Source of the DNA: Bacteroidaceae bacterium
GTDB taxonomy: Bacteria > Bacteroidota > Bacteroidia > Bacteroidales > Bacteroidaceae
Direction: 5' to 3'
NCBI GenBank assembly: GCA_024695315.1
Contig: JAILIJ010000075.1
Coordinates: 1 to 35,479, forward strand
DNA: 35,479 bases
Part shown: positions 1 through 35,479 of the stretch, piece by piece
Layout of the letters: every line of letters starts with the position of its first letter
Position numbering within the stretch: the first letter of the stretch is position 1
Notes under the pieces: generated by a model
What the model was told of the DNA's origin: nothing
The model's database searches: none
Seen by the model: only the letters and a program-made list of their open reading frames with translations
Translations under genes and position numbers: made by a program

Positions 1-165
1 TCGCTTACATCCATCGATTTACCTTCATCGGTCAAGTTGATTGGCGAAAGCGCCTTTTCTGGCTGCGCCTGTCTTACCTCCCTTGTCATTCCCTCTTCGG
101 TAACAGAGGTTAAAAGATCTGCTTTCTATGGCTGTGACAGCCTGAATAGTGGAAGAGTATCATAA
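1..165 (+). CDS. 3' end of a BspA-like leucine-rich-repeat protein (partial)
   Basis: Frame 1 is open from the window edge to a TAA at 163-165 and encodes 54 residues. Two repeats are visible: SLTSIDLPSSVKLIGESAF, then SGCACLTSLVIPSSVTEV and a final FYGCDSL. This is the LRR_5 (BspA/Treponema) pattern of about 23 residues seen in surface adhesin-like proteins of oral and gut Bacteroidota. The start lies outside the window. The LRR pattern stops after GCDSLNS and only four unrelated residues follow, exactly where transposase-like sequence begins on the other strand, so the true C-terminus was probably lost to an insertion. No C-terminal sorting domain is present. The repeat family is clear; whether the gene is still functional is unknown. 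Confidence 0.7.
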   Translation, partial: SLTSIDLPSSVKLIGESAFSGCACLTSLVIPSSVTEVKRSAFYGCDSLNSGRVS

Positions 166-388
166 TCAGAATGATTTCTGCCTTTGACATCGTGGAAGCA
201 CGGTGATATTTTCTTTTATTGACCGGTTTTAGCGTATATTTTGACATCATTGTATCAAAAAACTTGCAGAAGTCATCTGCCATACAAAATATTTCTGTAA
301 CTTTGTCCTCGGTGATTATAGCGATTTTTGTTTGTAATTCTTTGTATTTCAACACTATAAAGTTACAACAAATTTCGCTAATCACCAA
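110..388 (-). pseudogene. IS982-type transposase, N-terminal remnant
   Basis: The reading frame gives 92 residues containing KVTEIFCMADDFCKFFDTMM, a YHR motif and MSKAEIILIMILFHYSG, which resembles the N-terminus of IS982-family DDE transposases (usual pattern: TEIFC-DDFCK, then MSDAEVMTILI-FH-GG). The similarity ends at about base 150; the last nine codons (CHSHRKQIF) are the reverse complement of the LRR gene. The catalytic DDE part, about two thirds of a normal 290-300 residue transposase, is missing, so the copy is dead. The real start may be at or near the LQTKIAIITEDK segment rather than the first ATG. Terminal inverted repeats were not identified. The family call comes from motif memory and has not been checked against ISfinder. 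Confidence 0.6.
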
Positions 389-436
389 ATTTACAAGGAC
401 TTATAATTTGTCGAACTCACGTTATTTTATATAGTC

Positions 437-461
437 ATCCTTAAAAGACACATTTAAGGAT
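437..461 (-). terminator. weak hairpin downstream of comM
   Basis: A perfect 9-bp inverted repeat (ATCCTTAAA, 437-445; TTTAAGGAT, 453-461) with a 7-nt loop lies 36 bases past the comM stop. The U-tract on the minus-strand transcript is poor, so this is a weak terminator or a 3'-end stabilising hairpin. It could also belong to the end of the degraded insertion sequence. Confidence 0.35.
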
Positions 462-497
462 AAAGTATCGTAATATTACAAGTGGTTATTTTTGCTT

Positions 498-2048
498 CTA
501 CTCAAACCAATTATCCCTGTCCATACTGCGGTAGCCTACTGCTTCGGCAATGTGGTGGCGCTTAATATTCTCAGTCCCTTCTAAATCGGCTATGGTGCGT
601 GCTACTTTGACGATACGGTCGTAGGCACGAGCTGATAGATTTAGACGCTTCATAGCGTCCCTAAGAATTGTTGTACATTCTGCATCAAGTGTTGCATACT
701 TTTGCATGAGTGCTGATGTCATCTGGGCATTGCAATGAATGAGCTTCTGTTCCTTGAATCGTTCTTCTTGTATCTTACGTGCTTTGATGACCCTTTCACG
801 GATCTTTGCGCTTGGTTCACCTTTAGGTAGGTTTGTCATTTCTTCTATACCTACTGCTTCGACTTCAACCTGCAGGTCGATTCGATCCATTAATGGTCCT
901 GAAATCTTATTCATGTATTTCTGAATCTGACCTGGAGTACATACACATTCGTGAAATGGGTTGTGATGGTAGCCGCAAGGACATGGGTTCATGCTGGCAA
1001 CTAGCATGAATGAGCATGGGATTGTGAGATTATATTTTGAGCGTGAAATGGTAATTATTCTGTCTTCGAGTGGCTGACGCATGGTTTCTAATACGGAACG
1101 TGAAAATTCTGGTAGCTCGTCAAGAAATAACACTCCATTATGTGCCAAACAGATTTCTCCAGGCATGAATGTTGTACCCCCACCTACCAGGGCAACGTCA
1201 GATATCGTGTGATGCGGTGCTCTAAATGGTCTTTGTGAGATTAGTGATGTATCCTTTGACAGTTTGCCTGCTATACTATGAATCTGGGTAGTTTCAAGAC
1301 TTTCATTTAGAGATAATGGTGGTAGTATACTTGGTATGCGCTTAGCCATCATTGATTTACCACATCCTGGGCTGCCAATGAGGATAATATTGTGTCCGCC
1401 TGCCGCAGCTATTTCAAATGCTCGTTTAACATTTTCTTGTCCTTTTACTTCTTCAAAGTCAAAGTCGAATGTTGATTGGCTTGCGTAGAATTCTTCTCTT
1501 GTGTTTACTATTTCTGGTTGTAGTTGTTTTTGTCCAGTAAGATGTCCGATGATATCTTCAAGTTTGCTAACTCCGTATACATTTAATTTGTTGACAACAG
1601 CAGCTTCTCTTGCATTGTCTTTCGGAACGAATAGGTTTTCGAATCCCAGTTCGCGGGCTTTTATTGAGATTGGAAGAGCGCCTTTTATTGGCATGATAGT
1701 ACCGTCAAGACTTAGTTCACCAACAAACATATTTTTGCTAAGGTCGTTAAATCTTATTATGTCATAGGCTTGCAAAAGAGCAATTGCTATAGGCATGTCG
1801 AATCCAGTACCTTCTTTTCTCACATCTGCTGGTGACAAGTTTATTATTACGTTTTTCATTGGATGTGTATAACCATAATAGCGTAGTGAAGCGAGAATGC
1901 GTTCTTGACTCTCCTTCACTGCGCTATCAGGCAGTCCTACTATAGAGAAGCGTATTTGTGGCGAAGAAGTGGCATAAGAATCGGCTTCTATTGTCACGTT
2001 TAGTGCTTCTAGTCCGTGTAAAGTGGCACTTTGTATTTTTGTTAGCAT
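498..2048 (-). CDS. comM: YifB/ComM family Mg-chelatase-like AAA+ ATPase
   Basis: The 516-residue product has the standard ComM layout: an N-terminal Lon-protease-like ChlI domain (about 20-140), an AAA+ core with Walker A GSPGCGKS (225-232), the family motif RPFRAPHH (273-280) and Walker B VLFLDELPEF (306-315), a four-cysteine knuckle (C356, C358, C368, C370), GPLMDRIDLQVEV (384-396) and a C-terminal helical Mg-chelatase domain. In other bacteria ComM is a hexameric helicase that promotes branch migration during integration of DNA taken up by transformation. Length and motifs are complete. The gene is last in a minus-strand run, 23 bases after the lipoprotein at 2072-3097. The start ATG is followed directly by the typical ML(T)KIQSATLHGLEA sequence. 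Natural competence in this organism is an inference only. Confidence 0.93.
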   Translation of the reverse strand: MLTKIQSATLHGLEALNVTIEADSYATSSPQIRFSIVGLPDSAVKESQERILASLRYYGYTHPMKNVIINLSPADVRKEGTGFDMPIAIALLQAYDIIRFNDLSKNMFVGELSLDGTIMPIKGALPISIKARELGFENLFVPKDNAREAAVVNKLNVYGVSKLEDIIGHLTGQKQLQPEIVNTREEFYASQSTFDFDFEEVKGQENVKRAFEIAAAGGHNIILIGSPGCGKSMMAKRIPSILPPLSLNESLETTQIHSIAGKLSKDTSLISQRPFRAPHHTISDVALVGGGTTFMPGEICLAHNGVLFLDELPEFSRSVLETMRQPLEDRIITISRSKYNLTIPCSFMLVASMNPCPCGYHHNPFHECVCTPGQIQKYMNKISGPLMDRIDLQVEVEAVGIEEMTNLPKGEPSAKIRERVIKARKIQEERFKEQKLIHCNAQMTSALMQKYATLDAECTTILRDAMKRLNLSARAYDRIVKVARTIADLEGTENIKRHHIAEAVGYRSMDRDNWFE

Positions 2049-2071
2049 ATTGGTTAACTTAAGGTTTTTTG

Positions 2072-3097
2072 TTATTTCATGTATTTTCTTACATCTGCTT
2101 GCATCTTATCAGGATCTCTTCCTTCGGCTACTACTTTATGTTTTTTGTCGGTAATAATATAGTATGGAAGTACTGGGACTCCGATACTCTTTACGGTTGG
2201 TGATTCGAATGCAAGACCGTCGCAGTAGTGTTCGATATCATAAATTGAGTCGTTTCTGCTATCTAACTCGAACCTGTGATATTCTGTGTCAAGTGAAATA
2301 CATACAATTCGCCCAGAGATCGTATCCTGATCATCTTTCCTAAGTGTACGGATTTTCCATAACGTGTCGTAGCTTGAAGAGGCCCATGATGCCCAGAAAA
2401 GTATGATAGTATTGTCTTGATTGTCGTTCCAGAGCTTACATTTTTCTTTATTCTTTTTTTGTAATTCCACGTTCGAGATGACTTTGCCTACTTTTGAACG
2501 TTGTAGCGTTTTCAACTTTCCTTCGATGTTGAGAAGGTAGTCATTCTTAGGTTGAGCTTTCTTTATGACTTTGAGCAAGGAATTTGTTTTTTCAAAGTTT
2601 GTTCCTGCTTGTTGCACAAAGTAGCGGTCAAATAGATAGATGGCAACAGGAGAGTTGGAATATTTCTCAATGAAAGTTTCCGCTGTTTTGGTTGTTTCTG
2701 TTTGTGACTGTGAAGAAGTCGTTTTGCGGAATTGATTCATTAGTTCGTTTTCATCATTTCCGTCTACCTTGTAATTCCTTAAATCATTACCATTCACTTC
2801 ATAACTTATGTCCTGACCTGCACCTATGAAAATCACTTGCTCAACTGCGTTAGGGAACACGAGCATGTAAGGTTCTGTTTCTTTATTTGCTTCTCCAGTG
2901 TACACAAATTCTCCCTCTGCGACTTTTATGGTATCAAATCGTCCATATTCATCGGAGAGATTGTAGATGTATAATTCTCCTCCTGTCATACCTTCGAAGG
3001 AGCCTTCTAGTCGAAAAGAAGGACCGCTGGGGCCACATCCTAAAAGGAGAGTGGCTACCAGCGGTACGATATAAATGATAGAAAATTTATTCTTCAT
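2072..3097 (-). CDS. DUF4369/thioredoxin-fold lipoprotein lacking the CXXC active site
   Basis: The protein has 341 residues. A signal peptide ends in the lipobox LLGC (C21), so it is probably a lipoprotein. Residues about 28-110 resemble the DUF4369 domain (GSFEGMTGGELYIYNL, then FVYTGEA) that precedes thioredoxin-like domains in Bacteroidota. Residues 228-340 keep the thioredoxin/TlpA fold: a hydrophobic strand, WASW, and a cis-proline loop GVPVLPYYIITD (306-317). The usual WCGPC motif is replaced by WASSS (238-242), so both redox cysteines are gone and a disulfide reductase role is unlikely. A binding or structural role is possible. It begins 5 bases after the TPR lipoprotein stop and is probably co-transcribed with it. 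Confidence 0.8.
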   Translation of the reverse strand: MKNKFSIIYIVPLVATLLLGCGPSGPSFRLEGSFEGMTGGELYIYNLSDEYGRFDTIKVAEGEFVYTGEANKETEPYMLVFPNAVEQVIFIGAGQDISYEVNGNDLRNYKVDGNDENELMNQFRKTTSSQSQTETTKTAETFIEKYSNSPVAIYLFDRYFVQQAGTNFEKTNSLLKVIKKAQPKNDYLLNIEGKLKTLQRSKVGKVISNVELQKKNKEKCKLWNDNQDNTIILFWASWASSSYDTLWKIRTLRKDDQDTISGRIVCISLDTEYHRFELDSRNDSIYDIEHYCDGLAFESPTVKSIGVPVLPYYIITDKKHKVVAEGRDPDKMQADVRKYMK

Positions 3098-3102
3098 TGT
3101 TA

Positions 3103-4800
3103 TTACTTAACGATGCTAGCAATTGATTCTGCATAGCTCTTGAACTCAGCGTCGTTAGCAGCCTTCTTAGCGTAGTTGTTGTTGAGGTCAACTGCCTTCT
3201 TGAGGTTAGAAACGAGGTCAGTAGTTGAGTTTGTACGAGCTGCAAGAACAGCTGCGAGATAATAAGTAGTAGCGTCAGCCTCCTTGATGTTGTTAAGAAC
3301 TGTCTTAGCCTTAGAGTAGTCCTTGTTGAGGATGTAAGCAAGAGCAGCGCTGTTGCTGTTGCTATTGTTGAGCTTGCCGATAGCCTGGCTGTACTTACCC
3401 TGAGCGATGTAAAGCTGACCGAGAGCTTCGTCGTAGTTGTTAGCAGCAGTACCCTTAGCAATGTATGACTCTGCAGTCTTTGCGTCGCCATTCTGAAGAG
3501 CGATGAGACCGAGGTTTACATTTGGCTCAGCAGCCTTAGAGTTGATTGAAAGTGCCTTCTTGAAGTAGTCAGAAGCTGTAGCGTTATCACCCTTCTTGTA
3601 TGCAAGTTCGCCAAGGTTGTTGTAAGCACGGTAATCCTTTGGATAAAGCTCTGTAGTCTTTTTGAGGATTGTTTCCTTCTTAGCAGCATCAGTTGTGAGC
3701 TTGTTAGCAGCATAGAGAAGTTCCTCTACAGAAAGCTTTGAAGCGTCATCACTGAACTGAGCGAGGATTTCCTCGTCGCTACGTCCGATAACGTCGTAGT
3801 TGATTGTGAGACGTGAACGACGGAGTTCTGGGAGAACTGCATCAGCGAGTTCCTTATATACGCTTGAAATGTTCTTGATTTCCTGCTCACGCTGCTCTGG
3901 ATCAGAGTACATAGAGAGAACGCGAAGAATAACATCCTTGTCCTGGAGGTTAGACTGCTGTACGAGCTCCTTGAATCCGTCCCAGTCCTCAGCTGTGTAC
4001 TTTGTATCAACATCGCCAGAAAGTTTCTGCTTCTTGAGCTGCTGATTAACGTATGACTCAGAGTTCTTACCACGATTGTTAGCAAGGTTCTCGTTGAGAT
4101 CGTATGCACCATCTGGTGAAGCGTATGAGCTAACTTCTACATTGTTAAGCTTAAGACCCTTCTCGTCACCCTTGATAGTCTTCAACTGATTGATGAAATC
4201 CTTGATTGTTGTGCTATTAAGTTCGCTACCACGGAGATTTGCCTGACCGATGAGGAACTTGATCTGAGCTTCCTGCTTCTGAGCGATGATACGCTGGAAC
4301 TGATCAGCTGCCTCGCCTGTAGTTGCGCTCTTTGCTGCATCCTTAAAGAGTGTTGCTGTGCACTGTACACCCCAGTTGATCTTTACGTCGTTGAGCTCAA
4401 CAGATTTTCCATTCTTTGTTGCTGCGAATGTCATATAGAGTTCAGATGACTCCATGCCGTCAACCCAAGGGAAAGAGATCTTCATTGTTGATGCACCACC
4501 ATTCTTATAAGAGATAACTGTGTTGTTACCTTTGATCTTTTCACCCTGGAATGTCTTACCAGCACCTGTAGACTCTCCACCGTTGTAACGGAGTACTGGA
4601 GTACATGTGATGAGACCCTTCTTAGGCATAACCTTTGCAGGGATGTTTGCACTTACTGTTGCAGGTACTTCACCACCTACATACTCAAGTGGAGTAGGTG
4701 TAACATTAAACATGTCAGAAGTGAAGTTTCCAAATTTACTACAGCCAGAAAGCATAACTGCTGCTGCAGCAGGAATTAAAACATAAAAGTTCTTTTTCAT
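3103..4800 (-). CDS. TPR and OmpA-like domain lipoprotein
   Basis: The 565-residue product starts with a lipoprotein signal (MKKNFYVLIP, lipobox LSGC, C20). Residues 40-150 form a beta-rich region. Residues about 177-260 look like an OmpA/peptidoglycan-binding domain (VEVSSYASPDGAYDLNENLANNR). TPR-like repeats follow at about 385-450 (YRAYNNLGELAYKKGDNATASDYFKKAL and the next unit), and further degenerate helical repeats reach the C-terminus. Such proteins are common in Bacteroidota, where they are thought to tether the outer membrane to the cell wall. Codon use is strongly restricted (CTT, AAG, GTT and GCT preferred) compared with neighbours, and long spurious frames run alongside it, which suggests high expression. 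The permease at 4840-6072 ends 39 bases upstream. Confidence 0.82.
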   Translation of the reverse strand: MKKNFYVLIPAAAAVMLSGCSKFGNFTSDMFNVTPTPLEYVGGEVPATVSANIPAKVMPKKGLITCTPVLRYNGGESTGAGKTFQGEKIKGNNTVISYKNGGASTMKISFPWVDGMESSELYMTFAATKNGKSVELNDVKINWGVQCTATLFKDAAKSATTGEAADQFQRIIAQKQEAQIKFLIGQANLRGSELNSTTIKDFINQLKTIKGDEKGLKLNNVEVSSYASPDGAYDLNENLANNRGKNSESYVNQQLKKQKLSGDVDTKYTAEDWDGFKELVQQSNLQDKDVILRVLSMYSDPEQREQEIKNISSVYKELADAVLPELRRSRLTINYDVIGRSDEEILAQFSDDASKLSVEELLYAANKLTTDAAKKETILKKTTELYPKDYRAYNNLGELAYKKGDNATASDYFKKALSINSKAAEPNVNLGLIALQNGDAKTAESYIAKGTAANNYDEALGQLYIAQGKYSQAIGKLNNSNSNSAALAYILNKDYSKAKTVLNNIKEADATTYYLAAVLAARTNSTTDLVSNLKKAVDLNNNYAKKAANDAEFKSYAESIASIVK

Positions 4801-4812
4801 TTCTTTAATTAA

Positions 4813-4826
4813 TTTAAGTACTTAAA
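4813..4826. other. 14-bp perfect palindrome before the TPR lipoprotein start
   Basis: TTTAAGTACTTAAA is a perfect palindrome in the 39-base gap between the permease stop and the TPR lipoprotein, ending 12 bases upstream of its ATG. It could be an operator or simply AT-rich sequence. No TANNTTTG element was found in this gap, so the abundant lipoprotein may be transcribed from further upstream. Confidence 0.35.
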
Positions 4827-4839
4827 AATATGTTTATTA

Positions 4840-6072
4840 TTAATTTTTTTCTAATCTTTTAACAGCTCTAACACATGGATACCATACAGAAAGGAAACCT
4901 ACTGTTAGTACCGTAACCAGTACTAATACTACATCTGTGAAGTGGACACTAACAGGGTAGGTGTCGATGATGTAGGACTGGTTGCTATCTCCAAAGCCGA
5001 TTATTCCGTATTCTTGCTGTATTAGGCATAATGATACTCCTATTATAATGCCAGTTACTGCACCTATTAGTGCAATCATTCGACCTTCAGTAAGGAATAT
5101 GCCTTTTATTTGCTTTTCGTTCGCTCCGAGATTGCGAAGTGTTTGAACATCTGCTTTTTTGTCGATGATAAGCATTGTCAGTGAGCCAATAATATTAAAG
5201 CATGCGATTAAGAGAATGAAAGTAAGAAAGACGTATGAAATGAGTTTCTCAATTTGCATTATCTTAAATGTGTCAGCCTGTTGATCATATCGGTCTTGTA
5301 CTTTGTATTTTGAACCGAGTATGTTTTCTACAATGGCTTTTCCGTTGCTCATGCTGATGCCGTCTGCTAGTTTTATTTCTATGGCTGTTACATATCCGTC
5401 TCTTTCAAAAAGCCTTTTAGCTAATGTCATTGATGTGATGATGTAATTGGCATCATATTTGTTTTGTTTCACCATGAATCCCACCTTTGGAGAGAATATC
5501 TCTTCTTCGTTGAGATTTTCAAGCGGATTGGTGATGTCCAGTTTTTCGCCTTTGCGTGGAGCATATAATTGGAAAGGAGCATTACATTCGGGTGTTACTC
5601 CTAATTGTGATAGTAGTCCTATTCCACATATGCCATAGTCAATGACGTCAGCTTGTAATTCAAAATCTCCGTCTCCTACAAGTATGTCATCGAATGAAGT
5701 TAACTTGTTGAAGTTATCGGATACTCCTTTGACGGTAACCATTCGTTGACGGTTGTTCACCATCAGTAGAGCATTATCTTCTATTGTTTCTGTGTAGACA
5801 GCGATGTCTTTACATTTCTTCAAATCTTCCAATTCCTTACTGTTGGCAGTCATGTATTTTCCATTTGCAGGAATGACTTTCAGTTCGGGATCAAAAGAAG
5901 TGAATAGGTCGGCAACCATATCCTGAAATCCGTTAAATACAGAAAGGATACAAATCAATGCTGCTGTCGCTATTGCTACACCACATACTGAAACACCTGA
6001 TATGATGTTAATGGCATGGTGTGACTTCTTTGAAAGGAGATATCGACGTGCTATGTAGAATGAGAACATCAC
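4840..6072 (-). CDS. LolC/LolE-type lipoprotein-releasing ABC transporter permease
   Basis: The 410-residue protein has the four-helix FtsX/MacB layout: TM1 at about 20-45 after the conserved FYIARRYLLSKKSHHAINII start, a periplasmic domain at about 46-270, and TM2-TM4 at about 277-300, 331-351 and 378-398. The conserved coupling-helix segment after TM2 reads DKKADVQTLRNLGANEKQI (304-322), which is characteristic of LolC/LolE. Its predicted role is to extract lipoproteins from the inner membrane together with a LolD ATPase that is not encoded here. It lies 38 bases after rbfA and directly before two lipoprotein genes, a fitting context. The start could be either of the first two ATG codons. 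Confidence 0.88.
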   Translation of the reverse strand: MMFSFYIARRYLLSKKSHHAINIISGVSVCGVAIATAALICILSVFNGFQDMVADLFTSFDPELKVIPANGKYMTANSKELEDLKKCKDIAVYTETIEDNALLMVNNRQRMVTVKGVSDNFNKLTSFDDILVGDGDFELQADVIDYGICGIGLLSQLGVTPECNAPFQLYAPRKGEKLDITNPLENLNEEEIFSPKVGFMVKQNKYDANYIITSMTLAKRLFERDGYVTAIEIKLADGISMSNGKAIVENILGSKYKVQDRYDQQADTFKIMQIEKLISYVFLTFILLIACFNIIGSLTMLIIDKKADVQTLRNLGANEKQIKGIFLTEGRMIALIGAVTGIIIGVSLCLIQQEYGIIGFGDSNQSYIIDTYPVSVHFTDVVLVLVTVLTVGFLSVWYPCVRAVKRLEKN

Positions 6073-6110
6073 TTTTTTGTTGTAAGATTTCCTTGATTCC
6101 TCTATATGAT

Positions 6111-6497
6111 TTAGTTTTCAGAATCCTCAGAATTCTTTGTTGCCTCATTGTCGTTTGAGTTGCCTTTCTTGAGTAGCCTGTCTATGTTATCTACATAATC
6201 GAGCGAGTCGTCAATGAAGAATTTTAGTTCCGGTATTATTCGGAGTTGGTGGCGCTCAAGAGTACCCAACTCGTATCTAATCTGTGATGCGTGAGCATTG
6301 ATATTGTTGAGTATGTCGTTTGCCTTTTCACTTGGGAAAATGCTTAGGTAAGCTCTAGCCACACTTAGGTCAGGACTAATGCGTACTACGCTGACGCTAA
6401 TAAGTATCCCATTAGTTTGACGTGTTTGAGCTTGAAATATATTGCTAAGGTCTTTTTGAATAAGACGTGCAATTTTATTTTGTCTAGTTGTTTCCAC
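6111..6497 (-). CDS. rbfA: 30S ribosome-binding factor A
   Basis: The 128-residue protein matches RbfA: an N-terminal RQNKIARLIQKDLSNIFQ helix, the KH-like core with VSVVRISPDLSVARAYLSIFP, and the RYELGTLERHQLRIIPELKFFIDDSLDY segment conserved in the family. RbfA binds the small ribosomal subunit late in its maturation and is often needed in the cold. The last 20 residues are an acidic, asparagine-rich tail (NDNEATKNSEDSEN) outside the domain. The gene is followed 38 bases later by the LolE-like permease, an arrangement I believe recurs in Bacteroidota. There are 120 bases before it with no clear promoter; a 6-bp hairpin (TGCGTT/AACGCA, 6527-6543) lies in that leader. Confidence 0.93.
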   Translation of the reverse strand: METTRQNKIARLIQKDLSNIFQAQTRQTNGILISVSVVRISPDLSVARAYLSIFPSEKANDILNNINAHASQIRYELGTLERHQLRIIPELKFFIDDSLDYVDNIDRLLKKGNSNDNEATKNSEDSEN

Positions 6498-6617
6498 TTT
6501 GCTTTACATTTAGTTTGTTAAACATATGCGTTATGTCAACGCAATATTTTTTATTGTTGCTTTCTTCGCAAAGAACATTGAAAATGGGTTTTATCAATAT
6601 TGATATTAATTTAACGT

Positions 6618-7298
6618 TTATTGTTTTTTGCGAATTATTGTCAATCCATCTCTAATCGGTAAAATAACCTTTTCAACTCTGGAGTCTTTAGCAACTATAT
6701 TGTTGAATGCTTGAACTCCTCTTGTTTGGAGGTCGCATTCTTTTGGATTCTTGTCCAGTACATGTCCGTCCCAAAGTGTGTTGTCGGCTAATATGTATCC
6801 TCCTGGAGCAAGATTTTTTAGTACTAATTCGTAGTATTCTGAATAGATGCGTTTGTCACCGTCGATAAAAGCCATATCGAATTGTAATCCCAATTTAGGA
6901 ATAATCTTCATGGCATCTCCGATGTGCATCGTTATTTTATCTGCATATTTTGAGTTTTTGAACCATGGTAAGGTAAAATCCTCTTGTTCGTCGTTAATCT
7001 CAATAGTGTGCAGATGTCCTCCATCTTCTAGTCCTTCAGCCATGCAAAGTCCAGAATATCCGCTGTATGTTCCTATCTCAAGTATGAGTTTTGGCTTTAT
7101 CATCTGTACAAACATCTTTAGTAGTCTTCCCTGAATATGACCGCTTGCCATTCTTGGGTATAAAAGATGCAGATGTGTAGCTCGGTACAACTGGTGAAGG
7201 TATTCATCTTCTGGGTCGATATGATCCTTGATGTAATCTTCTATTTGAGTGAGCTCATCAGAGAATTCTGATATGAGAGAAACGTCAGAGTTTTTCAT
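6618..7298 (-). CDS. SAM-dependent O-methyltransferase (Methyltransf_3 / CCoAOMT-like)
   Basis: The 226-residue protein has a class I methyltransferase fold. Motif I is LEIGTYSGYSGLCMAEGL (73-90), the SAM-ribose acidic strand is HTIEINDEQ (97-105), and metal-binding residues typical of cation-dependent O-methyltransferases are visible in FIDGDKR (D146) and LADNTLWDG (D172, N173). This family methylates catechol-like hydroxyls in plants and animals; the bacterial substrates are mostly unknown. It starts 34 bases after aroQ and probably shares its promoter. The link to shikimate metabolism is only positional. Length is normal. Confidence 0.88.
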   Translation of the reverse strand: MKNSDVSLISEFSDELTQIEDYIKDHIDPEDEYLHQLYRATHLHLLYPRMASGHIQGRLLKMFVQMIKPKLILEIGTYSGYSGLCMAEGLEDGGHLHTIEINDEQEDFTLPWFKNSKYADKITMHIGDAMKIIPKLGLQFDMAFIDGDKRIYSEYYELVLKNLAPGGYILADNTLWDGHVLDKNPKECDLQTRGVQAFNNIVAKDSRVEKVILPIRDGLTIIRKKQ

Positions 7299-7332
7299 CT
7301 TTTTCAGTGGTACTCTTTGTTTGCTTATTAAT

Positions 7333-7767
7333 TTAGCCTTTCATTGCTATTAAAGCTTCAACACCAAGGCGATAGCTATCTAATCCAAAACCGCAGATTA
7401 CGCCAGCACAAGCACATGATATCATTGATTTGTGTCGAAATTCTTCACGTTTGTGAACATTTGAGATGTGCACTTCTATGACTGGTGTGTTTATGCCACG
7501 AATAGCATCTTGTAACGCTACGGATGTATGAGTGTAGGCACCTGCATTAAGCACGATGCCATCCCATGAGAATCCTACTTCGTGGATTTTGTTTATCATC
7601 TCCCCCTCAATATTAGACTGATAGTATTCGAACTCTATGTTTGGGTATCTCTTGGTTAATTCTTCATAATAGTCGAGGAATCCACGAGATCCATATATGC
7701 CTGGTTCACGTTTGCCAAGCAAATTAAGATTAGGTCCGTTTAGTATCAATATTTTCATATTCGCCAT
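7333..7767 (-). CDS. aroQ: Type II 3-dehydroquinate dehydratase
   Basis: The 144-residue enzyme converts 3-dehydroquinate to 3-dehydroshikimate, the third step of the shikimate pathway, and is cytoplasmic (dodecameric in this family). Diagnostic motifs are present: ILNGPNLNLLGKREPGIYG with catalytic Y25, LNAGAYTHTS (73-82) with N74, and PVIEVHISNVHKREEFR (95-111) with H100 and R111. Two starts are possible, at 7767 (MANMKIL) or Met4 at 7758; the short MAN extension is tolerated by the family and the upstream ATG fits the promoter at 7787-7794. It is followed by the O-methyltransferase. Confidence 0.96.
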   Translation of the reverse strand: MANMKILILNGPNLNLLGKREPGIYGSRGFLDYYEELTKRYPNIEFEYYQSNIEGEMINKIHEVGFSWDGIVLNAGAYTHTSVALQDAIRGINTPVIEVHISNVHKREEFRHKSMISCACAGVICGFGLDSYRLGVEALIAMKG

Positions 7768-7786
7768 TTAATTTTCAATTTGCAGA

Positions 7787-7794
7787 CAAAGATA
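7787..7794 (-). promoter_or_regulatory. Bacteroidota -7 element for aroQ
   Basis: On the minus strand the element reads TATCTTTG (consensus TANNTTTG), 19 bases upstream of the aroQ ATG. No exact TTTG was found at the -33 position. It lies in the short gap after the glycosyltransferase stop. Confidence 0.6.
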
Positions 7795-7810
7795 CAACAT
7801 TTATTTTTAT

Positions 7811-8824
7811 TTAGAATGTATTTGAAAACAAAAAGTTGGAGTGATTACATCTTTTAACGACTTTCTTGTACAAAAATCGTAATATCTTGCCTAATATGGT
7901 ATAACGAATTCCCCAGTCAGTAATTGCTTGGGCAAATAAATTTTCTATATTTTTGTTTTTCTCTGGATTTTCTATTTTGTATAGTTTCAAAGGCCTTTGG
8001 GATGGTTCTCTATCAAATTCATAAGACTGTAGCAAGTCAAAAGAACGGAAATGTGTACCATTCTTCAATCCTATATTTCTTACAAGTGTATGACTTGGTG
8101 TTAGGCATAGTCCTTTTGATTTATATATACATAATTCCCAGCAGATATCCCAAGGAATTGGATTTCTGTCAAGACTTTTTAGGCATGGAAAGTGTCCGTC
8201 GTATTGGAATGCATCAATATCTTCCTGGTTCATACCTTGAAGTGCTTCGTGTCTTGTTTTGAAGTGAATAAAGAACTTTTCCCAACGATTTTTCCATGTT
8301 CCCCATCCCCATCCAGACATGTGAGGAGTAAAATAGAAGTCCTCGATTTTATCTATATTTTTACTATTATCCCAGAGGTCAAGATTTGTAAAACCAGAAA
8401 CATGCATAACTTTTGGGGAGTCCTTATACAGTTCAAAGGCCTGGTTCATATATTCTAGATAGTATGGGGAAGTACAAATATCATCCTCGAGCACAATGAT
8501 TGTATCATAATGCTCGAAGATGAAATCTATACCTGTAAGAATATTGGCTTCGAGATAGATATTTTCTTTACGTTCTATAATTGTAAAGCTTTTGAATCTC
8601 TTGCTGCTATCAATATCTGTTTTTTTTGTGCGTAGAAAATTCCTTACGGTCTCTACTTCAGATTTCGATTTTTTATCTATGGAACCGTCCTGTAGTTTCT
8701 TTGCGCCATCTGAAAACACGAAAACATCTGTCTCCTTGGCTAATGTGTTGGCAAGGAGATGTTCTAAGGTTTTTTGTGTGTTTTCTAAACGATTGTAGAC
8801 AAATATTGCTACAGGGCTATACAT
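7811..8824 (-). CDS. GT-A fold glycosyltransferase (family 2-like)
   Basis: The 337-residue protein begins with SPVAIFVYNRLENTQKTLEHLLAN, a typical GT-A nucleotide-binding start, and carries the acidic metal-binding motif VLEDDICTS (111-119) followed by SPYYLEYMNQAFELY. It also has an aromatic/glycine-rich acceptor segment, HMSGWGWGTWKNRWEKF, at about 168-184. This pattern is shared by glycosyltransferase-like proteins of polysaccharide and lipooligosaccharide loci. Donor and acceptor sugars cannot be told. There is no signal peptide or membrane helix, so it is cytoplasmic. It starts only 7 bases after the DEAD-box helicase stop and is therefore probably in its transcript, with no other polysaccharide genes beside it. 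The C-terminal 40 residues are basic. Confidence 0.8.
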   Translation of the reverse strand: MYSPVAIFVYNRLENTQKTLEHLLANTLAKETDVFVFSDGAKKLQDGSIDKKSKSEVETVRNFLRTKKTDIDSSKRFKSFTIIERKENIYLEANILTGIDFIFEHYDTIIVLEDDICTSPYYLEYMNQAFELYKDSPKVMHVSGFTNLDLWDNSKNIDKIEDFYFTPHMSGWGWGTWKNRWEKFFIHFKTRHEALQGMNQEDIDAFQYDGHFPCLKSLDRNPIPWDICWELCIYKSKGLCLTPSHTLVRNIGLKNGTHFRSFDLLQSYEFDREPSQRPLKLYKIENPEKNKNIENLFAQAITDWGIRYTILGKILRFLYKKVVKRCNHSNFLFSNTF

Positions 8825-8831
8825 AAGCGTT

Positions 8832-10775
8832 TTATTTTTTCTTATCTTTCTTGTGTAGGTCTTTGTAGAAAGGTTGATTCTCTACTTGACCTTCAAAGTA
8901 TTTTGCCCATTCTGAAGCACCTTTTGGTCCACGTTTTGAAGTGTACCCACGTTCTTCGCGACTTGCTTTATTTGTTGTTTTTGCACTTTTGGCTTCAGAA
9001 CGTCCTGACTTGGATCTATCTTTTCCGCGATTGCCGCGTCTATCATCTCCTCTAAAGTTTCTTGATTCGTGAGTTCCTTTGCTATCTTTTGAATAGCGAG
9101 ATTTTCTTTCGCCGTATCCGTTGCTGTTTCCTCCCTTATTATCTGTCAGTTCTACATTGACTTTTCGACCGTCAAATTCTGAACCAGACATGAGAGATAT
9201 GGCTGTCTGAGCTTGAGATTCTGGAACTTCAAAGAATGAGAAATTAGTCATTAAGTCTATGCGTCCAAGAGTTATCTTTGTTCCTTTGGTTACTCTGTTG
9301 ACAAAGCCCATGAATGCGCGTGGGCTTATGCCGTCTTTTTTACCAAGGTTGATGAAAAGACGAGAGTAACCTGACTCAGCATTGCGAGGTCCTCTTTCGC
9401 CGCGCTTTCCGCGCTTTCCATCATCGCCTTTCTTATTTCCTCTGTCGGATGGAACTTCTATTTCTGGTGCATTTTTATAATAATCAAGGAATCTATTGAA
9501 TTCCATTGACACCATACGCTTGATGATGTCTTCCTTTTCCATTAGGTCGAACTTTCGATAGACTTCAGAAAGGAAAGGCGCTATTTCCTCTTCGTTAATT
9601 TCTACCTTTTCTATATCATCAATAACTTTGTAAAGTTGTTTTGCGCATATTTCTTGTCCTGTAGGTAGAATACCTGGGATGAATTTCTTCTGAATCTGTT
9701 GCTCAATTGCGCGCACTTTTGACTTTTCACGTACGTGGATAATACAGATACTTGTACCTGCTTTTCCTGCGCGTCCTGTACGTCCGCTTCGGTGTGTGTA
9801 ACTTTCAATATCATCAGGTAGTCCGTAGTTGATGACATGAGTTAGGTTATCTACGTCAAGTCCTCGTGCTGCGACATCTGTAGCGACAAGTAACTGCACT
9901 CTGTGCTGACGGAATTTTTGCATTGTCAAGTCGCGTTGTGCCTGCGAAAGTTCGCCATGTAGAGATTCGGCGTTATAGCCGTCTTGAATCAATTTGTCTG
10001 CTATTTCTTGTGTCTCCATACGAGTACGACAGAATATAATAGCATAGATTTCAGGATAATAGTCAGCAATGCGTTTGAGTGCATTATATTTATCCTTAGC
10101 ATGAACAAGATAGTATATATGGTTTACTTTTTCTGCTCCTTCGTTTCTACTTCCTACAACAATTTCTTTTGCATCGTGGAGATATTTCTTACTGATGCGT
10201 TCGATTTCTTTACTCATTGTTGCAGAGAATAGTAGTGTGTTGCGATCAGTAGGTACGCCCTCAAATATTGCGTCAATACTGTCTGTAAATCCCATGTTTA
10301 GCATTTCGTCAGCTTCGTCAAGAACAACATTCTGGACGTTCTGAAGTTTTGCAACACCACGTTCCATGAGGTCTACAAGTCGACCTGGTGTAGCTACAAT
10401 AACTTGAACACCACGTTTTAGTTGACGAATTTGTGGTTCAATGCTTGCTCCTCCATATACTGCAAGTACATGAAGTCCATCTATATATTTTGAATATTCC
10501 TTCAAATCGTCTGCTATCTGAAGGCATAATTCGCGTGTAGGTGATAGGATGAGAGCCTGTACTTCGTTGCTCTCTGTATTTACTTTTTGTAGTACTGGCA
10601 AGCCATAAGCAGCGGTTTTGCCTGTTCCTGTCTGAGCTAAAGCGACAACGTCATTATTATTTCCAAGGAGGTAAGGAATCACTTCCTCTTGCACGGGCAT
10701 TGGATTTTCGTAGCCCATCTCCGTAATTGCTTTGAGTATTTCACCAGAAACACCCAATTCTTCAAATGTTTTCAA
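8832..10775 (-). CDS. DEAD-box ATP-dependent RNA helicase with DbpA-type RNA-binding domain
   Basis: The 647-residue protein has all helicase core motifs: the Q-motif region (MPVQEEVIPYL), Walker A AQTGTGKT (47-54), PTREL, TPGRL, DEAD (153-156), SAT (184-186), ATDVAARGLDV and HRSGRTGRAG (about 328-337). After a linker rich in K, R and G, residues about 478-553 form a DbpA/CsdA-type RNA-binding domain (YSRLFINLGKKDGISPRAFM). A basic, disordered RG/KS-rich tail ends the protein. It resembles DeaD/CsdA, which remodels RNA during ribosome assembly, cold response and mRNA decay. Its own -7 promoter is at 10817-10824, giving a short leader. The downstream glycosyltransferase follows after 7 bases. 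The exact paralogue name (deaD, rhlE or csdA) cannot be fixed by eye. Confidence 0.93.
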   Translation of the reverse strand: MKTFEELGVSGEILKAITEMGYENPMPVQEEVIPYLLGNNNDVVALAQTGTGKTAAYGLPVLQKVNTESNEVQALILSPTRELCLQIADDLKEYSKYIDGLHVLAVYGGASIEPQIRQLKRGVQVIVATPGRLVDLMERGVAKLQNVQNVVLDEADEMLNMGFTDSIDAIFEGVPTDRNTLLFSATMSKEIERISKKYLHDAKEIVVGSRNEGAEKVNHIYYLVHAKDKYNALKRIADYYPEIYAIIFCRTRMETQEIADKLIQDGYNAESLHGELSQAQRDLTMQKFRQHRVQLLVATDVAARGLDVDNLTHVINYGLPDDIESYTHRSGRTGRAGKAGTSICIIHVREKSKVRAIEQQIQKKFIPGILPTGQEICAKQLYKVIDDIEKVEINEEEIAPFLSEVYRKFDLMEKEDIIKRMVSMEFNRFLDYYKNAPEIEVPSDRGNKKGDDGKRGKRGERGPRNAESGYSRLFINLGKKDGISPRAFMGFVNRVTKGTKITLGRIDLMTNFSFFEVPESQAQTAISLMSGSEFDGRKVNVELTDNKGGNSNGYGERKSRYSKDSKGTHESRNFRGDDRRGNRGKDRSKSGRSEAKSAKTTNKASREERGYTSKRGPKGASEWAKYFEGQVENQPFYKDLHKKDKKK

Positions 10776-10816
10776 ATTTTTATTTTTCTTAATAAATATA
10801 AATACCTATTTCTTTG

Positions 10817-10824
10817 CAAAGTTA
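10817..10824 (-). promoter_or_regulatory. Bacteroidota -7 element for the DEAD-box helicase
   Basis: TAACTTTG on the minus strand matches TANNTTTG and lies 41 bases upstream of the helicase ATG. No exact -33 TTTG is present at 19-bp spacing. Confidence 0.55.
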
Positions 10825-11038
10825 CGACTTTTCATTTATATAAATAGTATTTATTTGATGAAAAATGTAAATATACATATATCATGGAATTAAAACTATC
10901 AAATAAGTACACATTATAATCATTACATGCAAAAAAGTGTCCACCTTACTTTTAAAAATCATTTAATGCTTGTTAAATGGACGTTAAATGTCATATTACT
11001 AGTCAACCTAAAAAATCGGGTCAAAATTTAGTTTTTTT

Positions 11039-11082
11039 CTCCTTCGTTTGTCCTTCGTTTGTCCTTCGTAACTCGTTCGTAA
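11039..11082 (-). repeat. 44-bp element of 11-bp-phased ACGAAGG units, copy 1
   Basis: Read on the minus strand after two leading T bases, the element is four units spaced exactly 11 bp apart: ACGAACGAGTT, ACGAAGGACAA, ACGAAGGACAA and a final ACGAAGGAG. The two middle units are identical. An inverted second copy lies at 24972-25015 with 35 of 44 positions identical, and 8 of the 9 differences fall outside the 7-base cores. Both copies sit in long gaps upstream of minus-strand promoters. Function is unknown. Confidence 0.75.
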
Positions 11083-11109
11083 AACTTATATCCAATTTTG
11101 TAAATTATA

Positions 11110-11154
11110 TTGGTTGTGAAATAGTCTATAATTTTGAACTAATTCCACAACCAA
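11110..11154. repeat. Inverted repeat beside the phased element, copy 1
   Basis: Arms TTGGTTGTG (11110-11118) and CACAACCAA (11146-11154) are perfectly complementary over 9 bp with a 27-base loop. A similar inverted repeat (GGTTACAA/TTGTAACC) lies at 25041-25095 beside the second phased element. The long loop makes a simple terminator unlikely. Confidence 0.5.
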
Positions 11155-11204
11155 ATATTATTTTACGAGAAAACCATTTATGAAATGTAAGCAGATGACT
11201 GTAT

Positions 11205-12116
11205 TTACACTCCATCAAAGAAATTGTCGTACTTATGTTCCCACACTTCTATATCTTTAAGAATTTCTTTTACATTCTTGTATCTTTCCTCATGATGCCT
11301 CTTAGTACATTTCATGGCAATCATTTTCAGGTGATTGCTAGCACGTGTAGGATCTTTCTTTCTTACATTTATGATAAACTTTATGATTTGTCCTATTTCA
11401 TATATGTCGGTTTGTTCATCGAGCGGCATTCCCTTTTGCATTTCTGGTGGAAAATTCGTACTAAGGAAAGGCTTGAATTTAACGTTATCATGATGTGCTG
11501 CGGCAAGTCCAATATTGAGTAGGACCATATCGTGGTCGGCATTCATCTTAATTAGAATGTTTTCTGGATTTATATTAAAACTGCATAGTCCCTTATTATG
11601 AAGGAATCCTACTGTTTTAATCAATTCCTTTAAGAATTTGATAGTTGTCCTACGTTTGAAGAAATATTCAGGGAATTGTTCCACGAAACCGTTTAATGAC
11701 ATTCCTGGAATAAGTTTGCTTATTACGACTTTTTCCTCAGGAATATAGTCGTAGATATCAACAAGTCCTGGACATTGTCCCAAATTCATAACTTTATGCA
11801 ATTCGAATTCGCGTTCGAGCATGTTTATACATTCTGGATGTATTTTATCAAAATTTTTGGTAACTCGTCTCAAAACCAGTTCTGTATCATTCTCTGCATC
11901 GTCTTCAAGTGTGAGTCGAAAACACTCATAGATTCTACCACTAACAAGCATCTTTCCGAGAACTTGATAGTGTTTGTCATTGACGGAAATCTCGTCTTGT
12001 TTAAGTTTTCCCAACAGAAAGTTGTTATCACCGGTGAACACTTTAAGAAAACTACCGAGAGCATTTGTGATGGATTGCATCACATTCTCATTTTGTACAT
12101 TATTTGCTTTTCCCAT
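11205..12116 (-). CDS. Predicted protein pseudokinase
   Basis: The 303-residue protein has a eukaryotic-like kinase fold read from its sequence order: a VAIK-like strand ELVLRRV (79-85), an alpha-C segment LEREFEL with E101, a hinge-like VVISKLIPGMSLNGFV, a catalytic-loop-like SFNINPENILIKM (179-191), a DFG-position NIG (201-203), a PPEM activation-segment end (223-226) and DIYEIGQII (237-245). The key residues are replaced: VAIK Lys by Arg83, HRD by SFN (Asp to Asn181) and DFG by NIG (Asp to Asn201). NPEN and the DxYxxG motif are kept, so the fold is probably intact but phosphotransfer is doubtful. No membrane segment or sensor domain is seen. It starts 69 bases after mutS with no promoter or terminator between them, suggesting co-transcription. 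Confidence 0.75.
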   Translation of the reverse strand: MGKANNVQNENVMQSITNALGSFLKVFTGDNNFLLGKLKQDEISVNDKHYQVLGKMLVSGRIYECFRLTLEDDAENDTELVLRRVTKNFDKIHPECINMLEREFELHKVMNLGQCPGLVDIYDYIPEEKVVISKLIPGMSLNGFVEQFPEYFFKRRTTIKFLKELIKTVGFLHNKGLCSFNINPENILIKMNADHDMVLLNIGLAAAHHDNVKFKPFLSTNFPPEMQKGMPLDEQTDIYEIGQIIKFIINVRKKDPTRASNHLKMIAMKCTKRHHEERYKNVKEILKDIEVWEHKYDNFFDGV

Positions 12117-12185
12117 AGTGTAATTATTTTTAGGTTTATATATTATGCGAGTTGCGTGTTCTGAGCGGTAGGACTTGTTGTGGAA

Positions 12186-14804
12186 CTATCCTTTGACGAT
12201 TTTCTTTATCTCGTTTAGCTTGTTTAGGGCTTCGAGTGGTGTAAGAGTGTTTACATCAATATTTAGAATTTCGTCTCTAACCTGGCAGAGTACAGGATCA
12301 TCCAGTTGGAAGAAACTAAGCTGAGCATTAGAAGGAGCTTGTATATTTTCCGTTTTTGGTTTTGAAACTCCCTCGCCTGAGTTATTTCTTTCCAAATCTT
12401 TAAGTACTTGTTCGGCACGTTTTACGATTGTGTTATTCATGCCAGCAATTTTTGCTACATGAATACCAAAAGAATGCTCGCTACCCCCAGCAACAAGTTT
12501 TCGCATGAAGATAACTTTGCCGTCAACCTCCTTTACGGAAACATTATAGTTTTTAACTCTTGGCAGAGATTTTTCCATTTCGTTGAGTTCGTGGTAATGA
12601 GTGGCGAATAGGGTACGTGCATGAGCTTTTGGGTTCTCGTGAATATATTCTACGATAGACCATGCTATGGATATACCATCGTATGTAGATGTGCCTCGTC
12701 CAAGCTCGTCAAATAGGACGAGTGAACGCTCAGAAATATTATTTAATATGCTGGCAGCTTCGTTCATCTCAACCATAAATGTAGATTCGCCTGCGGAGAT
12801 GTTGTCACTTGCTCCAACGCGTGTAAAAATCTTGTCTGCAAGTCCAATATGTGCGCTATCGGCAGGAACGAAAGCACCTATTTGTGCTAATAGTGTTATT
12901 AGGGCTGTTTGACGTAATAAAGCGGATTTACCAGCCATGTTTGGACCTGTAAGAATTATTACTTGTTGTTTTTCTGAGTCCAAAAAGATATCATTAGGCA
13001 CATACTGTTCACCTATAGGCATTTGTCTTTCGATAACAGGGTGTCGTCCTTGTTTTATGTCTATTACTAGACTATCGTCGACTACAGGGCGAATATATTT
13101 ATATTCCTTAGCTGCCATAGCAAACGATAATAGGCAATCTACCTGTGCTATGAGAGTAGAGTCTGTTTGTATCTGTGGTATATACTCAGTTGCCTTGTTT
13201 ACGAGTTCGTTGAAAAGAGTAGATTCCAGGACTTCGATTTTCTCTTCTGCCCCCATTATCTTTTCTTCATACTCTTTTAACTCTTGGGTAATGTATCTTT
13301 CAGCCTGCACAAGGGTCTGTTTTCTAATCCATTCTTGTGGCACAAGATCCTTGTATGTATTACGAACTTCAATATAGTAGCCAAAGACATTATTGAATCC
13401 AATCTTAAGACTTTGTATACCTGTGGCTTCAATTTCTCTTTGTTGAATTTTCAACAGATAATCTTTTCCGCTAAATGCTATTTGTCTCAGTTCATCAAGT
13501 TCGGCATTATATCCTTCTTTGATGACTTGTGCTTTACCTACTTGTATTGGAGGACTTGCCACAAGTTCATTTTCTATCTTGTCTCTGAGTTCTGTACATG
13601 CGTCAAGTTTCTCTCCGATAAGTCGTATACTTTCGCTGTCGGCATCAAGGCAAAGCTTCTTGATTGGTTCAATGGCATTAAGGGCGTTTTTGAGTTGTGC
13701 AATTTCTCTTGGATTAGCACGTCCTACGGCTATTTTGGATCCTATACGTTCAAGATCACCTATTTGAGCCATAAGCTCTTCAATAGAATCTCTAAAGTCA
13801 GGCTCTTTGAAAAAATATTCTACTACGTCTTGTCTTTTTTGAATTTGACTTACGTTCTTTAGCGGGAAAACGACCCATTTTCTCAGCATTCGTCCTCCCA
13901 TAGGGCTTACAGTTTTATCTATGACGCTAAGTAGACTTTTGCCTCCCTCATTCATAGAATCTATAAGTTCCAGACTACGAATAGTAAATCTGTCAAGACG
14001 GACATATTTATTTTCTTCAATCTGGGAAATGTTGCGTATATGGCTTATGTTGTTATGAAGCGTTTGTTCCAGGTAATAAAGTATTGCACCGGATGCAATT
14101 ATTCCGTCCTTCAAATGTTCAATGCCAAATCCTTTGAGATTTTTAACTCCAAAATGTCCAAGAAGTTTTGTCCTTGCTGATTCATCAGTATAAACCCAAT
14201 CATCCATTTCGAAGGTAAAAAACTTATTGCCAAAATTGCCTTCAAACATTAGTTTTTTTCCTCTTTCAAAAAGAACTTCTTTTGGAGAGAAATTTGAAAG
14301 AAGTTTGTCTACGTAATCAGTAGTACCTTCAGCTGTAAGGAATTCACCTGTAGAAATATCTAAGAAAGCTACGCCACATGCAGCCTTGCCGAAATGTACT
14401 GACGCAAGGAAGTTATTTTCTTTGTAGTTTAGTACGGTATCGTCAAGAGCAACACCTGGAGTGACAAGTTCTGTTATTCCTCGTTTTACGAGTTTCTTTG
14501 TTAATTTAGGATCTTCGAGTTGGTCACATATTGCAACTCTCTTTCCTGCTCTGATAAGTTTTGGAAGGTATGTGTCTAGTGCGTGATGTGGAAAACCTGC
14601 CATGGCTGTACCACTGGCATTTGTTCCTGCTACACTACTTCTTTTTGTTAAAGTTATACCTAAAATTTCAGCTGCTACACTTGCATCCTCATTATATGTT
14701 TCATAGAAGTCACCACAACGAAACAGTAGCAGAGCATCAGGATGCTTTGCTTTCAAATCATAGAACTGCTTCATCATAGGTGTTAATTCTTCTTTTTTTG
14801 CCAT
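12186..14804 (-). CDS. mutS: DNA mismatch repair ATPase MutS
   Basis: The 872-residue protein is a full-length MutS1. The mismatch-reading motif GDFYE (31-35, F33 and E35) is in the N-terminal domain ([14 protein letters not shown]). The connector, lever (clamp) and ATPase domains follow in order; Walker A is GPNMAGKS (620-627), the signature region is [15 protein letters not shown] (666-680) and Walker B is [11 protein letters not shown] (696-706). The C-terminal end, [17 protein letters not shown], matches the usual final segment. MutS binds base mismatches and recruits MutL after replication. It has its own -7 element at 14850-14857, shares a 172-base divergent control region with the DUF4294 gene and is followed by the pseudokinase. 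Confidence 0.97.
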
Positions 14805-14849
14805 TTTGTCTTAATTGTAAATTTTGCCTTACTACTTACTTAATTTAGG

Positions 14850-14857
14850 CAAAGATA
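14850..14857 (-). promoter_or_regulatory. Bacteroidota -7 element for mutS
   Basis: TATCTTTG on the minus strand lies 45 bases upstream of the mutS ATG. It matches TANNTTTG; the -33 box is not obvious. It is back-to-back with the DUF4294 promoter at 14954-14961. Confidence 0.55.
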
Positions 14858-14953
14858 GCAAAACAAAGTCAATAAATGAATTGTTATTACTTAAAAAGTT
14901 TAAAAAATAAGTATATAAAAAGTTAAAATTAATAGTGTTATTATTTTTCTTCT

Positions 14954-14961
14954 TATTTTTG
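14954..14961 (+). promoter_or_regulatory. Bacteroidota -7 element for the DUF4294 gene
   Basis: TATTTTTG on the plus strand matches TANNTTTG and ends 15 bases before the ATG at 14977. The predicted leader is only about 10 bases. No exact -33 TTTG was found. Confidence 0.5.
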
Positions 14962-14976
14962 TAAGCAATTTATTAT

Positions 14977-15624
14977 ATGAAACGCATTTGTGTCCATATC
15001 TCACTTTGCTTCCTACTTTTAATGTTTATATTACCAGTAAGAGGACAGCAAATAGAAGCCACTCGAGAATTTGATGTGGCCATGACAGGTGCGCCTATAT
15101 TTTCACACGCATATTATTTTACTGGAATGGTAGAAGTCGATGGAGAAATGATTCCTAGTTTCCTATATTCGGACTTTTATGTTTTTCCTAAATTAGTATT
15201 TAAGAATCACCGTCAAGCAAAGAAATATTATAGGATGGCCAATAATATAAAGAAAGTCTATCCTATTGCTTGTGAGATAAAGCAAACCCTTGATAAGACA
15301 ATAGCCCACTTAGACTCTTTGCCAACTAAGAAGGAAAAAGATGAATATATGAAACAGGCGGAGAAAGATTTGAAAAAGCAATATACTCCTCGCCTCAAGA
15401 AACTGACCTTTTCTCAAGGTAAATTGTTAATTAAACTTGTAGACCGCCAATGTGATCAGACGAGTTATGAGCTTATAAAAACATATATGGGTGGATTTAA
15501 GGCTGGTTTCTATAATGCTTTTGCTAGTTTGTTTGGGGCAAGCCTAAAGAAAGAGTATGATCCTGAATGTGATGATAGGTTGACAGAGCGCTGTATTATG
15601 CTTATAGAGTCTGGTCAGATGTAG
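14977..15624 (+). CDS. DUF4294 family exported protein
   Basis: The 215-residue protein starts with a signal peptide (hydrophobic CFLLLMFILPV, likely cleaved near residue 23-24). The mature part contains the sequence typical of DUF4294: VEVDGEMIPSFLYSDFYVFP, KNHRQAKKYYRMANNIKKVYP, then TFSQGKLLIKLVDRQCDQTSYELIK and GGFKAGFYNAFASLFG. The family is widespread in Bacteroidota and has no established function; it is probably periplasmic. It is a single-gene plus-strand unit, divergent from mutS and convergent with the frd operon, with the bidirectional terminator at 15679-15710 after it. The domain ID is from memory of the family's conserved segments. Confidence 0.82.
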   Translation: MKRICVHISLCFLLLMFILPVRGQQIEATREFDVAMTGAPIFSHAYYFTGMVEVDGEMIPSFLYSDFYVFPKLVFKNHRQAKKYYRMANNIKKVYPIACEIKQTLDKTIAHLDSLPTKKEKDEYMKQAEKDLKKQYTPRLKKLTFSQGKLLIKLVDRQCDQTSYELIKTYMGGFKAGFYNAFASLFGASLKKEYDPECDDRLTERCIMLIESGQM

Positions 15625-15678
15625 TATTGGCCTTTTTGCATATCATTTATTAATTTTGAAATTCGATTATTTATATAA

Positions 15679-15710
15679 AAAGAGCCTGTTGGTGATACAA
15701 CAGGCTCTTT
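15679..15710. terminator. Bidirectional terminator between DUF4294 gene and frdB
   Basis: A 13-bp perfect stem (AAAGAGCCTGTTG, 15679-15691; complement at 15698-15710) with a 6-base loop has A/T-rich runs on both sides, so it can end transcripts from both convergent genes. Confidence 0.88.
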
Positions 15711-15729
15711 CATTTATATTGTGACTATA

Positions 15730-16494
15730 TTAGTCAGCAAGTTTAGCTTTAATGAACTCGCGGTTGAGACGAGCGATATTAGCGATAGTCTCGCACTTTG
15801 GACAAACAGCTTCACAAGCACGTGTGTTTGTACAGTTACCGAAACCAAGTTCGTCCATCTTAGCTACCATTGACTTAGCACGCTTAGCAGCCTCTACACG
15901 TCCCTGTGGAAGGAGAGCGAGCTGAGATACTTTAGATGAAACGAAGAGCATAGCAGAACCGTTCTTACAAGCGGCAACACAAGCACCACAACCGATACAG
16001 CTTGCGCAGTCCATAGCCTCGTCAGCATCTGGCTTAGGGATGAGGATTGCGTTTGCATCCTGTGGAGCACCTGTACGTACAGTAGTGTAGCCACCAGCCT
16101 GCATAATCTTATCGAAAGCTGTACGGTCAACCATACAGTCCTTGATTACTGGGAAACCAGCAGAACGCCATGGCTCTACAGTAATAACGTCACCATCATT
16201 GAACTTACGCATATAGAGCTGACAAGTTGTTGCTCCGCGTTCAGTCTTACCATGTGGAGTACCATTAATGTAGAGTGAACACATACCGCAAATACCCTCG
16301 CGGCAGTCATGATCGAAAACGAAAGGCTCCTTGCCTTCTTCGATAAGTTGCTCGTTAAGAATATCGAGCATTTCGAGGAATGAAGTATCACCTGGGATAT
16401 CCTTCATTACCTTCTCCTCAAAATGGCCAGCATCCTTTGGGCCATTCTGCTTCCAATATTTTACTGTGAATGATGTTAAAACCTTCTCTGCCAT
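15730..16494 (-). CDS. frdB: Fumarate reductase/succinate dehydrogenase iron-sulfur subunit
   Basis: The 254-residue subunit carries electrons between the cytochrome b subunit and the flavoprotein. The N-terminal ferredoxin-like domain has the [2Fe-2S] cysteines C64, C69, C72 and C91 (CREGICGMC, then TTCQLY). The C-terminal domain has the [10 protein letters not shown] cluster motif (C163, C166, C169, C172, with C176) and the second set at C221, C227, C231 and C234 ([14 protein letters not shown]) for the [4Fe-4S] and [3Fe-4S] centres. It starts 2 bases after frdA and is last in the operon. Codon use is strongly biased, as in the rest of the operon, indicating high expression. In fermenting Prevotella and Bacteroides the complex mainly reduces fumarate to succinate; sequence alone does not fix the direction. 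Confidence 0.95.
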
Positions 16495-16496
16495 AA

Positions 16497-18497
16497 TTAG
16501 TTCTTGTAGTTACGAGTTTGTACCTTAATTGCCTCATAGTTGAGTGGCTCCTTAATGAGTGTTGGAGGGGTAGCGTCGTTTCCTTCGTATCTCCAGCAGC
16601 CTACATAGAAGAAGTTCTCGTCGTCACGCTTAGCTTCACCTTCCTCAGTCTGGTGCTCCTCGCGGAAGTGTCCACCGCAAGACTCCTCACGAGAGAGGGC
16701 GTCGTAAGCGATGAGTGAACCCATAGTGATGAAGTCGTCGAGGTGGATTGCCTTGTCGAGCTCTACATTAAGACCATCACGTGAACCTGGGATGAAGAGA
16801 TCTGTGTCGAATGCCTTACGGAGTTCCTTGATCTTTTCGATACCTGTTTCAAGACCCTCCTTAGTACGACCCATTCCGATGTATTCCCAGCAGATGTGTC
16901 CGAGTTCCTTGTGGATAGAGTCAACTGAACGCTTACCCTTGATGTTCATAAGTTTCTGGATACGAGCTTCTGTTGCATCCTCAACCTCCTTGAACTCTGG
17001 AGCGTCAGTAGAGATACGTGGCCAGATAGACTGGTCAGCAAGATAATTCTGGATTGTGTATGGAAGTACGAAGTAACCATCTGCAAGACCCTGCATAAGA
17101 GCTGATGCACCAAGACGGTTAGCACCGTGGTCAGAGAAGTTACATTCACCGATTGCAAAGAGACCTGGGATAGCAGTCTGGAGTTCGTAGTCTACCCAGA
17201 TACCACCCATTGTGTAGTGGATAGCTGGGAAGATCATCATTGGGTTGTAGTAGTCTACACCATTGACAGTCTTACGCTTCTCACCTGGGTTTACGTCTGT
17301 GATTTCCTCATACATATCGAAGAGGTTACCATAACGCTGGAGAACAACATCGAGTCCGAGGCGCTGGATTGACTCAGAGAAGTCAAGGAATACTGCGAGA
17401 CCTGTATTGTTTACACCGAATCCCTTGTCGCAACGCTCCTTAGCAGCACGAGATGCTACGTCACGTGGTACGAGGTTACCGAATGCAGGGTAGCGGCGCT
17501 CCAAGTAGTAGTCACGATCCTCTTCTGGAATCTCAAATCCCTGCTTAGTACCTGCCTGAAGAGCCTTAGCATCCTCAAGTTTCTTTGGTACCCAGATACG
17601 TCCGTCGTTACGGAGTGACTCAGACATAAGAGTAAGCTTAGACTGCTTGTCACCGTGTACAGGGATACATGTTGGGTGAATCTGTACGTAACATGGGTTA
17701 GCGAAGTAAGCACCCTTACGGTAGCAAGACATTGCTGCTGTTACGTTACATCCCATAGCGTTTGTAGAGAGGAAGTAAGTGTTTCCGTAACCACCAGTAG
17801 CGATAACTACTGCGTTAGCTGAGAAACGCTCGAGTTTACCAGTTACGAGGTTCTTTGCGATGATACCGCGAGCACGACCGTTGATGATTACAACGTCGAG
17901 CATCTCATAACGTGTGTAAAGCTTTACCTTACCAGCATTTACCTGACAAGAGAGTGCAGAGTAAGCACCGAGAAGGAGCTGCTGACCTGTCTGTCCCTTA
18001 GCGTAGAAAGTACGTGAAACCTGAGCACCACCGAATGAACGGTTAGCGAGTGTACCACCATATTCACGAGCGAAAGGAACCCCCTGAGCAACACACTGGT
18101 CGATGATTGAGTTTGAAACCTCTGCGAGGCGGTAAACGTTTGCTTCACGAGCACGGTAGTCACCACCCTTTACTGTATCATAGAAAAGACGATATACAGA
18201 GTCACCGTCATTCTGATAATTCTTTGCTGCATTGATACCACCCTGTGCTGCGATAGAGTGAGCACGACGTGGAGAGTCTTGAATACAGAAGTTGAGGACA
18301 TTGAAGCCCATCTCGCCGAGAGATGCTGCTGCAGATGCTCCAGCAAGACCTGTACCAACAACGATAACGTCAAGTTTGAGCTTGTTCTTTGGGTTTACCA
18401 AACGTTGGTGTGCCTTATAGTTAGACCACTTCTCTGCTACAGGTCCCTCAGGAATCTTAGAATCTATTTTGACTGTATTGTCTATATTGATTGCCAT
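16497..18497 (-). CDS. frdA: Fumarate reductase/succinate dehydrogenase flavoprotein subunit
   Basis: The 666-residue catalytic subunit has the FAD dinucleotide-binding motif [10 protein letters not shown] (48-57), the covalent flavin attachment sequence [14 protein letters not shown] with H80, substrate-site motifs such as IHPTCIPV and [15 protein letters not shown], and the FAD-ribose [23 protein letters not shown] region. The C-terminal part has the long insert-rich tail typical of the Bacteroidota/Epsilonproteobacteria-type enzyme. It reduces fumarate to succinate in anaerobic respiration, facing the cytoplasm at the inner membrane. It starts 22 bases after frdC and ends 2 bases before frdB. 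The strong codon preference gives several long spurious frames on both strands across this gene. Confidence 0.96.
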
Positions 18498-18519
18498 AAT
18501 AATCTAGAAATAAAAGATT

Positions 18520-19242
18520 TTACATAATGAATGGTAGAACGTTGCCGTCTAACTTACCCAGGCTATCTGGACAGAGGCAGAAAAGAATTACCACGAGAGC
18601 GAAAGCACCCATAATTAGTGTAGCCCAAATCTGACCGATGCACTTCCAGCGGTTGAACCAGATGTGACCAGATACGCCAAGTGTCTGCATTGAAGACCAC
18701 ATACCGTGAGCAAGGTGGAACCAGATTGCTACAATCCAAATGAGGTAGAGAACTGTGTAGATGTAAGAAGCAGTTGTGCCGCTACCGAAAGTGAAAGCAA
18801 TCCATCCAAAGCCGTCTGTTGGAGCGATAGCCTTGTGAGCACCGATAAGCTCAGCAAGCATCATGTTCTCCCAGAAATGGTGTAGGTGTAGGATAAGTCC
18901 CAAGCAGATGATGATTCCGAGAGCAAACATGTTTTGGCTTGCCCACTCAACCTTCTCTGGTTTTGAAGTGATAGCATACTTGTTGTTACCACGAGCCTTA
19001 GCATTCTGATGTGTAAGAATGAGTGCAAACACAATGTGAATTGCCATAAGTGCTGCAAGACCAGCAGTTGCAACAAGTGCATACCAGTTTGAACCAAGGA
19101 GTTTACAAATCTGGTTGTACGCCTCTGCGCTGAAAATCGCTACAACATTCATGCATGCATGAAATGTAAGGAAGAGAATGAGTGCCAGACCAGTTACCGA
19201 CATCACAACTTTCCTTCCGATTGAAGAGTTACATAACCACAT
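18520..19242 (-). CDS. frdC: Fumarate reductase/succinate dehydrogenase cytochrome b subunit
   Basis: The 240-residue membrane anchor has five predicted helices at about 12-36, 53-77, 103-124, 160-182 and 203-225, the layout of single-subunit (type B) di-heme cytochrome b558. Candidate heme ligands are H28 (TFHAC), H69 (AIHIV), one of H119/H121/H122 and H176 or H179 (WFHLAHGMW). The subunit passes electrons from menaquinol to FrdB. It is first in the operon, with a predicted leader of about 90 bases carrying overlapping hairpins (19306-19329) behind a consensus promoter (19339-19369). Confidence 0.93.
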   Translation of the reverse strand: MWLCNSSIGRKVVMSVTGLALILFLTFHACMNVVAIFSAEAYNQICKLLGSNWYALVATAGLAALMAIHIVFALILTHQNAKARGNNKYAITSKPEKVEWASQNMFALGIIICLGLILHLHHFWENMMLAELIGAHKAIAPTDGFGWIAFTFGSGTTASYIYTVLYLIWIVAIWFHLAHGMWSSMQTLGVSGHIWFNRWKCIGQIWATLIMGAFALVVILFCLCPDSLGKLDGNVLPFIM

Positions 19243-19305
19243 AAAATGATTGAATTTAAAGTTATAAAATTATTTTTGAATTTTAATATTTGTTATCCTT
19301 AATGT

Positions 19306-19329
19306 AGGGTATGGAGTATACCCTCCATA
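19306..19329 (-). promoter_or_regulatory. Two overlapping, mutually exclusive hairpins in the frd leader
   Basis: Two perfect 7-bp inverted repeats share bases: AGGGTAT/ATACCCT (19306-19312 with 19318-19324, 5-base loop) and TATGGAG/CTCCATA (19310-19316 with 19323-19329, 6-base loop). Only one can form at a time. They lie just past the -7 element, at the expected 5' end of the transcript. They could act as a 5' stabilising hairpin, a regulatory switch or an operator on DNA. Function is inferred only. Confidence 0.55.
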
Positions 19330-19338
19330 GGAATTTTG

Positions 19339-19369
19339 CAAATGTAGTTTTTTTTGTTCTAATATCAAA
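19339..19369 (-). promoter_or_regulatory. Consensus Bacteroidota promoter for frdCAB
   Basis: The minus strand has TTTG (19366-19369), exactly 19 bases, then TACATTTG (19339-19346), matching the -33 TTTG and -7 TANNTTTG consensus. The start site is expected near 19332, about 90 bases upstream of frdC. The -33 box touches the U-tract of the terminator at 19386-19417. Confidence 0.85.
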
Positions 19370-19385
19370 ACAAAATATAATAAAA

Positions 19386-19417
19386 TATGCTGAGGAAAGT
19401 GTTATTTCCTCAGCATA
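19386..19417 (-). terminator. Terminator overlapping the end of the 64-residue gene
   Basis: A 13-bp perfect stem (TATGCTGAGGAAA, 19386-19398; complement at 19405-19417) with a 6-base loop is followed on the minus strand by a T-rich run. The upstream arm is coding (last codons of the 64-residue protein) and the stop codon lies in the loop. Confidence 0.85.
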
Positions 19418-19596
19418 CTTGTAAACTTATCTGTCAATTGTTTTCTCTGCTCGTCAGTTATTGTAGAAAAATCCTCGTCCAAAATTGTTGCGAAAGCTTG
19501 TTCTGCCTTTGCTCTCATCTGTGCCTTTCCGGCTCTAAGTCCTGATGACAATTCTGTTTTTGGCAATAACTGTCTATTGAAATTTCCGTCTGACAT
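19402..19596 (-). CDS. Small conserved-looking protein of unknown function (64 aa)
   Basis: The 64-residue product is soluble, with no signal peptide or membrane segment. It begins MSDGNFNRQLLPKTELSSGLRAGKAQ and is then mostly helical (AQMRAKAEQAFATILDEDF, then TDEQRKQLTDKFTSMLRK). I do not recognise the family. Support for a real gene: amphipathic helical composition, codon use like its neighbours, position 54 bases after the outer-membrane protein gene on the same strand, and a strong terminator whose upstream arm is formed by its last codons. No promoter of its own was found, so it may be co-transcribed with the barrel protein. Without a database search the function stays open. Confidence 0.7.
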   Translation of the reverse strand: MSDGNFNRQLLPKTELSSGLRAGKAQMRAKAEQAFATILDEDFSTITDEQRKQLTDKFTSMLRK

Positions 19597-19650
19597 TTAA
19601 CAATACAATTTTTGTGTTTTTATTTGTTGTCTGTCAAAATACTATTGTGT

Positions 19651-20472
19651 TTAGAACATGTTGAATCCTATACGGAAATTGATTACAGGATAAATCTGTA
19701 TATTAGTGAACGTTTTTAGGAGTCCACCATTGCTACCACTTGTATCCTGCTTTGGAAGTTCGTAAGAATATTCTGTATTGTTGCCATCTTCATCATAGAT
19801 GGTTGGTGTAGTGTACACCTTAGGCTGTCCCCAAAACATTACTCCAGCTTCAACCATCCAGTCGAAACTCTTGTCAGATACTGCTTTTCCCCATCCGAGA
19901 CCTACGTATGGCTTGAGTTTGCTTGTCTCAATCCATCCGTCAATTTTTCCGTCAACATTTGGAAGAAGAACATAGTTTCCGAGCTGAGGACCCCAAAGTT
20001 CATCTGCTCTACTGCTATATGGGTTGCTATTTGCACTTACATTATGGAGCCATACTTGTTTGAGCATGTCTTCATTACCAACATTTTCCAAATCGAAAGT
20101 CTTACCTCCATTGATATAAGCACCTAAAGTCAGGTGAAGAGGTAACTCCTGAGAGAAATAGAAATCAAAGAGGATTTTAGCATTAAAGAAGTTTGCTGTT
20201 CCTTTGATATCTGTCTCGTTGTTATGAAGAGGGTCAACGCTTTCTTTATTGTATTTAAGAGTAGTTGTCAAAGATACAGGAGGCATGTAAGTAGCTCCGG
20301 CTCTTACTTGTACATAATTACCTATTGGCATGCCAAGTTCAAGACCTACACCAGGTGTACCTGCTGTTATACCTAAAGCCATGTGATTAAACATGTTTGT
20401 GTCATCCTCCTGAGCCTGAACAGCTGTTGTTGAAAGGAAGAGCGCAGCAATTAACGTAGATAATACTCTCAT
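19651..20472 (-). CDS. Outer-membrane beta-barrel protein
   Basis: The 273-residue protein has a signal peptide (MRVLSTLIAALFLSTTAVQA, cleavage before Q21). The mature part shows alternating beta strands with aromatic girdles (GNYVQVRAGATYMP, AKILFDFYFSQELPLHLTLGAYING, LKPYVGLGWGKA, FDWMVEAGVMFWG) and ends in a strand with terminal phenylalanine (YPVINFRIGFNMF), the usual outer-membrane assembly signal. It fits the porin-like or outer-membrane protein beta-barrel families common in Bacteroidota; ligand or pore function is unknown. Its -7 element is at 20552-20559, giving a leader of roughly 70 bases. The 64-residue gene follows 54 bases later. Confidence 0.82.
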   Translation of the reverse strand: MRVLSTLIAALFLSTTAVQAQEDDTNMFNHMALGITAGTPGVGLELGMPIGNYVQVRAGATYMPPVSLTTTLKYNKESVDPLHNNETDIKGTANFFNAKILFDFYFSQELPLHLTLGAYINGGKTFDLENVGNEDMLKQVWLHNVSANSNPYSSRADELWGPQLGNYVLLPNVDGKIDGWIETSKLKPYVGLGWGKAVSDKSFDWMVEAGVMFWGQPKVYTTPTIYDEDGNNTEYSYELPKQDTSGSNGGLLKTFTNIQIYPVINFRIGFNMF

Positions 20473-20551
20473 TTTTGTTATACCTATTTTTTTTGTTTAT
20501 AATCCAGTCCGGATATTGAATAAAAGTAAAATGTTGAATCAAAATAGTTTG

Positions 20552-20559
20552 CAAAAATA
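20552..20559 (-). promoter_or_regulatory. Bacteroidota -7 element for the beta-barrel protein gene
   Basis: TATTTTTG on the minus strand lies 79 bases upstream of the ATG at 20472. It is back-to-back with the ribD promoter. The -33 region has only a partial match. Confidence 0.5.
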
Positions 20560-20622
20560 TATCTTTTTTTTATAATATTCACAATTATAAATTGTTTTTT
20601 ATGGTTTTGCCGAAAATATCTC

Positions 20623-20630
20623 TTAATTTT
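20623..20630 (+). promoter_or_regulatory. Bacteroidota -7 element for ribD
   Basis: TAATTTTG on the plus strand matches TANNTTTG and ends 25 bases before the chosen ATG at 20656. No exact TTTG occurs at 19-bp spacing. No FMN riboswitch was recognised, and the leader is too short for one. Confidence 0.5.
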
Positions 20631-20655
20631 GTCATAAAAATACCGGAAATTGCAA

Positions 20656-21609
20656 ATGACAAATGACGAAAAATATATTAGTCGATGTATTCAGTTGGCT
20701 AAAAATGGCTGGATGAATTCCCAGCCAAATCCAATGGTAGGGGCTGTTATTGTATATAATGATACGATTATTGGTGAGGGCTATCATGTCAGATGTGGCG
20801 AAGGACATGCGGAGGTTAATGCTTGTGCTTCTGTTTTGCCTGAAAATGAGCACTTATTGAAGGACTCAACTATATATGTGAGTCTTGAACCATGTAGTCA
20901 TTATGGTAAGACACCACCTTGTGCAGAATTGCTCGTTTCTAAAGGATTCAAGAGATGTGTTGTAGGCTGTATGGATCCTTTTGCTAAGGTGCAGGGTAGG
21001 GGAATAAAACGTCTTCGTGACGCTGGAATGGAAGTGACTGTTGGGGTGCTCGAGGAAGAGTGTAAGGCTCTTAATACACGTTTTATGACTTTCCATGGTA
21101 AACAAAGACCGCTCATTACCTTGAAGTGGGCACAGAGTGCCGATGGATTTATTGATGGACATATTTCCACCCCTTATACACAGATGGTTTGCCATAAACG
21201 TCGCGCTGAGCATCAAGCAATTCTCGTTGGGCATAGTACCTGGACTATTGATAATCCTGGACTTGATGTTCGTTCATGGGTAGGTAAGAATCCTAAGATA
21301 TATGTTGCAGGTAATCATTTTACCGATAAGGAATGTATAGAAATAGAATCACGTGGCGGAAAGATTCTTGGGGGAGATGTGAACGATTTTCTTCATACAT
21401 TATACGAAGATGGAGTTCAGACTTTACTTGTTGAGGGGGGGGCTAAACTTCTCCAGTCTTTTATTGATAGTGGACTTTGGGATTCTGCTTATATTGAGAC
21501 TGGTAGTGCACCAATACATGGAAATGTTAAGGCTCCAAATCTTTATAATGCTACACTAAAAGAAAGACAATATTATATGGGTCGTATAATAGAGAAATAT
21601 GTTCTTTGA
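20656..21609 (+). CDS. ribD: Bifunctional riboflavin biosynthesis deaminase/reductase RibD
   Basis: The 317-residue enzyme carries out the deamination and side-chain reduction steps after GTP cyclohydrolase II. The N-terminal cytidine-deaminase-like domain has zinc ligands H51, C80 and C89 and catalytic E53 (HAEVNA, then EPCSHYGKTPPC). The C-terminal reductase domain (from about 152) has TLKWAQSADGFIDG, RAEHQAILVGHSTWTIDNPGLDVR and LLVEGGAKLL. The reductase half is short, about 165 residues, with a compressed region after KNPKIYVAGN. I chose ATG 20656 over the in-frame TTG at 20650 because MTNDEKYISRCIQLA fits the family start and ATG is preferred. It is a lone rib gene, ending at the bidirectional terminator at 21721-21755. 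Confidence 0.93.
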   Translation: MTNDEKYISRCIQLAKNGWMNSQPNPMVGAVIVYNDTIIGEGYHVRCGEGHAEVNACASVLPENEHLLKDSTIYVSLEPCSHYGKTPPCAELLVSKGFKRCVVGCMDPFAKVQGRGIKRLRDAGMEVTVGVLEEECKALNTRFMTFHGKQRPLITLKWAQSADGFIDGHISTPYTQMVCHKRRAEHQAILVGHSTWTIDNPGLDVRSWVGKNPKIYVAGNHFTDKECIEIESRGGKILGGDVNDFLHTLYEDGVQTLLVEGGAKLLQSFIDSGLWDSAYIETGSAPIHGNVKAPNLYNATLKERQYYMGRIIEKYVL

Positions 21610-21720
21610 GGGTACGAGTACTCATGCTTTTTTCTTGAAGAATAACAATTTCGACTACAGAAAAATAAACAATCTTTTATAGTACAATTTTACTACTTAC
21701 GAAGTTTGACTTAATAAATG

Positions 21721-21755
21721 AAAAGAACCTATCTAATAGAAAGATAGGTTCTTTT
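21721..21755. terminator. Bidirectional terminator between ribD and the Lrp-family gene
   Basis: A 14-bp perfect stem (AAAAGAACCTATCT, 21721-21734; complement at 21742-21755) with a 7-base loop has A- and T-rich flanks on both sides and lies between convergent genes. Confidence 0.88.
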
Positions 21756-21772
21756 ATTATATTTATATGAAA

Positions 21773-22297
21773 TTAGTCTATTTCGTCGTCAAGTACGACC
21801 TCAGTCTTAGCCTTAGGAGAAACATTTTCCTCTTGTTCAATAACGTTGATAGGTACTTGCTTTTTAATACTCTGATCGAGAGATATTAACGTTTCAGTAG
21901 AGTCGACACCATGAATGCCTTGAATTTTTCTGTTTAGAAGATCCATAAGTTGTTCATTGTCGCGAGCATAAAGCTTAACGAGCATAGAGTAAGGGCCCGT
22001 AGTGTAGTGGCACTCAACGATTTCAGGAATCTTCTTTAGTTCTTCAACAACTTGAGCATACATAGAACCCTTTTCGAGTTTTATACCCACATAAGTACAT
22101 GTTTTGTATCCGAGGCTCTTAGGATTAACATGATATCCAGAACCTACAATTACATTCATATCGATAAGTCTCTGCACGCGCTGATGGATAGCTGCACGAG
22201 ATACACCACAAACAGCTGCGACGTCCTTGAAAGGAATACGTGCATTGCAGGAAATAATTTCCATTATCTGCTTATCGAGTTTATCAATTTTTTCCAT
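21773..22297 (-). CDS. Lrp/AsnC family transcriptional regulator
   Basis: The 174-residue protein has the Lrp/AsnC plan: an N-terminal winged helix-turn-helix (DKLDKQIMEIISCNARIPFKDVAAVCGVSRAAIHQRVQRLIDMNVI; recognition region about 25-44) and a RAM ligand-binding domain at about 65-145 (TCTYVGIKLEKGS, EIVECHYTTGPYSMLVKLYARDNEQL, IQGIHGVDSTETLISLDQ). A 25-residue acidic tail follows. Such proteins form octamers and sense amino acids or related small molecules; the target genes here are unknown. It is a single-gene unit with a consensus promoter at 22328-22358, facing ribD across a shared terminator. Confidence 0.93.
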   Translation of the reverse strand: MEKIDKLDKQIMEIISCNARIPFKDVAAVCGVSRAAIHQRVQRLIDMNVIVGSGYHVNPKSLGYKTCTYVGIKLEKGSMYAQVVEELKKIPEIVECHYTTGPYSMLVKLYARDNEQLMDLLNRKIQGIHGVDSTETLISLDQSIKKQVPINVIEQEENVSPKAKTEVVLDDEID

Positions 22298-22327
22298 TTC
22301 TGTATTGTTAGATTGTCATTTTGTAAA

Positions 22328-22358
22328 CAAAAATAGCTATTTCTTTTCAAATAACAAA
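22328..22358 (-). promoter_or_regulatory. Consensus Bacteroidota promoter for the Lrp-family gene
   Basis: The minus strand has TTTG (22355-22358), exactly 19 bases, then TATTTTTG (22328-22335). The -7 box lies 30 bases upstream of the ATG. Confidence 0.82.
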
Positions 22359-22420
22359 CCAAAAAGTCGAAAAAAAATAATAATTTGTATTTTTTTGAGG
22401 AAAAGGATAATTATAATCAA

Positions 22421-22450
22421 AAAAAGGATAGGCTTCTGCCTATCCTTTTT
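22421..22450 (-). terminator. Terminator after the exported FKBP genes
   Basis: A 13-bp perfect stem (AAAAAGGATAGGC, 22421-22433; complement at 22438-22450) with a 4-base loop is followed on the minus strand by a T-rich run. It lies 26 bases past the stop at 22477. Confidence 0.9.
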
Positions 22451-22476
22451 ATATGTATTGTAAAGTGTGGTTTACA

Positions 22477-23571
22477 TTATTTCTTTTTAGATTTTGCATT
22501 ATCCTTATTTGAGCCTTCGTTTCTTTTTGCAGCCACTTCATTTGCTGTCACATTTTCAAGAAGTTCAACTGTGAAGACAAGTGCTGAGTAAGGCTTGATG
22601 TCCTTACCTTGTTCGCGATCTCCGTATGCCAACTGGTAAGGTATGTAGAGTTCCCATCTACTTCCTACAGGCATAAGCATAAGTGCTTCTGTCCATCCCT
22701 TTATAACCTGGTTTGCCTGGAATATTGCTGGTTCCTTGCGCTTGTATGAAGAGTCAAATACTGTACCGTCGATAAGACGTCCTTCGTAATTAACTTTCAC
22801 TTTGTCTGCGCGCTTTGCTTTTTCTGAGTTCTTGTCACCTTCTAAAAGAACCTTGTATTGGAGTCCGCTTGGAAGAGTTACCACGCCTTCCTTCTTTTTG
22901 TTCTCCTCAAGGAATTTCTCTCCGGCCCTACGGTTATCTCCGTACATAGCCTCCATGTTTTCTTCCTGGCGCTTTTTTCCCTTTTCCTGGAGTTCCCTTC
23001 CAGCTTCATCAGCTGAGATAGAGTTCTGGCCAAGAAGTCCCTGCATAAGTGCTGTAGCTACGATTTTGATGTCGATTTTTTTCTCAGGTGTAGCTGCGAA
23101 CCATTCTTTTGATAGGTTGTTAGTCATCATTTCTACTTGACCACCAAGGCTATAACCTGCAGCGTATGCGTGATTCTCTTTGTCATTAGGATCTACAGAT
23201 GTACGATATAGAACTCCTTCGACAAATTTGTTTATGTGTGTTGTGTCTACATTTAGCTGACCGGTAACGTATTGCTTGAGTCCTCTTGACTGTGCAACAC
23301 CAAAGATGTATGCTATGGAGTCGTCTGCATTATTGAGCGCTGGGGTTCCCAAACTTATTCCGTTTGTTGGCTTACCAGCTTTCTGAGCTTCGATAAATGC
23401 TTTGAGATCTGCTGCCTGTTTTGCCTTGAACTCCTTTAGTTCCTGTGCTTTTTGTGCTTTAGCGGCTTTTGCTGCGGCTTTTGCTGCAGCAATGCTGTCC
23501 TTTACTGACATCTGTGCATTTGCTGCAAGAGATGAAAGAGCAATAAGTGAGAAAAATAAAATTTTTTTCAT
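22477..23571 (-). CDS. Periplasmic FKBP-type peptidyl-prolyl cis-trans isomerase
   Basis: The 364-residue protein has a Sec signal peptide (MKKILFFSLIALSSLAANA, cleavage before Q20) and no lipobox, so it is probably periplasmic. An alanine/lysine-rich helix (about 27-65) leads into an FkpA/Mip-type N-terminal dimerisation domain (about 80-225) and then the FKBP catalytic domain (about 228-340: LPSGLQYKVLLEG, VNYEGRLIDGTVFDSSYKR, QVIKGWTEALMLMPVGSRWELYIPYQLAYG, ALVFTVELL). Active-site residues of the VFDSS, VIKGW and AYG motifs are present. A lysine- and asparagine-rich tail of about 20 residues ends it. It lies downstream of the lipoprotein FKBP gene, separated by about 90 bases with a 15-bp hairpin and no promoter of its own. 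Confidence 0.93.
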   Translation of the reverse strand: MKKILFFSLIALSSLAANAQMSVKDSIAAAKAAAKAAKAQKAQELKEFKAKQAADLKAFIEAQKAGKPTNGISLGTPALNNADDSIAYIFGVAQSRGLKQYVTGQLNVDTTHINKFVEGVLYRTSVDPNDKENHAYAAGYSLGGQVEMMTNNLSKEWFAATPEKKIDIKIVATALMQGLLGQNSISADEAGRELQEKGKKRQEENMEAMYGDNRRAGEKFLEENKKKEGVVTLPSGLQYKVLLEGDKNSEKAKRADKVKVNYEGRLIDGTVFDSSYKRKEPAIFQANQVIKGWTEALMLMPVGSRWELYIPYQLAYGDREQGKDIKPYSALVFTVELLENVTANEVAAKRNEGSNKDNAKSKKK

Positions 23572-23600
23572 GATAGATATTGTTGCTATTTTAACTTACA

Positions 23601-23635
23601 AATCCGAAATCCAAAAAACATTTGGATTTCGGATT
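23601..23635 (-). terminator. Strong hairpin between the two exported FKBP genes (possible attenuator)
   Basis: A 15-bp perfect stem (AATCCGAAATCCAAA, 23601-23615; complement at 23621-23635) with a 5-base loop follows the lipoprotein FKBP stop. The minus-strand sequence after it is not a T-run, so termination would be partial. It may set the expression ratio of the two genes or protect the upstream mRNA's 3' end. Confidence 0.55.
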
Positions 23636-23661
23636 CTGTAAATTTTCGTTTTATACCTTAA

Positions 23662-24522
23662 TTATTTAAGAGTCTCGATAGTGAAGATAAGAGTTGAGAA
23701 AGGCTTAATCTTACCCATGTTCTGAGTTCCGTATGCCTGATCGTAAGGGATAGTAACTTCCCACTTAGATCCTGCTGGCATAATTCTGAGAACCTCAACC
23801 CATCCTGGAATTACTCGTGGCATTCTCATATTAACCTCGAATGGTTCTTCGCGCTTATTAGAAGAATCGAATACTGTACCATCGATGAGCTTACCTTCAT
23901 AGTTTACCTTAACAATAGAAGTGTCTGTTGGAGTTGCTCCGTCACCCTCTACGAGGACTTTGTACTGAACTCCGTTTGGAAGTACCTTAACGCCTTCCTT
24001 CTTCTGGTTCTCTGCGAGGTACTTCTCACCTGCAGCTTTGTTGTCGCCGAATTGCTTAACCAAGTTAGCCTCCTTAATTGGCTCGAGCTTCTGCTGGAAG
24101 AGCATCATAGCTGAGTCTGTAGAAATATTAGCTGTACCATTGAGACCTTCAATCATACCAGCGAGAAGGTTATTTACGTTTACTGACTTTGTTGAGTCGC
24201 CAGCGTAAATCTCGTTAGAGAGGCCATTAGCCATCTGCTGAACCTGCTTACCAATCTCAAGTCCCTTCATATATGCGTCCTTTCTTGGGTCAGCCTCGTT
24301 GATGGCACCTTCTTTCATACCCTTGATGAACTCATCAATATATGCTGTATCAACTCCAAGCTGCATTGTCATATACTGCTTGAGGCCTTGAGCCTGAGCG
24401 ATACCAAGGTGATATACCAATGAATCTACATCTTCTTTAAGGTCTGCTTTTACACTTTTGTTGCAGCCTGTGAATGTCATGGCAGTTACTGCTACAGCTG
24501 CCAACATCATAATTTTTCTCAT
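23662..24522 (-). CDS. Lipoprotein FKBP-type peptidyl-prolyl cis-trans isomerase
   Basis: The frame opens at 24549, but Met10 (24522) gives a standard lipoprotein signal, MRKIMMLAAVAVTAMTFTGC with C20, so I start there; the product is then 286 residues. An FkpA-type N-terminal helical domain (about 25-160) precedes the FKBP domain (about 170-286: LPNGVQYKVLVEG, VNYEGKLIDGTVFDSSNKR, RVIPGWVEVLRIMPAGSKWEVTIPYDQAYG, TLIFTIETLK). Compared with the two other FKBPs here it has a slightly longer loop before VIPGW (NMRMPR). It probably assists folding of envelope proteins from a lipid anchor. A -7 element at 24570-24577 drives it, with the periplasmic FKBP downstream. Codon use suggests high expression. 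Confidence 0.92.
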   Translation of the reverse strand: MRKIMMLAAVAVTAMTFTGCNKSVKADLKEDVDSLVYHLGIAQAQGLKQYMTMQLGVDTAYIDEFIKGMKEGAINEADPRKDAYMKGLEIGKQVQQMANGLSNEIYAGDSTKSVNVNNLLAGMIEGLNGTANISTDSAMMLFQQKLEPIKEANLVKQFGDNKAAGEKYLAENQKKEGVKVLPNGVQYKVLVEGDGATPTDTSIVKVNYEGKLIDGTVFDSSNKREEPFEVNMRMPRVIPGWVEVLRIMPAGSKWEVTIPYDQAYGTQNMGKIKPFSTLIFTIETLK

Positions 24523-24569
24523 TTGGTTTATTTCGTTTAAGTTAATCACGTTTTTAGTACAAAACGATG

Positions 24570-24577
24570 CAAAGTTA
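24570..24577 (-). promoter_or_regulatory. Bacteroidota -7 element for the exported FKBP genes
   Basis: TAACTTTG on the minus strand lies 47 bases upstream of the chosen ATG at 24522. It matches TANNTTTG; the -33 box is unclear. Its position supports the shorter start, although the longer start at 24549 would also be in the transcript. Confidence 0.55.
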
Positions 24578-24971
24578 CACTTTTATTTTTTAGAATATGG
24601 ATAAATATGAAAAAATAAATGCTAAAAAAGATTAAATGTGTTTTTAAAGGCCATTTTATTGACTGTGTGTCTATTCTAATAAGTTGCCCTTTTATACTTT
24701 ATTTTTATAATTTTATGGGTATTTTTTGTAATACTAGTTTTAAATTGTTACTTGTGATTTTTTGCGAAAAATGGTATAATGGCGTTTATATTGCGTTAAA
24801 TAAACTTAAATAATAAGGCATTTGCTATGTGGAATTTGCAATTTTTATGGTTGGCTATTATATTTGTAATACATCTGACGATTGCTCGTATATTACCTGT
24901 TTTTATGGGGGATGAGATGAAAATTTTCGAGGAATGAAAATGATGTTTATCATCTATAAAAATCGAGTGAG

Positions 24972-25015
24972 TTACGAACGATTTACGAAGGTAATACGAA
25001 GGGTTGTCGAAGGAG
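24972..25015 (+). repeat. 44-bp element of 11-bp-phased ACGAAGG units, copy 2
   Basis: After two leading T bases the plus strand has four units 11 bp apart: ACGAACGATTT, ACGAAGGTAAT, ACGAAGGGTTG and TCGAAGGAG. The same order and length occur, inverted, at 11039-11082; 35 of 44 positions agree and the differences fall mostly in the 4-base spacers. Confidence 0.75.
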
Positions 25016-25040
25016 GTGGGGTAAGAAATTACGCCAAATT

Positions 25041-25095
25041 GGTTACAAGTTTTTTACGGGTGTTTTTTATTTATGATAAGTAATAAATTGTAACC
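25041..25095. repeat. Inverted repeat beside the phased element, copy 2
   Basis: Arms GGTTACAA (25041-25048) and TTGTAACC (25088-25095) are perfectly complementary over 8 bp around a 39-base AT-rich loop. The left arm lies in ATTGGTTACAA, comparable to ATTGGTTGTG beside copy 1. Confidence 0.45.
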
Positions 25096-25141
25096 GTCTT
25101 TTTTCTTTTTCAAAAAATAAGTTTGATGGCCTATCTAAAAT

Positions 25142-26275
25142 CTACTTTTGTAGTTTGATTCTATTTCCGCCCACGGTTTCTATAATCCCTTTTGATTCCA
25201 AATCAAAAATTGTGGAACTAACAATATTGTATGGTAGTCCAGTTTCGGAAACTATACTATTTACGTATTTGTAGTCTTCGCTTTTTAGACAATCGACGAT
25301 AATTTGTTCTTCGTTGGATAGTGGGGTGCTTTCACATCCTGTAGTATCCTCAAATAGTTCAAGTTGAGTGGCTACTTTCTTCTTTTCTTTGACTTCCCAT
25401 CCCATTATGTTCACTAGGTCTTGAGCGCTTTCAATAAGAGCGGCCTTATTCTCCCTAATTAGTTTGTTGCAGCCTTTACTATGTTCGTCGAAAATACGTC
25501 CTGGAAAAGCAAACACGTCGCGATTATAGTCGTTGGCGAGTTCGGCAGTTATGAGTGACCCACCTTTTTCGGCACTTTCTACAACGACGCATGCGTCGCA
25601 CATGCCGGCTACTATACGGTTGCGGCGAACGAAATTGCCTTTATCTATAATTGTGTTGGATATATATTCTGTTAGAAGTCCTCCGCGTTCTGTCATTTCT
25701 ATAGCTGTGGAACGATGGGCATGAGGATAGATTTTCTCAAGGCCATGTGCCAATACCCCCACGGTTCCCATGTCATTGGCTAATGCAGCCCTATGAGAAT
25801 GAATGTCTATTCCGTAAGCCAATCCACTAACGATAAGGGCGTCTGGAAAACAATCGTGAAGATCTTTTACAAAGTTCTTACACAGGTCCTTGCCGTATTC
25901 CGTACACCTTCTAGTGCCTACCATGCTGATGATTTTCTTGCTGTTAAGATCTCCCTTACCATAGTAATAAAGAACTAATGGGGCGTCATCACACTCCTTT
26001 AGTCTTTGAGGATAAGCCGAGTCGTTGAAGCAGATGGCTTGGATATTCTTTTTCGTAATGAATTCCATTTCTTCTTCTGCTCTTTTGAGTTCAAAACTCA
26101 CGTCGCTAAGGGCGTCAACGAGTTTTTGCGACGCATCGGGAATAGCGTCGCAAATATTTTTCCTATGTTCAAAAACTGCCGTTGCTGACCCCATTTTGTC
26201 ATATAAGACTCTGGTCGTTGGGATGCCGATGTTTTTGAGTAGTGAGAGTGCTATGGTATAGATTGTTTCTTGCAT
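25142..26275 (-). CDS. dprA: DNA-processing protein DprA
   Basis: The 377-residue protein has an N-terminal helical (SAM-like) region, the Rossmann-like DprA core and a C-terminal winged-helix domain (about 320-377). Core motifs are MVGTRRCTEYG (118-128), VSGLAYGIDIHSHRAAL (149-165), NFVRRNRIVAG (214-224) and GSLITAELA (239-247), with FAFPGR following. DprA binds incoming single-stranded DNA during natural transformation and loads RecA, and is also widely kept in bacteria with no known competence. It starts 3 bases after the thioesterase stop, so the two are co-transcribed from the promoter at 26708-26715. Confidence 0.95.
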   Translation of the reverse strand: MQETIYTIALSLLKNIGIPTTRVLYDKMGSATAVFEHRKNICDAIPDASQKLVDALSDVSFELKRAEEEMEFITKKNIQAICFNDSAYPQRLKECDDAPLVLYYYGKGDLNSKKIISMVGTRRCTEYGKDLCKNFVKDLHDCFPDALIVSGLAYGIDIHSHRAALANDMGTVGVLAHGLEKIYPHAHRSTAIEMTERGGLLTEYISNTIIDKGNFVRRNRIVAGMCDACVVVESAEKGGSLITAELANDYNRDVFAFPGRIFDEHSKGCNKLIRENKAALIESAQDLVNIMGWEVKEKKKVATQLELFEDTTGCESTPLSNEEQIIVDCLKSEDYKYVNSIVSETGLPYNIVSSTIFDLESKGIIETVGGNRIKLQK

Positions 26276-26278
26276 GGT

Positions 26279-26689
26279 TTATTGTGCTTCTAAGAAAGGC
26301 GCGAATTTCTCGTTTAGTTCTTCGCACTCAGAAAGACGGCCTTGAACCAAACATACGCTATCGACTTGTGCACGTATGCAGAGCTTCTCGTCAGGAAGGC
26401 GGTAGATGTCTTGTAAAAAGACATATTTTAGTCCATCTTTCTTGAGACGGATTCTAGTTACATATTCATCTCCGCTTTTGAGGGGAACCTTGAATTGCAT
26501 AGTCAAACGTGCTACTACGGCATCTGTACCTTCGTCATGAAGTTTTGCAAAACTAATATTGTTTGCAAGTAAGAACTCATGACGAGCGTGTTCAAGATAA
26601 TGTTGATAATTTGCATTATTCACAATGCCTTGTAAGTCACATTCGTAGTCGCGTACTTTATCTTTTAATTCGTATACGTAATTTGCCAT
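26279..26689 (-). CDS. Acyl-CoA thioesterase, YbgC/4HBT hotdog family
   Basis: The 136-residue protein has the 4-hydroxybenzoyl-CoA thioesterase signature near its start: VRDYECDLQGIVNNANYQHYLEHAR (12-36), with catalytic D18 and the conserved N/Y segment. The rest forms the hotdog fold (VVARLTMQFKVPLKSGDEYVTRIRL, YVFLQDIYRLPDEKLCIRAQVDSVCL). Members hydrolyse short acyl-CoA or acyl-ACP thioesters in the cytoplasm; the exact substrate is unknown. It is first in a two-gene unit with dprA, an arrangement I recall from other Bacteroidota but cannot verify here. Length is normal. Confidence 0.9.
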   Translation of the reverse strand: MANYVYELKDKVRDYECDLQGIVNNANYQHYLEHARHEFLLANNISFAKLHDEGTDAVVARLTMQFKVPLKSGDEYVTRIRLKKDGLKYVFLQDIYRLPDEKLCIRAQVDSVCLVQGRLSECEELNEKFAPFLEAQ

Positions 26690-26707
26690 ATTTAGTTAAG
26701 TTTTATG

Positions 26708-26715
26708 CAAAGTTA
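26708..26715 (-). promoter_or_regulatory. Bacteroidota -7 element for thioesterase-dprA
   Basis: TAACTTTG on the minus strand lies 18 bases upstream of the thioesterase ATG. It is back-to-back with the identical TAACTTTG element on the plus strand at 26759-26766. Confidence 0.6.
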
Positions 26716-26758
26716 AGACAAAATGGAGAATAAAGAAGGGAGAATGAAGATTTTTTTC

Positions 26759-26766
26759 TAACTTTG
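26759..26766 (+). promoter_or_regulatory. Bacteroidota -7 element for FKBP-argS-RNase H
   Basis: TAACTTTG on the plus strand ends 52 bases before the FKBP ATG. It matches TANNTTTG; no exact -33 TTTG at 19-bp spacing. Confidence 0.6.
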
Positions 26767-26818
26767 CACACTAATTTATTATTTAATAGCAAATAATACA
26801 TAAACGAAAAAGAATATA

Positions 26819-27427
26819 ATGGATAAACTTAGTTATGCTCTTGGCCTTGGAATCGGTCAGCAGCTCAAGCAGATGGGACTTAAGGATGCTCTTAAGATTG
26901 AAGATTTCTCACAGTCAATAATGGATGTACTTGCTGATGCACCACTCAAGATGTCACATTCTGAGGGACAGGCTATGCTCAATGATTTCTTCAAAAAGCT
27001 CGAGGATGAGCAGAGAGCTGCAGCCGCTGAGGCTGGAAAGGCTGCTAAGGAGGAAGGCGAAAAGTTCCTCAAGGAGAATGCAAAGAAGGATGGAGTGATT
27101 ACTACTGCAAGCGGACTCCAGTATGAAGTTCTTACAGAAGGAACAGGTAAGAAGCCTAAGGCTACAGACAAGGTACGTTGCCATTATGAGGGACGTCTTA
27201 TCAATGGAACTATTTTCGACTCTTCTTATAAGCGTAATGAGCCAGCTGACTTCGGACTTCAGCAGGTTATTGCTGGTTGGACCGAGGGTGTACAGCTCAT
27301 GGCAGAAGGTGCTAAGTATCGTTTCTATATCCCTTATATGCTCGCTTACGGCGAGGGAGGTGCTGGCGAACTTATCCCACCATTCTCTGCTCTTATCTTC
27401 GATGTTGAGCTTATTAAGGTTTTGTAA
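26819..27427 (+). CDS. Cytoplasmic FKBP-type peptidyl-prolyl cis-trans isomerase
   Basis: The 202-residue protein lacks a signal peptide and lipobox and starts directly with the FkpA/Mip-type helical domain (MDKLSYALGLGIGQQLKQMG). An alanine/lysine-rich helix (about 60-90) leads to the FKBP domain (about 93-202: ASGLQYEVLTEG, CHYEGRLINGTIFDSSYKR, QVIAGWTEGVQLMAEGAKYRFYIPYMLAYG, ALIFDVELIKVL). It is closely similar to the two exported FKBPs at 22477-24522, with matching GEKFLKEN and FDSSYKRNEPA segments. It is probably a cytoplasmic folding helper. It leads a plus-strand run: argS starts 24 bases later. Codon use is strongly biased, suggesting high expression. Confidence 0.93.
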   Translation: MDKLSYALGLGIGQQLKQMGLKDALKIEDFSQSIMDVLADAPLKMSHSEGQAMLNDFFKKLEDEQRAAAAEAGKAAKEEGEKFLKENAKKDGVITTASGLQYEVLTEGTGKKPKATDKVRCHYEGRLINGTIFDSSYKRNEPADFGLQQVIAGWTEGVQLMAEGAKYRFYIPYMLAYGEGGAGELIPPFSALIFDVELIKVL

Positions 27428-27451
27428 TTGAGACGTCTTAATTCTTAGAAT

Positions 27452-29272
27452 ATGACTATAGAGGAAAAAATCATAGCTGGTGTACAGGATGCCGTCAAGG
27501 CTTTGTACGGCGTTGAGGCTGACGCTTCACAGGTACAGCTACAGAAGACTAAGGCTGAGTTTGAAGGCCATCTGACTGTCGTTGTGTTCCCATTCGTCAA
27601 GGCTGCTAGAAAAAAGCCTGAGCAGGTGGGAGAGGAAATCGGACAATACCTTCAGGATAATGCTTCTGAGGTAGTGGCTAAGTACAACGTGGTAAAGGGA
27701 TTCCTCAACCTTGTAATAAGTGATGCTCAATGGATTGCTCTTCTCAATGAGATAAATGCGAATCCATGTTTTGGATTTAAGGAGGTTACGGAAAAGTCTC
27801 CTTTAGTGATGATTGAGTATAGCTCACCAAACACTAATAAGCCACTTCACTTGGGACATGTACGTAATAACTTGCTCGGTTCTGCTCTTGCAAGAATCGT
27901 TGAGGCTAACGGTAATAAGGTCGTTAAGACTAATATTGTCAACGACCGTGGCATACATATTTGTAAGTCTATGCTTGCTTGGCTCAAGTACGGAAATGGA
28001 GAAACTCCAGAATCTTCTGGCAAGAAGGGTGACCACCTCATTGGTGACTATTATGTAGCTTTTGATAAGCATTATAAGGCTGAGTGCGACGAACTTTCTA
28101 AGAAGTACGTTGCTGAAGGCATGGGCGAAGAAGAAGCTAAGGAAAAGGCTAAGCAGGAGGCCCCACTCATTAAAGAGGCTCACGAAATGCTCGTTAAGTG
28201 GGAGAATAATGATCCTGAGGTACGTGCTCTATGGCGTAAGATGAACGAATGGGTTTACGCTGGATTCGATGAGACATATAAGATGATGGGCGTTAGCTTC
28301 GATAAGATATATTACGAATCAGAAACATATCTTGAGGGTAAAGAGAAAGTGATGGAAGGTCTTGAAAAGGGATTCTTCTATCGCAGACCAGACAATTCTG
28401 TTTGGGCTAACCTTGAGGCTGAAGGTCTCGATGAGAAACTTCTTCTCCGTTCTGATGGTACTTCTGTATATATGACTCAGGATATTGGTACGGCTAAGTT
28501 ACGTTTCCAGGATTTCCCTATCGACAAGATGATTTATGTTGTCGGTAATGAGCAGAACTACCACTTCCAGGTACTCTCTATACTTCTTGATAAGCTTGGC
28601 TTTAAGTGGGGGAAGGATCTTGTTCACTTCTCTTACGGAATGGTTGAACTTCCAAACGGTAAGATGAAGTCTCGTGAAGGTACTGTTGTTGATGCTGACG
28701 ACCTTATGGCTGCCATGATTAACGACGCTTACACAGCAAGTGCGGATAAACTCAAGAAGGCTGAAATGTCTGAGGAAGAAGCACGCGAGGTGGCTCGTAA
28801 GGTAGGACTCGGTGCGCTCAAGTATTTTATACTTAAGGTTGATGCCCGTAAGAACATGCTCTTCAACCCAGAGGAAAGTATCGACTTCAATGGTAATACA
28901 GGACCATTTATTCAGTACACTTATGCTCGTATCAAGAGTATCTTGCGTAAGGCTGCTGAGCAAAACATAAATGTGCCAGATACTCTACCTACAGGAACAG
29001 AAATTTCTGTTAAGGAGACAGAGCTTATCCAAAAGTTGAATGCCTTTTCTGTTGCTGTCCGTCAGGCCGGAACAGACTATAGCCCTTCTGGTATATGTAA
29101 CTACTGCTATGAGCTTACTAAGGAGTTCAACCAGTTCTACCACGACTTTACTATCCTTGGTGAGGAAGATGAAAATAAGAAACTTTTCCGTCTTGTACTC
29201 TCTAAGGCTGTAGCTAAGGTTGTTAGCCTCGGTATGGGACTTCTAGGCATCGAAATGCCTGAACGTATGTAA
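27452..29272 (+). CDS. argS: Arginyl-tRNA synthetase
   Basis: The 606-residue class I synthetase charges tRNA-Arg. It has the N-terminal Arg-tRNA-synthetase domain (about 1-90), the HIGH-type motif in SPNTNKPLHLGHVRNN (125-140; HLGH 133-136), the catalytic core with MTQDIGTAKLRFQDF and VVGNEQNYHFQVL, an atypical KMSK position reading KMKSREGT, and the C-terminal DALR anticodon-binding domain starting near FIQYTYARIKSILRKA and ending in LGMGLLGIEMPERM. A canonical KMSKS is missing in many ArgRS enzymes, so this is not unusual. The gene lies between the FKBP (24 bases) and RNase H (5 bases). Confidence 0.97.
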   Translation: MTIEEKIIAGVQDAVKALYGVEADASQVQLQKTKAEFEGHLTVVVFPFVKAARKKPEQVGEEIGQYLQDNASEVVAKYNVVKGFLNLVISDAQWIALLNEINANPCFGFKEVTEKSPLVMIEYSSPNTNKPLHLGHVRNNLLGSALARIVEANGNKVVKTNIVNDRGIHICKSMLAWLKYGNGETPESSGKKGDHLIGDYYVAFDKHYKAECDELSKKYVAEGMGEEEAKEKAKQEAPLIKEAHEMLVKWENNDPEVRALWRKMNEWVYAGFDETYKMMGVSFDKIYYESETYLEGKEKVMEGLEKGFFYRRPDNSVWANLEAEGLDEKLLLRSDGTSVYMTQDIGTAKLRFQDFPIDKMIYVVGNEQNYHFQVLSILLDKLGFKWGKDLVHFSYGMVELPNGKMKSREGTVVDADDLMAAMINDAYTASADKLKKAEMSEEEAREVARKVGLGALKYFILKVDARKNMLFNPEESIDFNGNTGPFIQYTYARIKSILRKAAEQNINVPDTLPTGTEISVKETELIQKLNAFSVAVRQAGTDYSPSGICNYCYELTKEFNQFYHDFTILGEEDENKKLFRLVLSKAVAKVVSLGMGLLGIEMPERM

Positions 29273-29277
29273 GGATA

Positions 29278-29979
29278 ATGGCAAAGCAGAAGTTCTATGT
29301 CGTTTGGGACGGTGTGGAGGATGGAGTTTACACCAGTTGGGAGGCCTGTCAGGAGGCGGTAAAAGGATACTCGAATGCCAAGTACAAGTCTTTTAAGACA
29401 GAAGATGAAGCAGAACAGGCTTTTGCTCTGGGATACGAGGCTTGGAAAGAGCAGGAAGACAGTATGAAAGATTCTCAACAAGTGGAGGCTATGCCTGAAA
29501 ATAAAAAGGAACAGACGGATGCTACCCCAGACGAGAATGACAGTCAAGAGCCTATGCTGAAACTACCAGACGGGGCCATTAACGAAGCCATAGCTGTGGA
29601 TGCTGCTTGTAGTGGCAATCCGGGTAAGATGGAGTATCGCGGGGTGTATCTTAGAACAGGTAAGACGATTTTCCATTTTGGACCTGTATTTGGTACCAAT
29701 AATATAGGAGAGTTTCTTGCCATAGTACATGGATTAGCCTTGCTGAAACAGAAAAATCTTCTAAATCTGCCAATATATTCAGATAGCGTAAATGCTCAGC
29801 TTTGGGTGCGCAAAAAGAAATGTAAAACTACTCTTGAGCGTAACGAGAAAACGGAGCAGCTTTTCCAGATGATTGAGAGGGCGGAAAAATGGCTTAAAAC
29901 AAATTCTTACACAAATCCGATTATTAAATGGCCTACGGATAAATGGGGAGAAATTCCTGCTGATTTTGGCCGTAAATAA
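29278..29979 (+). CDS. Ribonuclease HI with N-terminal viroplasmin-like hybrid-binding domain
   Basis: The 233-residue protein has a Cauli_VI/viroplasmin-like domain at 1-50 (KFYVVWDGVEDGVYTSWEACQEAVKGYSNAKYKSFKTEDEAEQAF), which in RNase H1 binds RNA-DNA hybrids, an acidic linker (about 55-98) and an RNase H domain. The probable catalytic acids are D108 (AVDAACSGNPG), E145 (NNIGEFLAI), D169 (IYSDSVNAQLW) and D229 (GEIPADFGRK). It removes RNA from RNA-DNA hybrids, such as R-loops. This form, with a C-terminal WGEIPADFGRK end, is typical of Bacteroidota. It begins 5 bases after the argS stop; the terminator at 29983-30014 ends the operon. Confidence 0.94.
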   Translation: MAKQKFYVVWDGVEDGVYTSWEACQEAVKGYSNAKYKSFKTEDEAEQAFALGYEAWKEQEDSMKDSQQVEAMPENKKEQTDATPDENDSQEPMLKLPDGAINEAIAVDAACSGNPGKMEYRGVYLRTGKTIFHFGPVFGTNNIGEFLAIVHGLALLKQKNLLNLPIYSDSVNAQLWVRKKKCKTTLERNEKTEQLFQMIERAEKWLKTNSYTNPIIKWPTDKWGEIPADFGRK

Positions 29980-29982
29980 ATA

Positions 29983-30014
29983 AAAAATGGAGTTCTATTT
30001 GGAACTCCATTTTT
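29983..30014. terminator. Bidirectional terminator after the RNase H gene
   Basis: A 13-bp stem (AAAAATGGAGTTC, 29983-29995; complement at 30002-30014) with a 6-base loop starts 4 bases after the RNase H stop. A- and T-runs on both sides allow it to serve the convergent pectinesterase gene as well. Confidence 0.88.
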
Positions 30015-30104
30015 GTTTAATAATCTATTTTAACTCTCAAAAACTTACTCTTATATATGGTTACCTTTTGTAATGTATTTTCCCCTTTATATCTGAATAA
30101 TACT

Positions 30105-31433
30105 TTATCTATTTGGGTATACAACCTCATTAGATGCTGGGCCTAATCCACCATGCCAGTTGGCGCATCTAATAGAGATGCAAGCCCCTTCTTCTGTATC
30201 AGCTGGTACTACGTAATTTGCCTGTCTAGTAAATGTTTTTACATCGCCATTTATACAGATAGCATAGCAATATGCGTCAGGAATCTCATTCCAGGATATT
30301 GTTTTTCTACCCTTAATCCAAATATATGGTGGTGCAACTTGTTTGCAGGCTTCTTTTGGATTCCAGTCGGGAAATACTTTCTCTACAGTATATTCTTTTG
30401 CTTCTTCGGCTGTAAGACTGCTTTGGTAATCTACAATTACCGTTTCGCCCTGTTTGTTTTTGAAGCTCCTTTTACGTAGTGAAAGGTCTATCGAGGATTC
30501 ATTATTATCCACGCTTTTATATTCTGCAAATAGTCGCGGAACCATTCCATGCATCTCAGTCCAACCTTGAGCAGAAGGGCGCACTTTCATTTTCGTATTT
30601 AGAAATACGGCGCGTGGGGCATTTTTCCAAGGACGGCCGAGATTATAGCGGTCTTGCTGTTCTGGCGAACCGTCTATATCACAAAAATTGAATACATATC
30701 CGTATTTCTGCTCTGCTTTTGTGGCAGGGGCGCAAATAACGTCACGGCTACCTGTTTTACCCCTTGGACGAAGAATTATGTCACACGTATTGAAAAAGAC
30801 TGTTCCGCCGCCGCAAATAAAGTCTACAGTACCATGAATTTTACAGTCCTCCAAATAAGTCGTTCCATCATCATTTGTATAATATGTATCTTGGGTACTC
30901 AGAAGACTCACATTCTTTAGGATATTTCCCTTGCATCTTTTCTCATTTAGTGCTACGGCACGGTTTGCAAAGGCGTTGATGTCATTTTTGAAATTGCACC
31001 AAAGTTCTATGTCCTGAATATATGTACTGTCCGCATTCTTTAGGAATAGGGTTGAAGTTATGCTTATACCCTCATGTACTGGGATATTTACAATCTTGGT
31101 ATCTTTCCAGTTTTCACCAATTATAGATGTGTTTGAGGCTGTAAGTTTAGTAATTGGACTCGGAAAATAAACGTCCTGTCCTTTCTCTACGGTCTTTATA
31201 GTATCCCCATCTCCTTTTATAAGGTAATAATTAGATTTTACAAATATTCGATATCTCTTGTCCTTGTCAACTCGGGTATTGGCAGCATGGATAGCTTCTG
31301 CAAAGGTGCCGCTATCAGGTACAACGAAGTCATATACCCATCTGTTTGGATATGCTAATGAATCCCAAGGTGTAGTCTGGGCAAAGGATTTGAATGAACT
31401 GCAAATTAGTAATAGAGCTATAATAGTTCTCAT
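30105..31433 (-). CDS. Pectin methylesterase (carbohydrate esterase family 8-like)
   Basis: The 442-residue protein has a signal peptide (MRTIIALLLICSSFKSFA, cleavage near Q19). The right-handed beta-helix esterase core (about 35-330) contains STQDTYYT (D182), HGTVDFICGGG (D204) and NLGRPWKN (R267), the catalytic Asp pair and Arg of the family. The oxyanion-hole Gln usually found before AVAL (QAVAL) is Arg158 here (NRAVALNEK). Residues about 360-442 form a separate fibronectin III-like C-terminal module (PPYIWIKGRKTISWNEIPDAYCYAICINGD). It would remove methyl groups from pectin outside the cytoplasm. It is a lone gene, with no SusC/SusD or pectate lyase beside it, and has a -7 element at 31467-31474. 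Confidence 0.88.
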   Translation of the reverse strand: MRTIIALLLICSSFKSFAQTTPWDSLAYPNRWVYDFVVPDSGTFAEAIHAANTRVDKDKRYRIFVKSNYYLIKGDGDTIKTVEKGQDVYFPSPITKLTASNTSIIGENWKDTKIVNIPVHEGISITSTLFLKNADSTYIQDIELWCNFKNDINAFANRAVALNEKRCKGNILKNVSLLSTQDTYYTNDDGTTYLEDCKIHGTVDFICGGGTVFFNTCDIILRPRGKTGSRDVICAPATKAEQKYGYVFNFCDIDGSPEQQDRYNLGRPWKNAPRAVFLNTKMKVRPSAQGWTEMHGMVPRLFAEYKSVDNNESSIDLSLRKRSFKNKQGETVIVDYQSSLTAEEAKEYTVEKVFPDWNPKEACKQVAPPYIWIKGRKTISWNEIPDAYCYAICINGDVKTFTRQANYVVPADTEEGACISIRCANWHGGLGPASNEVVYPNR

Positions 31434-31466
31434 TTGTAAATATTGGTTTTAGGTTTTCTGATTTTA

Positions 31467-31474
31467 CAAAGGTA
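31467..31474 (-). promoter_or_regulatory. Bacteroidota -7 element for the pectin methylesterase gene
   Basis: TACCTTTG on the minus strand lies 33 bases upstream of the ATG at 31433 and matches TANNTTTG. No clear -33 box. Confidence 0.58.
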
Positions 31475-32010
31475 ATGAAAAGCAGTGAAACATCTGCTTC
31501 CGATATAAAAAATATAATATTTAGTTGCAACAACTCTTTCTAATTCCTTCTTTTATCTATCTATCCAATCTTTTAGTTCGTTACTATAACTTTTTAATAT
31601 TTATGATTTAGGTAATGGAAATAGTAAAAACATAAGTCGTAATGTAGTTTTTTTTGATGGTCTATTTAACCGATACTTTCTTGCAAAAAAAAGATTTAAA
31701 AACTTTTTGGGAAAAAATCCCCTTTTTCTAAAAAATGCTCATATAATTGTAGTTTTTAAGTATATACACAAGGCTATTTTTTTAAAAATCCCCCATAAAA
31801 AACCAAAATTTCGTCTAACGTATATTTAATTAGAAATTCGTGCTGATATTATATTATCATTACAAATAAAGACGTTCCTCTTGTTTTGCTTATATTTACT
31901 AGCTGGATAGATAAAAGAAAAATAGATGGCAATATATTAAGATTCTAAAGATGAAAAAATCCTTTTTTGATTGTAAAATACCTATTATAGGTAGTGGTCT
32001 AATCCTTCCG
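31475..32010. other. 536-bp AT-rich non-coding gap
   Basis: This gap separates the pectin methylesterase promoter from the stop of the flippase gene. It is very AT-rich, with many A- and T-runs. A small palindrome (TACCTA/TAGGTA, 31979-31993) lies near the flippase stop and is too weak to call a terminator. I see no gene, RNA or copy of the phased repeat. Confidence 0.5.
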
Positions 32011-33528
32011 CTATTTTTTCTTTAATATATAGTTTAGGCATTCTCTAAGTATATTTGCCCCAAGTAGGTATAATATTCCAATATATACTAATGCTGCCAG
32101 AACTATTCGGGAAACTAGTAATAGGATTAGATTTGTGATAGAAGCGGTAATGAAATATGTTACGCCCATTGTAGCCGCAGAAAACAGTACAAATGGCGCT
32201 ATGTCCGTAAAAGCATGTAAATATGAAATGCCAATCTCTTTTTTAAGAAAATGATGCCAAACAGCAATCCAAGAAATTATGATTATTACATAGAATACAA
32301 TCATTATATCTATTGTGGAGTAGCTGAGGATAGAGCTGAGTAATTTGCTGCCATACCCAAGAGTGCAAAATAAAGATAAAGGACATCCGCTTTCGCCGAA
32401 AATGGATATTATGCCCAGTACAATAGTGAGTATGATGATGCTTTGGACCATCACATTCCACATGTAGATATTGGATTTGCCACGAGAGATTATAAGATTT
32501 GTGTATAGTGTGGCAATAGGAAGAAAGGCGCCTCCAATGCAGAGTATTTGCATCAAGTGAGCGGAAGGCAACCATTTTTCTTTTATCAAGAGAACGATAA
32601 ATTCTGGCGCTATAAGTGCAAGACCGAACATGAGCGGAAAACTCACGAAACTGGTGAAGCGTAGCATTTTGCGGAAAGTACGACAAAGGCGTTCTTTGTC
32701 TTCACCAACCTGAACGAAGGTAGGCTGAGCTACTCCCTGTACCATACCTGTAATGGTGTTAGCTCCCATGAGGTCCCATTTGTTGGCCTGATTATAGTAG
32801 CCTACTTCCGATTTATTATAGAACTTTCCTAATATGATGGAAAAAATATTATTGTTGATATGGATAAAAATGTTTGTAATCAGCATTTTGCTTGAAAAGC
32901 CAAACATTTCGCGTATAGGTTGGAAGCTAATGTCAAATGTGGGTTTCCAGCCTGACAATATCCAACTAAGAATTGAAACACACAAGTTGAATGTTATGGC
33001 CTGAGTTGCCAGGCCCCAATACGCCATTCCCATGCAAGCCATAGTTATACCTACGGCACCAGAAATGAGTAATGAGGTAAGTCCCATTATGGCCATTTCT
33101 TTTTGTTTTAATTGACGAAAGAGTAGGGCTCTTGGAACTATTGAAAAACTTGATATAAATATTCCAAAGAACAAATATCTTGATAGTGAAGTAAGCAGAG
33201 GCTCATTATAAAAGGCTGAAATGAGTGGGGCACAACAGAAGAGTATAATGCAGATGCAAAAACTTACACAAACATTAAACCAGAAGGCTGAATTATAATC
33301 CCTATGACTAGCATCCTTTTTATTTGTGAGCGCTGTGACGAAACCACTTTCTTGTAGAGATGCAGATATTAGGCAAAAGATGTTTAGCATCCCAATAAGA
33401 CCGTAGTCTTCCTCTGAGAGTATTCGTGCGATAACAATACCAAAAACAGCATTTAATAGCTGCGTGGCACCATTGTTTAGTGCTCCCCAGAATAGCCCCT
33501 TGGCTGCTTTGTCCTTTAATGAATTCAT
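32011..33528 (-). CDS. Wzx-type polysaccharide flippase (MOP superfamily)
   Basis: The chosen start at 33528 gives 505 residues beginning MNSLKDKAAKGLFWGALNNGATQLLNAVFGIVIARILSEEDYG, the standard Polysacc_synt N-terminus. A longer frame from 33546 would overlap the upstream stop and adds only MFIIER. About 12-14 hydrophobic segments run through the protein, with the conserved LFRQLKQKEMAIMGLTSLLISG and FGFSSKMLITNIFIHINNNIF regions typical of WzxC-like exporters. It should move lipid-linked oligosaccharides across the inner membrane. It starts 4 bases after the lipoprotein stop and is last in the argH operon, with no other polysaccharide gene next to it. Substrate unknown. Confidence 0.88.
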   Translation of the reverse strand: MNSLKDKAAKGLFWGALNNGATQLLNAVFGIVIARILSEEDYGLIGMLNIFCLISASLQESGFVTALTNKKDASHRDYNSAFWFNVCVSFCICIILFCCAPLISAFYNEPLLTSLSRYLFFGIFISSFSIVPRALLFRQLKQKEMAIMGLTSLLISGAVGITMACMGMAYWGLATQAITFNLCVSILSWILSGWKPTFDISFQPIREMFGFSSKMLITNIFIHINNNIFSIILGKFYNKSEVGYYNQANKWDLMGANTITGMVQGVAQPTFVQVGEDKERLCRTFRKMLRFTSFVSFPLMFGLALIAPEFIVLLIKEKWLPSAHLMQILCIGGAFLPIATLYTNLIISRGKSNIYMWNVMVQSIIILTIVLGIISIFGESGCPLSLFCTLGYGSKLLSSILSYSTIDIMIVFYVIIIISWIAVWHHFLKKEIGISYLHAFTDIAPFVLFSAATMGVTYFITASITNLILLLVSRIVLAALVYIGILYLLGANILRECLNYILKKK

Positions 33529-33532
33529 TCTT

Positions 33533-34120
33533 TCAATTATAAACACTTAAGTTTGTACCATCAAATGATATGCGGTAACGATAAAGAGCTCGCACACTAC
33601 CGTATGCCTTGGTACTGTCAACGGATGTGATTATACCATAATTGTTTAGGTCGTATGTTATTCCACAACGGTTACATTTCGCATACCCATTGTCAGAAAG
33701 CGATAGGCGGTAGGCTGTTTGGTCGCAATATGGGCAAGATAAGTCATAGGCAAGATTCTCCCCATTATAATTTGTACCAACTATCAGTCCGCCAAGACCA
33801 AAGTAGAAATACTGTTGAACTTTTGTGGGAGTATAGTCGGTATATTTACCTGTGGCGGCAAGTGTCATGCGAACTTTGCCTGACCCCATCTCACGAATGC
33901 TTGCGAATTGTCCGTAGTTACCAAGGCTTCCAAACAATTCTGTGTAGCTCGATACGACATAATTGCATCTTACAAGTTCACGGGTAGAATATGTATTTGT
34001 CGCATCCTCGCACGAGCATAAACAAACTGTAAGGAGTAAAAAAGCTACAGACAAGGGAAGAGAACGAAGCCCCACCTTGTCTATAACCTTATTTATAATT
34101 TTATGTCTTGAAATTATCAT
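33533..34120 (-). CDS. Exported lipoprotein with a four-cysteine, Rieske-like domain
   Basis: The 195-residue protein has an N-terminal hydrophobic signal (LPLSVAFLLLTVCLCSC) with a likely lipobox LCSC (C37). Residues about 107-195 contain GGLIVGTNYNGENLAYDLSCPYC (C129, C132) and, 16 residues later, CNRCGITYDLNNYG (C149, C152), then a final strand RISFDGTNLSVYN. The order and spacing resemble a Rieske domain (CxH...CxxHGxxFDLxTG), with both His ligands replaced by Cys, which would favour zinc over a Rieske cluster. Its ATG overlaps the argH stop (ATGA), so translation is coupled. I believe related proteins occur widely in Bacteroidota without known function; this cannot be checked here. Confidence 0.75.
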   Translation of the reverse strand: MIISRHKIINKVIDKVGLRSLPLSVAFLLLTVCLCSCEDATNTYSTRELVRCNYVVSSYTELFGSLGNYGQFASIREMGSGKVRMTLAATGKYTDYTPTKVQQYFYFGLGGLIVGTNYNGENLAYDLSCPYCDQTAYRLSLSDNGYAKCNRCGITYDLNNYGIITSVDSTKAYGSVRALYRYRISFDGTNLSVYN

Positions 34121-35460
34121 TTCACGTCAAGCAGATTGCTTATGGCCTGTTCCATCTTGTCAAACTTAAATCCTTTGACTACATCCTTCATTAAAGCCTC
34201 AATCTTGTCGTTGCACAGATTGCCGATTGAGCCCTCATGAGTGTGATGAATATCCTTGTTTGGGGTAAACTTACCAGCCTCAATATCCAAACCTACTTTC
34301 TTGTAAGCATCGCGGAAAGGCATACCTTCCTTAGCCAGACGATTTACTTCCTCAACAGAGAACATTGGGTCATAGATAGGATTGTCCAAGATATTCTCTT
34401 TAACCTCCATTTTATTGATGATGTAGGCTGCCATCTGGAGGCAGTCTTTAAGATCATCAAAAGCTGGGAGGAATACTTCCTTTATAATCTGCAAGTCGCG
34501 GAAATATCCTACTGGCAAGTTATTCATTATCATGGTTACAGTCACAGGAAGAGACTGCAACTTGTTGCACTTTGCACGAGTAAGTTCAAAGACGTCAGGA
34601 TTCTTCTTGTGAGGCATAATGCTGGAACCTGTTGTACAGTCTGCAGGTAGTTTCACAAATGAGAAGTTCTGAGAGTTAAACATACAAGCGTCGAAGGCGA
34701 GTTTTGCCAGAGTACCTGCTATGCTGGCCATAGAGTAAGCCACGTTACGCTCTGTCTTGCCACGTCCCATCTGTGCATAGACTACGTTATAGTCCATGGA
34801 GTCGAAACCTAAAAGGTCGGTTGTCATCTGGCGGTTAAGTGGAAAACTTGAACCATAGCCTGCTGCTGAACCAAGTGGATTACGATTTGTTATTTTCCAA
34901 GCTGCCAAGAGATATTGCATGTCGTCCACAAGACTTTCGGCATAGGCTCCGAACCAAAGACCGAAACTTGAAGGCATGGCAACCTGAAGATGAGTATATC
35001 CTGGCATGAGAACATTCTTATAACGCTCAGACTGCTGGATAAGCTCTTCGAAAAGATTCTCCACAAGACCTTCAATCTCCTTGAGTTGTTCTCGGATAAA
35101 GAGTTTCAAGTCAACGAGCACTTGGTCATTTCTGGAACGACCAGAATGTATTTTCTTACCTGTGTCGCCTAATTTTCGAGTAAGCATAAGCTCCACTTGT
35201 GAGTGCACATCTTCGACGCCTTCTTCTATGACAAATTCACCACGATTAGCTTGGTCGTATATGCTACGGAGTTCTTTGAGAAGAATCTTGAGTTCGTCTT
35301 TTGTTAGAAGGTCAATGGACTCGAGCATAGTGATATGAGCCATGCTACCGAGAACATCATATTTTGCAAGATAGAGATCCATTTCGCGGTCACGACCAAC
35401 TGTGAACTTCTCTATCTCTTCGGTCATTTGGACATTTTTAGTCCATAATTTATCTGCCAT
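34117..35460 (-). CDS. argH: Argininosuccinate lyase
   Basis: The 447-residue enzyme splits argininosuccinate into arginine and fumarate, the last step of arginine synthesis. Conserved elements are KIHSGRSRNDQV (103-114), MPGYTHLQVAMP (152-163; H157), NRNPLGSAAGYG (192-203) and the fumarate lyase signature GSSIMPHKKNPD (278-289). Length is normal for the Bacteroidota form. The start, MADKLWTKN, lies 19 bases from the window edge, so its promoter is not visible. The four-cysteine lipoprotein (ATGA overlap) and the flippase follow in the same direction. The fumarate released could feed FrdCAB, but the two loci are not linked in an operon. Confidence 0.96.
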   Translation of the reverse strand: MADKLWTKNVQMTEEIEKFTVGRDREMDLYLAKYDVLGSMAHITMLESIDLLTKDELKILLKELRSIYDQANRGEFVIEEGVEDVHSQVELMLTRKLGDTGKKIHSGRSRNDQVLVDLKLFIREQLKEIEGLVENLFEELIQQSERYKNVLMPGYTHLQVAMPSSFGLWFGAYAESLVDDMQYLLAAWKITNRNPLGSAAGYGSSFPLNRQMTTDLLGFDSMDYNVVYAQMGRGKTERNVAYSMASIAGTLAKLAFDACMFNSQNFSFVKLPADCTTGSSIMPHKKNPDVFELTRAKCNKLQSLPVTVTMIMNNLPVGYFRDLQIIKEVFLPAFDDLKDCLQMAAYIINKMEVKENILDNPIYDPMFSVEEVNRLAKEGMPFRDAYKKVGLDIEAGKFTPNKDIHHTHEGSIGNLCNDKIEALMKDVVKGFKFDKMEQAISNLLDVK

Positions 35461-35479
35461 CTTAAAATCAGTTATATGG

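Follow-up and report, generated by a model that had tools for sequence, protein, structure and literature searches.

Two perfect 7-bp inverted repeats overlap at the predicted 5' end of the frdCAB mRNA in Bacteroidaceae bacterium GCA_024695315.1. What, if anything, do they do? An earlier note on this DNA had offered three possible roles, namely a stabiliser of the mRNA 5' end, a conformational switch, or overlapping operator sites for a dimeric regulator. The window that we analyzed is the whole of contig JAILIJ010000075.1, 35,479 nt in length (G000:C194), from a draft Bacteroidales assembly (G000) of 2.84 Mb in 376 contigs that is 81% complete.

The frdCAB operon and its promoter

According to family profile matches, the minus-strand genes from 19242 to 15730 form a b558-type succinate dehydrogenase/fumarate reductase operon in the order frdCAB (Table 1). 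The closest FrdC elsewhere in the genus, among 44 other genomes, is only 77% identical, so our comparisons are made at genus level, without close relatives.

Table 1. Features of the frd leader and operon in the window, with the basis for each.
Feature	Position	Strand	Basis or details
-33 promoter element TTTG	19366..19369	-	Sequence; strict-pattern genome count
-7 promoter element TACATTTG, then C	19339..19346	-	Strict-pattern count; box kept in relatives
Extended 14-bp stem-loop, 37 nt, tip = hairpin B	19296..19332	-	Minimum free energy fold, -13.4 kcal/mol
Hairpin A, TATGGAG-N6-CTCCATA	19310..19329	-	Arms 19329-19323 with 19316-19310, loop 6; -8.9 kcal/mol alone
Hairpin B, AGGGTAT-N5-ATACCCT	19306..19324	-	Arms 19324-19318 with 19312-19306, loop 5; -7.4 kcal/mol alone
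frdC, cytochrome b558 subunit, first gene of the operon	18520..19242	-	TIGR02046, 188 bits
frdA, flavoprotein subunit	16497..18497	-	NF005749, 1129 bits
frdB, iron-sulfur subunit	15730..16494	-	NF005746, 395 bits

The frd promoter has the layout TTTG-N19-TACATTTG (19369 to 19339, minus strand) and satisfies the sigma-ABfr consensus of Bacteroidetes, with TTTG around -33 and TAnnTTTG at -7 (PMC7366714). The strict pattern TTTG-N19-TAnnTTTGC had 82 occurrences in this genome and its reversed control had 5, so any one match is a promoter with very high probability. The TAnnTTTG -7 box (TATTTTTGCA) is also kept in nearly all of the frdC leaders fetched from relatives. Because the -7 element of B. 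theta has its centre at -7 (PMC7366714), we infer that the frd mRNA starts at about 19335. The consensus promoter and the location at the mRNA 5' end, both claimed in the earlier note, are thus borne out, the start itself being a prediction.

Upstream of frdC, a small ORF of 64 aa (MSDGNFNRQLLPKTELSSGLRAGKAQMRAKAEQAF..., 19402-19596, minus strand) has its stop codon within the stem of an intrinsic terminator (16 pairs; 19383-19420). The same layout of small ORF and terminator is found in the genus members L002, L003, L004, L009, L011, L019, L021 and L024, and the ORF had no Pfam or NCBIfam match. Farther upstream lies a predicted outer-membrane-type protein of 273 aa (19651-20472, minus strand), for which no NCBIfam match was found.

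Folding of the leader RNA

Read on the minus strand, positions 19332 to 19296 are UCCUAUGGAGGGUAUACUCCAUACCCUACAUUAAGGA. Both 7-bp stems described earlier are present in this sequence and perfect. Since hairpins A and B have arm bases in common, the RNA can form only one of them, and their mutual exclusion therefore holds as well. Hairpin B extends past a G-A mismatch to AUG/CAU and then past a 2-nt bulge to UCCU/AGGA, giving 14 bp in total, and this extended hairpin is the computed minimum free energy structure of the entire leader (leader z -2.34). The original coordinates, 19306-19329, cover only the core of the predicted RNA structure, which spans 19296-19332. The extended stem starts at 19332, at about +4, which is about 3 nt from the predicted (unmapped) 5' end.

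In a growing-transcript calculation, hairpin A was the sole form at 26 nt (P about 1), A and B were about equal near 32-33 nt, and A fell below 0.01 at 41 nt, so the calculated crossover falls within 29-41 nt. At 41 nt and beyond, with 19296 transcribed, the share of B at equilibrium was about 99%. By these calculations A and B are unequal, and the leader at equilibrium is a single hairpin that a transient form precedes, not a two-state device; the extended B form is likely to be its structure. About 54 nt separate the end of the extended hairpin from the frdC ATG, with which neither form is in contact. No terminator-like site was detected in the frd leader, the only one in the area (19420-19383) being upstream of the promoter and belonging to the upstream gene. 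With neither start-codon contact nor a terminator, a switch would have no visible output. An Rfam search of the leader matched no family; the one hit, to a snoRNA at E 0.49, was due to chance and far under the gathering score.

A count over 268 kb of this genome gave 5 separate sites at which two perfect 7-bp stems (loops 3-8) overlap and exclude each other, about 1 per 54 kb, so that one such pair in a 35-kb window is unsurprising. Its placement is less common. Among the 81 leaders of the strict-promoter control set (81 of the 82 sites, C113 being left out, with the frd segment cut some 2 nt earlier than the rest), frd alone has an exclusive stem pair within the first ~47 nt, and it ranks sixth by folding z-score and fourth by energy. 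The frd hairpin pair is thus unusual for its location, not extraordinary. When the promoter was defined more loosely, 49 leaders of this genome qualified, 14% of them with a z below -2 (mean z -0.73), and the 96 frd leaders had almost the same values (12.5% below -2, mean z -0.60). Because the two sets are about equal, the frd leaders taken together do not exceed the other leaders of this genome in structure and give no sign of selection for it.

Conservation and possible roles

The 24-mer core has no second copy in the genome at <=3 mismatches, and the whole leader has no other strong match there; a repeat or mobile palindrome is rejected on these grounds. At the same threshold the 24-mer occurred in the window only and in none of the other 44 genus genomes; the 63-nt leader core, sought in all 45, had no convincing match beyond the window. 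The earlier note had tied its proposal to conservation of the stems in relatives. At genus level, neither stem A nor stem B was found in the 29 other frd leaders, nor was either found in about 70 wider ones, and we reject a conserved frd leader structure.

In the frd leaders of the genus the promoter is kept, and the sequence just downstream differs between species. Most of them are without a stable 5' hairpin (L002, L006-L009, L021 and others), so such a hairpin is not required for frd expression, and some carry unrelated hairpins (L024, L011). L012 (G027) and G029:C13:382-447, from two species, have a private, single-copy frdC-leader element of 72 nt, 96% identical, that is in no other genus genome. 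Taken together, the kept promoter, the leader turnover, the unrelated hairpins and the private element fit a hairpin that is tolerated or mildly useful and whose sequence is free. More generally, the group keeps its frd promoters, and the initial 30-100 nt of leader change fast, different lineages carrying unrelated hairpins.

Our preferred reading, to which we give about an even chance, is that the element is a lineage-specific 5'-terminal stem-loop of the frdCAB leader and that, if it is functional, its likeliest effect would be slower 5'-end-dependent decay. After about 40 nt have been transcribed, the leader RNA would fold into a single 37-nt hairpin of 14 bp with B at its tip, A being at most short-lived and then replaced by B. 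Only about 3 unpaired nt would be left at the 5' end, which could slow 5'-end-dependent decay, a generic effect of a hairpin near the 5' end, and the remaining leader, A+U-rich and weakly structured, would stay open to ribosomes. The minimum free energy fold, the position of the stem at about +4 and the rank of fourth among 81 by energy are in line with such a stem-loop.

Bacterial mRNAs, those of E. coli among them, are known to be stabilised by stem-loops at the 5' end (reviews: PMC3997798, PMC7509114). As in the E. coli ompA and papA leader stabilisers covered there, the frd stem-loop is a few nt from the (here predicted) 5' end and far upstream of the start codon, and the rest of the leader is A+U-rich and open. 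Unlike them, it belongs to a Bacteroidales species and is not conserved in relatives. The decay rules that we applied come from E. coli and other non-Bacteroidetes species, and it is possible that they carry over to the frd leader. The suggestion of a 5' stabiliser may hold, because the longer stem-loop begins some 3 nt past the predicted start. If the hairpin does protect the frd mRNA, it would be a Bacteroidales example of the control of mRNA life from the 5' end, in a central anaerobic respiratory operon.

The stem-loop may also do nothing, and the choice between the stabilising function and neutrality is close to a coin toss. A neutral quasi-palindrome that arose by mutation (e.g., template switching) in a change-tolerant leader is a serious possibility, though we would put it somewhat under even. 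It would account for stems that are not conserved in the genus, for exclusive overlapping pairs at their background density in this genome, and for the finding that ~14% of the leaders behind other promoters fold equally well (z below -2). It is less at ease with the rarity of a perfect exclusive pair close to the start, seen in just 1 of 81 leaders, and with the energy rank of the frd leader.

It is improbable that one or more DNA operators of a dimeric repressor overlap the initially transcribed region. On DNA, hairpin A corresponds to a perfect dyad of 20 bp (7-N6-7) that spans roughly +7 to +26, where a repressor could plausibly bind, but this dyad is in no other frd promoter of the genus, and the 24-mer is single-copy. 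A-like dyads numbered 34 overall, against 16.7 in permuted controls, yet almost all were inside coding sequence; between genes there were 4 in 373 kb against 1.9 permuted, a count that 20 of 150 permutations reached and that is not significant. B-like dyads were not enriched. In a regulon test the dyad did not recur ahead of other genes, nor did orthologous promoters have it. A regulon-wide operator is thus unsupported, the near-copies being not enriched between genes, and the overlapping operators of the earlier note find no backing; an operator private to the frd promoter is still conceivable.

A metastable co-transcriptional switch, in which A forms first, delays RNA polymerase or a binding protein, or steers it, and then gives way to B, so that frd output is set by transcription speed or a ligand, seems to us very doubtful. 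The calculated A-to-B crossover at 29-41 nt in the growing transcript would suit it, and functional metastable structures have been reported from within an H. pylori mRNA that encodes a toxin (PMC6733600). There, too, in a type I toxin mRNA, a local hairpin comes first and longer pairing follows; in the frd case this sequence of events is calculated. The metastable structures of the H. pylori mRNA are reported to have a regulatory consequence, whereas the frd leader has no visible output and no conservation. Mutually exclusive leader pairings are also common to transcription attenuators and riboswitches, but unlike these the frd leader is without a terminator, a sequestered start codon or an Rfam aptamer match, and with regard to covarying conserved structure, no equivalent stem was found in the frd leaders of the genus. 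Together with the ~99:1 preference of the full leader for B, this speaks against the conformational switch of the earlier note. Least probable of all is a role for A itself, complete at ~26 nt, in acting on the early elongation complex before being overwritten by B, so that frd expression would respond to the speed of transcription or to a protein that binds the RNA.

Short dyads in wider frdC leaders

A family-wide dyad, CCTNANNTNAGG, was considered and rejected, as its enrichment in the wider leaders came mostly from one related clade and its pair counts gave no covariation beyond that of shuffles. The window carries CCTACATTAAGG at 19308-19297, whose core is enriched in the wider frd leaders, and the predicted fold pairs those bases otherwise.

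Outside the genus, Prevotella/Alloprevotella-like frdC leaders have in common a short dyad like CTCCTCATTTATGAGGAG, located ~12-20 nt past the -7 box (L054, L055, L094, L095, L099, L106, L113, L115 and L118). For this dyad, pair counts fail to discriminate between a stem in the RNA and a site on the DNA. At the same place, a clade of frdC leaders has TAC[CT]TAAATTAAGGTA in common (L062, L069, L071, L072, L074-L076, L079, L087, L089, L090, L100, L112 and L114), with a double change in 1 of its 8 predicted pairs.
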